A stretch of DNA of 64,000 nucleotides from Planctomycetales bacterium. Lineage in GTDB: Bacteria > Planctomycetota > Planctomycetia > Isosphaerales > Isosphaeraceae. Location of the stretch: the NCBI GenBank assembly GCA_027449865.1, contig DAIDKV010000269.1, forward strand, positions 1 to 64,000, in the 5' to 3' direction. Under the pieces are notes generated by a model. It searched no databases and was not told the DNA's origin. It saw only the letters and a program-made list of their open reading frames with translations. A program made the translations under genes and the position numbers. Positions 1-64,000 of this stretch are shown here, in pieces. How positions within the stretch are numbered: position 1 is the first letter of the stretch; each line of letters begins with the position of its first letter.

Positions 1-114
1 AACCCGACGCGTCAGCGAGGGTCTTTCTCCTACCGACGCGTCAGCGAGGGTCGTTCTCCTACCGACGCGTCAGCGAGGGTCTTCGTGTCGGAACCCTCGC
101 TGGCGCGTCGGGTT
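1..114. repeat. Direct and inverted 20-22-bp repeat cluster at left edge
   Basis: Three direct copies of a 20-bp unit (CCGACGCGTCAGCGAGGGTC) start at 4, 33 and 62, an exact 29-bp period. They are followed by an inverted copy at 93-114. The inverted copy pairs with positions 1-22 at all but one position, so the block could fold into a long hairpin. The 9-bp spacers (TTTCTCCTA, GTTCTCCTA) are also similar. No coding sequence is recognisable here; short frames through it are by-products of the repeat. It lies beyond the 3' end of the minus-strand gene ending at 355 and may continue to the left of the window. Spacers of only 9 bp argue against a CRISPR array. Confidence 0.85.
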
Positions 115-354
115 GATATAAGGAGTCCGCTCCCACCGGCATCGTCCCTGCAACCGTTATGCGGTCTAACGCGACGTGGAATCGATCTCGCCGGGGGATG
201 CCGCGACTTCGTCTCGGCATTCGAGGGCTGGATCGACACCGGCTTCTTGAAACTGGAGCGAGGCAGAGGTGCCCGACCCACTCTATCGAATCAAGGGATC
301 GGCTTCCGCCTGCGATTCGCTCGTCCGAGATGGCCTCTTCCGGGTCGGGAGTGG
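115..354. other. Intergenic stretch, nothing recognised
   Basis: The 240 bases between the repeat cluster and the stop codon of the ASPIC/FG-GAP gene hold no convincing gene, tRNA or terminator. Short open frames here overlap the 3' end of that gene in antisense and look like GC-rich shadows. Confidence 0.5.
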
Positions 355-3300
355 TTACTCGCCCCCGGACGTGCGCGTCTGGTATTCGCGGAGATAGGCC
401 CGGTACGCCGGATCCTCGGGACGCTTCACCTCGGGTCCGAACGGGAACGGCGGCATTCCACGCCAGGGGAGCGGGCCCACCGTCTCACTCCTCGCCGTGA
501 ATGGATCGGCGTCCTTGCAGTAGCCGTACGATCGCAGGACGTAGCTTCGCGTCCAGCCTTCCGGAAGCTTCGGCAGGCTCGTCGCGTCGAACTCGATCCG
601 AATCTCATCACCCGGTCCAACCAGGCAAAGGCGGTCGTCGTCGGAGGTCAGCAGGTCGCGGACGTCGCCGTACCGCGTCATCTTCCCCGAGAACCAGGCG
701 AGCGGAGCCGGGTCGACATAGTCGTAATCGTAGAGCAACGGCAGGCGGCCGTCGGGGGAGACCTCACGCGTGTAGCCGCGATGACCGAGCGTCGCCGAGG
801 CGACGGGCAGAGTCTGAATTCGGAGCGATCTCTCCGCGCCGGTATCCCGAACGGCGACGAACGCCTGGTCGTAGTAGCATTCCATGTTCGTCCGGATCCG
901 GATCACGCAGCGAGGGCCGGTCAACTTGCCGGTCAGGTCGGTCGTCATCAGCCGGGGCAAGCCGGCCGGGTATCCGGCGTGCGGCTCAATCACCTCCCAC
1001 GTTCCGTCGTCGCGCCGGCGCTCGATCGTTGGGGGAGAGAGAACGACGCCGGCCGTCGCCGCCGCGTAGTTCGTCTGCGAGTACGGGTACTCGACCCATC
1101 CCGCGAGGCAGAGGACCAGACGATCCGCCGGCTTGAAAGGAGAAAGCCGATCGCCGAAGTCGAGGACGATCCCGTGCTCCTCGGTGTAGCCCGACCATTC
1201 ACGGAGGCGCTGGAAGTGGTCGGCCGTCCGGCGGTCGAAGTCGCGGAGGGTCTCGGTGAGGTCGCGGCCTTCGAGGTCGACGGCGCGCACCGGGTCGATC
1301 CGCTTCCGCCAGGCGATCGGCTCGCCGGTCGGACGCGGACCCTCGGGGGCAAATCGCTCGTCGGGCGTGGTGCTCACGCCGGGCGGGCCGTCGTTCACTT
1401 CGAGCTTCAGGTGATCGACATAGGCGATCTCGTCCATCGGTTCGGTGACCGAGATCCGAAACCGGCCGCCGATGGGTCGAAGCTGATCGCTGGAGATCGC
1501 CATGGATTCGTCGCGGTCGGGCTGACCATAGACGCCCGGCGCCACCATGTAGCCGAGGCCGCCGCCGCCGAGGAAGTCGCCGAGGCAGACGTATCGCTCG
1601 CCGTTCCACGTGAAAAGTACCGGGCAACTTCCTGTCTTTCGGTTGTTCTCGCGGATCTCGACCAGGCTGTCCGCGGCGAGGTTCAGCTCGCACTGGATCA
1701 CGCCGTCGGGCCATCGGAGGTGGACCAGATCCACCCTCGGACTTTTGCCCAGCCCGAGGACCACCGGCGCGATCGACTGGCCGAGGCCGGAGTCGGGGGT
1801 GGTCAGGTCGTACGAGGCCCGGACCCCCTGCCCTTCCAGCGCGATTCGGGTTCCGATCGCGTGCGAGTTCGTCCGCATGAGTTGCGGCTTGACCCGCCAG
1901 TGGCCGCCGAGCCGGAGGGCGAGCCAGTGCTGGCCGTTGCCGAGGTTCGCCGCGACCTGAGGAGGGCCGTCGGTCTGGATCGCGAGGAGATCGGGCAAGG
2001 CGTCGCCAACCAGGTCGATCACCTGCATAGCGGTCGACGTGCCGGGCGACTCCGGATTCCCGAGGGATTCGCCCGCGAACCGCTTCCCGTCGTTGCGGGC
2101 CCAGGCCGGGGTGGGAGTGCCCTGCCCCGGGATGGCCGGAGGTCCGACCAGGTCGGGCAGGCCGTCGAGGTCGAGGTCGATCGCCTGGGCCGTCCGCCAT
2201 CGAGTCACGTTGATGGGCCACCGGGCGAACGCGATCTTCGAGGGATCGGGGGTCGTCCGCTCGGTCGTGTTTCGCCAGGCAAGGACGGAATCCTCGGCCC
2301 GAGGCGCGACGAGGTCGGTTCGACCGTCGGCGTCGATGTCGCTCGCGAGCAGGCCCGAGAAGCCGACGAGGTTCACATCCGACGGGGCCTCGATCGCCGA
2401 CTCATGAAACCGACCGAGCCGGTCGTTGAGGAGCGCCACGGGAGGGCCGCCGTCGTGGGCGAGGACCAGGTCGAAATCGCGGTCGTTCTCCAGGTCGAGC
2501 CAGGCCACTCCGACGTGCGGACGAGCCCCGCCCGAGAGCGGCGAGCCCTCCGGCCAGGCGGTGAACGCGAGTGTCAGCCCGCGCTTCGACGAGATGACAT
2601 CGAAGGCCGTCGCGATCGGGGCCTGGCCCTGGATCGTTTGTGCCGACTTCGGATCGGGGCGGCCGTCGTTCCGGTAGGCGACGTTCGCGAGGCCGGGCGG
2701 CGGACTGGCACCCGGGCGGAACGCCTCGGCCGCCTTCGACGCCTCGCAGTGGTTCAAGACGTAGAGGTCGAGGTCGCCGTCCTGGTCGATATCCAGCCAT
2801 CGGGCCGTCAGTGAGAGAGCCTTCGAGCCGGCGGACTGGAGCGAGGCAGAGACGTCCTCGAAAGCCTTGCCGTCCTTGTTGCGAAGCAGTCGGTTGTCGC
2901 CGATTCCGGTGAGGAAGAGGTCGATGTGGCTGTCGGCGTCGAAATCCGCCGCGGCCACGCCGACGCTCGGGCGATCGACCGGGATGCCGTACGCGAGAGA
3001 GACGTCCTCGAACTTGCCGTCGCCGAGGTTGCGCAGGAGGACGTCGCGCGGGCCCTTTGGTCCGACCACCGCCGAGGCGAGGTAGAGGTCAAGGCGGCCG
3101 TCGCCGTCGACGTCGAACGCCGAAACCGAGGCGCCGAAGCGGGTACGGATGCGACCGATCACGGCGAGGCCGCCCTGGAAATCCTCGTCCTTCACCCAGC
3201 GCTGGTAGCTGGGCTTCGCGACCTGGATCGGAGCCCAGGGGCCAAAGCGAGGCGAGGGAGCGGCGGCGCGTTTGTCGATGGTCATGCGGAAGGGGTCGAT

Positions 3301-4158
3301 GGCGGAGGCGTATCGGCCCATCTCGCCGTAGGATTTCTCAACGACGTTGCCGGTTCCGGGCGCGGCGCCCGGCTGGTCGATCAGGAGCGACCGCCAGCGA
3401 TCCATGGTCGACCTGGCCTTCGCCGGATCGCCCGAGAGTCGGTAAGCCTGCTGGAGCTTGTAGAGAGCCTGGACGAGATAGGGGTCGAGCTTCAGGGCCT
3501 TTTCGAGGGGTTCGATCTGCTGGCGGGCCTGCTTCCGGGCGTCGCCGAGGCCGGGGCTCTCTGAGTCGGTGACGGTCGTGGCGACCCAGTACCAGGCGGC
3601 GGCGTCGAGCGGATCCTTCTCGACGACCTTGCGGAAGTGGGCGTTGGCCTCGGCCAGCCGGCCGATCTGTTCGAGGATGATTCCGCGGCAATAGTGCGCG
3701 TGGAGGTTCTCGGGATCGCGTTTCAGGATGTCGTCGAGCAGGCCAAGAGCCTCCTGGAAGTTGGAGGAGATCCCCTGCCCTTCGCCGCCGTGCTTCTTCC
3801 TGGCCGCCTCGTCCTCGCCCGACTTGTTCAGGAGCGCGATCGCCAGGTTGATCGATCCGGCGATCCAGCCCGGGGCCTTTGCGTGGACCTCGCGAAACGC
3901 GGCGATCGCTTTCTGGTACTCGTACTGCTCCAGGAAGCCGATCCCCTCGACGTGGGCCTTCATCACATCGGCGAGGGCGGCGGCGGGGATTTCGTCCCGG
4001 AGCGGGCCGGACGGGGCCGGCTCGGGTTGGCTCGTCGTTGGGACGGGCACCGGCGCGGTGAGGTTGGGCTCGGGCTCGGATTGACAGGCGGACGCGGCGA
4101 TCAGGGCCGACGCCGCGACGCAGGCGAGGGCCAGTCGACGAAGGGGACGCGGAAACAT
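355..4158 (-). CDS. Secreted TPR / FG-GAP (VCBS) / ASPIC-UnbV domain protein
   Basis: A predicted 1267-residue exported protein of unknown substrate. I start it at 4158 (MFPRPLRR), where a basic, hydrophobic signal segment begins and Cys25 could be a lipidation site; a longer frame to 4251 adds an Arg-rich stretch overlapping the nitrilase gene and is unlikely. Residues about 50-260 hold TPR-like helices. About 340-690 contain repeated calcium-site motifs of the FG-GAP type (DVDGDGRLDLYL near 343, DIDQDGDLDLYV near 451, DIDADGRTDL near 603). About 750-830 match the ASPIC/UnbV domain (LRWPDGVIQ near 813). The last 400 residues are not recognised. The CRTAC1-like combination of FG-GAP and ASPIC is common in planctomycetes and usually thought to mediate extracellular binding. 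It is last in a minus-strand run with the nitrilase and a secreted TPR protein. Confidence 0.88.
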   Translation of the reverse strand: MFPRPLRRLALACVAASALIAASACQSEPEPNLTAPVPVPTTSQPEPAPSGPLRDEIPAAALADVMKAHVEGIGFLEQYEYQKAIAAFREVHAKAPGWIAGSINLAIALLNKSGEDEAARKKHGGEGQGISSNFQEALGLLDDILKRDPENLHAHYCRGIILEQIGRLAEANAHFRKVVEKDPLDAAAWYWVATTVTDSESPGLGDARKQARQQIEPLEKALKLDPYLVQALYKLQQAYRLSGDPAKARSTMDRWRSLLIDQPGAAPGTGNVVEKSYGEMGRYASAIDPFRMTIDKRAAAPSPRFGPWAPIQVAKPSYQRWVKDEDFQGGLAVIGRIRTRFGASVSAFDVDGDGRLDLYLASAVVGPKGPRDVLLRNLGDGKFEDVSLAYGIPVDRPSVGVAAADFDADSHIDLFLTGIGDNRLLRNKDGKAFEDVSASLQSAGSKALSLTARWLDIDQDGDLDLYVLNHCEASKAAEAFRPGASPPPGLANVAYRNDGRPDPKSAQTIQGQAPIATAFDVISSKRGLTLAFTAWPEGSPLSGGARPHVGVAWLDLENDRDFDLVLAHDGGPPVALLNDRLGRFHESAIEAPSDVNLVGFSGLLASDIDADGRTDLVAPRAEDSVLAWRNTTERTTPDPSKIAFARWPINVTRWRTAQAIDLDLDGLPDLVGPPAIPGQGTPTPAWARNDGKRFAGESLGNPESPGTSTAMQVIDLVGDALPDLLAIQTDGPPQVAANLGNGQHWLALRLGGHWRVKPQLMRTNSHAIGTRIALEGQGVRASYDLTTPDSGLGQSIAPVVLGLGKSPRVDLVHLRWPDGVIQCELNLAADSLVEIRENNRKTGSCPVLFTWNGERYVCLGDFLGGGGLGYMVAPGVYGQPDRDESMAISSDQLRPIGGRFRISVTEPMDEIAYVDHLKLEVNDGPPGVSTTPDERFAPEGPRPTGEPIAWRKRIDPVRAVDLEGRDLTETLRDFDRRTADHFQRLREWSGYTEEHGIVLDFGDRLSPFKPADRLVLCLAGWVEYPYSQTNYAAATAGVVLSPPTIERRRDDGTWEVIEPHAGYPAGLPRLMTTDLTGKLTGPRCVIRIRTNMECYYDQAFVAVRDTGAERSLRIQTLPVASATLGHRGYTREVSPDGRLPLLYDYDYVDPAPLAWFSGKMTRYGDVRDLLTSDDDRLCLVGPGDEIRIEFDATSLPKLPEGWTRSYVLRSYGYCKDADPFTARSETVGPLPWRGMPPFPFGPEVKRPEDPAYRAYLREYQTRTSGGE

Positions 4159-4247
4159 TCGGCACGCTCCCGGATGACGAATCGAGGACAGATGAGGAAC
4201 CGCGCCGGTCCATCGAGATTGATAGAAGAATGGGCGTCGGCGCCGGC

Positions 4248-5189
4248 TCATGAGGGACGGACACCGGGGCGATGGATGGTCCGGGCGTAGAGGTCAGTAT
4301 AGGCTTCGGTCCGGAGGTGGGAAAGGAGATGATGGCCGGTCCGCCGGCCGCGCTCGTCGCGGAGGGCGGCCAGGTCGATCGGCCCGACGACGATCTTCTC
4401 GCCGGGTCCCGGATCGGCCTGGGCGAGGATCCGGCCGTCGAAATCCACGATCATGCTGCCGCCCGGCCAGGAAAACGGCGGATAATTCGAGGCGCTGGCG
4501 CCCTGGTTGGCGGCGACGACGTAGGCGAAATTCTCGGCGGCTCGGGCGCGATTGAAGAGGGTCCACCAGTCCATCGGCGGCGTGGCGCCCCAGGGGTCCA
4601 TGTAGGCCGAGACGCGAATGAGCACCTCCGCTCCGTTGATCGCGAGGGCGCGGATCGCCTCGGGAAAGAGCCAGTCGTAGCAGATGGCGGCGCCCAGGCG
4701 GCCGATCTCGGTCTCGGCGACCGGGAACATCGGCTCGTCGTATCCGGTGAGGTCGTGCGGGCTGGCGTGAAGCTCCCAGGGGAGCCAGGGATTGACCTTC
4801 CGGTATCGAGTCAGTATCCCGTCGGGGCCGATCAGGCAGGTCGTGTTGAAGACCACGCCCGGCCATCGCTCGTCGACTTCCAGGAACGTTCCGGTCTGGA
4901 TGTAAACGCCCCGCTCGCGTGCTTTTTCGATGTAGCGGTCGGTGTGTTCGTTGGGGATCGGGACGGCAAGGCGGTCGATCAGTTCGTCGACGGTCTCGTA
5001 GATCGGCGCGACGTGGGCGAACTCGGGGAACACGACCAGCTTGATGTCGAAGAACGGACCGTAACCAATCACGGCGCGGTCGATCATTCCGAGCAGGTAT
5101 CCGACTCGTTCCGGGATCGCCCGACGATCGCGGGGGCAAGGCAGATCGGTCTGACAGGCGGCGGCGTAATAGCGATTCGGGGCGGACAT
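4248..5189 (-). CDS. Nitrilase-superfamily carbon-nitrogen hydrolase
   Basis: A 313-residue cytosolic amidohydrolase of the nitrilase superfamily, which cleaves amides, nitriles or carbamoyl groups through a cysteine thioester. The Glu-Lys-Cys triad is visible: Glu56 in VVFPEFA, Lys131 in RYRKVNPW and Cys170 in AAICYDWLFPEA. Length suits the family. The start at 5189 is preceded by GAGGT at suitable spacing. The YRKVNPWLPWE context resembles aliphatic amidase and formamidase branches more than true nitrilases, but the substrate cannot be read from sequence. The gene lies 54 bp downstream of the secreted TPR gene and 89 bp upstream of the ASPIC gene on the same strand, so co-transcription is possible. 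No metabolic partner is obvious. Confidence 0.9.
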   Translation of the reverse strand: MSAPNRYYAAACQTDLPCPRDRRAIPERVGYLLGMIDRAVIGYGPFFDIKLVVFPEFAHVAPIYETVDELIDRLAVPIPNEHTDRYIEKARERGVYIQTGTFLEVDERWPGVVFNTTCLIGPDGILTRYRKVNPWLPWELHASPHDLTGYDEPMFPVAETEIGRLGAAICYDWLFPEAIRALAINGAEVLIRVSAYMDPWGATPPMDWWTLFNRARAAENFAYVVAANQGASASNYPPFSWPGGSMIVDFDGRILAQADPGPGEKIVVGPIDLAALRDERGRRTGHHLLSHLRTEAYTDLYARTIHRPGVRPS

Positions 5190-5243
5190 GGGACCTCGTT
5201 GAACGGATCAAGGAGGGTGATCATTTCGGAGGGCCGGGTCGTT

Positions 5244-6218
5244 TTAGTGGACCTCGGCCGGGGGTTTCTCGGGACCATCCCCCTGCCCTTCCCCTGGCTT
5301 TTTCGGCGGCGAGTGGTTGCTGGCGAAGAGGAACGCGGAAAGAGCCACGTCGGGCTTCCGGTTCGGGTCGTCGAGCCGGAGGAAGACGTCGGCGGCGCGG
5401 GCGGTCCGGCCCGAGAGGAACCAGTGGGCACCCAGGAGGAGCCAGGCGTCGCGATCGTCGGGGTGGGCCTGGACGTAGGATTCCAGGCGAGAGAGCTGCT
5501 GGTGGAACTTCTCGGGCTCGCCATAGATCGATTCGATGTCGGGGGCGGTCGCGAGCCAGCCGGGCTCGGCGGTCTCGGCGTCGCGGAGGCGAGCGGCGGC
5601 CTCGGCGTATCGGCCGCGGACCATCGCCAGCTCGGCCATCCGAAGGTGGGGCGCGGCGCGGTTGGGCGCGGCGGCCAGTGCCTGCTGATAGCGTTCCTCG
5701 GCCTTCTTGAGATTTCCACCGCGGAAGAGGCGATCGCCGAAGGTCAGCAGGTGGGCGGCTCGGTCGGGATCGGCGGGCTTGCGGGTCGCCGGCGCCGGCG
5801 CGGGCGCGGGAAGGGCCCGAGCCGGAGGCGGCGGCAGGAGCGGACCCTGGACCGCCATCGGCGGCGGCAATGGGACCCCAAATTCCGAGTAGTAACCGAA
5901 CGGACTCATGACCGCGCCCGGATACGGCGGGGAATAGTACAGAGCCGGTCCCATCGCGTACTCGTACGGCCAGAAGTACCCGAAGGCTCCGTATCCGCCA
6001 CCGACCGCGGCCAGCCCCGGAACTCCACCAGGATGGCGAGGCCCGCCCAGGGAAGGCCCTCCGCCGAGAGTCGGCCCGGGGTGCATCGGGAAGCCGCCGA
6101 GTTGGACGTGTCCCCCTCCGCCGCCGCCCATGTGTCCGCCGCCATGCCGGGCAAGGGCCGCGGCGGGAATCAGAAGGAGGAAGCAGAGTACGAGGCCGGG
6201 CATCGTGCGCCGCAGCAT
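5244..6218 (-). CDS. Secreted Gly/His-rich TPR protein
   Basis: A 324-residue exported protein. The N-terminus (MLRRTMPGLVLCFLLLIPAAALA) is a good signal peptide, and GAGGGGG lies upstream of the 6218 start. Residues about 24-55 are very rich in Gly, His and Met, followed by a Tyr/Pro/Gly stretch to about 110 and a Pro/Ala linker. Residues about 130-300 form TPR-like helical repeats (for example HLRMAELAMVRGRYAEAAARLRDAE). The C-terminus is charged and Pro-rich. The architecture suggests a periplasmic or surface scaffold; the Gly/His segment might bind metal, but that is inference. A candidate promoter lies just upstream, making it the likely first gene of a unit with the nitrilase and ASPIC genes. 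Confidence 0.85.
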   Translation of the reverse strand: MLRRTMPGLVLCFLLLIPAAALARHGGGHMGGGGGGHVQLGGFPMHPGPTLGGGPSLGGPRHPGGVPGLAAVGGGYGAFGYFWPYEYAMGPALYYSPPYPGAVMSPFGYYSEFGVPLPPPMAVQGPLLPPPPARALPAPAPAPATRKPADPDRAAHLLTFGDRLFRGGNLKKAEERYQQALAAAPNRAAPHLRMAELAMVRGRYAEAAARLRDAETAEPGWLATAPDIESIYGEPEKFHQQLSRLESYVQAHPDDRDAWLLLGAHWFLSGRTARAADVFLRLDDPNRKPDVALSAFLFASNHSPPKKPGEGQGDGPEKPPAEVH

Positions 6219-6263
6219 GGGAGAACCCCCTCGCGGTCCTGGAGCGGGTGTGAAGATGCATTA

Positions 6264-6293
6264 ATTATGGGAAAGTCCCACGGGCCGCGACAA
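6264..6293 (-). promoter_or_regulatory. Candidate sigma-70 promoter for the secreted TPR gene
   Basis: On the minus strand, TTGTCG (6288-6293) and CATAAT (6264-6269) are separated by 18 bp: 4/6 and 5/6 matches to the -35 and -10 consensus. The predicted start of transcription is about 40 nt upstream of the 6218 start codon. Confidence 0.5.
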
Positions 6294-6384
6294 TGGGTGT
6301 GACCCGGATTGGACGGGCCGGCCGGCCAGGGCGACCGTTTCCGAGAGGCGCCCGAGGGGCTGCTACGTCCGGTCTCACGCACGA

Positions 6385-9300
6385 TCACAGGTGCGGGATG
6401 GTCGTGGCTCTGGGGAACGGTCGGGAGGTCGGCCCGCCTGGTCCGGGCTGGCCCTCGATCCCGCCGAGGACGGCGCCCCGTCCACCGGCCGTGGTCGGAT
6501 CGAGCGCCAGGTCGGTCGGCAGGATGCGGCCAGGGACCGGGCGCTGACGGAACTTCGGGGCGACGAGCCGGGGCCCGATCACGTTCCGCATCGCATGGTT
6601 CGACGGCCAGAAGAGCTTGCTCCATTGCTCCTCGATCTCTTCGCGCTGGAGGCCCGGCAGGACACCCTCGGCCGTGGAGAGGACGCGTCCCAGGTCGAAC
6701 GCATCATCCTGGGCCTGCCAGAAAAGGAGGTCGCCGGCGAAGGTGTTGGCGTCGAACCGGAGCAAGGTTCCTTCGCGGGCCTTGCCCTCCTGGATCGTGA
6801 AGAAGGCGGAATGGCGCGAGTGAACCAGCCAGGGCCGATCCGGTCCGGCGGGAAGCCCCGCCCAGGGGCCAAGCTCGACGAGCGATCGTCCGGCGGCGAC
6901 CGTGCAATGGTCCAGGCAGAGGTCGGCGTCGAAGGCCGAGCGACGGACGCGTCCGGGATCGAGGGCAAACGCGGTTCGGTCGGAGGCGATCTCACAGTTT
7001 GTCAGCGTGATCAGCCCTCGGCCCAGCTCGGCTCGGATCGCCGCCTGGTCACCGATCAGAATGGAGTCGATCAGCCGGCAAACCGGCCGGTCGATCGGCG
7101 ATTGGAAGGCCAGGCCGGAAGCCAGCTCGGGCATTGGACGTGTCGTCGGAGCCCGGAAGACGATCAGGTCGCCGGCCGGAGTCGAGAGGCCGGGCGGCAC
7201 GATCAACCGGCATCGCGAAAGGATCAGGTGCGCATCGCGGAGCGAGAGCAGGCCGCCGAGCCGGGCCTGCGGATCGTGGCGGAGCACCAGCCCTCGAAGC
7301 GAGAGACTTCCGCCCTGAAGCTCGATCAATCCTGGACCGGCCGAGCCGGGTGCCGGCGACCAGCTCGGCGGCTCGTCTCCGCTTCGGGGGTCCATCTCGA
7401 CCACAATCTCGAGCGCCAGCCCATCGGGTAGTCGAACGCGGGTCATCGTGTGCGAGCCCGATCCGATCATGCGAACCCGAACATGCCGGTCGCCTGGTCG
7501 GATCCGATCGCGGAGGAAGGCGCCGAGGTCGCCGCCCCACGTCGAATCGTCGGTTCGCATCACGAGCGATTCCGGACCGAACGCGAAAAGTTGCGGCGCG
7601 GGCTGGGGGATCTTCGGGTCGTTGTACGCGCCGATGGTTTTTGGAACGAGACCGGCCGAGGGGTAGGCCGGCTGGCTCACCAGCGCGGGACGATCCACCA
7701 GAAACGTGGTGAGATCGTCGGCGACCAGCCAGGTCTGATCGCGGGAAAGCGACCAGTCGAGTGCGAGCCATCGGCTGGCCTCCTCCGAGGCGTTCCACGT
7801 GGAACGGGCCGACGGGAAGCCGTTGTCGGTGAGGTTGGGGACGGGTCCGCGCGCGAGCATCCCCTTCCAGCCGGCGAACAGATTGTCGTGGCCCGACCAG
7901 GCGACGAGCCGATCGGGAGGGGTTCGGTTGTCCTCGGTGACGAGAACAGCGGCGATCCCGGTGGAAGCCAGCCGCCCGATCGCCGAGCCATCGGCGCGGA
8001 TCAGGAGCGGGCGAGTGGGGATCGTGGTCGAGCCGTCTCGATCGAGCCGGATCATCGGGCCGGGCGACGCCAGGATCGCGTTGGCGAGGAAGATCCTTGG
8101 CTCCGCGCGGCCCAGCCGCCGCTTCACGCGGATCAGCGGGACGTTGCCCGCCGAGACGAGAGCGGAGCCGTCGATCGCGAGGTCCACCGGGCCGCCGCTC
8201 AGTTCCACGGCGGTCATGGAGGCCCCGCGCACGAGCGTACGCTCCAGAAGGATACGCGCCGGGTGGTCGGTCGGCCTTGGTGGCGAGGGTGGGGGGTCCT
8301 GCCGGATCAAGGTGAACGGAAGCGGCTTCCGGTTGATCACGGTGATCGTGCAGTCTCGGATCGTCAACTGCGAGCCCGAGCAGGCGAAGAGAACCTTCTG
8401 CTCGCCGAGCAGGTCGCTCGCATCGACGAGGATGTCGAGTCCTTCGAGGACCAGGTGCTTGTTCTTCAGGACGATGTACGCGGAGCGATCCTGGGGCGGA
8501 CGATTCCGCGAGGGGAGAATCCGGACGATGGGACGAAAGCCCAGCCGGGCGCGCACGACGCGCACCTCACCGGAGACGTGAACATCGTCGATCGTGAGCG
8601 GTCCGGCGTCGGCGATCTCGACCACTCCGGCCCGGTGGCGGTCGAGTGCATAAAGGAGGTTCGGCTCGGTCACGCCGTCGCCTGGTCCAGCGACCCGACG
8701 CACGACGACCTTCGGGTCGTCCGGACGGATCGGCGATGGAGCCCGGGTCCAGTCGGGAAGGTGGACGCGATGGGCCGCAATCCCGAGCGGATCTGGAACG
8801 GGCTCGCCCGAGATCCGGTCGAGGTCGGCCGGTTCGGTCCAGGGGGGAATCGGAGCCGGGACAGGTGGCTGGGGTGGTCGGCGATCTGGGTGGGGGCGAA
8901 CGATCGTCGGCACGGCTGGGGGAGGGTCGCGATGCCCGACGGCGGGAGCCGGCGGCGGAACCACCTCGGCCTGCTCTGGATTGGGCGAGGGCTTCGGCGA
9001 GGCCGGACCGCCCAGGATCGCGGTGAACCCCACCACGAAAAGCACCGCGAGCAGAGCGACTCCGCCCGTCTGGAGAATCCATCGAGGAAATGGCTCGGAG
9101 TCCGCGGCCGGGATCGTCTCGTCGATCGGCTCGTCGTCGTCGAAGCGGTCGTCGAACTCGTCGGATTCCTCCACGACCGGAGCGGATGTCCCCTGCCCCG
9201 CGAGGTCCGGCATTGGCCGGGCCTCGGCCGATCGAGAACCGAAGCGAGGGCGGGGCTCGTCGAGAGCCGAGGCCAGGCCCTCCAGCGCATCGAGCAGGAT

Positions 9301-10299
9301 GGGCGCCTCGTCGTCATCGGGTTGGGAGACGTCCGGACGGGGCGTTCGTGCGGTTCGCAGCGTCGGCCAGTCTTCCGAGGGATCATCGTCGACGATCGCG
9401 TCGAGGACGACCGTCTCGCCTCGGTCGGGATCGTTTGGACGAGCCGCGTCCTCGATCGCGTCGATCAACTGGTCGTAATCGGCGTAGCGGTCCTCGGGCT
9501 GCTTCGCCATCATTCGGCGGAGGATCGTCGAGATCGCCCCCGGGATCTCCGGGCGGAGGTCGCGGATCTCCGGCGCGGGGGTTCGGGCGTGCCGGGTCAG
9601 TTTTTCCGTGATGTCGCCGCCCGGAAACGGTGGGACGCCAGCCAGCAGGTAGTAGAAGGTGCATCCCAGCGAGTACATGTCGCTCTGAATGCTGGTTGCC
9701 CGGCTGTCGCGTGCCTGCTCGGGCGCCATGTAATCGACGGTGCCGACGGTGGTTCCCTCTCGGGTGACCCGCTCGTCCTCCGTCTGCGATTGAAGCGCTA
9801 GACCCAGGTCGATGATCTTGGGCTGGCCGTTTGGAGTTCGCAGAATGTTCGAGGGCTTGATGTCGCGGTGGATCAGGCCACGTCGGGCGGCATAGCGAAG
9901 GCCGCCGCAGACGCCCCGGATCACCGTGAGCGTTTCCTGGACACTGAGCGGCCCGTTTCGCTGGACGTAATCGTGGAAGTCGCCGCCGCCGACGTATTCC
10001 AGGACGAGGTAGTGCCGGCCCTGGTCGACGCCCCGGTCGTAGATGGTGGCGATGTTTCCGTGTTCGAGCGTCTCCGCCGACCGGGCCTCGCGGAGGAATC
10101 GCTGAAGGAGCGTCGAACTTCGGGCGAGTGATCCGGAGAGGACTTTCAGAGCGACGATCAGGCCGGTGTCGACATGCCGGGCCTTGAAGACGATACTCAT
10201 CCCGCCGCTACCGATCGCGTCGAGGACGAGGTAGCTCCCGATCCGCCGGCCGACCAGCGGATGACTCGATGGCCCGGGTGGCGAAGGTGATTCTTCCAT
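6385..10299 (-). CDS. Membrane Ser/Thr protein kinase with large beta-helix-like outer region
   Basis: About 1304 residues from the 10299 start (MEESPSPPGP); an upstream start at 10383 would add 28 Arg-rich residues. Neither start has a clear ribosome site. Residues 22-285 are a Hanks-type kinase: Gly loop IGSGGMSIV near 29-37, Lys52, catalytic HRDIKPSN at 144-151 (Asp146), DLG at 164-166 in place of DFG, and an APE motif (YMAPEQAR). An acidic linker leads to one transmembrane segment at about 403-425 and a Pro-rich spacer. The remaining 800 residues have repeated short beta-strand patterns with 'LVLEGLDI', 'LTIRDCTI' and 'LSLRGLVL' steps typical of right-handed beta-helix (pectin-lyase-like) folds. 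It is probably a receptor-type kinase. An exact parS palindrome lies inside the outer-region coding sequence at 7792. Confidence 0.9.
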   Translation of the reverse strand: MEESPSPPGPSSHPLVGRRIGSYLVLDAIGSGGMSIVFKARHVDTGLIVALKVLSGSLARSSTLLQRFLREARSAETLEHGNIATIYDRGVDQGRHYLVLEYVGGGDFHDYVQRNGPLSVQETLTVIRGVCGGLRYAARRGLIHRDIKPSNILRTPNGQPKIIDLGLALQSQTEDERVTREGTTVGTVDYMAPEQARDSRATSIQSDMYSLGCTFYYLLAGVPPFPGGDITEKLTRHARTPAPEIRDLRPEIPGAISTILRRMMAKQPEDRYADYDQLIDAIEDAARPNDPDRGETVVLDAIVDDDPSEDWPTLRTARTPRPDVSQPDDDEAPILLDALEGLASALDEPRPRFGSRSAEARPMPDLAGQGTSAPVVEESDEFDDRFDDDEPIDETIPAADSEPFPRWILQTGGVALLAVLFVVGFTAILGGPASPKPSPNPEQAEVVPPPAPAVGHRDPPPAVPTIVRPHPDRRPPQPPVPAPIPPWTEPADLDRISGEPVPDPLGIAAHRVHLPDWTRAPSPIRPDDPKVVVRRVAGPGDGVTEPNLLYALDRHRAGVVEIADAGPLTIDDVHVSGEVRVVRARLGFRPIVRILPSRNRPPQDRSAYIVLKNKHLVLEGLDILVDASDLLGEQKVLFACSGSQLTIRDCTITVINRKPLPFTLIRQDPPPSPPRPTDHPARILLERTLVRGASMTAVELSGGPVDLAIDGSALVSAGNVPLIRVKRRLGRAEPRIFLANAILASPGPMIRLDRDGSTTIPTRPLLIRADGSAIGRLASTGIAAVLVTEDNRTPPDRLVAWSGHDNLFAGWKGMLARGPVPNLTDNGFPSARSTWNASEEASRWLALDWSLSRDQTWLVADDLTTFLVDRPALVSQPAYPSAGLVPKTIGAYNDPKIPQPAPQLFAFGPESLVMRTDDSTWGGDLGAFLRDRIRPGDRHVRVRMIGSGSHTMTRVRLPDGLALEIVVEMDPRSGDEPPSWSPAPGSAGPGLIELQGGSLSLRGLVLRHDPQARLGGLLSLRDAHLILSRCRLIVPPGLSTPAGDLIVFRAPTTRPMPELASGLAFQSPIDRPVCRLIDSILIGDQAAIRAELGRGLITLTNCEIASDRTAFALDPGRVRRSAFDADLCLDHCTVAAGRSLVELGPWAGLPAGPDRPWLVHSRHSAFFTIQEGKAREGTLLRFDANTFAGDLLFWQAQDDAFDLGRVLSTAEGVLPGLQREEIEEQWSKLFWPSNHAMRNVIGPRLVAPKFRQRPVPGRILPTDLALDPTTAGGRGAVLGGIEGQPGPGGPTSRPFPRATTIPHL
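7792..7805. promoter_or_regulatory. Putative parS site (ParB binding), copy 1
   Basis: Exact GTTCCACGTGGAAC, extended by flanking C/G to a 16-bp palindrome (7791-7806). It lies inside the coding sequence of the Ser/Thr kinase. Identical to three other copies in the first 22 kb and to the core of the chromosomal parS sequence known from Pseudomonas and others; parB is encoded at 18550. Confidence 0.8.
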
Positions 10300-10527
10300 C
10301 GCGCTGACCGAAACTTTCTCGATGGGCCGCCAGATCGAGTGCGGCGCCGACACGCGGACGTGGCGAACGGGCCGCGGGCCCATCTCGGCGACAGGCGGTT
10401 CGGTGCCCGGCCTGGCGGATCGGCCGACATTCCGAACAACCCAAAGTCATCTTACCCGGCGGCCAGACTCTCGTGACAGGCCCCCCTGCCCTCGCCGATC
10501 GCGCTTCACTCCGTCTACTTCTTCCTA

Positions 10528-11307
10528 CTAAAGGATACGCAAACCGAGTCCGCCGTCGAGATCCAGGACGGCGCCCGTCGCGTAGCGGAACGATCCGTCG
10601 GCGATCGCGGCGACGGCGTGTCCGACGTCCTCGGGCGTTCCCCAGCGGTTCATGGGGACCAGTCCCGCGGCGATCCGCTCGTCATACGAGGCACGGACAC
10701 CCCGAGTCATGTCGGTCTCGATCAGGCCGGGACGGATCTCGTAGACGCGAATCCCGGCCCCGGCCAGCCGCGCGGCGAAGAGCTGGGCGACCATGCTCAG
10801 CCCGGCCTTGGCGATGCAGTATTCCCCCCGATTCACGCTGGCGAACCGGGCGGAGATCGAGGTAATGAAGACGATTTGCGGTTCCTCAACCGTCCCGGCC
10901 GCGAGCTGATCGATCATCGCCCTGGCGACGGTCTGCGTGAGAAAGAAGGGACCGCGGAGGTTTGTCCCGACGACGTGATCCCAGCTCTCCGGGGTTGTCT
11001 CCAGCAAATCGACCCGGCGCTCGGGGGCGATGCCGGCATTGTTCACCCAGAGATCGATCCGGCCGGCGAGGGCCGAGACCTGCTCGACAAGCCGGGCGCT
11101 GCTCTCTGGATCGGCGACGTCGGCGCGAAGCGCCCGTGCGTCGGGGGCGCCCAGCTCGAGGGCCTCGCGACAGGCGGCGTCGGCCGAGCTGGCGTCGGCC
11201 CGGAAGTTGACGACGACCGAAAAGCCCCGACGCGCCAGCGCGTGGACAATTCCGCGCCCGATTCCCCGGCTCCCGCCCGTGACCACCGCCCATCGCACAT
11301 CACTCAT
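10528..11307 (-). CDS. Short-chain dehydrogenase/reductase (3-ketoacyl-ACP reductase-like)
   Basis: A 259-residue NAD(P)-dependent oxidoreductase of the classical SDR family. The Rossmann motif TGGSRGIG is at 10-17, NNAG at 89-92, and the catalytic Ser near 150-152 with YCIAK (Tyr163, Lys167). The start at 11307 (MSDVRW) follows AGAGG with 7-nt spacing, whereas the longer frame to 11352 has no such site. The closest general family is FabG-type 3-ketoacyl-ACP reductase, but SDR substrate specificity cannot be read from motifs and no fatty-acid genes are adjacent. It is a single-gene unit, divergent from the tRNA-Arg pair and downstream of nothing obvious. Confidence 0.88.
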   Translation of the reverse strand: MSDVRWAVVTGGSRGIGRGIVHALARRGFSVVVNFRADASSADAACREALELGAPDARALRADVADPESSARLVEQVSALAGRIDLWVNNAGIAPERRVDLLETTPESWDHVVGTNLRGPFFLTQTVARAMIDQLAAGTVEEPQIVFITSISARFASVNRGEYCIAKAGLSMVAQLFAARLAGAGIRVYEIRPGLIETDMTRGVRASYDERIAAGLVPMNRWGTPEDVGHAVAAIADGSFRYATGAVLDLDGGLGLRIL

Positions 11308-11429
11308 GGAGATACCTCTTCCCTGGGTTGAGAGACGATCGCCTCCAGCCAATAATCCCTACGATCCGGACGGTCGGCGCCAGCGATCGAGGAATTCGGG
11401 CGAACCCCAGGCGTGTCTCGTCCAACAAG

Positions 11430-11458
11430 TTGACAGACCCCCACGGATCGCGGACAAT
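11430..11458 (+). promoter_or_regulatory. Sigma-70 promoter of the tRNA-Arg pair
   Basis: TTGACA (11430-11435, perfect -35), 17-bp spacer, GACAAT (11453-11458, 4/6 match). The -10 box ends 19 nt before tRNA-Arg(CCT), the usual distance for a short tRNA leader. Confidence 0.7.
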
Positions 11459-11477
11459 CCCTCTGTGAGGGGATGTC

Positions 11478-11551
11478 GCGCTCGTAGCTCAGTAGGATAG
11501 AGCGGCGGTTTCCTAAACCGCAGGCCGCAGGTTCGAATCCTGCCGGGCGCA
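11478..11551 (+). tRNA. tRNA-Arg (anticodon CCT)
   Basis: A 74-nt cloverleaf. The acceptor GCGCTCG pairs with CGGGCGC through one G-U pair; the anticodon stem is GCGGT/ACCGC with loop TTCCTAA (anticodon CCT, reads AGG); the T arm has TTCGAAT. The discriminator is A11551 and CCA is not encoded. Confidence 0.96.
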
Positions 11552-11615
11552 CCTCGCTGGGTGGTGGACTAGCTCCGGGTTCCGGTCGCCGCCAGAGGCC
11601 GCGCCGGTACTGTGG

Positions 11616-11689
11616 CGCCCGTAGCTCAGGAGGATAGAGCAACGGTTTTCTAAACCGTCGGTCGCAGGTTCGAATCCTGCCGGGCGTAT
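11616..11689 (+). tRNA. tRNA-Arg (anticodon TCT)
   Basis: A 74-nt cloverleaf. The acceptor GCGCCCG pairs with CGGGCGT (G-U at the first pair); the anticodon stem is ACGGT/ACCGT with loop TTTCTAA (anticodon TCT, reads AGA and AGG). It lies 64 nt after tRNA-Arg(CCT) with no promoter between, so the two are probably co-transcribed. CCA is not encoded. Confidence 0.96.
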
Positions 11690-12006
11690 CGGGATCGCTT
11701 CCCACGAGGGAGGGCTCCGGTTGGAAACCAGGAACGAGCGGACGCCTCGCCGCCGGGCGAGGATGGGGCCGGTTCGATGGGTCGGGCGGGGCGGCGTTGC
11801 CCACTTCCACCCGACTCGGTGATGAGTCATTCAGGGCTTCGCGCCGAGGATCTGTCCGGTAGCCGAAGGGTCGAACGAAATTAGCGGGGAACGTTTGGTC
11901 GGTTCCACGTGGAACGCCGGTCCTGAAACAGTGGCCTGTGTTCACCCGATCGCGGGCCCGGAGCCCGGCCTCTGCTTTTCGCGTCTCCCCTTCTCGGATT
12001 AAAGCG
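11690..12006. other. Intergenic region upstream of ECF sigma gene
   Basis: The 317 bases after tRNA-Arg(TCT) contain a parS palindrome at 11902-11915. I see no T-rich terminator for the tRNAs and no promoter close to the sigma-70 consensus. A minus-strand frame through this region also crosses both tRNAs and is not a gene. Confidence 0.6.
11902..11915. promoter_or_regulatory. Putative parS site (ParB binding), copy 2
   Basis: Exact GTTCCACGTGGAAC in the intergenic region about 90 bp upstream of the ECF sigma start. It might also sit near that gene's promoter, but the identity with three other copies around parB favours the partition role. Confidence 0.82.
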
Positions 12007-12720
12007 ATGAGCGATGAGCGGCTGACCGATATTTCCACCATCTGGACCACCATCAGCAGCGCCCATACCCCCGGGCCGAAGAGCCAGGCCGCGATGGAGG
12101 AGCTCGTGGGCCGATACCACGACGCGGTCACTCGCTACATCCATTTGAAGGTCCGAGACAAGCACCTCGCCGATGAGGTTCTGCAGGAATTCTGGACCAA
12201 GCTTCTGACCGGGAAGCTCTCCGGCGCGGACAAGAGCAAGGGGCGATTCCGCGATTACCTCCGGACCGTGCTGCATCGGCTCATCATCGACCACTTCCGT
12301 GCGAAGAAGGTGCAATCTCTTCCGCCCGGAGACCTGCTCGACGCTAGCCGGCGAGACGAGGATTTCGACCGGGTCTGGCGCGAGGCGGTGATCAATCGGG
12401 TCTGGACGCGACTGGATACCTACCAGGCGACCACCCCCAAGAACCGATATGCCACCGTCTTGCAGTTGCGTCGCGATTTTCCCGACGCTCCGATCGAGGA
12501 TCTCGCGGAGAAGCTCGGCCAGATCCTCAAGAGTCCGGTCCGTCCCGAAGCCTTTCGCAAGACCCTCCAGCGGGCCCGGGCGAAGTTCATCGAACTACTC
12601 ATCCTCGAACTCCGCGAGACCATCCATTCGGGCCGAGACGAGGATATCGAGGCCGAAATCTACGATCTCGGCCTGGGCCCCCTGTACCGCCGATATTGCT
12701 CGGCCACGCACGACGAGTGA
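12007..12720 (+). CDS. ECF-type RNA polymerase sigma factor
   Basis: A 237-residue sigma-70 family factor of the extracytoplasmic-function size class. Region 2 is clear at about 27-95: 'MEELVGRYHDAVTRYIHLK' followed by LADEVLQEFW and DYLRTVLHRLIIDHFR. Region 4 is weak: about 135-200 contain helices but not the usual SYxEIAxxLG signature, having ATVLQLRRDFPDAPIEDLAE instead, as in several planctomycete-specific ECF groups. I chose the start at 12007 (MSDERL); the frame opens at 11938 but that extension is Arg/Ser-rich and lacks homology features. No anti-sigma factor or zinc-binding anti-sigma motif is adjacent, so activity may be controlled by a distant kinase or by expression level. Confidence 0.87.
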   Translation: MSDERLTDISTIWTTISSAHTPGPKSQAAMEELVGRYHDAVTRYIHLKVRDKHLADEVLQEFWTKLLTGKLSGADKSKGRFRDYLRTVLHRLIIDHFRAKKVQSLPPGDLLDASRRDEDFDRVWREAVINRVWTRLDTYQATTPKNRYATVLQLRRDFPDAPIEDLAEKLGQILKSPVRPEAFRKTLQRARAKFIELLILELRETIHSGRDEDIEAEIYDLGLGPLYRRYCSATHDE

Positions 12721-12859
12721 CCCGGCCCTCGCGTTGGTGATTTCCCGCCGCCGTCGAGCCATCCACGCCGGGAACGCATCTCCTTGCGATGTCCGGGATT
12801 TTTTGCACGAATTTCTTGGGATTCATCGTGCGGGAGCCGATGAAAATCCGCCCATCCCC

Positions 12860-12887
12860 TTGACCGGGTCGTTTCAGCATGTACAGT
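12860..12887 (+). promoter_or_regulatory. Candidate csrA promoter
   Basis: TTGACC (12860-12865, 5/6), 16-bp spacer, TACAGT (12882-12887, 4/6). It predicts a 5' leader of about 120 nt before csrA at 13017. The rest of the interval 12721-12859 shows no other signal. Confidence 0.5.
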
Positions 12888-13016
12888 TGAATGAAGGCGG
12901 TCTGCGCAACGCCGGGTATTCACCGGCGAGAACGGCATCCCGCCCCTCCCCGGTCGCCTGTTGGCTCACAGCAATGGATGTACGCGCCGAGCGCAAAGCC
13001 CCAGAGGGGAACGGCA

Positions 13017-13226
13017 ATGCTGGTTCTCTCGCGCAAGAAGAATGAGAGCATCATCATCAACGACAACGTCACGGTGACCGTGATCGAGATCCGGGGGGAC
13101 AAGGTGCGAATCGGCATCGAGGCCCCCAAGGACGTGACGGTGCATCGTCGCGAGGTGTACGAAGCGATTCAGAACCAGGCCCGGTCGGCCGATCAGGGCA
13201 CGAAGGTTGGACGGTCTGAGGACTGA
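13017..13226 (+). CDS. csrA: Carbon storage regulator CsrA
   Basis: A 69-residue RNA-binding translational regulator. It opens with the near-invariant MLVLSRKKNESIIIND, followed by VTVIEIRGDKVRIGIEAPKDVTVHRREVYEAI, the five-strand CsrA core. The homodimer binds GGA motifs in mRNA leaders, blocking ribosome access. The start at 13017 follows AGAGGGGA with good spacing; the longer frame from 12891 is not supported. The family often regulates flagella and central carbon use, but no flagellar genes, FliW or CsrB/C-like RNA is adjacent. The leader contains GGGGA next to the start, so autoregulation is possible though unproven. Confidence 0.97.
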   Translation: MLVLSRKKNESIIINDNVTVTVIEIRGDKVRIGIEAPKDVTVHRREVYEAIQNQARSADQGTKVGRSED

Positions 13227-13341
13227 CCGACCTGGGGTTCGCTTGAAGGTCGCTTCCATGCAGGGAAATGCCCAGGATCGTGAAAACCCGCCTTCCCGAG
13301 CGCGGTCGTGAGAGGCCGCGCCCGGATGGAAGGGAAGGGCG

Positions 13342-13899
13342 TTATCCCTTGCGGTTTCGCATCATCCGAACGAATTCCCGCATCCAGGGGCCGTTATCGG
13401 GCCATCCTCGGACGGAGACGAGATTTCCGTCGACGACGACCTCCCTGTTGACGAACTCGGCGCCGTGGACGCGGACATCGGGTTCGAGCTCGGGGTAGGA
13501 GGTCATGGTCCGTCCCGGCCCGCCGCCGGCGGCCAGGACGAGCAGGGGACCGTGGCAGTTCGCCGCGATCGGCTTGCCCGTCTCGACGAAGTGGCGAACG
13601 ATCGCGACGGCCTTCGGGCGGTTGCGCAGGTATTCCGGAGCGCGGCCGCCGGGAAGGACGAGGCCGTCGTACTCCGAAGGGTTGACGTCGTTCAGACCGA
13701 GGTCGGCTTCCACCCGGTATCCGGGGCGCTCGACGTAGGTATCGTAACCGGGCTCGAAGTCGTGCACCACCGAAAGGAAAGCGCGTTTCTCGGGGGCGGC
13801 AATGTGAACCTGCCACCCTTCTTCCTCGAGCCGATACTTGGCGTAATAGATTTCCTGCGACTCGCCGGCATCACCGGTGATGATCAGGATGCGGGTCAT
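13342..13899 (-). CDS. DJ-1/PfpI-family protein
   Basis: A 185-residue class I glutamine-amidotransferase-like protein of the DJ-1/PfpI superfamily. Glu13 (AGESQEI) and the nucleophile elbow AANCHGP (Cys115, His116) are both present, as is LPGGRAPEYLR near 82-92. Members act as intracellular proteases, glyoxalases or deglycases, or stress chaperones; the Cys-His pair fits the PfpI/YhbO branch, but the exact activity cannot be assigned. The gene stands alone, convergent with csrA and 115 bp from its stop. Confidence 0.9.
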   Translation of the reverse strand: MTRILIITGDAGESQEIYYAKYRLEEEGWQVHIAAPEKRAFLSVVHDFEPGYDTYVERPGYRVEADLGLNDVNPSEYDGLVLPGGRAPEYLRNRPKAVAIVRHFVETGKPIAANCHGPLLVLAAGGGPGRTMTSYPELEPDVRVHGAEFVNREVVVDGNLVSVRGWPDNGPWMREFVRMMRNRKG

Positions 13900-14021
13900 C
13901 GGTCTGACTCTCGAAGGCGACGACGTGGCGGGTTTGGTCCATCAACTGGGAATACCCTAACGTTCTCGCCCCCGTCACGCAACCGGCAACCCTTCTCGAA
14001 GAATCGAAGGCTCGGGATCCC

Positions 14022-14051
14022 TTGACCGCCCGGGGATTCGGCGTTTACATT
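14022..14051 (+). promoter_or_regulatory. Sigma-70 promoter of tRNA-Glu
   Basis: TTGACC (14022-14027, 5/6), 18-bp spacer, TACATT (14046-14051, 4/6), with the tRNA beginning 20 nt after the -10 box. Confidence 0.6.
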
Positions 14052-14071
14052 CATTTCACCAGAGAGGACAC

Positions 14072-14146
14072 GGCCCCGTCGTCTAGCCTGGTCCAGGACA
14101 CATGCCTTTCACGCATGCAACACGGGTTCGAATCCCGTCGGGGTCA
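14072..14146 (+). tRNA. tRNA-Glu (anticodon TTC)
   Basis: A 75-nt cloverleaf. The acceptor GGCCCCG pairs with CGGGGTC; the anticodon stem is CATGC/GCATG with loop CTTTCAC (anticodon TTC); the T arm is ACGGG-TTCGAAT-CCCGT; discriminator A14146. CCA is not encoded. Its own promoter and terminator make it a single-gene unit. Confidence 0.96.
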
Positions 14147-14154
14147 TTGACGAG

Positions 14155-14188
14155 CGGCTGGTGGCGGATGCCACCCGCCGTTTTTTTT
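14155..14188 (+). terminator. Intrinsic terminator of tRNA-Glu
   Basis: CGGC-T-GGTGGC / GGAT loop / GCCACC-C-GCCG forms a 10-bp stem with one mismatch, followed directly by eight T (14181-14188). It lies 8 nt after the tRNA. Confidence 0.93.
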
Positions 14189-14200
14189 GCGGAAGCGGTT

Positions 14201-15151
14201 TCATATCCGCCCGCGTTCCGCTCCGAGGGCGTCCAGGTGGGCGTCGACGCTTCCGGCCAGGATCGGGACGTTGTAGCCGCCCTCCAGGACGCTGACGATC
14301 CGGCCTTCCGCGTGGGTCTCGGCGACCGAGACGATTTCTCGGGTGAGCGTTTCGAAGTCCTCGATCTCGAGGCCCAGGTCGCCGACAGGATCCTCGGCGT
14401 GGGCGTCGAAGCCGGCGCTGATCAGGACCAGCTCGGGCCGGATCCGATCGGCGAGCACCTCCAGGCCGGCTCGAAACGCGGCGTGGTAGGCGGGGCGAGC
14501 CGTTCCATGGGGCAGGGGGATGTTCTTGACATGGCCGAGGCCCGGCCCGGTCCCGGTTTCCTCCCGAGCGCCGGTGCCTGGGTAGAACGGGTATCGATGG
14601 ATCGAGAGAAAGCCAACCCGAGGCGAGTCGTAGAAGATTTCCTGGGTTCCGTTGCCGTGATGGACGTCGAAGTCGACGATCAGGATTCGATTCAGGTCGA
14701 ACCGTGCGAGGGCATGGGCCGCGGCGAGGGCGATGTTCGCGTAGATGCAGAAGCCCATCCCCGAGGCGGGCCGGGCGTGGTGACCGGGCGGACGGACCAG
14801 GCAGAGGGCGCGGCGGTCGGGACCAGCCATCACGTGCGAGACGGCGTCGATCGCCGCGCCCGCGGCCAGGCGAGCGGCGGTCAGGCTCCCGGAGAGGAGC
14901 CAGGTATCGGGATCGAGCATTCCGCCTCCGCTCGCGTCGAGGTCAATCACCTTTGAGAGGTACTCGGGGGCATGGACCCGTAGCAGCTCCTCGACGGTCG
15001 CCTCGTGGACGGGAAAGCTCGGGCAGGTGTTGTGATAGCCGGCCCGCTCGATCTGCCGCAAAACGGCCTGTAACCGCTCGGGCCGCTCGGGGTGCGGGGT
15101 CGGCGTTCGATGCTCGATCATCCGACGATCCGTGAAGAGTGCGACGCCCAT
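14201..15151 (-). CDS. Histone-deacetylase-family zinc amidohydrolase
   Basis: A 316-residue zinc-dependent deacetylase of the HDAC/AcuC/acetylpolyamine-amidohydrolase superfamily. It shows RPPGHHA (His124, His125), DFDVHHGNGTQ (zinc ligands Asp162 and His164), SAGFDAH (third ligand Asp249) and LEGGYN near the end. Bacterial members remove acetyl groups from acetylpolyamines, acetoin-pathway proteins or lysines; which applies here is unknown. The start at 15151 (MGVALFTDRR) follows GAGGGGA; the frame upstream to 15391 is Arg/Pro-rich and not coding. The adjacent intergenic region holds a parS site. Confidence 0.94.
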   Translation of the reverse strand: MGVALFTDRRMIEHRTPTPHPERPERLQAVLRQIERAGYHNTCPSFPVHEATVEELLRVHAPEYLSKVIDLDASGGGMLDPDTWLLSGSLTAARLAAGAAIDAVSHVMAGPDRRALCLVRPPGHHARPASGMGFCIYANIALAAAHALARFDLNRILIVDFDVHHGNGTQEIFYDSPRVGFLSIHRYPFYPGTGAREETGTGPGLGHVKNIPLPHGTARPAYHAAFRAGLEVLADRIRPELVLISAGFDAHAEDPVGDLGLEIEDFETLTREIVSVAETHAEGRIVSVLEGGYNVPILAGSVDAHLDALGAERGRI

Positions 15152-15241
15152 GGATGATTCCCCTCGCCACGATTCCCGATCCGTCCCCGCGAAGTGGTTG
15201 CCTCGACCGGCTGATTCTACCAGAAGGCCGAGCCGGGGGGC

Positions 15242-15255
15242 GTTCCACGTGGAAC
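15242..15255. promoter_or_regulatory. Putative parS site (ParB binding), copy 3
   Basis: Exact GTTCCACGTGGAAC in the 191-bp divergent region between the HDAC-family gene and the GT39-like gene, about 3.3 kb from parB. Confidence 0.85.
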
Positions 15256-15342
15256 GGGTAAATCGGGGCAGGGGAGGGGATCGTGGAAGGTCGGGCGGAC
15301 CGGATTTACCCGGGGCCGCGCCGGCCGTTAGAATCGTCGGCC

Positions 15343-17049
15343 ATGAGCACCGATCCCTCCCCCATGCCTCCGATTCCCCGGCGTGAGACACTCGCGATCG
15401 CCGCGTTCACGGTTTTCGGCGGTTTGTTGAGAGTGTGGTCGATCGGACATCTGGGTCTCGTCCACTTCGACGAGGGAATCTACGCGATGGCGGGGACCTG
15501 GATCCTCTCGCCGAGAGGACTCGCCGGGATCGATCCGACGCTGATCTCCTACGCGCCGCCCGGTTTTCCCTCTCTGGTCGGGCTCGCGTATGGGCTCTTC
15601 GGAATCGGGGATATCGCGGCCATCCTGGTTTCGATCGCGATGGGAACGCTGACAATCCCCGTCGTCGGCTGGCTCGCCCGAAGAACGTTTGGCCCGGGAG
15701 CGGGGGCGGTGGCGGCGGCAATGGCGGCGATGTCGGGTCCGCACATCGGCTTCTCCCGGATGGCCCTGACGGATGCGTCGTTCCTGTTCTTCTGGCTGGT
15801 CGCGATCGGGATGGGGCAGCGGTTTCTGGAGCGGCCTGGGGCGCTCCGGGCGGTCTTGCTCGGGATCGCCGTCGGGCTGGCCCAGCTTTTCAAGTACAAC
15901 GGATGGCTCGCGGGGGTGATTGTCGCGCTCTCGGCGTCGGCCTGGATCGCGACCCATCCCGAGGCGCGAAACCCTCGCGAGCAGGCTCGAATCTGGGGAT
16001 GGGGGGCGCTGGCGGCGGTCGTCGCGGCGGTGGTGTACCTGCCCTGGTTCAGGTTCGTCGAAACGCACGGAGGATACTCAGCTCTTCTGGCGCACCATCG
16101 AAGCTACATGGGCGGACCATCCACCTGGATCGGGCATCTTCGGATTCAGATCCGAGAGGATGCTCTCCTGATGCGAGGTCGGCAGTGGATGGGGCTGGTG
16201 GGCGTTGGGACGATGATCGGGGTGCTGGCGTCGTTCCGATGGATGGGCGGCTCTCGACGCCTCTCGGCGAGCCGGTTTCTGGAAGCCCTCGGGCTCGCGG
16301 GGTTTCTCCTGTTCGCCATCGAGGCTTTTGTCGGCGGGGCGGCGGCCCTGGTGGTTCTGGCGATCCGGTTTGGTTGGAACGTCTCGCGGGGGGTGGCTCT
16401 GGTTGCGGTGGGCTGGGGCCTGATGGCTCTGCTCACGCCTTTCTATCATCCCTACGCACGGCTGACGCTGCCGCTCCTGGGGCTCACCTGGGTTCTCGTG
16501 GGCGGCGCGGCGGCCATCCTGTTTGCGTATGCCGTGGAACGTGTCGGCGTGGGGCGTCTTACCTTCTTTTTCGGGGGCCAGACGATTCTCGTCCTGGCGC
16601 TCTTGCCTGAATTTGGCAACTGGCAGGGGGCGTCCTGGACCCATCCGCTGCTCGAATCGTCGGACTCGCTTCGGCTGGCCTGCCGATCGGTCGCGGCCGA
16701 GCTGCCGAGAGACGTCCCGACGCTCCGGATCCACGCCCGCCCGCCCGTGACGTTCTATCTTTCGGGAGTCGTCCCGGTCGCGCTCCAGGCGACACCCGAG
16801 GGGCTTGTGAGCCGGTCGGATCGGAGATCCTGGGTCCTTCTCGACTCGGCGATGCTGGGGCCCGGTGGCGCGGAGCGTGCCCGGCAACTGGCCCGTTCCC
16901 CGAGCTTCGAGCTGGTCCGTGAGATCCCGACGAGGATGAACCTGCCGACTCTTCTCGATGTCGATCCGTCGACGCCGATCCAGTCGCCGATCGACGTTTC
17001 GGCTCCGTTGTTCCTGCTTCGACCGAAGCGACCGGGAGTTGCCCGATGA
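15343..17049 (+). CDS. GT39/ArnT-like membrane glycosyltransferase
   Basis: A 568-residue polytopic inner-membrane protein with around ten hydrophobic helices. The first extracytoplasmic loop carries HFDEGIYAM (Asp43, Glu44), the acidic pair diagnostic of polyprenyl-phosphate-sugar-dependent transferases (protein-O-mannosyltransferase, ArnT, GT39/GT83). Such enzymes move a sugar from a lipid carrier to protein or lipid on the outer face of the inner membrane. The start at 15343 (MSTDPS) is preferred over 15283. Its last codons overlap the ATG of the nicotinate phosphoribosyltransferase gene in an ATGA arrangement, so the two are translationally coupled although their functions look unrelated. 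Confidence 0.85.
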   Translation: MSTDPSPMPPIPRRETLAIAAFTVFGGLLRVWSIGHLGLVHFDEGIYAMAGTWILSPRGLAGIDPTLISYAPPGFPSLVGLAYGLFGIGDIAAILVSIAMGTLTIPVVGWLARRTFGPGAGAVAAAMAAMSGPHIGFSRMALTDASFLFFWLVAIGMGQRFLERPGALRAVLLGIAVGLAQLFKYNGWLAGVIVALSASAWIATHPEARNPREQARIWGWGALAAVVAAVVYLPWFRFVETHGGYSALLAHHRSYMGGPSTWIGHLRIQIREDALLMRGRQWMGLVGVGTMIGVLASFRWMGGSRRLSASRFLEALGLAGFLLFAIEAFVGGAAALVVLAIRFGWNVSRGVALVAVGWGLMALLTPFYHPYARLTLPLLGLTWVLVGGAAAILFAYAVERVGVGRLTFFFGGQTILVLALLPEFGNWQGASWTHPLLESSDSLRLACRSVAAELPRDVPTLRIHARPPVTFYLSGVVPVALQATPEGLVSRSDRRSWVLLDSAMLGPGGAERARQLARSPSFELVREIPTRMNLPTLLDVDPSTPIQSPIDVSAPLFLLRPKRPGVAR

Positions 17050-18416
17050 GCCACGAACCGCCCGTCTCCCTCTGGCCCGATCCCCAGGCGCTCGGGCCGG
17101 TGACCGACCTCTACGAGCTGACGATGATGGTGGGCTATCTCGCCTCGGGGATGTCGGGCAAATCGGCGACTTTCGAGCTTTTCGTTCGCAAGATGCCGAC
17201 GAACCGCGCATACCTGGTGTTTGCCGGACTGGAGCAGGCGATCGGCGATCTTCTTCGGCTGGCGTTCTCGACCGAGCAGATCGAGGCGATGCGGCGCTGG
17301 CCGATGTTTCGTGGGATCGATCCGGCGATCCTCGACGAGCTGGGCCGGATGCGGTTTGAGGGCGACGTCTGGGCGGTTCCCGAGGGAACCGTCGTGTTCC
17401 CGGGCGAGACGTTGCTTCGGGTCGAGGCGCCGCTTCCGCAGGCTCAGTGGGTCGAGACGTATCTGGTCGCCTCGCTCGCGTATCCGACGCTGGTGGCCTC
17501 GAAGGCGGCTCGGGTGGTCTCGGTCGCGGGCGGTCGGCCGTTACAGGAATTCGGAGCCCGGCGCGGCCACGGGCCGCACACCGGCTTCCTCGCCGCGAGA
17601 GCCGCCTACATCGCCGGGTTCGCCGGGACCAGCCACGCCGAGGCCGCCCGGCTCCTCGGCATCCCGGCGACCGGCACGATGGCTCACTCGTGGGTCCAGT
17701 CGTTTCCCGACGAGGGCTCGGCCTTCGCGGCCTTCGCGCGAGTGTTCGGTGCGTCGTCGACGCTGCTCGTGGACACCTATGACACGCTCGAAGGCGTTCG
17801 CCGGGCCGCCGCGATCGAGCCGCCGATCCCGGCGATCCGGATCGACAGCGGCGACCTCGTCGAACTGAGCCGGCAGGCCCGGGCGATCCTCGACCAGCAC
17901 GGCCGCGCCGGGACGAAGATCATGGCCTCGGGCGACCTCGACGAGCAGAAGGTCGCGAGGATCGTGGAGTCGGGGGCGCCGGTCGATGGCTTCGGGATCG
18001 GGACCGAGCTGATCACCTCGCGCGACGCTCCGGCCATGTCGATGGTATACAAACTGGTGGAGCTTGACGGCCAGGGGCGGTACAAGCTGAGCCCGAGCAA
18101 GAAAACGTATCCGATGGCGAAGCAGGTCTACCGGCGCCGGGATGCCAGGGGACGATTCGCCGGAGACCACGTGACCCGCGCCGATGAATCGGCGGAGGGG
18201 GAGCCGATGCTGGTTCCGGTCGTTCGAGGCGGCCGGTTGGCCGGTCCCTTGCCAGGGCTGGAGGAGATTCGCGCCCGATGTCGCGAGCAGCTTGAGTCGC
18301 TCCCGGATCGACTTCGGGGCCTCGACGCGGTTCCCGATTATCCGCTGACCTACAGCGAGGCGCTCGAGGAAGACGCTCGCCGGCTGATGGCCCGCGGCGA
18401 CCATCCGGAGAACTGA
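17046..18416 (+). CDS. pncB: Nicotinate phosphoribosyltransferase
   Basis: A 456-residue enzyme joining nicotinate to PRPP (with ATP hydrolysis) to give nicotinate mononucleotide, the first step of the NAD salvage (Preiss-Handler) route. The N-terminal TDLYELTMMVGY, the FELFVRKMP segment near 45, EFGARRGHGPHTGF near 167 and RIDSGDL near 265 are family hallmarks for substrate and phosphate binding. The length is typical. The start overlaps the preceding glycosyltransferase stop by four bases. About 130 bp separate it from parB. Confidence 0.93.
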   Translation: MSHEPPVSLWPDPQALGPVTDLYELTMMVGYLASGMSGKSATFELFVRKMPTNRAYLVFAGLEQAIGDLLRLAFSTEQIEAMRRWPMFRGIDPAILDELGRMRFEGDVWAVPEGTVVFPGETLLRVEAPLPQAQWVETYLVASLAYPTLVASKAARVVSVAGGRPLQEFGARRGHGPHTGFLAARAAYIAGFAGTSHAEAARLLGIPATGTMAHSWVQSFPDEGSAFAAFARVFGASSTLLVDTYDTLEGVRRAAAIEPPIPAIRIDSGDLVELSRQARAILDQHGRAGTKIMASGDLDEQKVARIVESGAPVDGFGIGTELITSRDAPAMSMVYKLVELDGQGRYKLSPSKKTYPMAKQVYRRRDARGRFAGDHVTRADESAEGEPMLVPVVRGGRLAGPLPGLEEIRARCREQLESLPDRLRGLDAVPDYPLTYSEALEEDARRLMARGDHPEN

Positions 18417-18549
18417 ACTTTACACCTCGCGCGGGCGCCGATACCATCCCGGCCGACCCGGAGCGGGCCGCGATCGGGGCGGGGCAGGGGCCTCGATCCG
18501 TGGCGCGAGGCCCGGGGTTCCACCGGTCTCGTCATGGAGGACATCGACC

Positions 18550-19491
18550 GTGAGCAACGTGAAGGGACGTCGACTCGGGCGCGGGCTGGAAGCCCTGCTC
18601 GGGCGTGAGGAGGGGGGCTTTGAGCCGTCTTCATATGAAGGAGCCGAGCTGATCCAGGTCTCCGTCGACCAGGTCGATGCGAACCCGTTCCAGCCCCGCC
18701 GTCAGTTCGATCCGGCCGAGATCGCCGCACTCGCCGAATCACTTCGCCAGCACGGGATGATTCAGCCGATCATTGTCCGGGCGGTCGGACTTCGGTATCA
18801 GCTCATTGCCGGCGAGCGCCGGCTTCGGGCGAGCATCGAGGCCCAGCTTCATGAGATCCCGGCGCGCGTTCTCGACCTCGACGATCAGCGCGTCTTCGAG
18901 CTGGCGATGGTCGAGAACCTTCAGCGCGAGGATCTCAACGCGGTCGACAAGGCGACGGCGTTCAAGGATTACCTCGGGCGGTACGGCGGGACGCAGGAAG
19001 AACTGGCCGGACGTCTTGGCCTCGACCGATCGACGGTCTCGAACCTGATCCGGCTGCTCGAGCTTCCGGAGGAGGTTCTGGGCGCGGTGCGAGCGAACCA
19101 GATCACGCAGGGGCACGCCCGGGCCCTGCTGGGACTTGCGGAGACGGAGACGCGGATCGTCGCCTATCGACGAGTTGTGACCGAGCACCTTTCCGTGCGT
19201 CAGACCGAGGCGCTGGTGACCACGGGCGTCCCGACCCCGAGCCGGCCCCGCGTCCGCAAGGATCCGGCGCACACCGCCGAGGCTCGCGCGCCGCACTTTC
19301 ACCACTTCGAGCAGGCGCTGAACGAGCGTCTCGGGGCGACCGTGGCCGTTCGAGGCCGAACGCCCGATCGTGGGCAGATTGTCATCGACTTCCACTCGCG
19401 CGACGAGCTCGACCGGATCGGCCGGGCGATTGGGCTGGAACTTCCCGCTGCGGAGAGCCAGCCGGCGCTCCCGGCTCCCGAGGATCTCTGA
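18550..19491 (+). CDS. parB: Chromosome-partitioning protein ParB
   Basis: A 313-residue CTP-dependent DNA clamp that loads at parS and recruits ParA and SMC for segregation. The N-terminus (GRRLGRGLEALLG) is the ParA-stimulating segment. The ParB/Srx CTPase domain includes NPFQPRR (45-51), GERRLRA (88-94) and ENLQREDLNAVDKA from 122. The helix-turn-helix for parS reading is about 147-170 (ELAGRLGLDRSTVSNLIRLL), and a C-terminal dimer domain follows. The start is GTG at 18550. No parA lies next to it, which is unusual compared with the common parAB pair. Four exact parS palindromes flank it within 11 kb. Confidence 0.97.
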   Translation: MSNVKGRRLGRGLEALLGREEGGFEPSSYEGAELIQVSVDQVDANPFQPRRQFDPAEIAALAESLRQHGMIQPIIVRAVGLRYQLIAGERRLRASIEAQLHEIPARVLDLDDQRVFELAMVENLQREDLNAVDKATAFKDYLGRYGGTQEELAGRLGLDRSTVSNLIRLLELPEEVLGAVRANQITQGHARALLGLAETETRIVAYRRVVTEHLSVRQTEALVTTGVPTPSRPRVRKDPAHTAEARAPHFHHFEQALNERLGATVAVRGRTPDRGQIVIDFHSRDELDRIGRAIGLELPAAESQPALPAPEDL

Positions 19492-19874
19492 GGACCGATC
19501 GACCGAGGACGGCCGGGCCGCCGAGGATCGCTCGGCCCCGCGCCGACCGACCGTCGAAGGTTCGGCCGGTGCTCGGAGTCCATGACGCGAGACTCCGGGC
19601 CAACCGCGCTTCCCATTTTCGGTGGTGGTGCCCTCGCAAGAGAACGCGCGTTCCCGGTATCGGCCTCGGGCTCTCGACGGAGATGGGAAAGGTTTCACTC
19701 TACCTGCCGTCTGGACGAAGGCTTAGGAGATTTGAGCGGAGCTGGCTCAGCCCGGCACCGTCTTTGCTTTAGGGATACCACCCAGCTTGAGCTAACATGG
19801 CACGTGCAGCCGCCCTGGCCCCGAACGCCTGGGTTTCGGCGAAGATCGCCCCATCGATCCGGATGTCTCGAACC
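19492..19874. other. Intergenic region after parB
   Basis: The 383 bases between parB and the next gene show no terminator with a T tract, no RNA gene and no convincing promoter. A short minus-strand frame ends here (RDIRIDGAIFAETQAFGARA) but has no supported start or domain. The true start of the next gene may be as early as 19797. Confidence 0.5.
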
Positions 19875-20636
19875 ATGAGTCCACGACCGCACGACGGAAC
19901 GGCGGAGGAGGGACTATCCTCTTCAATGCTCGCCATCGTCCACGATGCCCAGCGGGTGGAGCATCTCCGGGAAGTGCTGAGCGGCTTTTGCCACCGATGC
20001 CGGAACTCGCTCAACGGGATCAAGTTGAGTCTTTACCTCTTCCGGCGAGAGGCGCGGGGAACGGTCCCGCACTGCCTGGGTGAGATCGAGGGGATGTACC
20101 AGCAGGTGGAGCATTTTTTCGATCGACTTCAGGCGATTTACCGGCCGATGGAGGTGCGAAAGCTGGAGGGCACGATCGATGAGTTGATTCGAACGCAGGC
20201 GCCTCGATGGCGGTCGTGGTACGAATCGCGGGGCCAGACACTTAGGCTGGAGCCGCCCGAGGCGGCCGTTCTCGCGGAATTTGATCCGAATCTGCTCGGC
20301 CAGGGCCTCGACGCGATCGCTTCATGGCGGTCGGAACTGGGCGCGGCGTCGACGGTTTCGCGAGTCGCCTGGCGCGTTCGCGACGACTGGGTCGAGATCG
20401 ACTGGCGAGAGGAAGTGGGGACGGGTTCGCCCGACCTGATCGAGCATTCTGGCGGGCTAATCCGACGCGACCCGGGAATGTGTCGGGCGCGGGTTGACCC
20501 CCTGGCGATCCCGCTTCTGGCCCGAATTGCCGCCAGCCACGAGGGAATTCTCGAACGCGTTTCGGACGAGAGCTTCGCCATCCGGATTCGATGGCCGAGG
20601 AAGTCGCGAGTCGAGGAGTCGAACGGGCTCGCTTGA
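19875..20636 (+). CDS. Reduced histidine-kinase-like protein
   Basis: About 253 residues from 19875 (MSPRPHDG); 19797, 19863 and 19926 are other possible starts and no ribosome site decides between them. The segment FCHRCRNSLNGIKLSLYLFR resembles the H-box helix of sensor kinases (H-x-x-x-N-x-L), followed by a second helix suited to a dimerisation hairpin. The remaining domain has the length and strand pattern of a HATPase fold (FDPNLLGQGLDAIASWR, RIAASHEGILER) but lacks clear N, G1 and G2 boxes, so ATP binding is doubtful. It could be a degenerate phosphotransfer protein. There is no response regulator nearby and no membrane segment. Its stop overlaps the -35 box of the tRNA-Pro promoter. 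Confidence 0.62.
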   Translation: MSPRPHDGTAEEGLSSSMLAIVHDAQRVEHLREVLSGFCHRCRNSLNGIKLSLYLFRREARGTVPHCLGEIEGMYQQVEHFFDRLQAIYRPMEVRKLEGTIDELIRTQAPRWRSWYESRGQTLRLEPPEAAVLAEFDPNLLGQGLDAIASWRSELGAASTVSRVAWRVRDDWVEIDWREEVGTGSPDLIEHSGGLIRRDPGMCRARVDPLAIPLLARIAASHEGILERVSDESFAIRIRWPRKSRVEESNGLA

Positions 20637-20660
20637 CGACAGACCCGATGCCGGAATAAC
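20633..20660 (+). promoter_or_regulatory. Candidate tRNA-Pro promoter
   Basis: TTGACG (20633-20638, 5/6) overlaps the preceding stop codon. A 16-bp spacer leads to AATAAC (20655-20660, 4/6), 21 nt before tRNA-Pro. Confidence 0.5.
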
Positions 20661-20681
20661 ATGCGTGTCGGCGATAAAGAG

Positions 20682-20756
20682 CGGGGCGTAGCGCAGCCTG
20701 GTTAGCGCGCCTGCCTTGGGAGCAGGAGGTCACCAGTTCGAATCTGGTCGCCCCGA
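20682..20756 (+). tRNA. tRNA-Pro (anticodon TGG)
   Basis: A 75-nt cloverleaf. The acceptor CGGGGCG pairs fully with CGCCCCG; the anticodon stem is CCTGC/GCAGG with loop CTTGGGA (anticodon TGG); the T arm has TTCGAAT. Discriminator A20756; CCA not encoded. The rpiA gene follows 112 nt later. Confidence 0.97.
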
Positions 20757-20868
20757 TTCAAAGGCCCGGCCATTGGCCTGGGCCGATTCTCGACGAGCCG
20801 GCTGGCGAAGTGAGGCGCCCGGCTTGCGTCGATCGTTCTTTTCCTTGAGCACGCGGGGAGCCGTCTTC

Positions 20869-21579
20869 GTGACCAGGAACACCGATTCCTCGAAGGATCG
20901 CGTTGCCCGAGCCGGTGCGGGCCTGGTCCGGGATGGGATGATCGTTGGTCTCGGTTCGGGATCGACCTCGGCGTTGATGGTTCGGCACCTGGCCGATCGT
21001 CTGGCCTCGGAGCGGATCGCGATCGTCGGCGTGGCGACGAGTTCCTCCACGGCCGCGCTGGCTCGTGAGCTGGGCATCCCGCTCCGCGAACTGGACGAGG
21101 TGGACCGGCTCGATATCAGCCTCGACGGTGCTGACGAGATCGACGAACGCTTCCGGATGATCAAGGGCAGGGGAGGGGCCTTGCTCCGCGAGAAGATCGT
21201 GGCGGCGTCGTCGGCGCATCGTGTCACGCTGTTGACGGCCGAGAAGCGGGTCGGGCGGCTGGGCGTCGGCATGCCGGTCCCCGTGGAGGTCAGCACGTTT
21301 GGCCTGCTCCACACCGAGCGAAGGATTCGGGCGATCGGGGGCGAGACGACGATTCGACGGGATCGCGAGGGCCGGGTGGTTCTCACCGACGGCGGCAACG
21401 CGATCATCGACTGTCATTTCGAGGCGCTCGACGATCCTGACGCCCTCGACGAGCGTCTGCAATGCCAGGCCGGAGTGCTCGACACCGGCCTGTTTATCGG
21501 CCTCTGCGACACGCTGATCGTCGGCGATGGCGAGGGGATCGAGGTGATCGAGTCGGGCGAGCCTCGGCTCCCGAGTTGA
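20869..21579 (+). CDS. rpiA: Ribose-5-phosphate isomerase A
   Basis: A 236-residue enzyme interconverting ribose-5-phosphate and ribulose-5-phosphate in the non-oxidative pentose phosphate path. The motifs VGLGSGSTSA (27-35), DGADEID (86-92) and KGRGGALLREK (99-109) supply the phosphate site and catalytic acid/base. I place the start at the GTG at 20869 (VTRNTDSSKD): the ATG opening the longer frame lies within the tRNA-Pro gene and cannot be right. A TTG at 20845 is a weaker alternative. It converges on deoC with only 15 bp between stops; both enzymes act on pentose phosphates. Confidence 0.94.
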   Translation: MTRNTDSSKDRVARAGAGLVRDGMIVGLGSGSTSALMVRHLADRLASERIAIVGVATSSSTAALARELGIPLRELDEVDRLDISLDGADEIDERFRMIKGRGGALLREKIVAASSAHRVTLLTAEKRVGRLGVGMPVPVEVSTFGLLHTERRIRAIGGETTIRRDREGRVVLTDGGNAIIDCHFEALDDPDALDERLQCQAGVLDTGLFIGLCDTLIVGDGEGIEVIESGEPRLPS

Positions 21580-21594
21580 CCGCCGCGGGGTGGC

Positions 21595-22338
21595 TCAGTA
21601 GTTCGACCCCGGTCCCCGGCCCGTCGGCGCCGGTTCCACGTGGAACGGCTCCAGGCCAAGGCGTTTTCGAAGCTCGTCGAGGACCTCGGCCGTTCTCGAG
21701 GCGCCGATGCGGTCGCAGCCGGCCTCGACGCACCGGATCATGTCGTCAAGGGTCCGGATGCCGCCGGCCGCCTTCAGCTTGACCGTCGAGGGGGACGAAG
21801 CCCGCATCAGGCGCAAATCGTCCCAGGTTGAGCCGCCCGAGCCGTAGCCGGTCGAGGTTTTCACGTAGTCGGCCCCGACCTCGCCGCAAATCGCGCAGAG
21901 GCGAGCCTTGTGTTCGTCGTCGAGGTAGCAGTTCTCGAAGATCACCTTCACGATCGCCCCGGCCTCGTGAGCGACCCTGGTCACGGCGCCGATTTCTGTC
22001 GACACGGCATCCCACTCGGCGGAGAGAACCTGGCCGATGTTTACGACCATGTCGAGCTCGGTCGCTCCATCCTCGAGGGCCTGGCGCGACTCGAAGACCT
22101 TCACCGATGTCGAGTGGCCGCCGTGCGGGAAGCCGATCGTCGTGCCGACGGCCACCTGGCTTCCCCTGAGGATCTCCGAGGCTCGCTTCACGGCGTAGGG
22201 CTTGATGCAGACGCTCGCCACACCATAACGGGCGGCCAGCCGGCACCCGGCCTCCAGCTCGGCGGTGGTCAGTGTCGGGCCGAGCAGCGAGTGGTCAATC
22301 CGGCGCGCGATGGAATCGTACGTCAGGTCGAAACTCAT
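21595..22338 (-). CDS. deoC: Deoxyribose-phosphate aldolase
   Basis: A 247-residue class I aldolase splitting 2-deoxyribose-5-phosphate into glyceraldehyde-3-phosphate and acetaldehyde, the last step of deoxynucleoside breakdown. Asp96, the Schiff-base Lys160 in DYVKTSTGYG, and Lys189 in VKLKAAGGIR are all present. The length is normal. The 3' end carries a parS palindrome (encoding the FHVE region near the C-terminus), so this C-terminal tail may be shaped by the DNA site. No other deo genes are adjacent. Confidence 0.95.
   Translation of the reverse strand: MSFDLTYDSIARRIDHSLLGPTLTTAELEAGCRLAARYGVASVCIKPYAVKRASEILRGSQVAVGTTIGFPHGGHSTSVKVFESRQALEDGATELDMVVNIGQVLSAEWDAVSTEIGAVTRVAHEAGAIVKVIFENCYLDDEHKARLCAICGEVGADYVKTSTGYGSGGSTWDDLRLMRASSPSTVKLKAAGGIRTLDDMIRCVEAGCDRIGASRTAEVLDELRKRLGLEPFHVEPAPTGRGPGSNY
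21633..21646. promoter_or_regulatory. Putative parS site (ParB binding), copy 4
   Basis: Exact GTTCCACGTGGAAC inside the 3' end of deoC, 2.1 kb beyond the parB stop. Confidence 0.82.
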
Positions 22339-22357
22339 GATGCGATCTCTCGTGGGT

Positions 22358-23635
22358 TCAGGGGGAGGGGTGGAGCGTCGAGCTCGTAATTCGACGACGA
22401 AGGGCTGCCCGGGAGGGCCGGCGCGTGGCGAGCGTGGGGCGGAACATCATCGCGATGGCGAGGGGAAGGTAGAGCATCACCAGCGCACCACCCTTGTCGA
22501 GATACCAGAACTGGCTGGCGACCAGAAGGGCGCCCGACATCGAGATCAGCTCGGCCAGACTCTTTTCCGCCGGCCAGAACATCGTTCCGAGAGCTAGCAA
22601 GAGGTAGGCCGTGAGAACCGGGAGGCGGAAGCTGGAATCGATGCTCGACCAGAAGCTCCCGTTGCGGATCGGCTCGAAATGCGGGAGCAGGCCGACCTCG
22701 ACGATACTTCGGGCGCCGAGCGCCCGGGCCCAGGTCGCAACGCCGGGAATCCATCGACCGAGCAGGGCACAGACGGTGACCACCGAGGCGGCGACGATCG
22801 TGAATCGCGCGGCGCCCCGGCCCCGGTAGAAACCGCACCAGGTCGCGATCAGGCCGAGGCAGGCCGGGATCCATCCCGCGGCCAGACCGATCAAAACCCC
22901 GGCCACCGCTGGCCTCGCGTACCAGAAGACCGCGGCGACGATCAGGGCCGAGGAGATGAGCTGGCCGCTGTCGACAAGCTCCATTCGCGTGTAGGGGAGG
23001 ACGAGGTAACACGTCGCCATCGCCACTCCAGTGATCGGCCGCTCGAAAAGCCGCCATCCGATCCCCAGCAGCCCGACCACGAGCGTCAAATGTGCCAGAA
23101 CCGCGAGCACGCGAGAGGCGATCACCTGAGGTAGCTGGCGTTTCAGCGAGGTCGGTAGCGGGGCCATGGAGATCATCGTCTGGACCGTCGCGTTGTTTGC
23201 CCCGGGAGCCACGGCCGGACGTTCCTCGCGTTCGGACCTCTCGGCGGGGTTTCTCGCGGCGCCGTCCTCAACGGGCAGGAGCACGGTCTCCGTCAGAAGC
23301 AGGCCCAGCACGCCCACCGAGAGGCAGAGCAGGCCCGAGGCGTTCAAGTTGGGTTCGAGCAATGGGCGACGCGAGAGCCCGAGGTCGAGCAGGCAGCGCA
23401 GGAGCCAGAGACCCGATCCGGAGAAGAGCCAGATGTAAGCCGATAGCGGCGGGTCGATGGGTCGGCCGAGGATCATCAGCATCCCCGGCGCCATCACGAA
23501 GAGCAGGAGAAGGTCGAGGTTGCGGACGCTCCAGAACCGGCCGAACTTGAAGAAGAGCGTCAGCAGGGTCAAGATCGAGAGGTAAAGCCAGACCTCCCAG
23601 CCGAGGCCCAGCGCGGAATCTAGCGAGCCTTCCAC
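22358..23635 (-). CDS. Polytopic membrane protein of unknown function
   Basis: A 425-residue integral membrane protein with about nine or ten hydrophobic helices (for example LYLSILTLLTLFFKF, LLCLSVGVLGLLLTETVLL, VLAVLAHLTLVVGLLGIG and VLTAYLLLALGTMFW). A hydrophilic loop of about 45 residues near 125-170 carries charged residues. No catalytic motif or family signature is recognised. The overall look, with aromatic-rich helices and few charged membrane residues, fits planctomycete hypothetical membrane proteins or mannosyltransferase-like folds, but no DE-type loop motif is visible. It lies 19 bp upstream of deoC and 15 bp downstream of rnc, so it is probably in one transcript with both. Confidence 0.75.
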   Translation of the reverse strand: MEGSLDSALGLGWEVWLYLSILTLLTLFFKFGRFWSVRNLDLLLLFVMAPGMLMILGRPIDPPLSAYIWLFSGSGLWLLRCLLDLGLSRRPLLEPNLNASGLLCLSVGVLGLLLTETVLLPVEDGAARNPAERSEREERPAVAPGANNATVQTMISMAPLPTSLKRQLPQVIASRVLAVLAHLTLVVGLLGIGWRLFERPITGVAMATCYLVLPYTRMELVDSGQLISSALIVAAVFWYARPAVAGVLIGLAAGWIPACLGLIATWCGFYRGRGAARFTIVAASVVTVCALLGRWIPGVATWARALGARSIVEVGLLPHFEPIRNGSFWSSIDSSFRLPVLTAYLLLALGTMFWPAEKSLAELISMSGALLVASQFWYLDKGGALVMLYLPLAIAMMFRPTLATRRPSRAALRRRITSSTLHPSP

Positions 23636-23650
23636 GGCAGCCTCGTCCGT

Positions 23651-24376
23651 TCAATCCGACTCATAGGGGAGGGGTTCGCCCGCGATCTGGCAGAGCGCGT
23701 TCAACGCGGCGTTCTGCTCGGCGTCCTTCTTGTTGCGCCCCCAGGCCGGGGCGTAGCAGGCTCCGCCGATTCGGGCCGCGATCTTGAAGCACTTCGAATG
23801 ATCCGGGCCCTTCTCGTCGAGCAACTGGTAGATCGGCGTCTCTCCGAACTGCCGCTGCGAGACCTGCTGCAAATGACTCTTGTGATTGACACCGCCCTGG
23901 CCGCCCGCCACGGCGTCGATCTCGGGACCGATGTGCCGAAGAATGAAGGGCCGGACCGCCTCCATCCCCCCGTCGAGATAAATCGCCCCGATCAGGCTCT
24001 CGAAGACATCGGCCATCATCGAGGAGGGGGTCTGAAGGTGCGAGCCCATCCCCTTGCCGATCAGAAGGAATTCATCGATGCCCAGCCGCTCCGAGATCTT
24101 GGCACAGGTCCGGCGCGAGACGACAATCGACTTGATCCGCGTCATTTCCCCTTCAAGGAAGTCGGGGAAGCGGCGATAGAGCAGGTCGCAGACGACGGCT
24201 CCCAGGATGGAGTCGCCCAGGAATTCCATGCGCTCGTTCGAGACCAACCGGTGGTTGGCTCCCGATGCGTGCGTGAGCGCCTCGCGAAGCAAGGTCGGAT
24301 TCTGGAAGCGGTAGCCGAGTACGTCCTCGCAATCGGCCAGAGCTTCCTCATCGTCGTGCTGAGTCGTCCGGGGCAT
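23651..24376 (-). CDS. rnc: Ribonuclease III
   Basis: A 241-residue double-strand-specific endoribonuclease, processing rRNA precursors and regulatory duplexes. The signature NERMEFLGDSIL (47-58) and MADVFESLIGAIYLD (Asp123, Glu126) provide the two-metal catalytic site. A double-stranded RNA-binding domain occupies about 165-235, ending in GRNKKDAEQNAALNAL. The length is typical. It is first in a tight minus-strand run with the membrane protein and deoC. Confidence 0.97.
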   Translation of the reverse strand: MPRTTQHDDEEALADCEDVLGYRFQNPTLLREALTHASGANHRLVSNERMEFLGDSILGAVVCDLLYRRFPDFLEGEMTRIKSIVVSRRTCAKISERLGIDEFLLIGKGMGSHLQTPSSMMADVFESLIGAIYLDGGMEAVRPFILRHIGPEIDAVAGGQGGVNHKSHLQQVSQRQFGETPIYQLLDEKGPDHSKCFKIAARIGGACYAPAWGRNKKDAEQNAALNALCQIAGEPLPYESD

Positions 24377-24486
24377 GATCGCACCAACAAGGCACCCAAC
24401 GAGTTGCGTTGCGACCCCTAGACTAAGCCCGGCGCCGGGCCGTTGTCAACGGTGGCCTCACGACTCCGCGGTGGCGTCTGTGACAC

Positions 24487-25149
24487 TCATACCGATCGGA
24501 CCGCGCGGACCAGGGCGGCGACCGCCTCCAGGTCTTTCCGGCCGGGACTCGACTCGACACCACTGGCGACGTCGACCATCCAGGGTCGAACCCAGGTGAC
24601 TCGTTCGGCGACGTTCTCGGGTGTCAGTCCGCCCGCGAGGATCATCCGGGGCAGGGGAGGCGCGGCGTCGAGCAGAGTCCGGTCGATCGCCAGCCCGGTC
24701 CCTCCCGGGAGACCCGGAACGTAGGCGTCGACCAGAACCCCCGCGAGTGGATGCCCAATCGCCTCGGCCCTCTCGACAAAGTGGGCGACCGACGACCAGT
24801 CCTCGACGGATCGGATTCGGAAGGCGCGAACGACGGGCCAATCCCGGAGCGCCGAGAGATCCTCGATCGGCTCTCGGCCGTGCAATTGCACGACGCGAAG
24901 GCCGATCCGATCGGCGATGGCGGCGACCTCGGCCGGTGGGCGGTCGACGAAAACCCCCACCGGCGTCGCCCTAACTGGGAGCGCCGCGATGATCTCCGCG
25001 GCGAGTTCCGGGAGGATCGATCGCGGCGAGGGAGGGTGAAAGTTCAGGCCGATCCAGTCGGCCCCGAGTTGGACGCACCCGACGGCCTCGTCGATGCGCG
25101 TCAGGCCGCAGATTTTCACGAGAACGGAAGAGGAGACCACGTCGGACAC
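24487..25149 (-). CDS. trpF: Phosphoribosylanthranilate isomerase
   Basis: A 220-residue TIM-barrel enzyme of tryptophan synthesis, rearranging phosphoribosyl-anthranilate by an Amadori reaction. Cys14 in VKICGLTR is the general base and Asp141 in GVLVDAYVPG the general acid; GGTGLAIDR and LAGGLTPENV form the phosphate-binding loops. The start is GTG at 25149. No other trp gene is nearby, as expected where trp genes are scattered. It lies 31 bp downstream of trxA on the same strand and probably shares its promoter. Confidence 0.95.
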   Translation of the reverse strand: MSDVVSSSVLVKICGLTRIDEAVGCVQLGADWIGLNFHPPSPRSILPELAAEIIAALPVRATPVGVFVDRPPAEVAAIADRIGLRVVQLHGREPIEDLSALRDWPVVRAFRIRSVEDWSSVAHFVERAEAIGHPLAGVLVDAYVPGLPGGTGLAIDRTLLDAAPPLPRMILAGGLTPENVAERVTWVRPWMVDVASGVESSPGRKDLEAVAALVRAVRSV

Positions 25150-25180
25150 CGGCGAGAGAAGAGGGGCGACCCCGATCCGA

Positions 25181-25519
25181 TCAGGAGGAGGAGAGCTTAT
25201 CGAGATTGGCCCGGAACTTGTTTTCGGGGTTCACTCCGACGAGGCGCAGCTCCTTGACCTCTTGCCCGTTGTGAAAGAAGAGGACTGTGGGGATCGCCGT
25301 GATCCGAAGACTGCCCGGCGTCTCCATGTTCTCGTCTGTGTTCATCTTGCCGATCTTGACGCGACCCTCGTACTCACCGGCGAGTTTTTCGATCGTTGGG
25401 CCGAGGGTTCGGCAAGGTCCGCACCAGGGGGCCCAGAAGTCGACGAGGACAGGGATGGTCGAGTCGAGCACCTCGGACTTCCAGTTGGAGTCCGTAAACT
25501 CCTTGACGTTGCCGGCCAT
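25181..25519 (-). CDS. trxA: Thioredoxin
   Basis: A 112-residue cytosolic disulfide reductase. The active site WCGPC is at 32-36, preceded by VLVDFWAP, and the cis-Pro loop ITAIPTVLFF is present. I chose 25519 over 25525 because GAGG then sits 7 nt before the ATG. A strong promoter lies about 90 bp upstream. The trpF gene follows 31 bp downstream. Confidence 0.97.
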   Translation of the reverse strand: MAGNVKEFTDSNWKSEVLDSTIPVLVDFWAPWCGPCRTLGPTIEKLAGEYEGRVKIGKMNTDENMETPGSLRITAIPTVLFFHNGQEVKELRLVGVNPENKFRANLDKLSSS

Positions 25520-25607
25520 TGGCATGCCTCACAGATGGACCAAAGTCCCGGGACGGACCCTCGTGATCGAACGGGGCGCCCCGCCGATGGAGCCCAGATA
25601 TCCAGGC

Positions 25608-25635
25608 ATTATAAGTGGGGTGGAAAACGAGTCAA
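25608..25635 (-). promoter_or_regulatory. Sigma-70 promoter of trxA
   Basis: On the minus strand, TTGACT (25630-25635, 5/6), 16-bp spacer, perfect TATAAT (25608-25613). The transcript would start near 25601, giving a leader of about 80 nt. Confidence 0.85.
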
Positions 25636-25661
25636 CTTCCGGGGAGAGTCGCTCGAGGCGC

Positions 25662-26405
25662 TCAGCGAGCCTTCGCGGTGCGTTTGGTTGCCGAGGGTTC
25701 GGGGGCGACGTAGTAGAGGAGACGTCCGCAGCTCATGCAGAAGGTCAGGCCGCTGTTGTTGATCAGCTCGTTCTTCATCTGGGGAGTGATCGAGGTGTAG
25801 CAGCCGTGGCAGGAGTCGTCCTCGCAGGCGGCCAGGGCATCGGCGCCGTATCGGGCGACGATGCGTCGGTAGTGGTCGCGGTGTTCTTCGGGGATGGCGG
25901 TCTCGGCCTCGGTGATGGCGACCTCGAGTTCGGCAAGCTGAGACTTCTGAGCGGCGGCCTGGTCGTCGATCATTTTGCGGAGCGCCTCGACCTCGTCGGC
26001 GAACTTGCGGGCGTCGGCGTCGAGCCGGGCGACCTCGGCCGTGTGGGTTTCGACGCCATCGAGGGAGGTGAGGATGTCTTCCTCGACCTTACCCTTGGCG
26101 TTCTGGTCGTGCGCGATCTGGTTCTGGAGGGCCTTGTATTCCTCGTTCTTCTTGACCTGGTTGAGCTTGACGGTCAGCTCGTCGATCTTGGATTCAATGC
26201 CCTTGAGGGTATGCTCGTGCTTCTTGACGTGCAGCTTGGCGTCCTGAAGGGCTTTCTTGGCCGCCTCGACCTCGGCCTGCCGCGTCGCCAGGGCGGCCTG
26301 CCGGGCCGCGAGCGTTCGGGGGCCTGAGCTGAGCCGGTCGCGCAAGGCCTTGGCACGCTGGTGGAGCGAGTGCAGGTCGCGGAGGCTCTCGGCGGTCGTG
26401 GACAT
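25662..26405 (-). CDS. Coiled-coil protein with C4 zinc ribbon (DUF164/CT398-like)
   Basis: A 247-residue cytosolic protein. Residues about 5-180 are a long, almost unbroken coiled-coil hairpin (KKNEEYKALQNQIAHDQNAK in the middle). The C-terminus is a four-cysteine zinc ribbon: Cys199-x2-Cys202 and Cys223-x2-Cys226. This matches the DUF164/zf-RING_7 family, found in most bacteria except enterics; its role is poorly known, with links proposed to secretion, flagella or nucleic-acid processes. The start at 26405 follows AAGGAG. It is a separate unit between the trxA promoter and the rpoD terminator. Confidence 0.9.
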   Translation of the reverse strand: MSTTAESLRDLHSLHQRAKALRDRLSSGPRTLAARQAALATRQAEVEAAKKALQDAKLHVKKHEHTLKGIESKIDELTVKLNQVKKNEEYKALQNQIAHDQNAKGKVEEDILTSLDGVETHTAEVARLDADARKFADEVEALRKMIDDQAAAQKSQLAELEVAITEAETAIPEEHRDHYRRIVARYGADALAACEDDSCHGCYTSITPQMKNELINNSGLTFCMSCGRLLYYVAPEPSATKRTAKAR

Positions 26406-26498
26406 CGATCAGGCTCCTTCTTCGGATCGGGGGGTCATTGGATCGTCTCCCCGGCCGGCTCGATTTCCGGCGGTCCATCCCCGGTCGGGCCGACCCAC

Positions 26499-26532
26499 AA
26501 AAAAAGCCCCGGACGCCTGGCGTCCGGGGCTT
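26499..26532 (-). terminator. Intrinsic terminator of the dnaG-rpoD unit
   Basis: A perfect 13-bp stem (arms 26504-26516 and 26520-26532) with a 3-nt loop. Read on the minus strand, the stem is followed by a run of seven T (complement of 26499-26505). It lies 11 nt after the rpoD stop. Confidence 0.95.
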
Positions 26533-26542
26533 GAAGGGCTTT

Positions 26543-28219
<1,677 letters not shown>

Positions 28220-28266
28220 CCAACTTTCCTCCCACGCACACGGAACGACAAAACGGGTCGCTAGAA

Positions 28267-30165
28267 TCAGTTTTTCCGAGACTGGCCGCTGGTTAGCAGC
28301 CTTCGATATTCCAACTGTATGGCACGTCGGGCCTCGGGTTCGGTTTGGGGATCGGCGGCATCGAGGGCTCGTTTGAGCTCTTCGAGCCGGGCCTGGCGAG
28401 CCCGGGCGTCGAGGCGTGCGACGAGTCCATCGAGCCGATCGCGCCAGGAGCCGGGTCGAACGCCTTCGGAGAGCGGTGCCGGTTCGGGGATGCTGAGCGC
28501 TGTTGTGGCGACGAGGTCGGTCGCCAGGCCGCGAAGAATCGGGTCTTCGAGGCGAAGCATCAGGCGATCGTAGGTGGCGGGCACTCCCTCGGAATGCAGA
28601 TCGTAGCAGGCTTCAAGCAGGGAACGAAGCGGGCCCTCGAGCAGGCTCGATGGTGAAACGCGGGTCGAGAGCCACTCGACGGCCTCGGGCTCCTCGAGGA
28701 CCACCTGAAGCAGTTCGCGATCGGATCGGTCGAGATCGCCCAGCCGGACCGGGGCAGGGGCGAGCGCCGGAGTCTCGAACGGGGGGTTCGCGACCGGAGC
28801 GGTCGACGCCCGGACACGCGGGGCCGGTTTCTGGAGAGTTCGCCGCATACGGGTGAGTGACTCGATCGGGACGCGGAGCCGTCGGGCCAGTTCGTCGAGA
28901 ATTTTCCCTTCCTTCACTTCGAGTCCGAGGCGATGCGTTGGCGTGGCCGCATTCATGATTCCGAGGACCCATTCGGCGGCGCGGCGAGTTCCCTCGGCGC
29001 CGGCGAGGTCGAAGCGGACACTGGCCCGGTCGACCAGGTAGGCCAGCGGCTCGGGTGCTCGTTCGACACGCTCGCGGAAGTCGGCCGCGCCCTGGCGGAG
29101 CAGGTAATCGCAGGGGTCCTCGCCGGCCGGCAGGGTGAGCACGCGAAGGTCAAGGTCGGAGCCGAGAAAAAGCTCGAGGGAACGGTCGGCGGCCGACATT
29201 CCCGCCTCATCACCGTCGAAGACCAGGGCGACGCGGTCGGCCAGGCGCTTCAGCCCGACGAGGTGGTCGGGCCCGAGCGCCGTGCCGAGCGTTCCCACCA
29301 CGTTTTCCAGGCCGGTTTGATGCGCGGCGATCACGTCGGTGTAGCCCTCGACCACGGCCACCCACCCTTCGCGACGCGCCGCGGCCCTGGCCAGGTCGGC
29401 GCCGTAAAGGAGGGTTCGCTTGCGGAACAGTGCCGTCTCTGGGGTATTGAGATATTTGGCGACATTCCGCCCCTGTTCGGCCATCGCGCGTTCGACGCGG
29501 GGGAGGATTCGCCCGCCGAAGCCCACGGCACGACCGTTCGCATCCCGGATGGGGAAGATCAACCGGCCCCGAAATCGTTCGCGAGCCGGACCACCTTCCT
29601 CAGGCCGAACGACCAGCCCTGCTTGCTCCAGCAGTTCGGGGGCATACCCCTCGCGGCGAGCAAGACCCAGGAGCCAGCCGCGAGCCTCGGGTGCATACCC
29701 AAGGGCGAATCGCTCCACGCTCGACCCCGACAACCCCCTACGTTCCAAGTATGCCAGCGCCTCGGGCGATCCACGCAAGGCGTCGGCAAAAATCCTCGCG
29801 GCCCATTCGTTGACGGCAAACAGGTCGGACTTTGACGGTCCCCGAGGACCGTCGCCGGTCGTCGGCTGTCGCTCCAGGACGACTCCCGCCCGGTCCGCCA
29901 GCATGCGCAATGCCTCGGGAAACTCCACTCGCTCGATGTTCTTGACAAAGTCGAAGATGTCGCCCCCCGCGCCGCAGCTCCAGCACTTGTAGGACTGGCG
30001 CTCCGGATTCAATTCGAGCGACGGATTGTGGTCGTCGTGAAACGGACAGAGGGCCTTGTACTTGCTACCCACGCGGCGCAGGCTCGGCAGGTAGTCGCCA
30101 GCCAGGGCGACGATATCAACCGCGTTCTTGATGGCGCTCAGCGAGGTATCGGGATGGCGGGGCAC
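28267..30165 (-). CDS. dnaG: DNA primase DnaG
   Basis: A 632-residue primase that makes RNA primers for replication. The zinc-binding domain has Cys40, His43, Cys61 and Cys64 ([19 protein letters not shown]). The TOPRIM core has VVEGYTDV near 271 and VFDGDEAG near 309. The C-terminal third is the helicase-interacting region. I start it at the GTG at 30165, because AGGAGG lies exactly 5 nt upstream; the open frame reaches a TTG at 30183 whose start would place that same AGGAGG inside the gene. It is the first gene of the dnaG-rpoD unit, with a strong promoter at 30299-30326 and a leader of about 127 nt. Confidence 0.97.
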
Positions 30166-30170
30166 CGGGT

Positions 30171-30176
30171 CCTCCT
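30171..30176 (-). promoter_or_regulatory. Ribosome binding site deciding the dnaG start
   Basis: Perfect AGGAGG on the minus strand, 5 nt before the GTG at 30165. It settles GTG rather than the upstream TTG as the start of dnaG. Confidence 0.9.
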
Positions 30177-30183
30177 GCCACAA

Positions 30184-30602
30184 GGGGGCTCAGGCCCGGA
30201 TCCATGGTCCGCGGTTAGCCGACCCCGGACGGGTTGCCCGAAAAGCGGTCGGATGCCCGCTCACCGTGCCCAACAGTTTTCTCGGCGGCGTCAGTCGAAT
30301 TATAGCCCGACCCCAAAATGCGTCAAGTTTGTCCAACGTCGGGCCGACACGGCTCTGCTCGGCCTAAGCCCCATCCATAAAAAGACTTATGCCGGACTTT
30401 CTCGCCCGTCGAGGCGGCTCCGGCCGTGGGCCGCCGAGACTCTCTAGCCCCTTGACTTTGCCGAATCTCTCGTTCCTACCCCCTCCAGAGGGCCTTCCTG
30501 ACCCCCTGGCTGCCCGTTTTGTTGTCCCGTAAACCAGGTGTCCAAGTCAAGAGGTCGCCAGTAAATTTCTGGTTTGGGCGGGGGTGGTCGGGGAACTGAC
30601 GA
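30184..30602. other. Intergenic region between degP-like gene and dnaG
   Basis: About 420 bases on the dnaG side of the protease gene. The left part holds the dnaG leader and promoter. The right half (about 30330-30602) lies downstream of nothing on the plus strand and upstream of the dnaG promoter; it is locally less GC-rich, and I see no gene in it. Two TTGACT hexamers (30453 on plus, about 30546 on minus) lack a matching -10. Confidence 0.6.
30299..30326 (-). promoter_or_regulatory. Sigma-70 promoter of dnaG-rpoD
   Basis: On the minus strand, TTGACG (30321-30326, 5/6), 16-bp spacer, perfect TATAAT (30299-30304). It predicts transcription from about 30292. As rpoD is in the same unit, the housekeeping sigma factor probably drives its own expression. 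Confidence 0.88.
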
Positions 30603-32123
<1,521 letters not shown>

Positions 32124-32319
32124 CTTTTCTAGGTCCCTGGGTGCTAGAGTCCGACTCGGAGAGCTTGACATAAGGAGTTTATGCGGCCGGATGCTGGCTT
32201 CGATAGGGGAGTATGCCAGACGGCTTGTCGCGGATCGCGGCCCGAGTCGATGATGGAGGACGAAGAACGCAAGGGCGACGGATCCAGGGACCGGGCGGAC
32301 GAGAAGGGCGAGAACGTCG

Positions 32320-34194
32320 ATGTGTGGAATCGCGGGGTTCGTCGCGGGCGACGGGGCCGATCGCGGGATTGTGGAGCGGATGACCGGGGCGCTGGCGCAT
32401 CGGGGCCCCGACGGCGAGGGCTTCCACGTTGGGGGGCCGGTCGCGCTCGGGCATCGCCGGCTCTCGATCATCGACGTCGAGGGGGGCGCCCAGCCGATGG
32501 CGAACGAGGACGGGACCATCTGGGTGACCTACAACGGCGAACTCTACAACGAAGTCGAGCTGCGCCGCGAACTGGAAGCCAGGGGACATCGATATCGGAC
32601 CTCGTCCGACACCGAGAGCCTTGTCCACCTTTATGAAGAAGAAGGCCCCGAGTTCGTCCGGCGACTCAACGGGATGTTTGCCCTGGCGCTCTGGGATTCA
32701 CGACGGAGCCGGCTGGTGCTCGCGCGTGACCGGATGGGCCAGAAGCCGCTCTTTTACGCGGAGTTGCCTGGTGGCGGGCTCGCGTTTGGGTCGGAGCCGA
32801 AGGCGGTTCTGGCACATCCCGAGGTTGGACGGTCGCTCGACCGGGGTGGGCTGGCCCAGTACCTCTTTTACGAGTATGTCCCGGCGCCTGGCTCGATCTG
32901 GCGGTCCTTGCGGAAGCTGCCGAGGGCCCATCGGCTTGTCTGGGAGGGCGGGACGCTCCGGATCGATCGATACTGGGAGCCGCCTCGGGCCCTCGCGTTG
33001 ACGGAGGTTCCCGATTTTGAGACGGCGTCCGAACGGTTCTGGGAGGAGTTTCGCGCCTCGGTGGCGCGACACCGGCGTTCCGACGTCCCACTGGGCGTCT
33101 TCCTTTCGGGAGGCGTTGATTCGTCGAGCGTCGCGGCGGCGCTCTGCCAGGTTGAGCCGGCTCGGGGCATTCAGACATTCTCGATAGGGTTCGAGGATCC
33201 GAGCTTTGACGAGAGCGGGCACGCGCGAGTTGTTGCCGAGCACCTCGGCACCAACCATCACGAGAAGACATTCTCGATTGCGACCGCGATGGAGTTGCTT
33301 CCCGAGGTGGCCGGCTGGCTCGACGAGCCGTTCGGCGACGCCTCGATCCTGCCGACCCACCTTCTGAGCCGGTTCGCGAGGGAATCGGTGAAGGTCGTCC
33401 TCGGCGGCGACGGCGCCGATGAGTTGCTCGCCGGCTACCCGACTTTTGCCGCCGAGCGCGTGGCCGGGATCTTCCGGCGACTTCCCGGCCGGGTCCGGGC
33501 GCTGGCCGGCGCGGCGGTGAGCAGGCTTCCGGTCGATCATCGTAACATTAGCCTCGACTTTCAGTTGAAGCAGTTTCTCCGCGGAGCCGCCGAGCCGCTT
33601 CCGCTGGCCCACCAGCGCTGGATCGGCTCGTTTTCGGGCGACGAGGTCGGCGAGATCCTCGTCGACGGCGATCCGATCGGTGTGGAGTCTGAGCACCTCC
33701 GCCGGGCCTCCGGGGTTGCCGCCGGGCCCGATCCGCTCGCGGATTCGCTGGCTCTCTACCAGGAAACCTATTTGCCCGAGGACATTCTGACGAAGGTCGA
33801 TCGGGCGAGCATGGCCTGCGGGCTGGAAGTTCGGGCGCCGTTTCTCGACGCCCGGCTGGTCGATTTCGTCCAGGTGCTTCCCTCGTCGTACAAGTATGGG
33901 CGGCGGACCACCAAACGCCTCCTGAAATCCGCGGCGGCCCGGCATCTGCCGGCCTCGATTCTGGCCAGGCCCAAGAAGGGATTTGGCATCCCGGTCGCTC
34001 GATGGCTTCTCGGGCCGCTCGCGCCAATGGTCGACCAGCTTCTCGGGCGGGAGCATCTCCATCGGCAGGGGATCTTCCGGCCCGATGTGGTCGCCCGACT
34101 CATCGAGCAGCACCGCGCGGGAGTTCGAGACAACCGGAAGCCGCTCTGGACCCTTCTGATGTTCCAGCTCTGGTGCGATCGGTGGCTCACCTGA
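32320..34194 (+). CDS. asnB: Asparagine synthetase (glutamine-hydrolysing)
   Basis: A 624-residue enzyme using ATP, aspartate and glutamine to make asparagine. Mature Cys2 in MCGIAGFV is the glutaminase nucleophile; AHRGPDGEG, LGHRRLSIID and YNGELYNEVELR complete the class II amidotransferase domain (1-210). The synthetase domain has LSGGVDSSSVAAAL (near 264) for ATP binding, and DGADELLAGYP further on. The length suits AsnB. In planctomycetes, several AsnB paralogues occur in exopolysaccharide or peptidic clusters, so a specialised amidotransferase is possible, but the neighbours here do not support that. Confidence 0.94.
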   Translation: MCGIAGFVAGDGADRGIVERMTGALAHRGPDGEGFHVGGPVALGHRRLSIIDVEGGAQPMANEDGTIWVTYNGELYNEVELRRELEARGHRYRTSSDTESLVHLYEEEGPEFVRRLNGMFALALWDSRRSRLVLARDRMGQKPLFYAELPGGGLAFGSEPKAVLAHPEVGRSLDRGGLAQYLFYEYVPAPGSIWRSLRKLPRAHRLVWEGGTLRIDRYWEPPRALALTEVPDFETASERFWEEFRASVARHRRSDVPLGVFLSGGVDSSSVAAALCQVEPARGIQTFSIGFEDPSFDESGHARVVAEHLGTNHHEKTFSIATAMELLPEVAGWLDEPFGDASILPTHLLSRFARESVKVVLGGDGADELLAGYPTFAAERVAGIFRRLPGRVRALAGAAVSRLPVDHRNISLDFQLKQFLRGAAEPLPLAHQRWIGSFSGDEVGEILVDGDPIGVESEHLRRASGVAAGPDPLADSLALYQETYLPEDILTKVDRASMACGLEVRAPFLDARLVDFVQVLPSSYKYGRRTTKRLLKSAAARHLPASILARPKKGFGIPVARWLLGPLAPMVDQLLGREHLHRQGIFRPDVVARLIEQHRAGVRDNRKPLWTLLMFQLWCDRWLT

Positions 34195-34270
34195 GCCGGT
34201 CGGTGTTGCGTCCGACGATCAATTCCGCGAAACTATCGCCCGCTCCCAATGTCCCGCGAGCCCATAACCG

Positions 34271-35035
34271 ATGCGGATCCTGGTCGTCTCCGATATCCAC
34301 GCAAACTGGCACGCCCTTCGCGCGGTTGACCAGCCGTTCGACATCTGCGTCTGCCTCGGCGACCTGGTCGACTACGGTCCCGACCCGGCCCCCTGTGTGC
34401 GCTGGGTGATGAAGAACGCGACGTTCGCCATCCGGGGCAACCACGATCACGGCGTCGCGCAGAGCATTCCCGTCAACGGCGAGACCGGGTTCCGCTACCT
34501 GACGAAGGCGTCGCGACCCTCGATGTGGGAGGCCCTTGGCCCCGAGGAGCGACGATACCTGCTGCAGCTTCCGGTCACCCAGCGCTGCACGATAGGGGGC
34601 AAACGGTTCCTGCTGGTCCATGCAACGCCCCGCGACCCGCTCGACGAGTATCTTCTAAAAGACCCTGCGACCTGGGCCAAGCGGCTTCAGAACGTGGAGG
34701 CCGATATTGTCTGTGTTGGCCACACACACATGCAATTCAATCTGGAGGTCAACGGGACGATTGTCTTGAACCCGGGGAGCGTGGGACTTCCGCGGGACGG
34801 TGATCCCCGAGCCGCCTTCGCGATCATCGACGACGGCAAGATTGAGCTGAGGCGGGTGGGATACCCGATCGAGGCGACCATTGCGCAGGTGGAGGCGATG
34901 CCCTGGCCGCAGCGGGCCAAGGACATGATGGCGCATGTCCTGCGCGTTGGTCGTCTGCCGACCCATGACGGTCCCGGTATGGCGACGGCGTCGGAAGCCT
35001 CTGGAACGCCCGACGTCTCCCGGGACGCCGAGTGA
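34271..35035 (+). CDS. Metallophosphoesterase (YfcE/MJ0936-like)
   Basis: A 254-residue calcineurin-like phosphoesterase. The metal-binding signature is complete: VVSDIHANWHAL near the start, CLGDLVDYGPDP, IRGNHDHG, HATPRDP and GHTHMQFN, with LNPGSVGLPRDGDPRA at the end. This subgroup hydrolyses small phosphodiesters or nucleotides using Mn or Fe/Zn; the natural substrate is unknown. It follows asnB by 76 bp on the same strand and may be co-transcribed. It converges on threonine synthase with 17 bp between stops. Confidence 0.93.
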   Translation: MRILVVSDIHANWHALRAVDQPFDICVCLGDLVDYGPDPAPCVRWVMKNATFAIRGNHDHGVAQSIPVNGETGFRYLTKASRPSMWEALGPEERRYLLQLPVTQRCTIGGKRFLLVHATPRDPLDEYLLKDPATWAKRLQNVEADIVCVGHTHMQFNLEVNGTIVLNPGSVGLPRDGDPRAAFAIIDDGKIELRRVGYPIEATIAQVEAMPWPQRAKDMMAHVLRVGRLPTHDGPGMATASEASGTPDVSRDAE

Positions 35036-35052
35036 ACGGCCCGGCGAGGCGT

Positions 35053-36321
35053 TTACAGACCGCCGTCGAGCAGGTGTCGGATGGTCGGGAGGTATTTCTC
35101 GGCCGAGGCGGTGTTCACCAGGACGACGCGATCGCCCGGGCCGATCAGGCCGCGGTCGGCCAGTATCGGGAGAGCGGCGAGGGTAGCGGCGCCCTCGGGG
35201 GACCAGGCGAAGCGGCGGTCGCGCCACTCATCGTGAATGGTGGTCGCGATGGTTTCCTCGGGGATGGTCAGGGCGCATCCGCCCGACTTTCGGATGATTT
35301 TCAGCACGTTGACGTGGCCGACGTTCTGCGCGACGTTGAGTCCGGTGGCGATCGTCTTGCCGGGGGGCAGGGGCTCGATGTCGGGAGCACCCGAGTCGAA
35401 GGCGCGCACGATCGGGGTACTGGCCGGACTCTGCACGCAGACCATCCGGGGACGGTCGGACCCGATCAGACCGAGCGACTCCAGTTCGTCGAACGCCTTC
35501 GCCATCCCGACGACGCCGGTTCCGCCGCCGGTTGGGTAGACGATCACGTCGGGGAGTTCCCACTTTCGATGGGCGAGGCGGTCGCCGGCCGGCTCGGCCA
35601 TCTCCAGCCCGAGCGTCTTCTTCCCCTCGGTTCGCCAGCCTGGTTCCTGGAAAGTCGCCACGCTGAAATAGCCACGGGGCAGGTACTCTTCCCGGATCCT
35701 TCGGGCACAATCGACGATTGTTCCCGCGACCAGTTCGAGCTTGACGTTCTCGGGGTGAAGCTTGGCGAAGGCCGCGACCTTGCCGAGGACGGGCAGGTCT
35801 GTATCCGGCGACATCGCAATGATCGCCTCGATACCCGCGGCGACGGCGTACTCGGCGAGTGAGTCACCGGCGTTCCCCTGAGTCGGAACGGCCAGGCGAT
35901 GGAGACCGAGCGCCCGGGCCATCGCCACGGTCATCACCATCCCACGATCCTTGAAGGAGAGCGTGGGATTCCCGCCAAATCCGGCATGGTGCTTCCCCTC
36001 ATCCTTGACCTCGAGCCGGCAACCGATTTGATCGGCGATCGGGTGAGTGTAGGGAAGGGCGGGGGTGTGGCCCTCGCCGAGCGTTGGGATCCATTTCCGG
36101 TCTTCGGGATCGTCGAAGTCGAGCGGAAGGAGACCGCCGAATCGCCAGAGGCTCGGACGATTGGGATTCCACCAGCCGTCGGCCCCCCGCTCGGCCCGGA
36201 GGCGTTCCAGATCCATGACAATCTGCACAGGCCGGTTGTCCCGCTCGCAGAGGTTCATGATCCGGTCGGCCGGATACTGGGCCCCGCAGACCGAGCAGGA
36301 GAGGTGCGAAACATATCTCAT
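35053..36321 (-). CDS. thrC: Threonine synthase
   Basis: A 422-residue PLP enzyme converting O-phosphohomoserine to threonine. The N-terminus has a four-cysteine-like patch (LSCSVCG near 8-13, NLCERD near 23) typical of this threonine-synthase branch. Lys124 in PTLSFKDRGM binds PLP; PTQGNAGDSLAEYA contacts the phosphate site; YPTGGGTGVVGM (near 263) is the PLP-phosphate loop. The related fold-type II enzymes threonine dehydratase and cysteate synthase are alternatives, but the FKDRGM context and cysteine patch favour ThrC. No hom or thrB gene is adjacent. Confidence 0.88.
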   Translation of the reverse strand: MRYVSHLSCSVCGAQYPADRIMNLCERDNRPVQIVMDLERLRAERGADGWWNPNRPSLWRFGGLLPLDFDDPEDRKWIPTLGEGHTPALPYTHPIADQIGCRLEVKDEGKHHAGFGGNPTLSFKDRGMVMTVAMARALGLHRLAVPTQGNAGDSLAEYAVAAGIEAIIAMSPDTDLPVLGKVAAFAKLHPENVKLELVAGTIVDCARRIREEYLPRGYFSVATFQEPGWRTEGKKTLGLEMAEPAGDRLAHRKWELPDVIVYPTGGGTGVVGMAKAFDELESLGLIGSDRPRMVCVQSPASTPIVRAFDSGAPDIEPLPPGKTIATGLNVAQNVGHVNVLKIIRKSGGCALTIPEETIATTIHDEWRDRRFAWSPEGAATLAALPILADRGLIGPGDRVVLVNTASAEKYLPTIRHLLDGGL

Positions 36322-36705
36322 GGGATGTTCCCTGTTTACGTCGAGCGGCGGCGACTGGGCCGGCGACGACTTCGGAATCCTTACAAAAAATCCGGGGCGA
36401 CCGAATGCGGAGGCGTTGGGTTGCGTCTAGAACGGGGAAGCCTTCGAGGCGGAGTGAGAATCAGGCTGCCCCCAGCCCGTCCGGGACTGTTTCGCCGAGG
36501 TTCCGGCCCATCTCCTCGCTAGGCTCTCGGCTTCCCTCGGAGCCCGGCAACGATCGTTCTGGACAGAGTGCGTGGTCTCACGTTCTCCGTTTCGATCGGT
36601 CCGGCAAGGCCCGTCCGGGAAACACCCGTCCCGGCCGCCGGATGGCCGTGCTACCTCGTCCTCTCGATCTCCACGTTCTCGCAGTCGGCTCGAAAGGTCA
36701 ACACC
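36322..36705. other. Divergent intergenic region, nothing recognised
   Basis: The 384 bases between thrC (minus) and the Gly/Met-repeat gene (plus) hold no tRNA, terminator or clear sigma-70 promoter. Plus-strand frames running into the next gene from here lack a signal peptide until the ATG at 36706. Confidence 0.5.
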
Positions 36706-38277
36706 ATGCAAGTAATCCGGTCGTTCCGCTCCCTCCTGGCCGGTGCCTTGTTTCTGTCGGCACCCGCGCTGCTTCCCGCCCAGGAGGCCGCGAAGAATCC
36801 CTCGAACACGACGAAATCCACGACCCCGTCCGAGGTCCCGACCTATAACCTGATCGACGCCGCCCGCAAGGGACTGGTGGACGTCAAGGCCCGAGGGACC
36901 GGAGACGGCCGCGTGACGATCTCCGTCACGAACCGATCCAAGAAGAACCTCCGCGTCGTCCTTCCTCCGGGCCTCGTCGCCCAGTCCGCCACCGGCCAGA
37001 TGGGCGGCATGATGGGCGGCATGGGCGGTGGTATGGGCGGCATGGGCGGTGGTATGGGTGGCATGGGCGGTGGTATGGGCGGCATGGGCGGTGGTATGGG
37101 CGGCGGCATGATGGGCGGTGGTATGGGTGGCGGCATGATGGGCGGTGGCACCATGCCTCCCATGATGGGCATGATGACCCTCGCCCGAATGATCATGTAC
37201 TTCTGCGGCGACTACGATAGCTGGGATCAGCGCAGCCTCATGATGGGCATGGGCGGCGGCATGATGGGTGGTATGGGTGGCATGGGCGGCATGGGTGGCA
37301 TGGGCGGCGGCATGATGGGCGGCATGGGTGGTGGGATGCGTTCCGTGCCTCCCTCGACGCTTTCGGCCGCCGATTTGAAGCCTCGCCAGACGCGGAACCT
37401 GCCGACGCGGATGGTGAGTCTTTCGGGTCCGAATCCCGAGACGGGGCTGACGCTGCCGCAGGAGGGGGAGCCGGTGCAGTTGCTCGGCGACGCGGCGGAT
37501 GCGAACGTGAATCCGTTGGTCCAGAAGGCGCTCCGGCGGTTGGCGACGGAGAAGGTGCCGACCTCGGTCTCGCAACTGGTGATGTGGCGGCTGACCTCGA
37601 ATCTGGAGTGGGATCAGATCGCTGGTCTGGCCGCGTGGGCGAATCCTTACGAGTTGACGCTGGCCCGTGAGTTTGTGGCTGGGATCGAGGCGGAGCAGGC
37701 GGATGAGCGGGGCTCGCTGCTCTTCCAGGTCGAGGCGGCTGATGAGTCGAGCCGGACGATGGCCGACTCGCTGACGAAGGCGCTCGACGGCCAGACGGTG
37801 CTGGGTCTTCGGGCGAAGATGGGGGTTCCTGCTCAGCCGATGGGTCCGGCGGTGGCCTGCCGGGTCCGGATCAAGGCGGGTGAGGCGACCGTTCAGGTGG
37901 CGACCAGCGACGGACCGGCCCGGAAGTGGGTGGCGTTCGGGAAGTTCTCGGTCAAGGCCGATGACGCGGCGAAGCTCGCCGATGGCGTTGCCGAGGGGAT
38001 TATTGGCCGGCTCGTCCGGGCTCAGATGTCGAAGGGCCACCACGAGAAGGGCAAGATGGTCTACCTGGTCCGGATCGACAACGCGTCGCCGATGATCCTC
38101 AGCGGCCTGGCCCTTCAGGGCGCCGGCAGCAAGCCGACCGATCCCTCCCGGCCGATGACCAGCCTGGGCATCCCGCCGAGGAAGTATCTGACGATCCCCG
38201 CCAGCGAGGACGTCGTCAAGGCTCTTGGCCTGAAGCAGGGCATCCGCGTCACGGCGCTGGACCTCAGCGGCCTTTGA
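36706..38277 (+). CDS. Secreted Gly/Met-repeat protein
   Basis: A 523-residue exported protein. The start at 36706 (MQVIRSFRSL) opens a clean signal peptide ending at about ALLPAQ; AAAGG lies upstream. Residues about 98-155 and 178-210 consist almost wholly of Gly and Met in GGM/GGGM units, interrupted by a hydrophobic segment (MMTLARMIMYFCGDYDSWDQ). The remaining 300 residues are an ordinary globular-looking region with no recognised family; it contains helical repeats (VQKALRRLATEKVPTSVSQL) and a later beta-rich part. The Met-rich runs could bind copper or form flexible surface material; both are inference. A strong terminator follows. Confidence 0.85.
   Translation: MQVIRSFRSLLAGALFLSAPALLPAQEAAKNPSNTTKSTTPSEVPTYNLIDAARKGLVDVKARGTGDGRVTISVTNRSKKNLRVVLPPGLVAQSATGQMGGMMGGMGGGMGGMGGGMGGMGGGMGGMGGGMGGGMMGGGMGGGMMGGGTMPPMMGMMTLARMIMYFCGDYDSWDQRSLMMGMGGGMMGGMGGMGGMGGMGGGMMGGMGGGMRSVPPSTLSAADLKPRQTRNLPTRMVSLSGPNPETGLTLPQEGEPVQLLGDAADANVNPLVQKALRRLATEKVPTSVSQLVMWRLTSNLEWDQIAGLAAWANPYELTLAREFVAGIEAEQADERGSLLFQVEAADESSRTMADSLTKALDGQTVLGLRAKMGVPAQPMGPAVACRVRIKAGEATVQVATSDGPARKWVAFGKFSVKADDAAKLADGVAEGIIGRLVRAQMSKGHHEKGKMVYLVRIDNASPMILSGLALQGAGSKPTDPSRPMTSLGIPPRKYLTIPASEDVVKALGLKQGIRVTALDLSGL
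36997..37335 (+). repeat. Gly/Met codon repeat tract
   Basis: Two blocks (about 36997-37152 and 37240-37335) of tandem ATGGGCGGC and ATGGGCGGTGGT-type units encoding GGM and GGGM. The codons vary between GGC and GGT, so the repeat is kept at protein level as well as DNA level. Copy number probably varies between strains. Confidence 0.9.
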
Positions 38278-38316
38278 TCGCGGGCGGAAGAATCTTCTTC
38301 GGCAACAGAAGAATTC

Positions 38317-38365
38317 GGACCGGGTGGGAAGGCGGATGGCCTTCCTGTCCGGTCCCTTTGCTTTC
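38317..38365 (+). terminator. Terminator between the Gly/Met gene and M16 peptidase
   Basis: Arms 38317-38333 and 38339-38355 form a 17-bp stem including three G-U pairs, with a 5-nt loop, followed by CTTTGCTTTC. It lies 40 nt after the plus-strand stop; the convergent peptidase gene ends at 38380. Confidence 0.75.
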
Positions 38366-38379
38366 ATCGATCGATGGTT

Positions 38380-39618
38380 TCAGGCGGGAGGCTGGATCTC
38401 GGTGGTCGGGCCGACCGAGACGATTGTCATGGGCCAGAGGGGCCATTCGCCGAGCAGGCGGCGGATGTCGTCGGAGGTCACTCGGCCGAAGGCCTCCAGC
38501 TCCTGTTCGACCGAAATGTACGCCCGGTGGTACATCCAGTGGAACCCCAGCGAGGCCAGCCGTCCCATCGGCCGTTCGCTCCGAAGGACGGAGCGGGCCA
38601 GCACCTTGTTCTTCGCCTGGACGAGCTCTTCTTCGGTCGGGCCCTCGCTCATGAGGCCTCGATAGACGTCGGCGACCCGTTCGAGGTTCACTCGGGTTGA
38701 GTCGGGTTCGCAGCTCAGGAAGGTGAAGAAGGCGCCGGACTGGTTGTAGTCCTGGTACGAGAGTTCCGCACCATCGGCGTGGCCGGGATCGATCAGGGCC
38801 CAGTAGAGCCGAGAGCCGGTGTGGTCGCCGAGGATGGTGGCGAGGAGGTGGGCGGCGTATCGGTCGGGGGATTCGAGCGGCGGGCCGTCGGCGACGCCGA
38901 CAACCGTCTGCTGCTGGTCCTCGGCCCGGAGGATGGCGCGAAACGCGCCCGAGCCATGCGCGGGGACGGCCTGGCGTGAGGCGGGTCCTCCCTTCCAGTG
39001 CCCGCAATGCTTCTCGGCGAGGTCGAGCAGCGGCTGCCACTGGCCCTTGCCGGCGAAGGCCAGGACGATGTTCGCGGGGCTATAGCGGCGGTCGAAATAG
39101 TCGCGCATCTGGGGCGCCGACATCGCGGTGATCGATTCGACGGTTCCGAGGATGCTGTTTCCGAGCGGATGTCCGCCGTAATGGGCGGTCTTGGCCGCCT
39201 CGTAGGCGACCGACATTGGGTTGTCGAGGTACATCCGGATTTCCTCGACGATCACCTGTTTCTCGGTCTCGAAGTCCTCGTCGCGGAGCGAGGGTCGAAG
39301 GATATCGGAGAGGACGTCGAACGAGGCGGGAAGGTATTCCGGCAGGCAGGTCACGTGATAGAAGGTGTCTTCCTCGGAGGTCTGGGCGTTGTGCTTGGCG
39401 CCGACGCGGTCGAAGTCGCGGTTGACGGCGAGGGCGTCGCGGCGATCGGTTCCCTTGAAGGTCATGTGTTCGAGGAAGTGCGAGACGCCGGCGACCTCAC
39501 TCGACTCGTCGCGGCTACCGGCCTTGACGAAGAATCCGGCCGCGACCGAGTGCGCCCGATCGTTCAGCTCGGCGATCACCTGCAATCCGTTCGGAAGAGT
39601 CGTCTGGTGGAACGGCAT
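38380..39618 (-). CDS. M16-family zinc metallopeptidase (active subunit)
   Basis: A 412-residue inverzincin (insulinase/mitochondrial-processing-peptidase family). The HxxEH site is HFLEH at 47-51, with the third zinc ligand in VIVEEIRMY (Glu126, 75 residues later), as expected. The C-terminal half is the structurally similar inactive repeat. No signal peptide is visible, so it is probably cytosolic or peripheral. It lies 151 bp downstream of a second M16 gene that lacks the zinc site; such pairs often form heterodimers, one subunit catalytic and one substrate-binding. Confidence 0.94.
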   Translation of the reverse strand: MPFHQTTLPNGLQVIAELNDRAHSVAAGFFVKAGSRDESSEVAGVSHFLEHMTFKGTDRRDALAVNRDFDRVGAKHNAQTSEEDTFYHVTCLPEYLPASFDVLSDILRPSLRDEDFETEKQVIVEEIRMYLDNPMSVAYEAAKTAHYGGHPLGNSILGTVESITAMSAPQMRDYFDRRYSPANIVLAFAGKGQWQPLLDLAEKHCGHWKGGPASRQAVPAHGSGAFRAILRAEDQQQTVVGVADGPPLESPDRYAAHLLATILGDHTGSRLYWALIDPGHADGAELSYQDYNQSGAFFTFLSCEPDSTRVNLERVADVYRGLMSEGPTEEELVQAKNKVLARSVLRSERPMGRLASLGFHWMYHRAYISVEQELEAFGRVTSDDIRRLLGEWPLWPMTIVSVGPTTEIQPPA

Positions 39619-39769
39619 CGTGGGTCGTGGTCCGTGTACGGGGATGGGATTTCAGGGCCGGGGCGGCTGACGGTCGCCCCGGAACCAGTACCAGGTTTGT
39701 CTGTCGGAACGAAGATGGCCTCCGTCTCCGCCGACTTCATCGAGCGGGATGGCCATCCCGCCTGCGTGG

Positions 39770-41050
39770 TCAAGCGGAAGTGGTTCGCAAAGCGTTTGGC
39801 CCGAGGGTGACAATTGTGAGTCCCTCGGGACCGGTGAGCGAGGCGGCGTATCGCGAGACCTCCTCGGGGGTGAGGGCATCGAGGGCCTCGGCGATCTCGT
39901 CGAGCGATCGGACCCGGCCGAGGAAGTACCAGTCGGAGGCCAGGGCGCCCGACCGGCTCATGCTCGATTCCTGGGCCATGATGAGCGACGATTTGAGGCC
40001 CGCCCGCATGGTTTGCAATTCTTCCAGATCGACGCCATCGCGGCCGAGGCGGTCGATCTCGGCGAGCATGACGTCGAGGGTTTGCTGGGCGCGGTCGGCG
40101 GAGGTTCCGGCGTAGCAGAGCAGGGCTCCGCGCTCGCGGTGCCCCTCGTAGCTCGCGTAGACCGAGTAACACAGCCCGCGTTTCTCGCGGACCTCGGTGA
40201 AGAGCCGCGCGGAGGAATAGCCGCCGAGGATCGCCACGGCGGCGCGGGCGGCGTAATAATCGGGACTGTCGACCGTCGCGGCCGGTCGAGCCAGGGCGAT
40301 CTGGATCTGCTGGGTCTCGCGGAGGATGTGATCGCGAGTCGGACCAGCCGGTCGTTCCTGAATCCTCGGGTCTGGCCGGGGAGACCACTCGCCGAAGAGC
40401 CGGCCGACGGCGTCGCGAAGCCTGGGCCAGTCGATCGCGCCGGCGACCCCGAGGATCGCGCCGTTGGGCCGGTAGGTCGTCTCCCAGAACCGCTGCAAAT
40501 CGGCCGGCGTCAGCGAGGCGACGCCCTCCGGCGAGCCGGGCGAGGGCCGGCCCCAGGGGTCTGGAAAATGGCGGCGCCTGAGTTCGTAGATGACCTTCGA
40601 GCCGGGGTCGTCCTCAAGGCTCCGAAGGTTCTGGGCGCAAAGGGCCCGGATCGGTTCGACCTCTTCCTCGTCGAGGTGAGGACGGAGGACCATGTCGGCG
40701 AAAAGCTCGAGCGCTGGCTCGAGGTTGCGACCGAGGGTTGCCGCGGCGATGGAGGTATGCAGAGTCTGAGCGCTCTCGGCGTGGCTGACGCCGAGGTTAT
40801 CCAGGGCGGTGAGCAGTTCGCGGCTATCTCGATCGCCGGCTCCCCGGGTGATCCACTCGGCGGTCATGGTGGCGGCACCGCCGGGGAGGTTCAGTCCGTC
40901 GGCGGCCTCGTAGGCGGCTCCGGCGGGCATCAACATCGTGAAGGCGGCCGACTGCACGCCCGGCATCGCCTCGGCGAGCAGCACCAGACCGTTCGGAAAG
41001 ACGTGCTGCTGGATGGTCGTCGGGGGAGAATGCGCTTCGGTCACGGACAC
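39770..41050 (-). CDS. M16-family peptidase-like protein lacking the zinc site
   Basis: A 426-residue M16 homologue. Where active members have HxxEH, this protein has 'LNLPGGAATMTAEWITRGAG' (about 53-72), so both histidines and the glutamate are missing. The glycine-rich C-terminal motif of the family is kept (VREKRGLCYSVYASYEG near 277). It is therefore probably the non-catalytic partner of the adjacent active M16 protein, like MPP-alpha with MPP-beta. The two genes are in the same order and strand, with this one upstream. No signal peptide is evident. Confidence 0.92.
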   Translation of the reverse strand: MSVTEAHSPPTTIQQHVFPNGLVLLAEAMPGVQSAAFTMLMPAGAAYEAADGLNLPGGAATMTAEWITRGAGDRDSRELLTALDNLGVSHAESAQTLHTSIAAATLGRNLEPALELFADMVLRPHLDEEEVEPIRALCAQNLRSLEDDPGSKVIYELRRRHFPDPWGRPSPGSPEGVASLTPADLQRFWETTYRPNGAILGVAGAIDWPRLRDAVGRLFGEWSPRPDPRIQERPAGPTRDHILRETQQIQIALARPAATVDSPDYYAARAAVAILGGYSSARLFTEVREKRGLCYSVYASYEGHRERGALLCYAGTSADRAQQTLDVMLAEIDRLGRDGVDLEELQTMRAGLKSSLIMAQESSMSRSGALASDWYFLGRVRSLDEIAEALDALTPEEVSRYAASLTGPEGLTIVTLGPNALRTTSA

Positions 41051-41212
41051 CTCTGGATTGCCGGTCGGACCCCTCTGGGCCCCGGCCGATTGGGGCGGGG
41101 AATCCGCAGTCTGGGAACTTCACCGTAGCGACCCGCCGCCTCCGCCGCAATCTCTTTCCGGGCGAGACGGAAGGGCAACCTTCGGACCGAACCGGCAGCC
41201 CGCCCCGAGCGA

Positions 41213-41749
41213 TCAACAATCCACCGCCTTGTAGAGGGTCTTGACCCGGCGAAAGCCGACCTCGCGGTACAACTGGACAGCCGAGGCATTCTCGGCGGTG
41301 ACCTCAAGATAGGCCCTGCGCAGCCCGGCCTGGTAGAAACCGGCGAGGGCCCGGCGGACCAGGGCCTTGCCGAGACCGAGTCCACGACACCCCGGAATCA
41401 CGCCGACATTCTGGATCGCCCCGACCCCGCTCGGATCGCGAACGCCCTGAACCGTCCCGACGTAGCCCTCGGTACCAGCGATCAGCCAGGTGGCTTCGGG
41501 GAGGAATCCTCCCTTGCGCCGGATCTCGCTCATCAGCCGGCGACAGCCATGGCGGTCGCCCAGGCAGGGGAAGACGTAGGCATCGACCTCGCCGACGAAG
41601 CAGCGGTACTTCACCTCGGCGTGATGCTCCAGTAGCGAGTCCTCCCAGGGAACCCACACGAACGGCTCGGGCAAGACCGACGATGTGATGGCCCGATCGA
41701 GGTCGATCTCCATCCGAAACCGTTTATAGTACGTGATCGCCATCACCAC
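41213..41749 (-). CDS. GNAT-family N-acetyltransferase
   Basis: A 178-residue GCN5-related acetyltransferase (start at 41749 or 41743). The acetyl-CoA loop is in VGVIPGCRGLGLGKALVRRAL (R/Q-x-x-G-x-G/A pattern as CRGLGLG), followed by YLEVTAENASAVQLYREVGFRRV, the characteristic final helix and strand. The first 70 residues are an extra domain not recognised further. The acceptor substrate is unknown. A very good promoter lies 68-97 bp upstream, and the gene appears to be a single-gene unit. Confidence 0.9.
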   Translation of the reverse strand: MVMAITYYKRFRMEIDLDRAITSSVLPEPFVWVPWEDSLLEHHAEVKYRCFVGEVDAYVFPCLGDRHGCRRLMSEIRRKGGFLPEATWLIAGTEGYVGTVQGVRDPSGVGAIQNVGVIPGCRGLGLGKALVRRALAGFYQAGLRRAYLEVTAENASAVQLYREVGFRRVKTLYKAVDC

Positions 41750-41816
41750 GCGAGAATCCCGATCGCCGCCCGTTGCCGTTACCGGTCCGCCGGGATAAGC
41801 CCGGTCGCCGGAAGGG

Positions 41817-41846
41817 ATTATAAGGAGGTCCGCGACGGTCGGTCAA
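41817..41846 (-). promoter_or_regulatory. Sigma-70 promoter of the GNAT gene
   Basis: On the minus strand, TTGACC (41841-41846, 5/6), 18-bp spacer, perfect TATAAT (41817-41822). It predicts a leader of about 60 nt. Confidence 0.82.
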
Positions 41847-41927
41847 ACGCCGAACCTGTCCGAGAAGGTTGGCCCGGAGAAGTCGGCTGGATGACCCGGT
41901 CTGGATGCCCGGGCGATCCACGAGGGA

Positions 41928-43916
41928 TCAACCCAGATTGTGGTGAGCGGGCGAGGTTGGGGCGCCTCCAGCTTCACGTCCCGGCCGGGCGATCAGCATC
42001 GGAACGTCCACCTGATGCCGGACGCGGTCCACCGTTTGACCCAGCAGCAGGTCGCGGACCATCCCGTGGCCGTGCGAACCGACGACCAGCAGGTCGACCG
42101 GGTCGCGTTTCAGGTGCGAGACCAGTTCACCCGCCGGGTCGGGGCCGTAGAGCAGGGTGGCTCTGGCCCGATAGCCGCGGTCTCGGAGCGAGTGGACCAG
42201 GCCGTCGAGGTATCGCTGGTCCGACTCCGTCTCGCGGTCCGCGGTCTCCGGACCGAGGACCCGCGCCATCGCCGTATCCACGACGTGCAAGAGCACCAGC
42301 TCGGGCGAGCCGGCCTGTGACTGCGCGAGCCCAAGCGCCCGGTTGAGGATCTCGGCATCGCCCCGGCCGTGCTCCAGCGCCACGCCGATGCGCTCCATGG
42401 GCCGGGTCCGAAACGCGTCGGCCCAGTCGAGCTCGACCGGGGCCTTCGCCCCCCACTCAGGCGAGCGCTGGACCATCGGCTTGATCGTCACCCAGACGAG
42501 CAGCACCAGGGCCCCACCCGCCACGCCGTAGAGCGATCCGCCGGCGAGCCATGCCATCGGGATCGGCCCGATCGAGATCCCCGAGGCCGAGGCCATCCCG
42601 ACCCACTCGCCGATCTGGTCCCAGACCAGTTTGGCATTCAGCGCCACGATGATCCCCGCCGTGATCCAGGCCAGGATCTGACCCCACCAGGGCGTCGCGA
42701 ACGTCCCCATGTTCCGCCGGTTCGACGTGAAATGGATCAAGGGGATCACCGCGAACGAAAGTTGAAGGCTCAGGATCACCTGACTCAGAACGAGCAGGCC
42801 CTGCGTTGACCGCTCTCCGGCGATCGCGATGGTCGCGACCGCGGGCACCAGGGCGAGCATTCGCGTGATCAGCCGGCGCAGCCAGGGGGCCATTCTGAGA
42901 TGGAGATAACCCTCCATCACAATTTGACCGGCGAGCGTTCCAGTGAGCGTGGAACTCTGGCCGGCGCAGAGCAGAGCCACACCGAAGAGGATGGGGGCCA
43001 TCCCGCCCAGGAATCCCGGCAGCAGCCGGTGTGCCTCCTCGATACTATCCACGGCAATCCCGTGCCGGTGGAAAACCGCCGCGCTCAGCACCAGGATCGC
43101 CGCGTTCACGAAGAAAGCCGCGTTCAGAGCGATGGTCGAGTCGACCAGGTAGTACCGGCAGGCCGTGGACTTGCTTTGGATGTCGGAGCCAATCCGACGC
43201 GTCTGCACCAGCGCGGAGTGCAGATAAAGATTGTGCGGCATGACCGTGGCACCCAGGATTCCGATCGCCACGTAAAGCGCTCCTTCGCCTGGCAGGCTCG
43301 GTTTCAATCCGGCGACCACCCCGCTCCAGTCGGGACCGGCGAGGAAGATCTGCACCAGGAAGCACGCCGCGATGGTTCCCACCAGAGCCAGGATCACCGC
43401 CTCCACCTGCCGCATCCCCCACCGCTGGAGATACAACAGCAGAAACGTGTCGAAGGCGGTGACGACGCATCCCCAGAGCAGCGGCAAGCCGAAGAGAAGC
43501 TTCAACGCGATGATCGTTCCAAGGATCTCGGCCAGGTCGCAGGCCGCGATCGCGATCTCGGCGAGCAGCCAGAGAATCGCGTTCACACCGGGCGAATACT
43601 CCGCACGGCACGCCTGCGCCAGGTCGTGGCCCGTGACCACTCCCAGCCTCGCTGAGAGCGTTTGCAGGAGAACCGCCATCAGGTTCGACATCAGCAGGAC
43701 CCAGATCAGCGCATAGCCGAACATCGCCCCGCCAGCCAGGTCGGTCGCCCAGTTTCCCGGGTCCATGTACCCCACACTCACCAGGTACGCCGGACCCAGA
43801 AACGCCAGGAACTGCCGCCATCGCCGCGAGCCGCCACGACCCGATGGCACCGCCACCGAACCATGCACCTCGTCTAGCGACCGTCGATCCGGAGAGATCC
43901 CTTCCGCCATCACCAT
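41928..43916 (-). CDS. Nramp-type metal transporter fused to a universal-stress domain
   Basis: A 662-residue fusion. Residues about 35-490 are an Nramp/MntH divalent-metal:proton symporter with about eleven membrane helices. The helix-1 metal site is MDPGNWATD (51-59) and the helix-6 site is MPHNLYLHS near 236, as in Mn(II) and Fe(II) transporters. Residues about 505-645 form a UspA domain: RIGVALEHG at its first strand and GSHGHG followed nine residues on by GQT, close to the G-x2-G-x9-G nucleotide-binding pattern. The fusion suggests that ATP or a stress signal regulates metal uptake. The start is 43916 or 43910. A promoter and a dyad lie upstream. I cannot tell Mn from Fe preference. Confidence 0.92.
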   Translation of the reverse strand: MVMAEGISPDRRSLDEVHGSVAVPSGRGGSRRWRQFLAFLGPAYLVSVGYMDPGNWATDLAGGAMFGYALIWVLLMSNLMAVLLQTLSARLGVVTGHDLAQACRAEYSPGVNAILWLLAEIAIAACDLAEILGTIIALKLLFGLPLLWGCVVTAFDTFLLLYLQRWGMRQVEAVILALVGTIAACFLVQIFLAGPDWSGVVAGLKPSLPGEGALYVAIGILGATVMPHNLYLHSALVQTRRIGSDIQSKSTACRYYLVDSTIALNAAFFVNAAILVLSAAVFHRHGIAVDSIEEAHRLLPGFLGGMAPILFGVALLCAGQSSTLTGTLAGQIVMEGYLHLRMAPWLRRLITRMLALVPAVATIAIAGERSTQGLLVLSQVILSLQLSFAVIPLIHFTSNRRNMGTFATPWWGQILAWITAGIIVALNAKLVWDQIGEWVGMASASGISIGPIPMAWLAGGSLYGVAGGALVLLVWVTIKPMVQRSPEWGAKAPVELDWADAFRTRPMERIGVALEHGRGDAEILNRALGLAQSQAGSPELVLLHVVDTAMARVLGPETADRETESDQRYLDGLVHSLRDRGYRARATLLYGPDPAGELVSHLKRDPVDLLVVGSHGHGMVRDLLLGQTVDRVRHQVDVPMLIARPGREAGGAPTSPAHHNLG

Positions 43917-43962
43917 ATCATGCCTCGCCCATCCGCTCTCAGAAACCTGGCTTGACTCTTCT

Positions 43963-43991
43963 GTTATAGCTCCTCACGCCGATTCGTCCAA
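43963..43991 (-). promoter_or_regulatory. Candidate sigma-70 promoter of the Nramp-Usp gene
   Basis: On the minus strand, TTGGAC (43986-43991, 4/6), exact 17-bp spacer, TATAAC (43963-43968, 5/6). It would give a leader of about 40 nt. Confidence 0.7.
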
Positions 43992-44016
43992 GTCTGGATT
44001 CCGAGCAGCGTAAATT

Positions 44017-44039
44017 GGTTTTTTGGAAGACCAAAAACC
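44017..44039. repeat. AT-rich dyad upstream of the Nramp-Usp promoter
   Basis: GGTTTTTTGG and CCAAAAACC form an inverted repeat around AAGA with one bulged T. It begins about 26 bp upstream of the transporter -35 box and could be an operator (for example for a metal-responsive repressor) or a minor hairpin. It does not match a MntR or Fur box that I can name. Confidence 0.5.
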
Positions 44040-44231
44040 GAGCGAGCCAGGGCGTACCCTCCAGGCAATGGCGATGCCGGGGGATGGACCGTGCGGATAA
44101 CAGCGAGAAACGGGCCGGAAAATCTGGGTAGAGGCGTCCTTTTTCCGGCTGGCCAGCGTAACAGGTCTTAGAATTGCAACATTGACTTCCTGGATGCGCA
44201 GCCGAGAACGACACCGAGCAAGGAGACAGCC

Positions 44232-44711
44232 ATGATTCGGATCACGGGCCTGGCCCTTGGGGTAATGCTGTTGACGGCAGGGCAGGCGGCGCGGGCTCAG
44301 ATGCCGACGTACCATGGTGGCTTCGGGATGCAGTACACCCAGCCGATCCCGGCCAATACAGCGGTTCCGGATCGCTGGTGGACGATGCAGGCGACGCCGA
44401 CGGTTGGCGCGACGATGCCGTATCCATCGGTGGTCTATAATCCCTACACGCAGACGCCCTCCGCCCCTCGACGGGTCGTTCGGGGCCGGCGGAACAATCG
44501 GATGATGCGGGGTGTCTCGCGGTATCCGGCGGCTCCGACGGCGGAGACCTACGCGTTGCCGACCGGTTCGCTTTACTGGCCGGCCCAGCCGGGGATGCCG
44601 ATCTACTCGCCCGCACAGCGGTACGCGGCTTATGGGCAGGGATATGCCCTCAGCCCGTATGGCACCACCGACTACGGCTCGATGTACAAGGGGTACGCCT
44701 GGGGCCGCTGA
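44232..44711 (+). CDS. Secreted Tyr/Pro/Gly-rich protein 1
   Basis: A 159-residue exported protein with a signal peptide (MIRITGLALGVMLLTAGQAARA) and an AAGGAG ribosome site 6 nt before the ATG. The mature part is rich in Tyr, Pro, Gly, Met and Ala (YPSVVYNPYTQTPSAP, MYKGYAWGR at the end), with a basic patch in the middle (RRVVRGRRNNRMMRG). No family is recognised. It sits 162 bp upstream of a second protein of the same style; both could contribute to the proteinaceous envelope or matrix, which is inference. Confidence 0.82.
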   Translation: MIRITGLALGVMLLTAGQAARAQMPTYHGGFGMQYTQPIPANTAVPDRWWTMQATPTVGATMPYPSVVYNPYTQTPSAPRRVVRGRRNNRMMRGVSRYPAAPTAETYALPTGSLYWPAQPGMPIYSPAQRYAAYGQGYALSPYGTTDYGSMYKGYAWGR

Positions 44712-44796
44712 GTCGAACGTTCGCCGTCGTTTTCCTGGGTGGAACCGGCTGGACCTCGGATTCCGAGGCGCGCGCCCGGTCGGGGCGTTCCCGGGG

Positions 44797-44802
44797 TATA
44801 AT
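44797..44802 (+). promoter_or_regulatory. Possible -10 box for secreted protein 2
   Basis: A perfect TATAAT on the plus strand, 71 bp before the 44874 start. No acceptable -35 hexamer lies at 16-18 bp, so it may need an activator, or be chance. Confidence 0.35.
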
Positions 44803-44873
44803 TGGGACGACGATCGTTTGAAACACGGGTGATTCGATTCGAGACGGCAACGGGATGCGGGGAGGGCCGCGCG

Positions 44874-45371
44874 ATGCGAGCTTCCAGGTGGAGGGGTCGG
44901 CTGGCCGTTGGGGTCCTGGCCGTCGCGCTGACGGTCGGTGCCGGAGCACCCCGGGCTCTGGCTCAGGTGGGCGTCGGCACGCCTTACATGTCCTCGTACC
45001 GAGTGAGCGACTACTTCGCCGCGCCCGGATGGTACGGAACAAGTTACGGGTTTGCCAGTTACGGCTTCCCGCAAACCTATTCCACGTTCACCGCGTTTCC
45101 GTCGTCATCCTACGCCGCGAATTATCCGCCCTACGGCCTCTTGCCGGGGCGATATGGGGTGGGGCTCTGGCGGCCGGGGTATGTGGCGCCTGGGTATGTG
45201 TATGGGGCCTCGTATTATCCCTCGTCGGGGATGTCGTACCGAACCTATCCGGTGATGTACGGCGCCTCGGGGCGGTCGATGGACCCCGCGCCTCCGATGG
45301 GCTACTACGCCCCCTCGCTTGGGCCTGGTCCGATCGCTCCGAGCCGGCCGTCGCCCTACTGGGGCTATTGA
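44874..45371 (+). CDS. Secreted Tyr/Pro/Gly-rich protein 2
   Basis: A 165-residue exported protein. The start at 44874 (MRASRWRGR) follows GGAGGG and opens a signal peptide ending near ALAQ. The mature chain is dominated by Tyr, Gly, Ser, Pro and Ala, with repeated Y-G/Y-P spacing (GWYGTSYGFASYGFPQTY; SPYWGY at the C-terminus). Cysteine is absent. No domain is recognised. It resembles its upstream neighbour in composition but not by clear alignment. The next gene starts 116 bp later on the same strand. Confidence 0.82.
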   Translation: MRASRWRGRLAVGVLAVALTVGAGAPRALAQVGVGTPYMSSYRVSDYFAAPGWYGTSYGFASYGFPQTYSTFTAFPSSSYAANYPPYGLLPGRYGVGLWRPGYVAPGYVYGASYYPSSGMSYRTYPVMYGASGRSMDPAPPMGYYAPSLGPGPIAPSRPSPYWGY

Positions 45372-45486
45372 TCGGGACGTCCCGGTTGGCGATCCGGCCG
45401 ATCGGCGGCTAGATTGGGAGATCGGCGGTTCGAGCGAGGCTCGCCGCCGTCGATCCCCTTTCACCCCGATCCAGGACCGAACGCCG

Positions 45487-46776
45487 ATGACCTTCCCGCC
45501 CCTGGCCCGAGTTCGCCAGTCGATCCCCCAGCCCCGCGTCGACGACGTCCGCGGGACGGTTCGGGATCGGATTCTCTCCAGCCGGTTGCGCGAACGGGTG
45601 AAGCCGGGTGGGACGATCGCCGTGGGAATCGGGAGCCGGGGCATCCACGGAATCGACGTGGTCGCCCGGTCGATCGTCGACACTCTCAAGGAGCTCGATT
45701 ACCGACCGTTCATCGTCGCCGCGATGGGGAGCCACGGTGGAGCGACGGCGGACGGCCAGCGTGAGCTTCTCGCCGGGTACGGCGTGACGTCCGAGGCCAT
45801 GGGCGTCCCCGTGAAGACCGAGATGGAGACGGTCGAGCTGGGAACGAACCCGGTTGGGCTTCCGATCTACTTCGACCGCAACGCCTACCAGGCCGACGGG
45901 ATTGTCCTGGCGAACCGGGTGAAGCCGCACACGGATTTTCGCGGGGTTCATGAGTCGGGCATCCTGAAGATGCTCACGATTGGCCTGGGCAAGCGCCAGG
46001 GTGCCAGCCAGGTCCACAAGCTGGGCATTCGAGGGCTCTGCGAGGTCTTGCCCGCTGTTGGTCGAACGCTCGTGGAGAAGACTCCGTTCGCGCTGGGCCT
46101 CGCTCTCCTCGAAAATGCCGAGGACACCACCGCCGAGATCGTCGCCATCGAGCCCGAGGCGATCTTCGACGAGGAGCCGAAACTGCTGGAGCGGGCCCGA
46201 GGGCTGATGGGCCGGCTCCCGTTCGACCAGATCGACGTCCTGATCGTCGGCGAGCTGGGGAAGAACTACTCGGGCGCTGGGATGGACCCGAACGTGATCG
46301 GCCGGCTTTACGTCGAGACCCAGCCCGATTTCGACCGGCCGAAGGTCACGAGGCTTGCCGTGCTCGATGTCTCCGATGAGAGTCATGGCAACATTGTCGG
46401 AGTCGGTTTCGCTGATCTGACGACCGAGCGCCTGGTCTCCCGGATGGACGAGGCTCCGTTCCGGATCAACACGCTGACCTCGTGCTGCCTGGAGCGGTCC
46501 CGGATCCCGATCACGTTGCCGACGGATCGCGACGTGATCCGAACGTCGATCGAGACCTGCTGGCGAATCGATCCGGCCGAGGCCCGGATCGTGGTGATCC
46601 CAAACACGCTCGAGCTGAAGGATCTCTGGGTTTCCCGGCCGTTCGAGGCCGAGGTTTCCGAGCATCCCCATCTGGCGCGCGAAACCGATTATCAGCCCAT
46701 GCCGATTGGCGAGGATGGCTCGCTCGACCTCGTCGGGATGTTCCCGGAAAGCGTTCGTGCCCGTCGGCGGTCTTGA
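45487..46776 (+). CDS. LarA-like (DUF2088) protein
   Basis: A 429-residue protein related to the N-terminal domain of the nickel-pincer lactate racemase LarA. The segment PGGTIAVGIGSRGIHGIDVV, followed by FIVAAMGSHGGATADGQRELL (about 40-95), is the family hallmark; the substrate-loop histidines of LarA appear partly kept (KPHTDFRGVHESG near 140-153). LarA needs LarB, LarC and LarE to build its cofactor, and none is in this window, so racemase activity is uncertain and another sugar-acid or hydroxy-acid role is possible. The start is 45487 (MTFPPLARV). It ends convergent with a HEAT protein gene, with a long hairpin between. Confidence 0.82.
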   Translation: MTFPPLARVRQSIPQPRVDDVRGTVRDRILSSRLRERVKPGGTIAVGIGSRGIHGIDVVARSIVDTLKELDYRPFIVAAMGSHGGATADGQRELLAGYGVTSEAMGVPVKTEMETVELGTNPVGLPIYFDRNAYQADGIVLANRVKPHTDFRGVHESGILKMLTIGLGKRQGASQVHKLGIRGLCEVLPAVGRTLVEKTPFALGLALLENAEDTTAEIVAIEPEAIFDEEPKLLERARGLMGRLPFDQIDVLIVGELGKNYSGAGMDPNVIGRLYVETQPDFDRPKVTRLAVLDVSDESHGNIVGVGFADLTTERLVSRMDEAPFRINTLTSCCLERSRIPITLPTDRDVIRTSIETCWRIDPAEARIVVIPNTLELKDLWVSRPFEAEVSEHPHLARETDYQPMPIGEDGSLDLVGMFPESVRARRRS

Positions 46777-46848
46777 TGAGCCGGGGCTCTCACCTTCTGA
46801 GTTGGGCGGGAATCGAGGATTGCAAGTTCGATGGCCAGGGGATACGGC

Positions 46849-46896
46849 GAAGGGGGACAGGCCCCGGTCTTTTTCGACCGGAGCCTGTCCCCCTTC
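46849..46896. repeat. 48-nt palindromic hairpin (REP-like)
   Basis: Arms 46849-46869 and 46876-46896 pair over 20 bp with one mismatch and a loop TTTTTC. The arm contains GGGGGACAGG / CCTGTCCCCC, a sequence style common in REP-type elements of several phyla. It lies between two convergent genes and may also act as a two-way terminator. No Y1 transposase (RAYT) gene is in the window. Confidence 0.85.
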
Positions 46897-46971
46897 GACC
46901 CGTCTCGTTTGAGCGGGAAGCGGAGGCGGCTCGGGGATGGGGCCTGGTGTCGGCCGTGGGAGCGTCCCGGA

Positions 46972-48174
46972 TCAGTTCGCCCGGGGGTTCAGGGCCGGCG
47001 AGCCGGGAAGGGGCGGAAGCGAGGCGGTGTCCTCCGTCGTCGGCCTGGTCTGGGCGACCAGCTTTCCGGCGGCCTTGCGAACGGCCTCGGAGGCGTCGGT
47101 GCGGGCCATTTCGGTCAGCCGGCGCTTCACCGAGTTCGACTTCAGTGGCGACATCGCCTCGATCGCGCTGAGCCGGACGACCTCTTCAGGGTCGCGCGAG
47201 AGCTGAATCAGCCAGATGGCCGGATCGACGTCGCTTCGGTCCTTGAGCATCGGGATGACGGCCATCCGCTGCTGAGGATCCGGGCTGAAGATCAGACTGC
47301 CGAGGGTGATCTGCTCGTTGCTAAGCTTTCGGTCGCCCTTGAGGATTGCGTGGGCGGCGGCCCGGATCAGGGCGTCGGGATCGTGCAGGCGGGAGAGCAG
47401 GACGTCGTCGGTCAGCAGAAGGTTCCGCTTGGCGAAGGAGACGAGGATCTGCTTGCGGACCTCGGGGATATCCTTTTCGAGGTAGGCCAGGGCAGGGGCG
47501 GCGGCGCTATCGATCGGCAGGGCGCCTAGGCAGGCGACGGCGGCCACGAGAGTACGGGCGTCGTTGTATCCAAGGCACCGGATGACCGGCTGATAGAGGC
47601 CCTCCTTCCACTTCACGAGGGCCGTCTCCTCGGCCTCGGTGAGCGGACGAGAGGGAAGCCAGACCCAGAGCCGGGCGATGGCGTCGAGGCCCGCGGCGCG
47701 GAGGTTGGGGTCGGAGTCGCCCAGGCTCGCGGTGAGCAGGTCGTGCATGGGCGGGAGCGACTCCGCCCATCGGGTGTGGGCCGGTTCGATGGCGAAGCCG
47801 TCGAGGATCAGTGCGGCCGCGCCCACCGAAGCGATCCGTCCAGCGGCCTTGTAACCGAGGAAGCCGGTCCGGAGTCCCGAGAGAACGCCCAGCCATCCGA
47901 CCGCCTCCTCGTCCGAATACGGCTTGCGGAGTCCATCCTTGGGCGGAGTGAGCCGGCGATGGATCTCGGCGACGGCCTTCGGATCGCTGATCTTCACGGC
48001 GGCGGCCAGATCGGCCAGAGTGCTCGACTCGCCGATGGCCGACGCGGCCGAGTGTCCCGCGTCGGGTCGGGCACCCGAGAGCCCGTACCTGATGCCGACG
48101 ACCGCCACGGCCACGATGGCGACGCACCCCAGGATGCCCGCGACTCTCCGCCCCGCACCCCGTCGATCCGGCAT
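46972..48174 (-). CDS. Membrane-anchored HEAT-repeat protein
   Basis: A 400-residue protein with a basic N-terminus, one membrane helix at about 10-32 (GILGCVAIVAVAVVGIRYGL) and an outside region of helical HEAT-like repeats (for example DDVLLSRLHDPDALIRAAAHAILKG and DPEEVVRLSAIEAMSPLKS). The start at 48174 (MPDRRGAG) follows GGGAGG with good spacing. HEAT arrays bind other proteins; the partner is unknown. The protein encoded next door, divergently at 48441, also ends in HEAT repeats, hinting at a related function. Confidence 0.82.
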   Translation of the reverse strand: MPDRRGAGRRVAGILGCVAIVAVAVVGIRYGLSGARPDAGHSAASAIGESSTLADLAAAVKISDPKAVAEIHRRLTPPKDGLRKPYSDEEAVGWLGVLSGLRTGFLGYKAAGRIASVGAAALILDGFAIEPAHTRWAESLPPMHDLLTASLGDSDPNLRAAGLDAIARLWVWLPSRPLTEAEETALVKWKEGLYQPVIRCLGYNDARTLVAAVACLGALPIDSAAAPALAYLEKDIPEVRKQILVSFAKRNLLLTDDVLLSRLHDPDALIRAAAHAILKGDRKLSNEQITLGSLIFSPDPQQRMAVIPMLKDRSDVDPAIWLIQLSRDPEEVVRLSAIEAMSPLKSNSVKRRLTEMARTDASEAVRKAAGKLVAQTRPTTEDTASLPPLPGSPALNPRAN

Positions 48175-48440
48175 GGCTGCCTCCCTGCGAAATCCCTGGG
48201 ACGCCCCGAATGCCCGCCACCCTGCGGGCGCGGCCTCCCTTCGCGACGACAACTTAGCAGGACGCCCAAACCCGGCAAGGGCATTTTCCCTCAAGTCGGA
48301 TGGCTCGCCGACCGAACCCCGACCCAGAGACCGAATGGATGGACAGTGTCCGGATTTCCGCTAGACTGTCACGACCGGTCGCATCGATCCATGGTTCGTC
48401 GGCCGACTGGAAGTCGGCGTCCCATCCGGAGGGTAGGGGC

Positions 48441-50072
48441 ATGATGATCGTCCTCAATTGTCCCGGCTGCAAGAAGCGGTATGAGCTTGACAGCGCGCTG
48501 GCTGGCAAGAAGTCGCGTTGCAAGCAATGCGGCGAGGTTTTTCGGATTCCGGTTCCGACCGCCCGAATGATCGAATCGTCGGGGCCGTCGCCATCAGCTG
48601 CGCCCGCGCTGGGCAAGTTACCTCCGTTGCGCGAGACCGCACCGCTGACCGGCCTGCTCGAGGGCGAGCCGCTCCCTTCGCGACCGGTTCGCCCCGCGTC
48701 CCGACCGATCGCTGCCGCGCCAGCGTCCGTGATCCCGCCAAGGGCCCGGCCGTCGGTGATCGACGACTCCGACGACGAGATTCCCCGCCCGATCCGGACG
48801 TCGTATCGCCGTGCCCGGCGATCGTTGGCCGACGAAGGCGATTCCGAGATCGGCGTCACGGCGTTCGGTTGGTACACGCTGTTCAGCGGCGTGGCGCTGT
48901 TACTGTATTACGCCTTCATTGGGATCTTCGAGCCCGACATCCGACTTGCGTACATGGTTTTCGGCGGCGGGGTGATCGTCCTGTTCGGGATTGGTCTGCT
49001 CCTCTGCGCCTGGGGGAACATCTGGCTGGTCGTCGTTTCGTTCCGGGACGATGTTCTTCAGGGCTTGCTCTGCCTCTTCGTGCCGCTGTATGCGCTGATT
49101 TTTATCCTGAATCGGTGGAGTGAGCGGCGAGGAGTATTCGCGCTGATGTCGGCCCCGGCTGTTGCGTTGCTGATGAATATCCTGATGATGCTGGTGGTCT
49201 CGTTCACGACCGGCGGTCGGCTCTCGGGATACCCAGGAATTATTAGCTCCAGCGATACCCCCGTTCCCGATGCTTCTCGGGTGGAGGTTCCGCCGCGGTT
49301 TAGCCCGAACATGTTCCCGACCCCCGCGCCGGCCCCTTTTCCGGCGCCAGGACCTGGGTTCCCGAGGATCGCGCCGAGAGGTGGATTCGCGCCCGCTCCT
49401 CAGGTCTCGCCACCTTCGGCCCCCATCCCAACGCCCCGGAAGCCGTCGCCTCCGGATCCGGACGTCCCGGCCGGCGCCGACGCGATCACGCGATCGCTGA
49501 TCGAGCTGAAATCGAACGACGGGTGGAAGCGAGGCCGGGCGCTGGAGCGGCTCCAGCGATCGACGCCCGACGGGCGAGTCGACCAGGTGGTGGCGATGGT
49601 CCTGCCGATGCTCGAAGACGACGAAATGTTCCGGGTGGTCGAGGCGGAGAAGACGCTGGCGGTCTGGCGGTCCCCGGAGGCGAGGCGTGGCCTGATCGGC
49701 CGGCTGATCGACACTCGTCCGTTCGTCCGGAGCGAGGCGATCAAGGCGCTCGGGCACTACCGCGACACAACCGCCGCCGAGGCGATTGTGCGTGTGATGA
49801 AGGAAGACATCTTCGCCACCGACGAGGCCCTGAAGGCAATGGGTGAGGTGGCAGAGCCGGCGTTGATCCCGGTCCTCCGAAGCGGCGACCCGGACCTGCG
49901 CACGCGTGCCTGCCGGATTCTGGCGCAGGTCGGAGGGCAGGCGACGCTCCTGGAAATGCGATCGCTGCCAACCGATCCCGACCTGGGCGTCCGGATGGCC
50001 GCGCAGGACGCCTGGAAGCGAATCGTCGCCCGGGTCGGCCTGCCTCCCCGTCCGGCACGCGGCACCAGGTAA
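48441..50072 (+). CDS. MJ0042 zinc-finger, membrane and HEAT-repeat protein
   Basis: A 543-residue protein of three parts. Residues 1-37 are an MJ0042-type zinc finger with Cys7, Cys10, Cys27 and Cys30 (NCPGCKKRYEL, RCKQCGEVFRI). After a Pro/Arg-rich linker come about four membrane helices at roughly 143-255 (FGWYTLFSGVALLLYYAF; VLFGIGLLLCAWGNIWLVVV). A long Pro-rich outer linker leads to HEAT-like repeats at about 355-530 (SEAIKALGHYRDTTAAEAIVR). GGAGGG precedes the start at 48441. This architecture recurs in planctomycetes, but its function is unknown. It is divergent from the other HEAT gene. Confidence 0.85.
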   Translation: MMIVLNCPGCKKRYELDSALAGKKSRCKQCGEVFRIPVPTARMIESSGPSPSAAPALGKLPPLRETAPLTGLLEGEPLPSRPVRPASRPIAAAPASVIPPRARPSVIDDSDDEIPRPIRTSYRRARRSLADEGDSEIGVTAFGWYTLFSGVALLLYYAFIGIFEPDIRLAYMVFGGGVIVLFGIGLLLCAWGNIWLVVVSFRDDVLQGLLCLFVPLYALIFILNRWSERRGVFALMSAPAVALLMNILMMLVVSFTTGGRLSGYPGIISSSDTPVPDASRVEVPPRFSPNMFPTPAPAPFPAPGPGFPRIAPRGGFAPAPQVSPPSAPIPTPRKPSPPDPDVPAGADAITRSLIELKSNDGWKRGRALERLQRSTPDGRVDQVVAMVLPMLEDDEMFRVVEAEKTLAVWRSPEARRGLIGRLIDTRPFVRSEAIKALGHYRDTTAAEAIVRVMKEDIFATDEALKAMGEVAEPALIPVLRSGDPDLRTRACRILAQVGGQATLLEMRSLPTDPDLGVRMAAQDAWKRIVARVGLPPRPARGTR

Positions 50073-50076
50073 GACC

Positions 50077-50222
50077 AGGAGGAACCACGAAAGACACGAA
50101 GGAGACACGAAAGAAGGTCGATCCAGCCGCGAGTCAGGCATCTTCTCGCTGTGAATGGCCTTCAGCACATCCAGGCTACTCCTTCTTCTTTCGTGTGCTT
50201 CGTGTTTTTCGTGGTTCCTCCT
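50077..50222. repeat. Inverted repeat built from CACGAA-type units
   Basis: The left arm (50077-50117) and right arm (about 50181-50222) are near-perfect inverted copies over about 40 bp, differing by a 2-nt insertion and a few bases. Each arm starts AGGAGGAACCACGAAA and contains three degenerate ACACGAA(A/G) steps. It sits exactly between two convergent genes, so it may terminate both transcripts. Related 'ACCACGAAGACACGAAG' stretches recur in genomes of several phyla, but the origin is unsettled. Confidence 0.88.
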
Positions 50223-50229
50223 CGTCTGC

Positions 50230-52248
50230 TCACGGCAGGCGAGTGAGGGCAGCGCGGGCGACGTCGGCGGCGATCGAGCCGGGCGCTCCGTGGTCGCGGG
50301 CGAATTCGAGGTGCGGCCGGGCGGCGGCGGGGTTGCGCGTCCGGATGGCTTCGAGCCCGAGGAACGCGTGGACCTCCGCGAGATGCCGCTGGCTCCGCGC
50401 CGAGGCGAGCAGGGCATTGGCGTCGATATCGCCGTGGAAGTAGCGGAGGATCGGGTCGGGCCACTGGCCGCGCGGGGTGTTCACCACGGCCTCGTCGAGG
50501 AGGCGACGCGCCTCGGCCTCGCGTGGAGTCCCTCGGGCCCCAAGGATCGCCAGCAGGCCCATGTACGGGCTAAACGGGTCGTGCCAGCCCTTGAGCATCA
50601 GGTAGGCACGAGCATCATTGTCGGCCCATTCCGCTCCCGACCCGAGCCGCGCCCAGCCCCGGGCGATGTAGAGTTCGGCCCGTCGCGGGTCCAGGGCGAT
50701 CGCCCTGTCATAATCGGAGAGGGCGCCGGCCCAGTCGCCCCCCTCGCGGCGGACATTCCCTCGATCCTGGTACACGGCGACGCCGGCCCCCTTTGGATCG
50801 AGGCGGAGGGCCATGTCGAAATCGCGAATCGCCTCGTCGCGGTGGCCAAGCTGCGCCTGAATCCGCCCGATCGCCGCATAGGCCGGGGCCATCCTCGGAG
50901 CGATCTCGACGGTCGCCGAGTAATCCTCGAGCGCCCGCTCGTTCATCCCGAGGCGGAGGAAGACCTCGGCCCGATTGAACCGGGTGATCGGATTTTTGGG
51001 TTCGAGCTGGATGGCCTCGCTGAGGTCGGCGATGGCCTGATCGTAATGGCCGATCGCGAAGTGGGCCCGACCGCGGTTGGTGAAGGCCCCGGCATTCTTG
51101 TCATCCAGTTCGAGAGCGCGGTCATAATCGGCGATCGCGCGTTCGTATTGCCCCAGCGCGGTCTGAACGGCGCCCCGGTTCTGATAGGCCTTTCCCTTCC
51201 TGGGGTCGAGCTGGATGGCCCTGTCGAGGTCGCGCAGGGCGCTGTCATACCGGCCAAGACGGTAGAGGACGCCGCCCCGGTCCTTGTATCCTCCAGCGAA
51301 TTCGGGCATCAGCCGGATGACCGCGTCATAATCCTTCAGCGCCAGTTCGTTTTGCCCGAGACGGGCGTGGGCTGCGCCCCGGTAGCTGTAGGCCTTCTCG
51401 TAGTTCGGATCGATCGCGATGGCCTGGTCGAGGTCGGCGACGGCCTTCTCGTTCTCCCCCTGGAGGTAATGCGCGATACCCCGGCTGGCGTATCCTCGTG
51501 AGTGCCTGGGATCCATCTGGATGGCGCGGTCGTAGTCGGCGAATGCCTCGGCGAGCAGGTTCCGGTCGAGCAGGATATCGCCCCGGCCGACGTAGGAATT
51601 GGCGTCAGTCGGGTAGATCGAGATGGCCATGTTGTACGCTTCGATGGCGGCGGGGGCCTGGCCGAGCCGGTGATACGCCTGGCCGAGGCCCTGATAGGCG
51701 GCGGCGCGTCCGTGTCGCATCTCTCCGGAACGGTTCGGAGGCCAACCGCCTGCCACACCGCTCAGGTTGAAGTGGGGGATGTTATCCCAACGGTTCCAAA
51801 GGACCACCGCCTGCTGGAAGCTCTCAAGCGCTTCCTGGTCGCGGCCCAGCATCAAAAGCGCGATGCCGCGGTTACCGAAGGCTTCCGGATACCAGGGATC
51901 GGGGCTAGGAAGGATGATTCCGGCCGTTGTCTCATTGAAGGCGCCCTGGAATACTCCCGCGACGTGGGCACTATAGCCGTTGACCCAATCGAAGTCCGCA
52001 ATCGCTTTTTCGGGCTGATTGGTCGCGACAAAGCAAGCGCCTCGCTTGAGCCGGACCTCCATGTCGCGACGGTGTCTTTCGAGCACCCGGTCAAAGTAGG
52101 GGATGGCCTCGGCGTATCGGTGGGCCCTGTACAGTTCAAGCCCCTGGTTGCGATCGGCGTGGGTCGGATCCGCGAGCGCGGGTTGGCCAAGAAGTATGGT
52201 TGCCGCCGTCGTCAGGACGATCCATCGCGCGATCCCTGGCGTCCTCAT
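50230..52248 (-). CDS. Long secreted TPR protein
   Basis: A 672-residue exported protein with a signal peptide (MRTPGIARWIVLTTAATILLG) and AGAGGGA before the 52248 start. It consists almost entirely of about 14 TPR repeats of 34 residues, many strongly conserved (AIADYDRALELDDKNAGAFTNRG; AIADLSEAIQLEPKNPITRFN). A less regular C-terminal part ends in LEFARDHGAPG. TPR arrays act as protein docking surfaces; the partner is unknown. Many units use the same ADYDRAI pattern, suggesting recent internal duplication. It is convergent with the zinc-finger/HEAT gene. Confidence 0.9.
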   Translation of the reverse strand: MRTPGIARWIVLTTAATILLGQPALADPTHADRNQGLELYRAHRYAEAIPYFDRVLERHRRDMEVRLKRGACFVATNQPEKAIADFDWVNGYSAHVAGVFQGAFNETTAGIILPSPDPWYPEAFGNRGIALLMLGRDQEALESFQQAVVLWNRWDNIPHFNLSGVAGGWPPNRSGEMRHGRAAAYQGLGQAYHRLGQAPAAIEAYNMAISIYPTDANSYVGRGDILLDRNLLAEAFADYDRAIQMDPRHSRGYASRGIAHYLQGENEKAVADLDQAIAIDPNYEKAYSYRGAAHARLGQNELALKDYDAVIRLMPEFAGGYKDRGGVLYRLGRYDSALRDLDRAIQLDPRKGKAYQNRGAVQTALGQYERAIADYDRALELDDKNAGAFTNRGRAHFAIGHYDQAIADLSEAIQLEPKNPITRFNRAEVFLRLGMNERALEDYSATVEIAPRMAPAYAAIGRIQAQLGHRDEAIRDFDMALRLDPKGAGVAVYQDRGNVRREGGDWAGALSDYDRAIALDPRRAELYIARGWARLGSGAEWADNDARAYLMLKGWHDPFSPYMGLLAILGARGTPREAEARRLLDEAVVNTPRGQWPDPILRYFHGDIDANALLASARSQRHLAEVHAFLGLEAIRTRNPAAARPHLEFARDHGAPGSIAADVARAALTRLP

Positions 52249-52378
52249 GATCGTCCCTCTCCCCGCGTCCTTCGGGATCTCGTCCCTCAGATAGGTCGTC
52301 AGGCGAGGGGGGGGTCGATGGGCCGGATGCGAGCCCGGGCGCGGGGGACTTATCAATCGTGAGAGCCGTGTTTGGGAG

Positions 52379-53893
52379 TCACGAAAACCGGGGAAAGCCG
52401 GGCGGACGGGTCGTGTCGGGCGCGACGAATACAAGGGGGATTCTCGGACCATGATGGCCCCGACCGATGGTCAGGGCGTGCCGTCGAATGGCATGCCGCT
52501 GCGTGAAGTGGGGGAGATGCCGCACGATCCGGTGGAATTTCCCGTGGTTTTGGACATGACGGCCGTGGCTCGCAACGGTTGGGTTGCCGCTGGTTGTTCC
52601 CAGGAACGACCCGGTGCCCGAACCGCCGCCACCGACGCCCGCTCCCCCGGTCGATGCCTGGACGGTTTCATTGACCACCGCGGTCGCGTTGATCGCGACG
52701 GTTTTGCCGTCGCTCAGGTGAGTCACCAGCACGCGAACTTCGTACACGCCAGGTGCCGCGTACAGGTTCGCTCCCTGCACTCCGAACGTCCCGTTCGCGT
52801 TCGGGGTCAACATGGCAAACGAGGTGTTTCCGTTGCCCCAGTCGATCTTCGCGCTGTAGCTGGAAGCAGTGTCACCGGCCGACATCGCCGAGAAGGTGCC
52901 GAGTGTCCCGTCGGCGACGCCCGAAGGCCCGGCCACCAGTGTGGCGCCGTTGGGATTCGTATCGAAGTTCAGCAGGACGTTGCTGTTTCCGACGTCGACC
53001 GTCCGGGCGATCGGCGAGGCGAGCCCGCCGCCGCTCGCGGTGACGGTGTAGGTTCCGGGCGCCAGAGGGATCGAGTAGCCACCGGCGTCCATGGTGGTTG
53101 TTGTCCCGACGCCCGCCACGCTGATCGTCACCCCGCCCAGTCCCTCACCGGGTTGATATTCGCCATTGCCCGCGAGGTCGTTGAAGACGACGCCCGTCAG
53201 GTAGGCTCCCGTGTAGCTCGACCCGGCCAGGTCGATCGTGGTGTCGGTCTGCTGGTAGGCGAAGGGGATGTTATAGCCCTGGGTCACCTGCGATGCGATC
53301 CCGATGCCCACCTGCCGCATCAGCGCGTCTTGCCCACCGATGTCGAGCAGCATGATCCGGTGCCCGAGGTCGGAAACGCCCTGGTCGACAATCAGGTTCG
53401 AGAGACTGTAGGCGGCGTCGGTCGCGGCATAATTGGCCGGAAACCCACCGCCGTAGGCCGAGGGCTGGGTATTGGTTTCGATGCTCTCCGCCCAGCCGTT
53501 GGCGACGAAACCGGTCTGAGCGATCCGACCGCCCGGGTCGACGCCCAACGGAGTCACGTGCGCGAAGTAGTTCTGCGCGATCATGTCCTGCGAGTGCAGC
53601 CGGGCCGATTCGACGAGCAAGGGATTCATCGCCAGCGGCTGCGAGGCCGCGACGGTCGACAGGTCGATCCCCAGCGAGACGCCATAGGCGCCCGGGTTGA
53701 ACCGGGCGTCGTTGAGAAGCGTCAGATAGTATTGCTCGACGGCCGTCGGTGTGAAGCCCGAGAGCATCGACCGTTCCTCGAGCGGCTCGGTCAAGGGCCG
53801 TCGGGCGCGCCGGCGTGGCGAGAGGCGCGTCGGGTTGCGGGGCAAGGGAAGCCTCGGAGCCGGTTCGCTCGGGTCGGGCCGATCCCGCTCCAT
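52379..53893 (-). CDS. Secreted CAP-domain protein with LEER N-terminal motif
   Basis: About 504 residues from 53893 (MERDRPD); the frame extends to a TTG at 54013 without a ribosome site. The N-terminus is Arg/Pro-rich and reads PLTEPLEERSMLS (34-45), the LExR-type motif that opens many large exported planctomycete proteins and replaces a classical signal peptide. A CAP/SCP domain follows (about 50-205; VESARLHSQDMIAQNYFAHV and WAESIETNT hold likely His/Glu site residues). Then come an SdrD-B-like beta domain (YLTGVVFNDLAGNGEYQPGE) and a PKD-like domain. The C-terminal 90 residues are basic, with many His. It is probably a surface protein of unknown activity. Confidence 0.85.
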   Translation of the reverse strand: MERDRPDPSEPAPRLPLPRNPTRLSPRRRARRPLTEPLEERSMLSGFTPTAVEQYYLTLLNDARFNPGAYGVSLGIDLSTVAASQPLAMNPLLVESARLHSQDMIAQNYFAHVTPLGVDPGGRIAQTGFVANGWAESIETNTQPSAYGGGFPANYAATDAAYSLSNLIVDQGVSDLGHRIMLLDIGGQDALMRQVGIGIASQVTQGYNIPFAYQQTDTTIDLAGSSYTGAYLTGVVFNDLAGNGEYQPGEGLGGVTISVAGVGTTTTMDAGGYSIPLAPGTYTVTASGGGLASPIARTVDVGNSNVLLNFDTNPNGATLVAGPSGVADGTLGTFSAMSAGDTASSYSAKIDWGNGNTSFAMLTPNANGTFGVQGANLYAAPGVYEVRVLVTHLSDGKTVAINATAVVNETVQASTGGAGVGGGGSGTGSFLGTTSGNPTVASHGRHVQNHGKFHRIVRHLPHFTQRHAIRRHALTIGRGHHGPRIPLVFVAPDTTRPPGFPRFS

Positions 53894-54110
53894 CCGATTG
53901 GGGGAGGATCGTGCGGCCTCGCGGATCGAGCGTCCACGCTCGCGGTCGTCAGGACTCGGACAAAACAACTTTAGGCCATCTCCCGCCCGACCGCCAGACC
54001 CTACCTGTTGCAAATAATCGACACATTAGACTCAGGAATTACGATCGAGGAATCAGGAGCTAGAATACGCCCTCGCGATCCGGCGCCCGCCACTGGCCCT
54101 TCCGATCAAC

Positions 54111-55085
54111 TCACATCTGGCCGCCCCGATCGAATCGTTCGCCCGGCTGCACGCGATGACCGCGGAGGAACTCGGCGGCGGAAACTGGTTTCTTGCCCAC
54201 GAGCTGGACGACCCTCAGTTGCACGGCGCCCTCGCCGGCCGCGACGATCAGGCGGTCCCCATCCGCTTCGAGGACCTCACCGGGTTGGCCAGCCCCGTCG
54301 ACAACAGTCGTCTTGTAGATAATCAGTCGGGTCGGCTCGCGCGACGAGTCGGGGCGGGGGTGCCAGGTGGTCGAGGCGATCGGCCAGGGCTGCATCGCCC
54401 GGACGTGGTTGTGGACGGCCCGAGCGGGGCGGGACCAGTCGATCAGGCCATCCTCCTTGCGGAGCTTGGGAGCCCGTGTGACTTTCGACTTGTCTTGCGG
54501 AATGATCGGCACCTCGCCCGCCGCCAGCCGGGCGATGGTATCGGCGACGAGCGGGGCGCCGAGCCGGGCGAGGCGTGCCTCCAGCTCGCCGGCCGTCTCG
54601 TCGGGATCGATCGGAGTCTCGGCGACGGCGATCATGCCACCGGCGTCGATCCGGGGTGTCATCCGGATCACGGTGACGCCGCTGGTGGCGTCGCCGTTCT
54701 GGATCGCCCGGGCCACCGGCGAGGCGCCCCGGTAGGCCGGCAGGACCGAACCGTGCAGGTTGATCCCGCCGAGGCGAGGGATCGTCAGCAGGTCAGCCGA
54801 GAGGATCTGCCCGTAAGCCGCGGTGACGAGCAGGTCGGGCGCGAGGGCACGGATGTGGTCGAGGCTCTCGGACGCATTGACGTCCTCGGGCTGAAAGACG
54901 GGGACGCCGCGGGCCTGGGCGGCTTTCTTGATTGCGGCCGGGATGATCTCCTGCTTGCGACCCTGCGGCCGATCGGGCTGGGTCACCAGGGCCGCGACCT
55001 GGTGGCCCGAGTCGACCAGGTGCTCGAAGGCCGGCAGAGCGAAGTCGCCCGTGCCGAGGAAGATCAGCCGGATCGGGGGCGTCAT
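54111..55085 (-). CDS. fmt: Methionyl-tRNA formyltransferase
   Basis: A 324-residue enzyme transferring a formyl group from 10-formyl-THF to Met-tRNA(fMet), needed for efficient bacterial initiation. The catalytic residues are Asn109, His111 (GGINLHGSVLPAYRGASPV) and Asp147 (RIDAGGM). The C-terminal OB-like domain holds tRNA-binding basic residues. It lies 15 bp downstream of the peptide deformylase gene, so the two form the usual def-fmt pair that adds and later removes the N-formyl group. Confidence 0.96.
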   Translation of the reverse strand: MTPPIRLIFLGTGDFALPAFEHLVDSGHQVAALVTQPDRPQGRKQEIIPAAIKKAAQARGVPVFQPEDVNASESLDHIRALAPDLLVTAAYGQILSADLLTIPRLGGINLHGSVLPAYRGASPVARAIQNGDATSGVTVIRMTPRIDAGGMIAVAETPIDPDETAGELEARLARLGAPLVADTIARLAAGEVPIIPQDKSKVTRAPKLRKEDGLIDWSRPARAVHNHVRAMQPWPIASTTWHPRPDSSREPTRLIIYKTTVVDGAGQPGEVLEADGDRLIVAAGEGAVQLRVVQLVGKKPVSAAEFLRGHRVQPGERFDRGGQM

Positions 55086-55100
55086 GGGTCGGTCGCCTTC

Positions 55101-55754
55101 TCAATCGGTGGGGGCGGGAGATTCCTCGACGGACGGCTCGTTCTCGACGACGGGCGGCCTCGGCAGGTCGACCATCGGCGGATGAGGCATCTCCTCCAGC
55201 CGACGCTTCAGCTCGTCGTCGGGCGGGATGGTTCCCTCTCGCTGTCCTAGCAGGTAGATTCGTTCGAACTCGCGAATCTTCTCCTCGGCGTTGCGCAGGG
55301 CCGGGGCCTCCAGGTAGTCGATGAAGAGCTTGCCTTCGAGGTGATCGGTCTCGTGCTGGATCGCCCGGCCGAAGAGCTCGTCGGCGTCGACCTCGAAGGC
55401 GTTCCCCGAGAGGTCGTACGCCCGAACGCGAATCCGCTTAGGCCGGCGCACCTTCGAGTAAAGCCCCGGCAGACTGAGGCAACCTTCCTCACCCTCGTGC
55501 GCCGAGTGCCGCTTGACGATCTCGGGGTTGATGAAGACCTGCTCCTGATCCTTCTCCGCGGGATCGGCGGTGAGGTTCAGCACGAAGAACCGGAACGGCA
55601 GTGCCACCTGATTGGCGGCCAGACCGATCCCGTTCGCCTCGTACATCAGCTCGAACATCGCCCGAACGTTCGACCGCAGCGCATCGTCGATCCGCTCGAC
55701 CGGGCGCGAGACATACCGGAGCGCAGGATGGGGATACTTGACAATTTCCAGCAC
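55101..55754 (-). CDS. def: Peptide deformylase
   Basis: A 217-residue metalloenzyme removing the formyl group from nascent proteins. The three motifs are complete: GIGLAANQV (42-50, Gln49), EGCLSLPG (90-97, metal ligand Cys92) and QHETDHLEG (133-141, His134, Glu135, His138). I use the GTG at 55754 (VLEIVKYPHP), preceded by GGGAG, rather than the GTG at 55769. A Pro/Glu-rich C-terminal tail of about 35 residues exceeds the usual length. It is the first gene of def-fmt. Confidence 0.96.
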   Translation of the reverse strand: MLEIVKYPHPALRYVSRPVERIDDALRSNVRAMFELMYEANGIGLAANQVALPFRFFVLNLTADPAEKDQEQVFINPEIVKRHSAHEGEEGCLSLPGLYSKVRRPKRIRVRAYDLSGNAFEVDADELFGRAIQHETDHLEGKLFIDYLEAPALRNAEEKIREFERIYLLGQREGTIPPDDELKRRLEEMPHPPMVDLPRPPVVENEPSVEESPAPTD

Positions 55755-56076
55755 GAACCCAGCTCCCACCGAATCGAAAGGAAGACGGCCCCGGAGCCCT
55801 TGCGTCGCGGTCGCGGGGACGCTCGCATGAAGTCCATCTTCATCTTAGGATTCCTGCCGCGAAATCGCCACGGCGCTCGGAAGACCTACGCGTGGAACGA
55901 GCGGCATCATCTGCCAGAATGGCAGCCTGTACCTGGATTCGCAGAGACTACCCCATCACAAATATCTTACAAAAAAGGACTTACAGAAATCATCTCAAAC
56001 AGGCACGCTAGTTGCATTTCCACTATGACCCATCCTCCTAGCAACCCGTATCGACCCGATCCAGGGGCCAAACGAG
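55755..56076. other. Divergent region between def and htpG
   Basis: A 322-bp region. From about 55925 to 56035 it is clearly less GC-rich than its surroundings (ATCACAAATATCTTACAAAA), the sort of patch expected around promoters. I cannot identify a CIRCE element or a heat-shock promoter, and no -35/-10 pair of good quality. Confidence 0.6.
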
Positions 56077-57999
56077 ATGTCAACCGGGACCGTGGCCGGC
56101 GAACGGCAGGAATTCACCTTCCAGGCCGAGATCAAGCAGCTCTTGCACCTGCTCTCGCACTCGCTCTACCAGAGCCGCGACATCGCGGTGCGCGAGCTGA
56201 TCTCCAACGCGTCGGACGCCCTCGACAAGATGCGGTATGTCTCCCTCACCGAGGACTCCCAGCGCGACGCCGGGGCGCTCGAGATCGTCATCGAGGGGAA
56301 CGAAACCGAAAAGACGCTCATCATCCGAGACGCCGGCATCGGGATGACTCAGGATGAGCTGGTGCAGAATCTCGGCACGATCGCCCGGAGCGGTTCGGCC
56401 GAGTTCCTCAAGGCGATGACCGCGAGCGCGGGGACGTCGAAGCCGGACGTCTCGCTGATCGGTCAGTTCGGCGTCGGGTTCTACTCGGCGTTCATGATCG
56501 CGGATCGGGTCCGTGTCCGAACGCGGAGCTATCGCGAGGGATCGGGCTGGGAGTGGGAATCCGATGGCAGCGGAAGCTTCTCCATCACGCCCGCCGAGGG
56601 CGACCTCCCGCGCGGGACCGAGGTGATCCTTCACCTCAAGGACGACGCGACCGACTACGCCTCGACCTGGCGCGCCCGCGAGATCGTCCGGCGCTATTCC
56701 AGCTTCGTCCCGTACCCGATCCGGCTGGGGCAGGGGGGCGAAGTCCTCAACGATCAGAAGCCGATCTGGGTTGAGCCGAAGAACCAGGTCACCGAGGAGC
56801 AGTACACCCGGTTCTACCAGCACCTGACCCACCACCCCGACGAGACGCCGCTCTGGCATCTGCACCTCGCGGCCGACTCGCCGATCCAGTATCGGGCCAT
56901 TCTTTACTGTCCGCCGACCAACCTCGAACGCTTCGGCTTCACCAAGCTCGACCACGGGCTGCATCTCTGCGCCCGCCGCGTGCTGGTGCAGTCCGAGTGC
57001 CGCGACCTGATTCCCGAGTACCTGCGGTTCCTCTTCGGGCTGGTGGATTCCGAGGATCTGCCGCTGAACGTCTCGCGCGAGACGCTCCAGGACAACACCG
57101 TCATCCGCCGCATCCGGACGGCGATCATCAAGGGTGTGCTCGACCGCCTCGACCGCCTCGCCGAGGAAGACCCCGAGAAGTACCGCGCCTTCTACGAGCC
57201 GTTCGGGATCATGCTCAAGCAGGGCGTCGTCGAAGACCCGGCCAATCGCGAGCGGGTCGCGAAGCTCCTGCGGTTCTCGTCGTCGCGCGGCGAGGAAGGG
57301 GCGTCGGTCTCGCTCGACGCCTACATCGCTCGGATGCCCGAGGGGCAGAAGCCGATCTACTACCTCGGCGGGCCTGACCTCGCCTCGGTCGCCAAGAGCC
57401 CGAATCTCGAAATCTTCCGGCGCAGGGGGCTGGAAGTCCTCTTCCTCACCGATCCGATCGACGAGTTCGCCATCACCGCCCTGACGACCTACCAGGGGAA
57501 GAAGCTCGTCTCGATCGATTCGGCCGACCTCGAACTGCCGGAAGTCCCCGAGTCCGAGAAGGACGAGCCGAAGCCCGACGAATCGCCCGAGGCGAAGGAG
57601 TCAGGATTCCCTCGGGTTCTGGACCTCTTCCGAGCGGCGCTGGGGAACCGGGTGAAGGATGTGCGAGAGTCGAAGCGACTGACTGATAGCCCCTGCTGCC
57701 TCGTCAACGTCGAGGGCGGTCCCAGCACCCAGATGCAGCGTATTTTACGGATGGCGAATCGCGACTTCCCAGAGACGTCGCGCATCCTGGAAATCAACCC
57801 GTCGTCGCCGCTGATCCGGCGCCTCGGGCAGCTCTCGGCGAATGCCGATCACGAGGCGTTCATCAAGCAGTGTGCCCTGCAACTCTGGACCAACGCGATG
57901 ATCCTCGAAGGCGTCACTCCCGATCCCGAGGACCTCGTCTCCCGCGTCCAGACCTTCATGACCGAGGCCGCCGAGAAGCGATCGCCGCTGATCCTTTAA
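56077..57999 (+). CDS. htpG: Molecular chaperone HtpG (Hsp90)
   Basis: A 640-residue ATP-dependent chaperone. The GHKL ATPase motifs are intact: ELISNASDALDK (40-51, Glu40, Asn44), IRDAGIGMTQDEL and GQFGVGFYSAFM (near 129-140). The middle domain has LYRxLFGLVDSEDLPLNVSRE-like sequence with the catalytic-arginine region SRETLQDN, and the C-terminal dimer domain ends near EKRSPLIL. The length is typical of bacterial HtpG. It is a single-gene unit, with an inverted-repeat element 13 bp after the stop. Confidence 0.97.
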   Translation: MSTGTVAGERQEFTFQAEIKQLLHLLSHSLYQSRDIAVRELISNASDALDKMRYVSLTEDSQRDAGALEIVIEGNETEKTLIIRDAGIGMTQDELVQNLGTIARSGSAEFLKAMTASAGTSKPDVSLIGQFGVGFYSAFMIADRVRVRTRSYREGSGWEWESDGSGSFSITPAEGDLPRGTEVILHLKDDATDYASTWRAREIVRRYSSFVPYPIRLGQGGEVLNDQKPIWVEPKNQVTEEQYTRFYQHLTHHPDETPLWHLHLAADSPIQYRAILYCPPTNLERFGFTKLDHGLHLCARRVLVQSECRDLIPEYLRFLFGLVDSEDLPLNVSRETLQDNTVIRRIRTAIIKGVLDRLDRLAEEDPEKYRAFYEPFGIMLKQGVVEDPANRERVAKLLRFSSSRGEEGASVSLDAYIARMPEGQKPIYYLGGPDLASVAKSPNLEIFRRRGLEVLFLTDPIDEFAITALTTYQGKKLVSIDSADLELPEVPESEKDEPKPDESPEAKESGFPRVLDLFRAALGNRVKDVRESKRLTDSPCCLVNVEGGPSTQMQRILRMANRDFPETSRILEINPSSPLIRRLGQLSANADHEAFIKQCALQLWTNAMILEGVTPDPEDLVSRVQTFMTEAAEKRSPLIL

Positions 58000-58012
58000 G
58001 TGGAGTGACATG

Positions 58013-58119
58013 CCGATTTCCGTTTTCGGTTCTCGGCGATGAGGGAGAAGGTCGCTCGCTCGATTTGCGAGCTGATTCTCCACAGAGCACGGAAAACCGA
58101 AAACGGAAAATCGAAAACT
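58013..58119. repeat. Inverted-repeat element A (TTTTCGG type)
   Basis: The left arm (58013-58036) and right arm (about 58091-58119) pair over about 23 bp with one indel and a few mismatches; the arms are built of TTTTCCG/TTTTCGG steps. The element is 107 bp overall. It fills the space between the convergent htpG stop and the stop of the next gene. The interior is unrelated to that of element B at 62.8 kb, but the arms share the same hexamer-like period. Confidence 0.8.
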
Positions 58120-58120
58120 C

Positions 58121-58651
58121 TCAGCCGCCATGATCCCAGTTGAAGTGGAACGGATTGGGATAGGGGCCGGGTCCGGGTGCGACCGGGTCAAGGTCATAGA
58201 CGGGGACGTAGCTACCCATTTGATAGTACATGCCGACCGGCCGGTAGGGGTCAACCAGTCCCTGCACGAACCGGAGCGGCCGGGGCCAGGGACGCGACGA
58301 GGCGTCGATGGTGCTTCGGCCGGGCGATCCGTAGAAGTACGGATAGACGCTCTCCGTGTGCGAGGCCTTCCAGCCGAGGCCGTACATCCCCTGGCTGCGG
58401 AACCAGTTGATGTGGCGAAGCGTTCCGCGGTCGCCGTAGCGGGTCAGGTAGAAATTGTCGCGGCGAGCGTCGGGGGGCAGGAACATCGGCGTCGCGGCGA
58501 ACCGCATCAGCAGGCCGCTGCGTTCCTCGGTCTGGGGCACCTGCGGAATCGGCGGCTGAGCCGAGGCCCGGACGCCCAGCCAGGCCGAGAGCCCCATCGC
58601 CAGGAGCCCGGCCCGCGCGGCGGCCGACATCGTTCCTCTCGATCGGTTCAT
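58121..58651 (-). CDS. Secreted protein of unknown function
   Basis: A 176-residue exported protein. The start at 58651 (MNRSRGTMSA) opens a signal peptide ending near VRASAQ. The mature part is rich in Pro, Tyr, Arg and Gly, with several aromatic segments (DNFYLTRYGDRGTLRHINWF; YPYFYGSPG; MYYQMGSYVPVYDL). No family is recognised. Unlike its two upstream neighbours it has few Cys or His. The neighbours are all small secreted proteins, but the spacing (138 bp with a hairpin) suggests separate transcription. Confidence 0.8.
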   Translation of the reverse strand: MNRSRGTMSAAARAGLLAMGLSAWLGVRASAQPPIPQVPQTEERSGLLMRFAATPMFLPPDARRDNFYLTRYGDRGTLRHINWFRSQGMYGLGWKASHTESVYPYFYGSPGRSTIDASSRPWPRPLRFVQGLVDPYRPVGMYYQMGSYVPVYDLDPVAPGPGPYPNPFHFNWDHGG

Positions 58652-58735
58652 GGCGGGATCTCCATTCCTCGAGTGACTTCCCCATCCTGGGGACGATCGG
58701 AACACAACAGACAGAAGACGCCTTCAACGAACGGA

Positions 58736-58762
58736 GGGCCCGGCGAGGTCATCGCCGGGCCC
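58736..58762 (-). terminator. Probable terminator after the Cys/His-rich gene
   Basis: Arms GGGCCCGGCGA (58736-58746) and TCGCCGGGCCC (58752-58762) form a perfect 11-bp stem with a 5-nt loop. The minus-strand flank is only moderately T-rich, so efficiency is uncertain. Confidence 0.6.
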
Positions 58763-58789
58763 CGATCCCATCCGGTCCCACCTTCCCGA

Positions 58790-59674
58790 TCAGGGGGAGT
58801 AGGGATTCATCGGCGGGAACGAGAAGAAGTCGCGGGGCGACCGGAGCGGGTTGATGTACGGGACATAACCCGGAGTCAGCGGGACCGGCCCGCCTGCTCC
58901 AACGAAGTACTCAATCTTGTTCCCGCGGTGGAACAGGCCGCCGAGCTTGCCCATACCGTGGCCACCACCGTGACCCAGACCATGGCCGCCGTGGCCTCCT
59001 CCGTTGCAGAGGCCGCAGCCGGGATCTCCGCAACCCGTCATGCCCGAGCCGCCGCACGAGCCGCAGCCCTTGCCGCGGCATCGGCCGCACTTCTTGCCGT
59101 GGTGCTTGTGCGAGCCCTTCATTCCGCAACCATTGACGCCGCAGGGTGACTGCGACGAGGGCGCCACCATCGCCTGACCGGCGGGCATCGCCTGGGTGCT
59201 GGCGACCGGGCCAATCGGGTCGAACAAACCGCCGCCAGCCGTCGCGGCGCAGGAGTCGCAGGGGGCGAACTTGCCGGCCTTGTGGTGATGGCCTAGCCCG
59301 CCACCATGGCCGAGGCCGTGGCCTCCCTTGCCGAATAATCCGCAGCCGGCCGGGTCGCCGTTGCAGTTATCGCCGTGGCAGCCGTGAGCCAGACCGTGCC
59401 CCTTGCCGTTGTGGCCGCAACCATGGCAGCCGAACAGTCCGTGCATCCGGCAGCCCGCACAATCGAACAGGCCATCCTTCGCATAGTGCCCGTACGGAAT
59501 CGGCGGCGCCATCATCTGGCTGCCCGTCGAGTAATCGAAGGCCGCGACCTCCGGGGGGATCGTCTTGTGCAGGTGGTAGCCGTCGGCCCGCGCGGTGCTG
59601 ACCCACGAAAGGGCCAGGCCGAAGGCGGCCGTCCCGAGGAAAAGCGAAATCCCTCGCCATCTTTCGAAACGCAT
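58790..59674 (-). CDS. Secreted Gly/Cys/His-rich protein
   Basis: A 294-residue exported protein with a signal peptide (MRFERWRGISLFLGTAAFGLALSWVSTARA) and AAGGGA before the start. The mature chain is extraordinarily rich in Gly, His and Cys (about 18 Cys), arranged as CAGCRMHG, GCHGCGHNG, HGCHGDNC, CDSC and a DnaJ-like run KKCGRCRGKGCGSCGG. The C-terminal 50 residues are Pro/aromatic-rich (VGAGGPVPLTPGYVPYINPL). This composition suggests metal binding (Zn, Cu or Ni) or a disulfide-linked surface layer; neither is proven. It is not DnaJ: the J domain and the spaced four-repeat pattern are absent. Confidence 0.82.
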   Translation of the reverse strand: MRFERWRGISLFLGTAAFGLALSWVSTARADGYHLHKTIPPEVAAFDYSTGSQMMAPPIPYGHYAKDGLFDCAGCRMHGLFGCHGCGHNGKGHGLAHGCHGDNCNGDPAGCGLFGKGGHGLGHGGGLGHHHKAGKFAPCDSCAATAGGGLFDPIGPVASTQAMPAGQAMVAPSSQSPCGVNGCGMKGSHKHHGKKCGRCRGKGCGSCGGSGMTGCGDPGCGLCNGGGHGGHGLGHGGGHGMGKLGGLFHRGNKIEYFVGAGGPVPLTPGYVPYINPLRSPRDFFSFPPMNPYSP

Positions 59675-59841
59675 GGTCTATCCCTTGCTTGTCATCCGTG
59701 AGTCCCTCCTGGGGTGTCTCGAATCCAGCGAGCGGCGGACGTGCCCGGCCCTCCTGCGCTCGGACGTCGCGATCGGTCTCATCTCGTCTCAGAGGATCGG
59801 TCCGATGGCGATGCCTCCTCGACCCAATTGCCCGTGGCCTC

Positions 59842-59884
59842 AAAAAAAGAAGACCGGTCCCCCTTAAACCCCGGGGGACCGGTC
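59842..59884 (-). terminator. Intrinsic terminator of the 59926 gene
   Basis: A perfect 12-bp stem (arms 59852-59863 and 59873-59884) with a 9-nt loop. On the minus strand it is followed by TTCTTTTTTTG (complement of 59841-59851). It lies 42 nt past the stop codon. Confidence 0.9.
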
Positions 59885-59925
59885 CATTCGCTTCACTCGT
59901 GCTCGATCGATGGCCCGTCGAGCGA

Positions 59926-60846
59926 TCAGTGTCGGCTGTAAACCATCGAGGCTGGCAGGTCGTTGACCGGCTGCGAGGTCGTCCCGTACGCCTCGGCGGC
60001 GTGCTTCTCGCGACGGCGATCGATCGACTCGCGGTGGTGCATCAGGTACATGGACGGTCGGAGCATGTGCGAGATGATGTGCGGCCGGTTGTGGCCGACG
60101 CCCGGCATCGGCGCCGGCGGCGGCGGCACACTGGTCGCCATGACCGAGGGATCATACGACCCGGGGGTCCGCCTCGCCATCATCGCGGCCATCCGAGGAT
60201 CGGCCGCCGGGGCGGCGCCCAGGCTGCTTCGGGCCATTCCGATCGGGGCCGGCTCGGAGGAGGGCATCATGCCGTCGGTCGTCGCGTAGCCAGGCTCGTT
60301 CGAACCGCCGACGACCGCATAGCCCGGCGCGCTCGGCCCGCTCATCACGACAGGTCCCTCAACCACCGTCGCGCCTGCCGCCATTGGCATCCCGGCCGGA
60401 TAGCTCGGCGGCGGAGGGATGTCCACGCCGTCCATCTTCTTCACCCGGGCCCGCTGGCACTCCACGCAATGTCGGGCGCCGAAGAGCCCTCGATGATGGT
60501 GACCGGCCATCTCCGCGGCGGCCGCGTTCGCCGGCGCTGGTGCGGAAGGCAGCGACGTGGAGGCCGGCGGCATCTCGACCGGCTTCGAGCCCGGCGTGTA
60601 GGAGTGACCGGTCAGCGGACCGCCCCAGACGGGGGGCATTCCGGCCAGTCCGGGCGGCATCGAGGATTTTGACTCCTCCGCGGGCGACAGAGGGATGGCG
60701 GCCCCGGGGCCGGTGGCCGGGGCGGACGCGGCCGCGCTCGGCATCGGGGCGGTCGGCGTGGCGACCTGGGCCGTCGCCGTCGACCCGGCCGTCGCCGACA
60801 TCGCCAGGCCGCAGACGCCCAGGACCCATCGAGATCGGACACGCAT
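59926..60846 (-). CDS. Secreted Pro/Ala/Met-rich protein with CxxC motif
   Basis: A 306-residue exported protein. AAAGGAG lies before the 60846 start, and a signal peptide covers about 1-27. The mature chain is of low complexity, rich in Pro, Ala, Met, Gly and Ser. A short conserved-looking island near 113-138 reads GHHHRGLFGARHCVECQRARVKK, with a single CxxC and a histidine cluster, then DGVDIPPPPSYPAG. The C-terminus is basic (HHRESIDRRREKHAAEAYG). The CVECQRARVK island, flanked by GLFG, recalls the GLFG/CHGC patch of the next secreted protein, hinting at a shared surface role. Confidence 0.78.
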   Translation of the reverse strand: MRVRSRWVLGVCGLAMSATAGSTATAQVATPTAPMPSAAASAPATGPGAAIPLSPAEESKSSMPPGLAGMPPVWGGPLTGHSYTPGSKPVEMPPASTSLPSAPAPANAAAAEMAGHHHRGLFGARHCVECQRARVKKMDGVDIPPPPSYPAGMPMAAGATVVEGPVVMSGPSAPGYAVVGGSNEPGYATTDGMMPSSEPAPIGMARSSLGAAPAADPRMAAMMARRTPGSYDPSVMATSVPPPPAPMPGVGHNRPHIISHMLRPSMYLMHHRESIDRRREKHAAEAYGTTSQPVNDLPASMVYSRH

Positions 60847-61221
60847 CTGGGAACTCCTTTCCCCGGTCCGCTCCGCGACCGGACAGGGGCATCCTCCCCC
60901 GAATCCCGGCTCGCCTCGGACCCTGTTCGTGAAGGACGGCCCGACCCCCTCGTTCTGAGGAATTCCGACGGGGGACCGGCACGCGGACCGCTCGCCGTCT
61001 GGCGGGCCTCATGGTACATCCCCTATCATCGGCACTACCGGGACAGTTCTTGATCCTTCTGTCGGCGTGGGTCTGTGTTCCGCAAGAGAAGAGGCAGGCG
61101 GCCTTGAAACCAGCGACCGTCTTCCACCTCGCGGCCACGGTCCGTAGCGAAGCTAAGATTCTGACCGACAACCGACAACACAACGGAACTGAGACGGCCT
61201 GAGTCCTGACCCCGAGGGCCC
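60847..61221. other. Divergent intergenic region
   Basis: The 375 bases between the secreted-protein gene (minus) and the XRE regulator (plus). Apart from the AAAGGAG ribosome site of the left gene I see no tRNA, terminator or convincing promoter. Short plus-strand frames here have no recognisable domains. Confidence 0.5.
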
Positions 61222-62301
61222 ATGATGCTGCAAAATGACGTGCGGGAGAGGCGAATTCGACTCGGTTGGTCGCAGGAGGAGCTAGCGGGCCGTTCCGGCG
61301 TCTCGCGGGCTGGCATTAGCTCCATCGAGACCGGCCGACTGGTCCCCTCCACCGCGACGGCCCTGGCGCTCGCCTCGGCGATGGGTACGACGGTCGAGGC
61401 CCTTTTTCACCTCCCAGGCTCGCGGCCGGCCCTGGGAGCGGAATGGGCGTGGGCGCCCCCCTCGCTTCCGTGCCGCTTCTGGCGGGCCGAGGTGGGCGGG
61501 CGCCTGTATCTTTACCCGGTTGAGGTCTCGGCGACGGGCCTGGTCCCGCATGACGGTACGGCGCGCGTCGACGGGCGGGACGAGCGAGGCCGATCCGACC
61601 CCTCGCGGACCCTGGTCATCGCCTGTTGCGACCCGGCCGCCGGCCTGCTCGCCGCCGAGCTTGCCCGGCAGGAAGAGCTTCGCCTGATTGTTCTTCCGCG
61701 GTCGAGCGCCTCGGCGCTCGAGCTGCTCGATCGCGGCCTGGTCCACGCCGCCGGCCTGCACCTCGCCCGGGTCGACGAGCCCGAAGGGAACGCGCCGGCG
61801 ATCCGATCGCGACTCGGCGGCGATCGATCGTGGGGCCTGCTTCACATGGCTGGATGGGATGAGGGTATCGCGATCGACCCCGGGCTGGACCTCGGGACGA
61901 TCCAGGAAATCGTCGAGGCCCGTCTTCGATGGGTCGTCCGCGAGGCTGGTTCCGGGGCTCAGCAGTGCCTCGACGAGTTGCTCGGTTCCACGGGGAATCG
62001 ATCCGGTCGCAAAGGGCCCCGCGCCTTCGATCACCGGGGCGTTGCCGACGCGATCCGCGGTCAGGGCGCCGATGCGGGGATCTGCCTGCGCCTCACCGGC
62101 GACGAGGCCGGGCTCCGGTTCCTTAGCGTCCGCCGAGAGGCTTACGACCTGTGCGTACCGGCCGGCTCGATCGACGAACCGCGCATCCGGGCTCTCCTGC
62201 GAGTCGTCCGCTCCGGCCCCTATCGCCAACTGCTCGGTGACCTCCCCGGCTACGAGACGGCCCGAACCGGCGAAATCCAGCCGGTCGACGCGACCCCTTG
62301 A
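61222..62301 (+). CDS. XRE-family regulator with periplasmic-binding-like domain
   Basis: A 359-residue DNA-binding regulator (start 61222, or the adjacent ATG at 61225). Residues 4-60 are a Cro/C1-type helix-turn-helix (RIRLGWSQEELAGRSGVSRAGISSIETG, written here as two overlapping parts RIRLGWSQEELAGRSG and SRAGISSIETG). From about 125, LVIACCDPAAGLLAAELARQ begins a substrate-binding-protein-like domain (PBP_like) with HAAGLHLARVDE and a second lobe (ADAGICLRLTGDEAG). Such fusions often sense molybdate, tungstate or small organic ligands. No transport operon is next to it, so its targets are unknown. No export signal: the binding domain is cytosolic. Confidence 0.86.
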   Translation: MMLQNDVRERRIRLGWSQEELAGRSGVSRAGISSIETGRLVPSTATALALASAMGTTVEALFHLPGSRPALGAEWAWAPPSLPCRFWRAEVGGRLYLYPVEVSATGLVPHDGTARVDGRDERGRSDPSRTLVIACCDPAAGLLAAELARQEELRLIVLPRSSASALELLDRGLVHAAGLHLARVDEPEGNAPAIRSRLGGDRSWGLLHMAGWDEGIAIDPGLDLGTIQEIVEARLRWVVREAGSGAQQCLDELLGSTGNRSGRKGPRAFDHRGVADAIRGQGADAGICLRLTGDEAGLRFLSVRREAYDLCVPAGSIDEPRIRALLRVVRSGPYRQLLGDLPGYETARTGEIQPVDATP

Positions 62302-62389
62302 CTTCGACGCGGCCGGTCTCCACCATGTTCGGGATATCGGGCGCCGAAGCCCCGATTGCGAACTCATTGACACGACGAGGAAACACCGG

Positions 62390-62812
62390 ATGCGATCGTT
62401 GATTTGTGCCGCCAGCGTGCTCGGAATCCTCACCGCCATGGTCCTGACCTCGCCCTCCGCCGGCGCCAGGGACGATGAGAAGCCCTCGGTCGAGCACATC
62501 ATGAAGAAGCTCTACAAGGGCAAGAAGGCCACGTTTGCCGAGATCAAGGCCCAGTTGAAGGGCGAATCGCCCGACTGGAAAAAGGTTGAGGCCGATGCCA
62601 AGACCATGGAAAAGTACCTGGGCTTCCTTTCGAAGGGCAAGGCGCCCCGCGGCGACCAGGCTCATTTCGAGAAGCTGGCCGGGGCTCACCTCAACGACGT
62701 GACGGCCCTCGACCACGCGGCCGAGGCGAAGGATCTGGATCAGGCCCGCGCGGCAGTGAAGAAAATTGGCGGCTCGTGCAAGAGTTGCCACCAGGCCCAT
62801 CGTCCGCAGTGA
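62390..62812 (+). CDS. Periplasmic monohaem cytochrome c (class II-like)
   Basis: A 140-residue exported protein with a signal peptide (MRSLICAASVLGILTAMVL, cleaved near AGA). The single haem motif CKSCH lies at 130-134, almost at the C-terminus, which is the arrangement of class II (c'/c556-type) cytochromes, as is the helical body (FAEIKAQLKGESPDWKKVEADAK region). The fifth ligand is His134; the sixth is unclear. The start is 62390; the upstream frame overlaps the XRE regulator out of frame and is not used. The role is presumably electron transfer or gas sensing. It lies 88 bp after the regulator on the same strand. Confidence 0.88.
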   Translation: MRSLICAASVLGILTAMVLTSPSAGARDDEKPSVEHIMKKLYKGKKATFAEIKAQLKGESPDWKKVEADAKTMEKYLGFLSKGKAPRGDQAHFEKLAGAHLNDVTALDHAAEAKDLDQARAAVKKIGGSCKSCHQAHRPQ

Positions 62813-62818
62813 GTGATC

Positions 62819-62983
62819 GGTTTTCAGTTTTCAGTTTTCGGTTTTCAGTACTATGGTCGCTGCTCAGAGCCAACCCGAGAACTCCGTGATGCCGAAAATT
62901 GCGCAAGCGAGACGGGATCGATCGACATTGCCCTGGGCCCTCCACGTTGAGAACTCAGAACTGAAAACTGAAAACTGAAAACC
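62819..62983. repeat. Inverted-repeat element B (TTTTCAG type)
   Basis: Terminal inverted repeats of 30 bp (62819-62848 and 62954-62983) pair with only a few mismatches. They consist of four GTTTTCAG-like 7-bp steps (GTTTTCA period). Total length is 165 bp. The right end lies 4 bp before the start codon of the aminotransferase. No coding sequence inside. Similar in style to element A at 58.0 kb. Confidence 0.88.
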
Positions 62984-62987
62984 AAAG

Positions 62988-64000
62988 ATGCAATTCCCTC
63001 TGCTCTCCCACAAGGCGGCCCGGTTTACTGAGAGTGTCATCCGAGGGATGTCGATCGAGGCCCGGCGCCATGGGGCGGTCAACCTGGCGCAGGGGATGCC
63101 CGACTTTCCCGCGCCGGTCGAGGTCAAGGAAGCCGCCTGCCGGGCGATCTGCGATGATATCAATCAATATGCAATTACCTGGGGCGCGCATGAGCTGCGC
63201 CAGGCGATCGCCGAGCACGCCGCCTGGCACCTCGGCCTGACCGTCGACCCCGAGACCGAAATCACGGTCACCTGCGGCAGCACCGAGGCGATGCTGGTCG
63301 CACTGATCTCGGTCATCAACCCGGGCGACGAGGTGATCCTCACCCAGCCTTTCTACGAGAACTACTGGCCGGATTGCGTCCTGGCAGGCGCCGAGCCGCG
63401 GTTTGTTCCGATTCGTCCGCCGCACTGGCGGTTTGACCTCGGCGAACTGGCCGCCGCCTTCAACGATCGGACGAAGGCCATTGTACTTTGTAATCCGAAC
63501 AACCCGACCGGGACAGTCTTCTCCCGCGAGGATCTGGAAGCGATCGCCGCGCTCTGCCGGAAGTGGGATGTCCTCGCGATCACGGATGAGATCTACGAGC
63601 ACATCCTCTACGACGGACGACGCCACGTGGCGATGGCCTCGCTGGACGGGATGTGGGAGCGATCGGTGACGATCGGGGGGATGTCGAAGACATACTCGGT
63701 GACGGGCTGGCGAGTCGGGACGATCCTGGCGCCACCGAAGCTGACACACGCCTTCCGGCAGATTCATGATTACGTCTCAATTGGCGCCGCGGCACCGTTG
63801 CAGGAGGCGGGAGCGGTCGCTTATCGCCTGCCGCGCGAGTATTACGATCACCTCGCCGCCGATTACCAGGGACGTCGCGACCGGTTCTGCCGGGTGCTGA
63901 CCGAGGTCGGCTTTGACCTCGAACCGCCCGAGGGAGCGTACTACGTGATGGCGGGTATCGAGCCATTTGGCGCGGTGGACGATGTCGAGTTCGCCCGCTA
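62988..64000 (+). CDS. Class I/II PLP-dependent aminotransferase (right end cut off)
   Basis: At least 337 residues; the frame runs off the window edge, so the C-terminus is missing. The start at 62988 reads MQFPLLSHKAARFTESVIRG, an aspartate/methionine-aminotransferase-type opening. LAQGMPDFPAP, CGSTEAML, NPNNPTG (169-175), DEIYEH and the PLP lysine Lys234 in SKTYSVTGWRVG are all present. The fold-type I family includes aspartate, methionine, kynurenine and LL-diaminopimelate aminotransferases; the specificity is unknown. No ribosome site precedes the ATG: it follows directly on the inverted-repeat element B, which has probably replaced or displaced the original leader. Confidence 0.92.
   Translation, partial: MQFPLLSHKAARFTESVIRGMSIEARRHGAVNLAQGMPDFPAPVEVKEAACRAICDDINQYAITWGAHELRQAIAEHAAWHLGLTVDPETEITVTCGSTEAMLVALISVINPGDEVILTQPFYENYWPDCVLAGAEPRFVPIRPPHWRFDLGELAAAFNDRTKAIVLCNPNNPTGTVFSREDLEAIAALCRKWDVLAITDEIYEHILYDGRRHVAMASLDGMWERSVTIGGMSKTYSVTGWRVGTILAPPKLTHAFRQIHDYVSIGAAAPLQEAGAVAYRLPREYYDHLAADYQGRRDRFCRVLTEVGFDLEPPEGAYYVMAGIEPFGAVDDVEFAR

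Follow-up and report, generated by a model that had tools for sequence, protein, structure and literature searches.

The window, i.e. the whole 64,000-nucleotide stretch of DNA from a Planctomycetales bacterium that was analysed, carries on its reverse strand a gene whose product combines a Hanks-type Ser/Thr kinase domain, one predicted membrane helix and a long outer region, followed downstream by further genes on the same strand. The features are given with their coordinates in the window:

6388..10299, (-): whole coding sequence, 1304 amino acids; stop codon at 6385-6387
9481..10227, (-): Hanks-type Ser/Thr kinase domain, residues 25-273 (Pfam PF00069, E 3.6e-49), with conserved HRD motif, DLG motif and activation loop; presumably on the cytoplasmic side
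9007..9063, (-): only transmembrane helix, residues about 413-431 (mean hydropathy 2.38 across 19 residues)
8767..9006, (-): putative proline-rich extracytoplasmic stalk, residues about 432-511 (sequence)
7786..8715, (-): predicted N-terminal β-helix module, residues about 529-838 (AlphaFold2 models), W-x-G-x-x-N-x-F close to the module end
7576..7785, (-): inter-module segment, residues about 839-908 (alignment A2), of variable length and Pro/Ala-rich in many orthologues
6802..7575, (-): predicted C-terminal β-helix module, residues about 909-1166, with homology to the N-terminal module (hhalign and AlphaFold2 model)
6388..6801, (-): C-terminal region, residues about 1167-1304 (last ~140), with near-invariant Trp/Gly/Pro positions and no confident model
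5244..6218, (-): TPR-repeat protein, next gene downstream and candidate partner (Pfam TPR_19, E 5.4e-12), N-terminus signal-peptide-like by eye
4248..5189, (-): carbon-nitrogen hydrolase of the nitrilase superfamily (PF00795, E 8.3e-36), row kept in 24 of 32 loci
355..4251, (-): TPR/FG-GAP/UnbV protein (PF13517, E 1.7e-26; PF07593, E 3.8e-8), N-terminus lipoprotein-like by eye, kept in 21 of 32 loci

The kinase ORF likely starts at the ATG at position 10299, as judged by comparison with an 81%-identical relative (L002) in which the reading frame is lost 5' of this ATG; over the first 300 bases from ATG 10299 the two match by 93%, mismatches being almost entirely confined to third codon positions. 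A longer protein starting at ATG 10383 was rejected from the same comparison. A chance ORF is excluded as well, since the ectodomain is matched in 34 of 45 Isosphaeraceae genomes. One of these matches is a paralogue (G003) and two are contig-end fragments (G018 and G024); setting these three aside, open frames of 1264-1509 codons are present in 31 Isosphaeraceae genomes, the window included.

Kinase domain and membrane topology

In terms of its sequence, the window protein is a Hanks-type Ser/Thr kinase with all catalytic motifs. Pkinase (PF00069) scores 167.9 bits and lies above its gathering cut-off of 31.7, and the catalytic Lys, the HRD Asp and the D-x-G Asp are present in VALK, HRDIKPSN and IDLGLA, respectively, so that the DLG-type Hanks kinase domain of the original prediction is borne out. 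HRD is kept in 32 of the 33 rows of the kinase alignment, the exception (L073) being truncated.

Among NCBIfam models the kinase domain is closest to NF033483, the PASTA kinase (E 4e-79, residues 23-314). In PASTA-type receptor kinases, e.g. PknB/Stk1, a Hanks kinase at the N-terminus is followed by a single membrane helix and an extracytoplasmic sensor at the C-terminus, i.e. the layout is that of the window protein. Nevertheless, an assignment to this group was rejected: the score of 267.1 bits is below the NF033483 cut-off of 450, the match is confined to residues 23-314, Pfam matches at E ≤ 1 include no PASTA repeat, and a tandem β-helix is predicted outside the membrane instead. An anti-phage defence kinase (PD-T4-6 etc.) was also rejected, the best 25 of 34 PADLOC matches falling within residues 14-325, a range that corresponds to the kinase domain and the beginning of the juxtamembrane segment.

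The proposed single membrane helix was recovered by a hydropathy scan, in which residues 413-431 form the sole strongly hydrophobic stretch of the protein. All front-complete relatives have an equivalent strong stretch, eight of them together with a second, weaker one. In the 70 residues past the helix the proline fraction averages 0.20 and ranges from 0.04 to 0.36 (31 sequences). Positive charges around the helix, 51 before and 39 after in the same number of sequences, do not clearly set the topology, and the sole basis for an N-in orientation is that the kinase requires ATP; thus, we infer that the kinase is cytoplasmic and that the ectodomain lies outside the membrane.

Ectodomain modules and their distribution

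The ectodomain of the window protein has no Pfam match at E ≤ 1 and matches no solved structure by sequence at E ≤ 10, and the family profile yields four weak, apparently unrelated matches to solved structures (best E 0.03). It contains two homologous modules (hhalign probability 95%, E 2.6e-8), each of which is probably a right-handed parallel β-helix, as suggested by AlphaFold2 models. These models, built from three sequences, are β-rich in the outer region and have mean pLDDT values of 46.8 and 56.5, with block means in the cores mostly at about 60-86; the second module is modelled confidently for its first ~130 residues alone, i.e. to about residue 1040. In the predicted models the N-terminal module superimposes on the PL3 pectate lyase 4z03 (VIA Z 14.9, rmsd 3.2 over 185 residues) and the C-terminal module on 4mxn (VIA Z 15.1, rmsd 3.0 over 184 residues). 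The original prediction had described one β-helix-like outer region of 800 residues and had named structure prediction as the check that could refute it. As far as the low-confidence models allow, a parallel β-helix was indeed obtained and the β-helix character is thus supported for both modules, whereas a single 800-residue helix is ruled out by the two homologous modules with their length-variable joint.

An orthologue is present in 33 of 45 Isosphaeraceae genomes. Within the class, 128 of 198 genomes contain relatives found by profile search, against none of the roughly 352 genomes sampled from other classes of the phylum; that the phylum sample comprises 40 genomes of the same class and 352 others is read from the listing order among the matches listed. 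Absences in these searches are soft, as at most two candidates per genome were scored in the phylum search and at most five in the class search. One genome (G012) has no match even by profile search, and the β-helix kinase family is thus not indispensable. A phage origin was rejected: none of 50,697 phage records matched, and no relative was confirmed in viral contigs.

The window's genome encodes at least three paralogues, the third of which was missed by the profile search and revealed by the kinase tree and a locus scan. In this tree the kinase domains of the paralogues group together: clades A and B and three further kinases form one clade with a support of 0.786. No ectodomain match is seen for two of these three kinases, L156 and L178; an earlier tree with fewer background kinases gave the same A grouping with a support of 0.19. 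Kinase and ectodomain mostly go together: in 37 of 38 regions holding further members the ORF also encodes a clear kinase, the remaining one (L112) having a weak, partial kinase match. Conversely, among 58 kinase loci taken from two genomes, four match the ectodomain profiles at E ≤ 0.1, namely the window kinase, which is itself a row of the profile used, L175, L137 and L143, and all four lie within, or are identical to members of, the clade of support 0.786; owing to short flanks a distant ectodomain could be missed at these loci. Profile A2 contains one clade-B row (L072); if built without it, A2 matches none of L100, L103, L129 and L130, the full build recovers only L100 among them, and profile A4, whose rows include none of the four, recovers all of them, each with a kinase. 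At the nine clade A loci with separate values for the two parts, identity amounts to 29-42% in the ectodomain versus 57-72% in the kinase, i.e. the ectodomain diverges faster, as expected of a sensor part.

Possible ligands and mode of signalling

On balance we favour, with fair but not full confidence, a single-pass receptor Ser/Thr kinase whose tandem β-helix ectodomain binds an outside ligand or partner and whose kinase domains are paired and cross-phosphorylated. With the kinase in the cytoplasm, the membrane helix and the proline-rich stalk would hold both β-helix modules outside, either in the periplasm or on the cell surface. Their binding partner there may be a polymer of the envelope, a glycan or a protein that is secreted, the neighbouring TPR protein being one candidate. 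Binding would change how two receptors are spaced or paired, whereupon their kinases might phosphorylate one another at the activation loop and relay the signal.

As to the nature of the ligand, a direct polysaccharide sensor, in which grooves of the β-helices would bind a specific glycan and thereby switch the kinase, is the reading of the original prediction; it is plausible but less likely than not, the one basis for carbohydrate reading being the predicted fold, which many proteins that handle sugars have. A fold search with the N-terminal module returns lyases, hydrolases and phage tailspikes, and, judged by title, tailspikes of phages and carbohydrate-active enzymes make up the majority of the 50 structural matches listed, but adhesins and autotransporters share the fold and are also found. 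PL6 alginate lyases, which are tandem β-helix proteins, top the Foldseek list for the whole ectodomain, albeit with low TM-scores (about 0.2 for the top matches, with an rmsd near 24). PL6 chains of comparable length also contain two β-helix domains, and PL6 as well as PL3 lyases are right-handed β-helix enzymes, i.e. they have the fold predicted here; the window ectodomain differs in being fused to a kinase and in having neither a sequence-family match nor a sign of catalysis. The comparison with polysaccharide lyase families that the original prediction had called for gave no sequence match for the window protein at E ≤ 1, and in 65 scanned ectodomains (32 + 33) the single lyase or hydrolase contact at this threshold is Glyco_hydro_28 (E 0.018) in one of the 32 family members. 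Nine Trp positions shared by 29 or more of the 31 orthologues (801, 811, 835, 849, 1146, 1157, 1194, 1226 and 1231) could stack on sugars, but may as well be structural, given the W motifs near both module ends: in many rows W-x-G-x-x-N-x-F/Y lies close to the end of the first module and a related W-Q-x-x-x-D-x-F/Y close to that of the second. Moreover, no polysaccharide lyase or glycoside hydrolase family is found among the four genes tested beside the window kinase gene or among 10 neighbour genes tested at six loci outside Isosphaeraceae.

Alternatively, the β-helices may serve as a protein-protein scaffold or envelope anchor, with the TPR protein encoded next to the kinase or a protein of the cell wall or S-layer as binding partner, and report the state of the envelope; we regard this as somewhat unlikely. 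A TPR gene lies downstream on the same strand within 3 kb in 24 of 32 loci examined, i.e. in 12 of 17 genera with an ectodomain match, its product in the window has a signal-peptide-like start, and adhesin-type β-helices are among the structural matches. However, the kept gene order may be mere operon inertia, and the row was not found at 12 loci examined outside Isosphaeraceae, which makes the TPR protein an unlikely general partner of the whole kinase lineage.

The low mean pLDDT values and the result for the N-terminal module alone, which has no Foldseek match at E ≤ 1e-3, would fit a model that is an artefact of shallow alignments, the region having another β-rich fold. This is very improbable, as both modules give the same fold class though they are alike only at profile level in sequence, and as Pfam Beta_helix (PF13229) is touched on sequence alone by the ectodomains of 3 of 33 distant relatives (best E 0.0046), the window protein itself having no such match. 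A reading of the ectodomain as an active polysaccharide lyase or hydrolase joined to the kinase would agree with the fold class and with the Glyco_hydro_28 contact, yet it is hardly credible, given that this contact is the only one of its kind and that even the best-kept lysine column reaches no more than 17 of 31 orthologues.

As to the genomic setting of the receptor kinase that we favour, Pkinase matches range from 28 to 94 per genome in six planctomycete genomes, the window's genome having 94, of which 30 were examined, and we know of no signal for most planctomycete kinases. A kinase lineage that occurs in many genomes of the class and has a Pfam-invisible ectodomain would give the phylum a defined receptor family and, if the ligand were a glycan, a direct route from polysaccharide to kinase in bacteria. 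Plant wall-associated and lectin receptor-like kinases comprise an outer binding region, one membrane pass and an inner Ser/Thr kinase. The logic is comparable, but the chain order of the window protein is opposite, with the kinase N-terminal, and the ectodomains are unrelated; no common origin is claimed. It is conceivable, although we consider it improbable, that wall-sensing receptor kinases have their planctomycete counterpart in a class-wide core family of β-helix receptor kinases, whose tandem β-helices would read glycans on the surface of the cell itself or of a neighbour and report the state of envelope or surface to the cytoplasm.

Closer to the window protein, a survey of the same phylum (Odelgard et al. 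2024, PMC11032199) describes Ser/Thr kinases whose periplasmic repeat domain is a WD40 or TPR array and which are likewise single-spanning with a cytoplasmic Pkinase. As this survey sorts accessory domains by Pfam and the ectodomain has no Pfam match, window-type kinases would presumably appear there as Pkinase-only; the word 'helix' is absent from its main text. A pairing of β-helix and Ser/Thr kinase was not found described in the open-access literature, in a search that unhyphenated spellings would escape, and broader matches, among those listed, concern mainly plant receptors. For Planctopirus limnophila a transposon essentiality map has been published (PMC10632474).

The neighbour genes that come closest to sugar chemistry are, outside Isosphaeraceae, one for a GFO/IDH/MocA oxidoreductase adjoining two relatives, one for a sugar-phosphate-type nucleotidyl transferase adjoining one relative and one for a xylose-isomerase-like TIM barrel near one; in the window a PMT_2-type glycosyltransferase is encoded about 5 kb from the kinase gene.

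Kinase and duplicated ectodomain of the window protein

The best reading of the window protein is a receptor, as its kinase activation loop is nearly invariant among the aligned relatives, its ectodomain diverges faster than its kinase and a proline-rich stalk distances the sensor from the membrane. It is encoded by

6388-10299, minus strand: whole open reading frame, 1304 residues

and the start codon of the original prediction is likely the correct one, since the frame breaks just upstream in a relative of 81% identity. Residues 25-273 are a protein kinase domain (Pfam, E 3.6e-49). At E<=1 the remaining Pfam matches are kinase-fold families over the same residues and one subthreshold match over the single membrane helix (residues ~413-431, hydropathy scan), i.e. 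no Pfam family covers the ectodomain. An alignment of 33 rows with its relatives, in which L073 and L069 are truncated at the front, shows the catalytic Lys and the HRD and DLG motifs kept, with DFG in L065 and DMG in L072 as variants of DLG.

Likewise, the 32 rows of the Isosphaeraceae ectodomain alignment (A2) touch just three Pfam families, one row each, the best being Glyco_hydro_28 (E 0.018). As the A2 halves, split at residue ~900, align in a profile-profile comparison (95% probability, E 2.6e-8, 224 columns), the ectodomain is, at the level of sequence, an internal duplication. Most rows carry W-x-G-x-x-N-x-F/Y close to the end of the first module and many carry the related W-Q-x-x-x-D-x-F/Y close to the end of the second, and many tryptophans are conserved in the ectodomain. 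The segment between the modules varies widely in length and composition.

Predicted fold of the ectodomain

The outer region had been predicted to be beta-helix-like, and the structure models, their superpositions and sequence matches of three relatives point this way; a beta-helix is likely, albeit not proven. The AlphaFold2 model of the whole ectodomain (three sequences, mean pLDDT 46.8) contains two islands with ten-residue means of mostly 61-80 and 63-86, the second of which stops at residue ~1040. Modelled alone, the N module reaches a mean pLDDT of 56.5 and a pTM of 0.67, its core lying mostly at 70-85, and both models contain short strands in runs, often threes. Among solved structures, Foldseek ranks the PL6 alginate lyase 5gkd first for the whole ectodomain, at E 9.2e-5 but a TM-score of 0.19-0.20, and nothing passes 1e-3 for the N module alone. 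VIA superposition statistics on the Foldseek matches give Z 14.8 and an rmsd of 3.1 over 185 residues for the N module (PL3 pectate lyase 4z03), Z 15.1 and 3.0 over 184 residues for the C module (4mxn), and Z 13.0-15.7 among the 50 matches listed for the separately modelled N module. Judged by title, the matches listed are beta-helix proteins, i.e. lyases, hydrolases, tailspikes, adhesins and autotransporters. Independently of the models, a sequence scan of 33 distant relatives gives matches to Pfam Beta_helix in three of them, the best at E 0.0046.

Distribution and kinase phylogeny

An ectodomain search matched 34 of the 45 family genomes at E<=0.001, one locus per genome. As the G003 locus (L072) clusters with the paralogue clade, the orthologue is present in 33/45, with fragments in G018 and G024. 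The A2 profile finds some match in 41/45, the additional ones being weak and probably paralogues, and none in G034, G036, G040 and G012, which we take to be Isosphaera pallida and where no member is detectable. Class-wide, 128 of 198 genomes are positive (41 of these within the family), and across the phylum members occur in 30 of 392 sampled genomes, all of the window's class (30/40 same-class genomes vs 0/352 others, a split inferred from list order). In 37 of 38 fetched regions with further members (20 + 18 usable), a clear kinase shares the open reading frame with the ectodomain; the exception, L112 of family f3 (3847-5802, 652 codons), combines the ectodomain match with only a weak and partial kinase match and may be a receptor whose kinase has degenerated.

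In a tree of 126 kinase domains, whose background comprised 26 kinases of a P. limnophila-like genome, 29 other kinases of the window's own genome and six outgroup loci, the window protein falls in clade A (50 tips, support 0.947). The paralogue clade B (15 tips, support 1.0) is recovered as well, and A and B group with three more kinases at a support of 0.786. Among these three, L175/L192 (947 codons, from the window's own genome) has one related, beta-helix-like module; the genome-wide profile search had not picked up this kinase. Thus, with the window protein and L097 (1328 codons, clade B), this genome has at least three members. Ectodomain profiles matched four of 58 kinase loci from two genomes, all four of the lineage formed by A, B and the three additional kinases, and gave no match in the other two of these three, L156 and L178. 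For the most part, the kinase and the ectodomain seem to have been passed on as one unit. In G365, presumably Planctopirus limnophila (chromosome 5,423,075), clade B and clade A members (L114 and L115, ~4.363 and ~4.400 Mb) lie ~40 kb apart, and their spacing is nearly equal in its congener G327.

In planctomycetes, kinases that carry repeat domains in the periplasm are already known (PMC11032199). However, that survey classifies by Pfam domains, which miss the ectodomain described here; the word 'helix' is absent from its main text, and no open-access literature pairing beta-helix with Ser/Thr kinase terms was found. On these grounds we rate the protein as a variation on known receptor Ser/Thr kinases, with a putative tandem beta-helix-like sensor undescribed by Pfam and NCBIfam and conserved in one bacterial class.

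Possible ligand and gene neighbourhood

Hanks receptor kinases signal via ligand-induced pairing and activation-loop phosphorylation, and the stalk would keep the sensor part clear of the membrane. A glycan ligand, as originally proposed, is a reasonable idea given the predicted fold and the many conserved tryptophans; adhesive beta-helices would fit equally well. Of ten neighbours tested at six loci outside the family, none belongs to a polysaccharide lyase or a glycoside hydrolase family; closest to sugar chemistry come GFO/IDH/MocA oxidoreductases at two loci, followed in this list by a nucleotidyl transferase and a xylose-isomerase-like barrel. Within the family, a TPR gene lies on the same strand up to 3 kb downstream in 24/32 loci, a nitrilase-like gene is kept in 24/32 and an FG-GAP/UnbV gene in 21/32, where the 32 include L069, L052 and L062, shortened by contig ends, the fragment L073 and the clade B locus L072. 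This row is absent from 12 loci examined outside the family. Neighbours in the window are

355-4251, minus strand: large TPR / FG-GAP / ASPIC-UnbV protein, N terminus lipoprotein-like by eye, beside the kinase in 21/32 loci
11938-13226, plus strand: sigma-70 region 2 protein, CsrA next
14201-15391, minus strand: histone-deacetylase-domain protein (E 1.9e-90)
15283-17049, other strand than the kinase gene and ~5 kb from it: PMT_2-type glycosyltransferase
18550-19491, plus strand: ParB

The open reading frame cluster of the sigma-70 region 2 protein recurs in 23 loci, and the glycosyltransferase sits between the histone-deacetylase-domain protein and ParB, which are ~3 kb apart.
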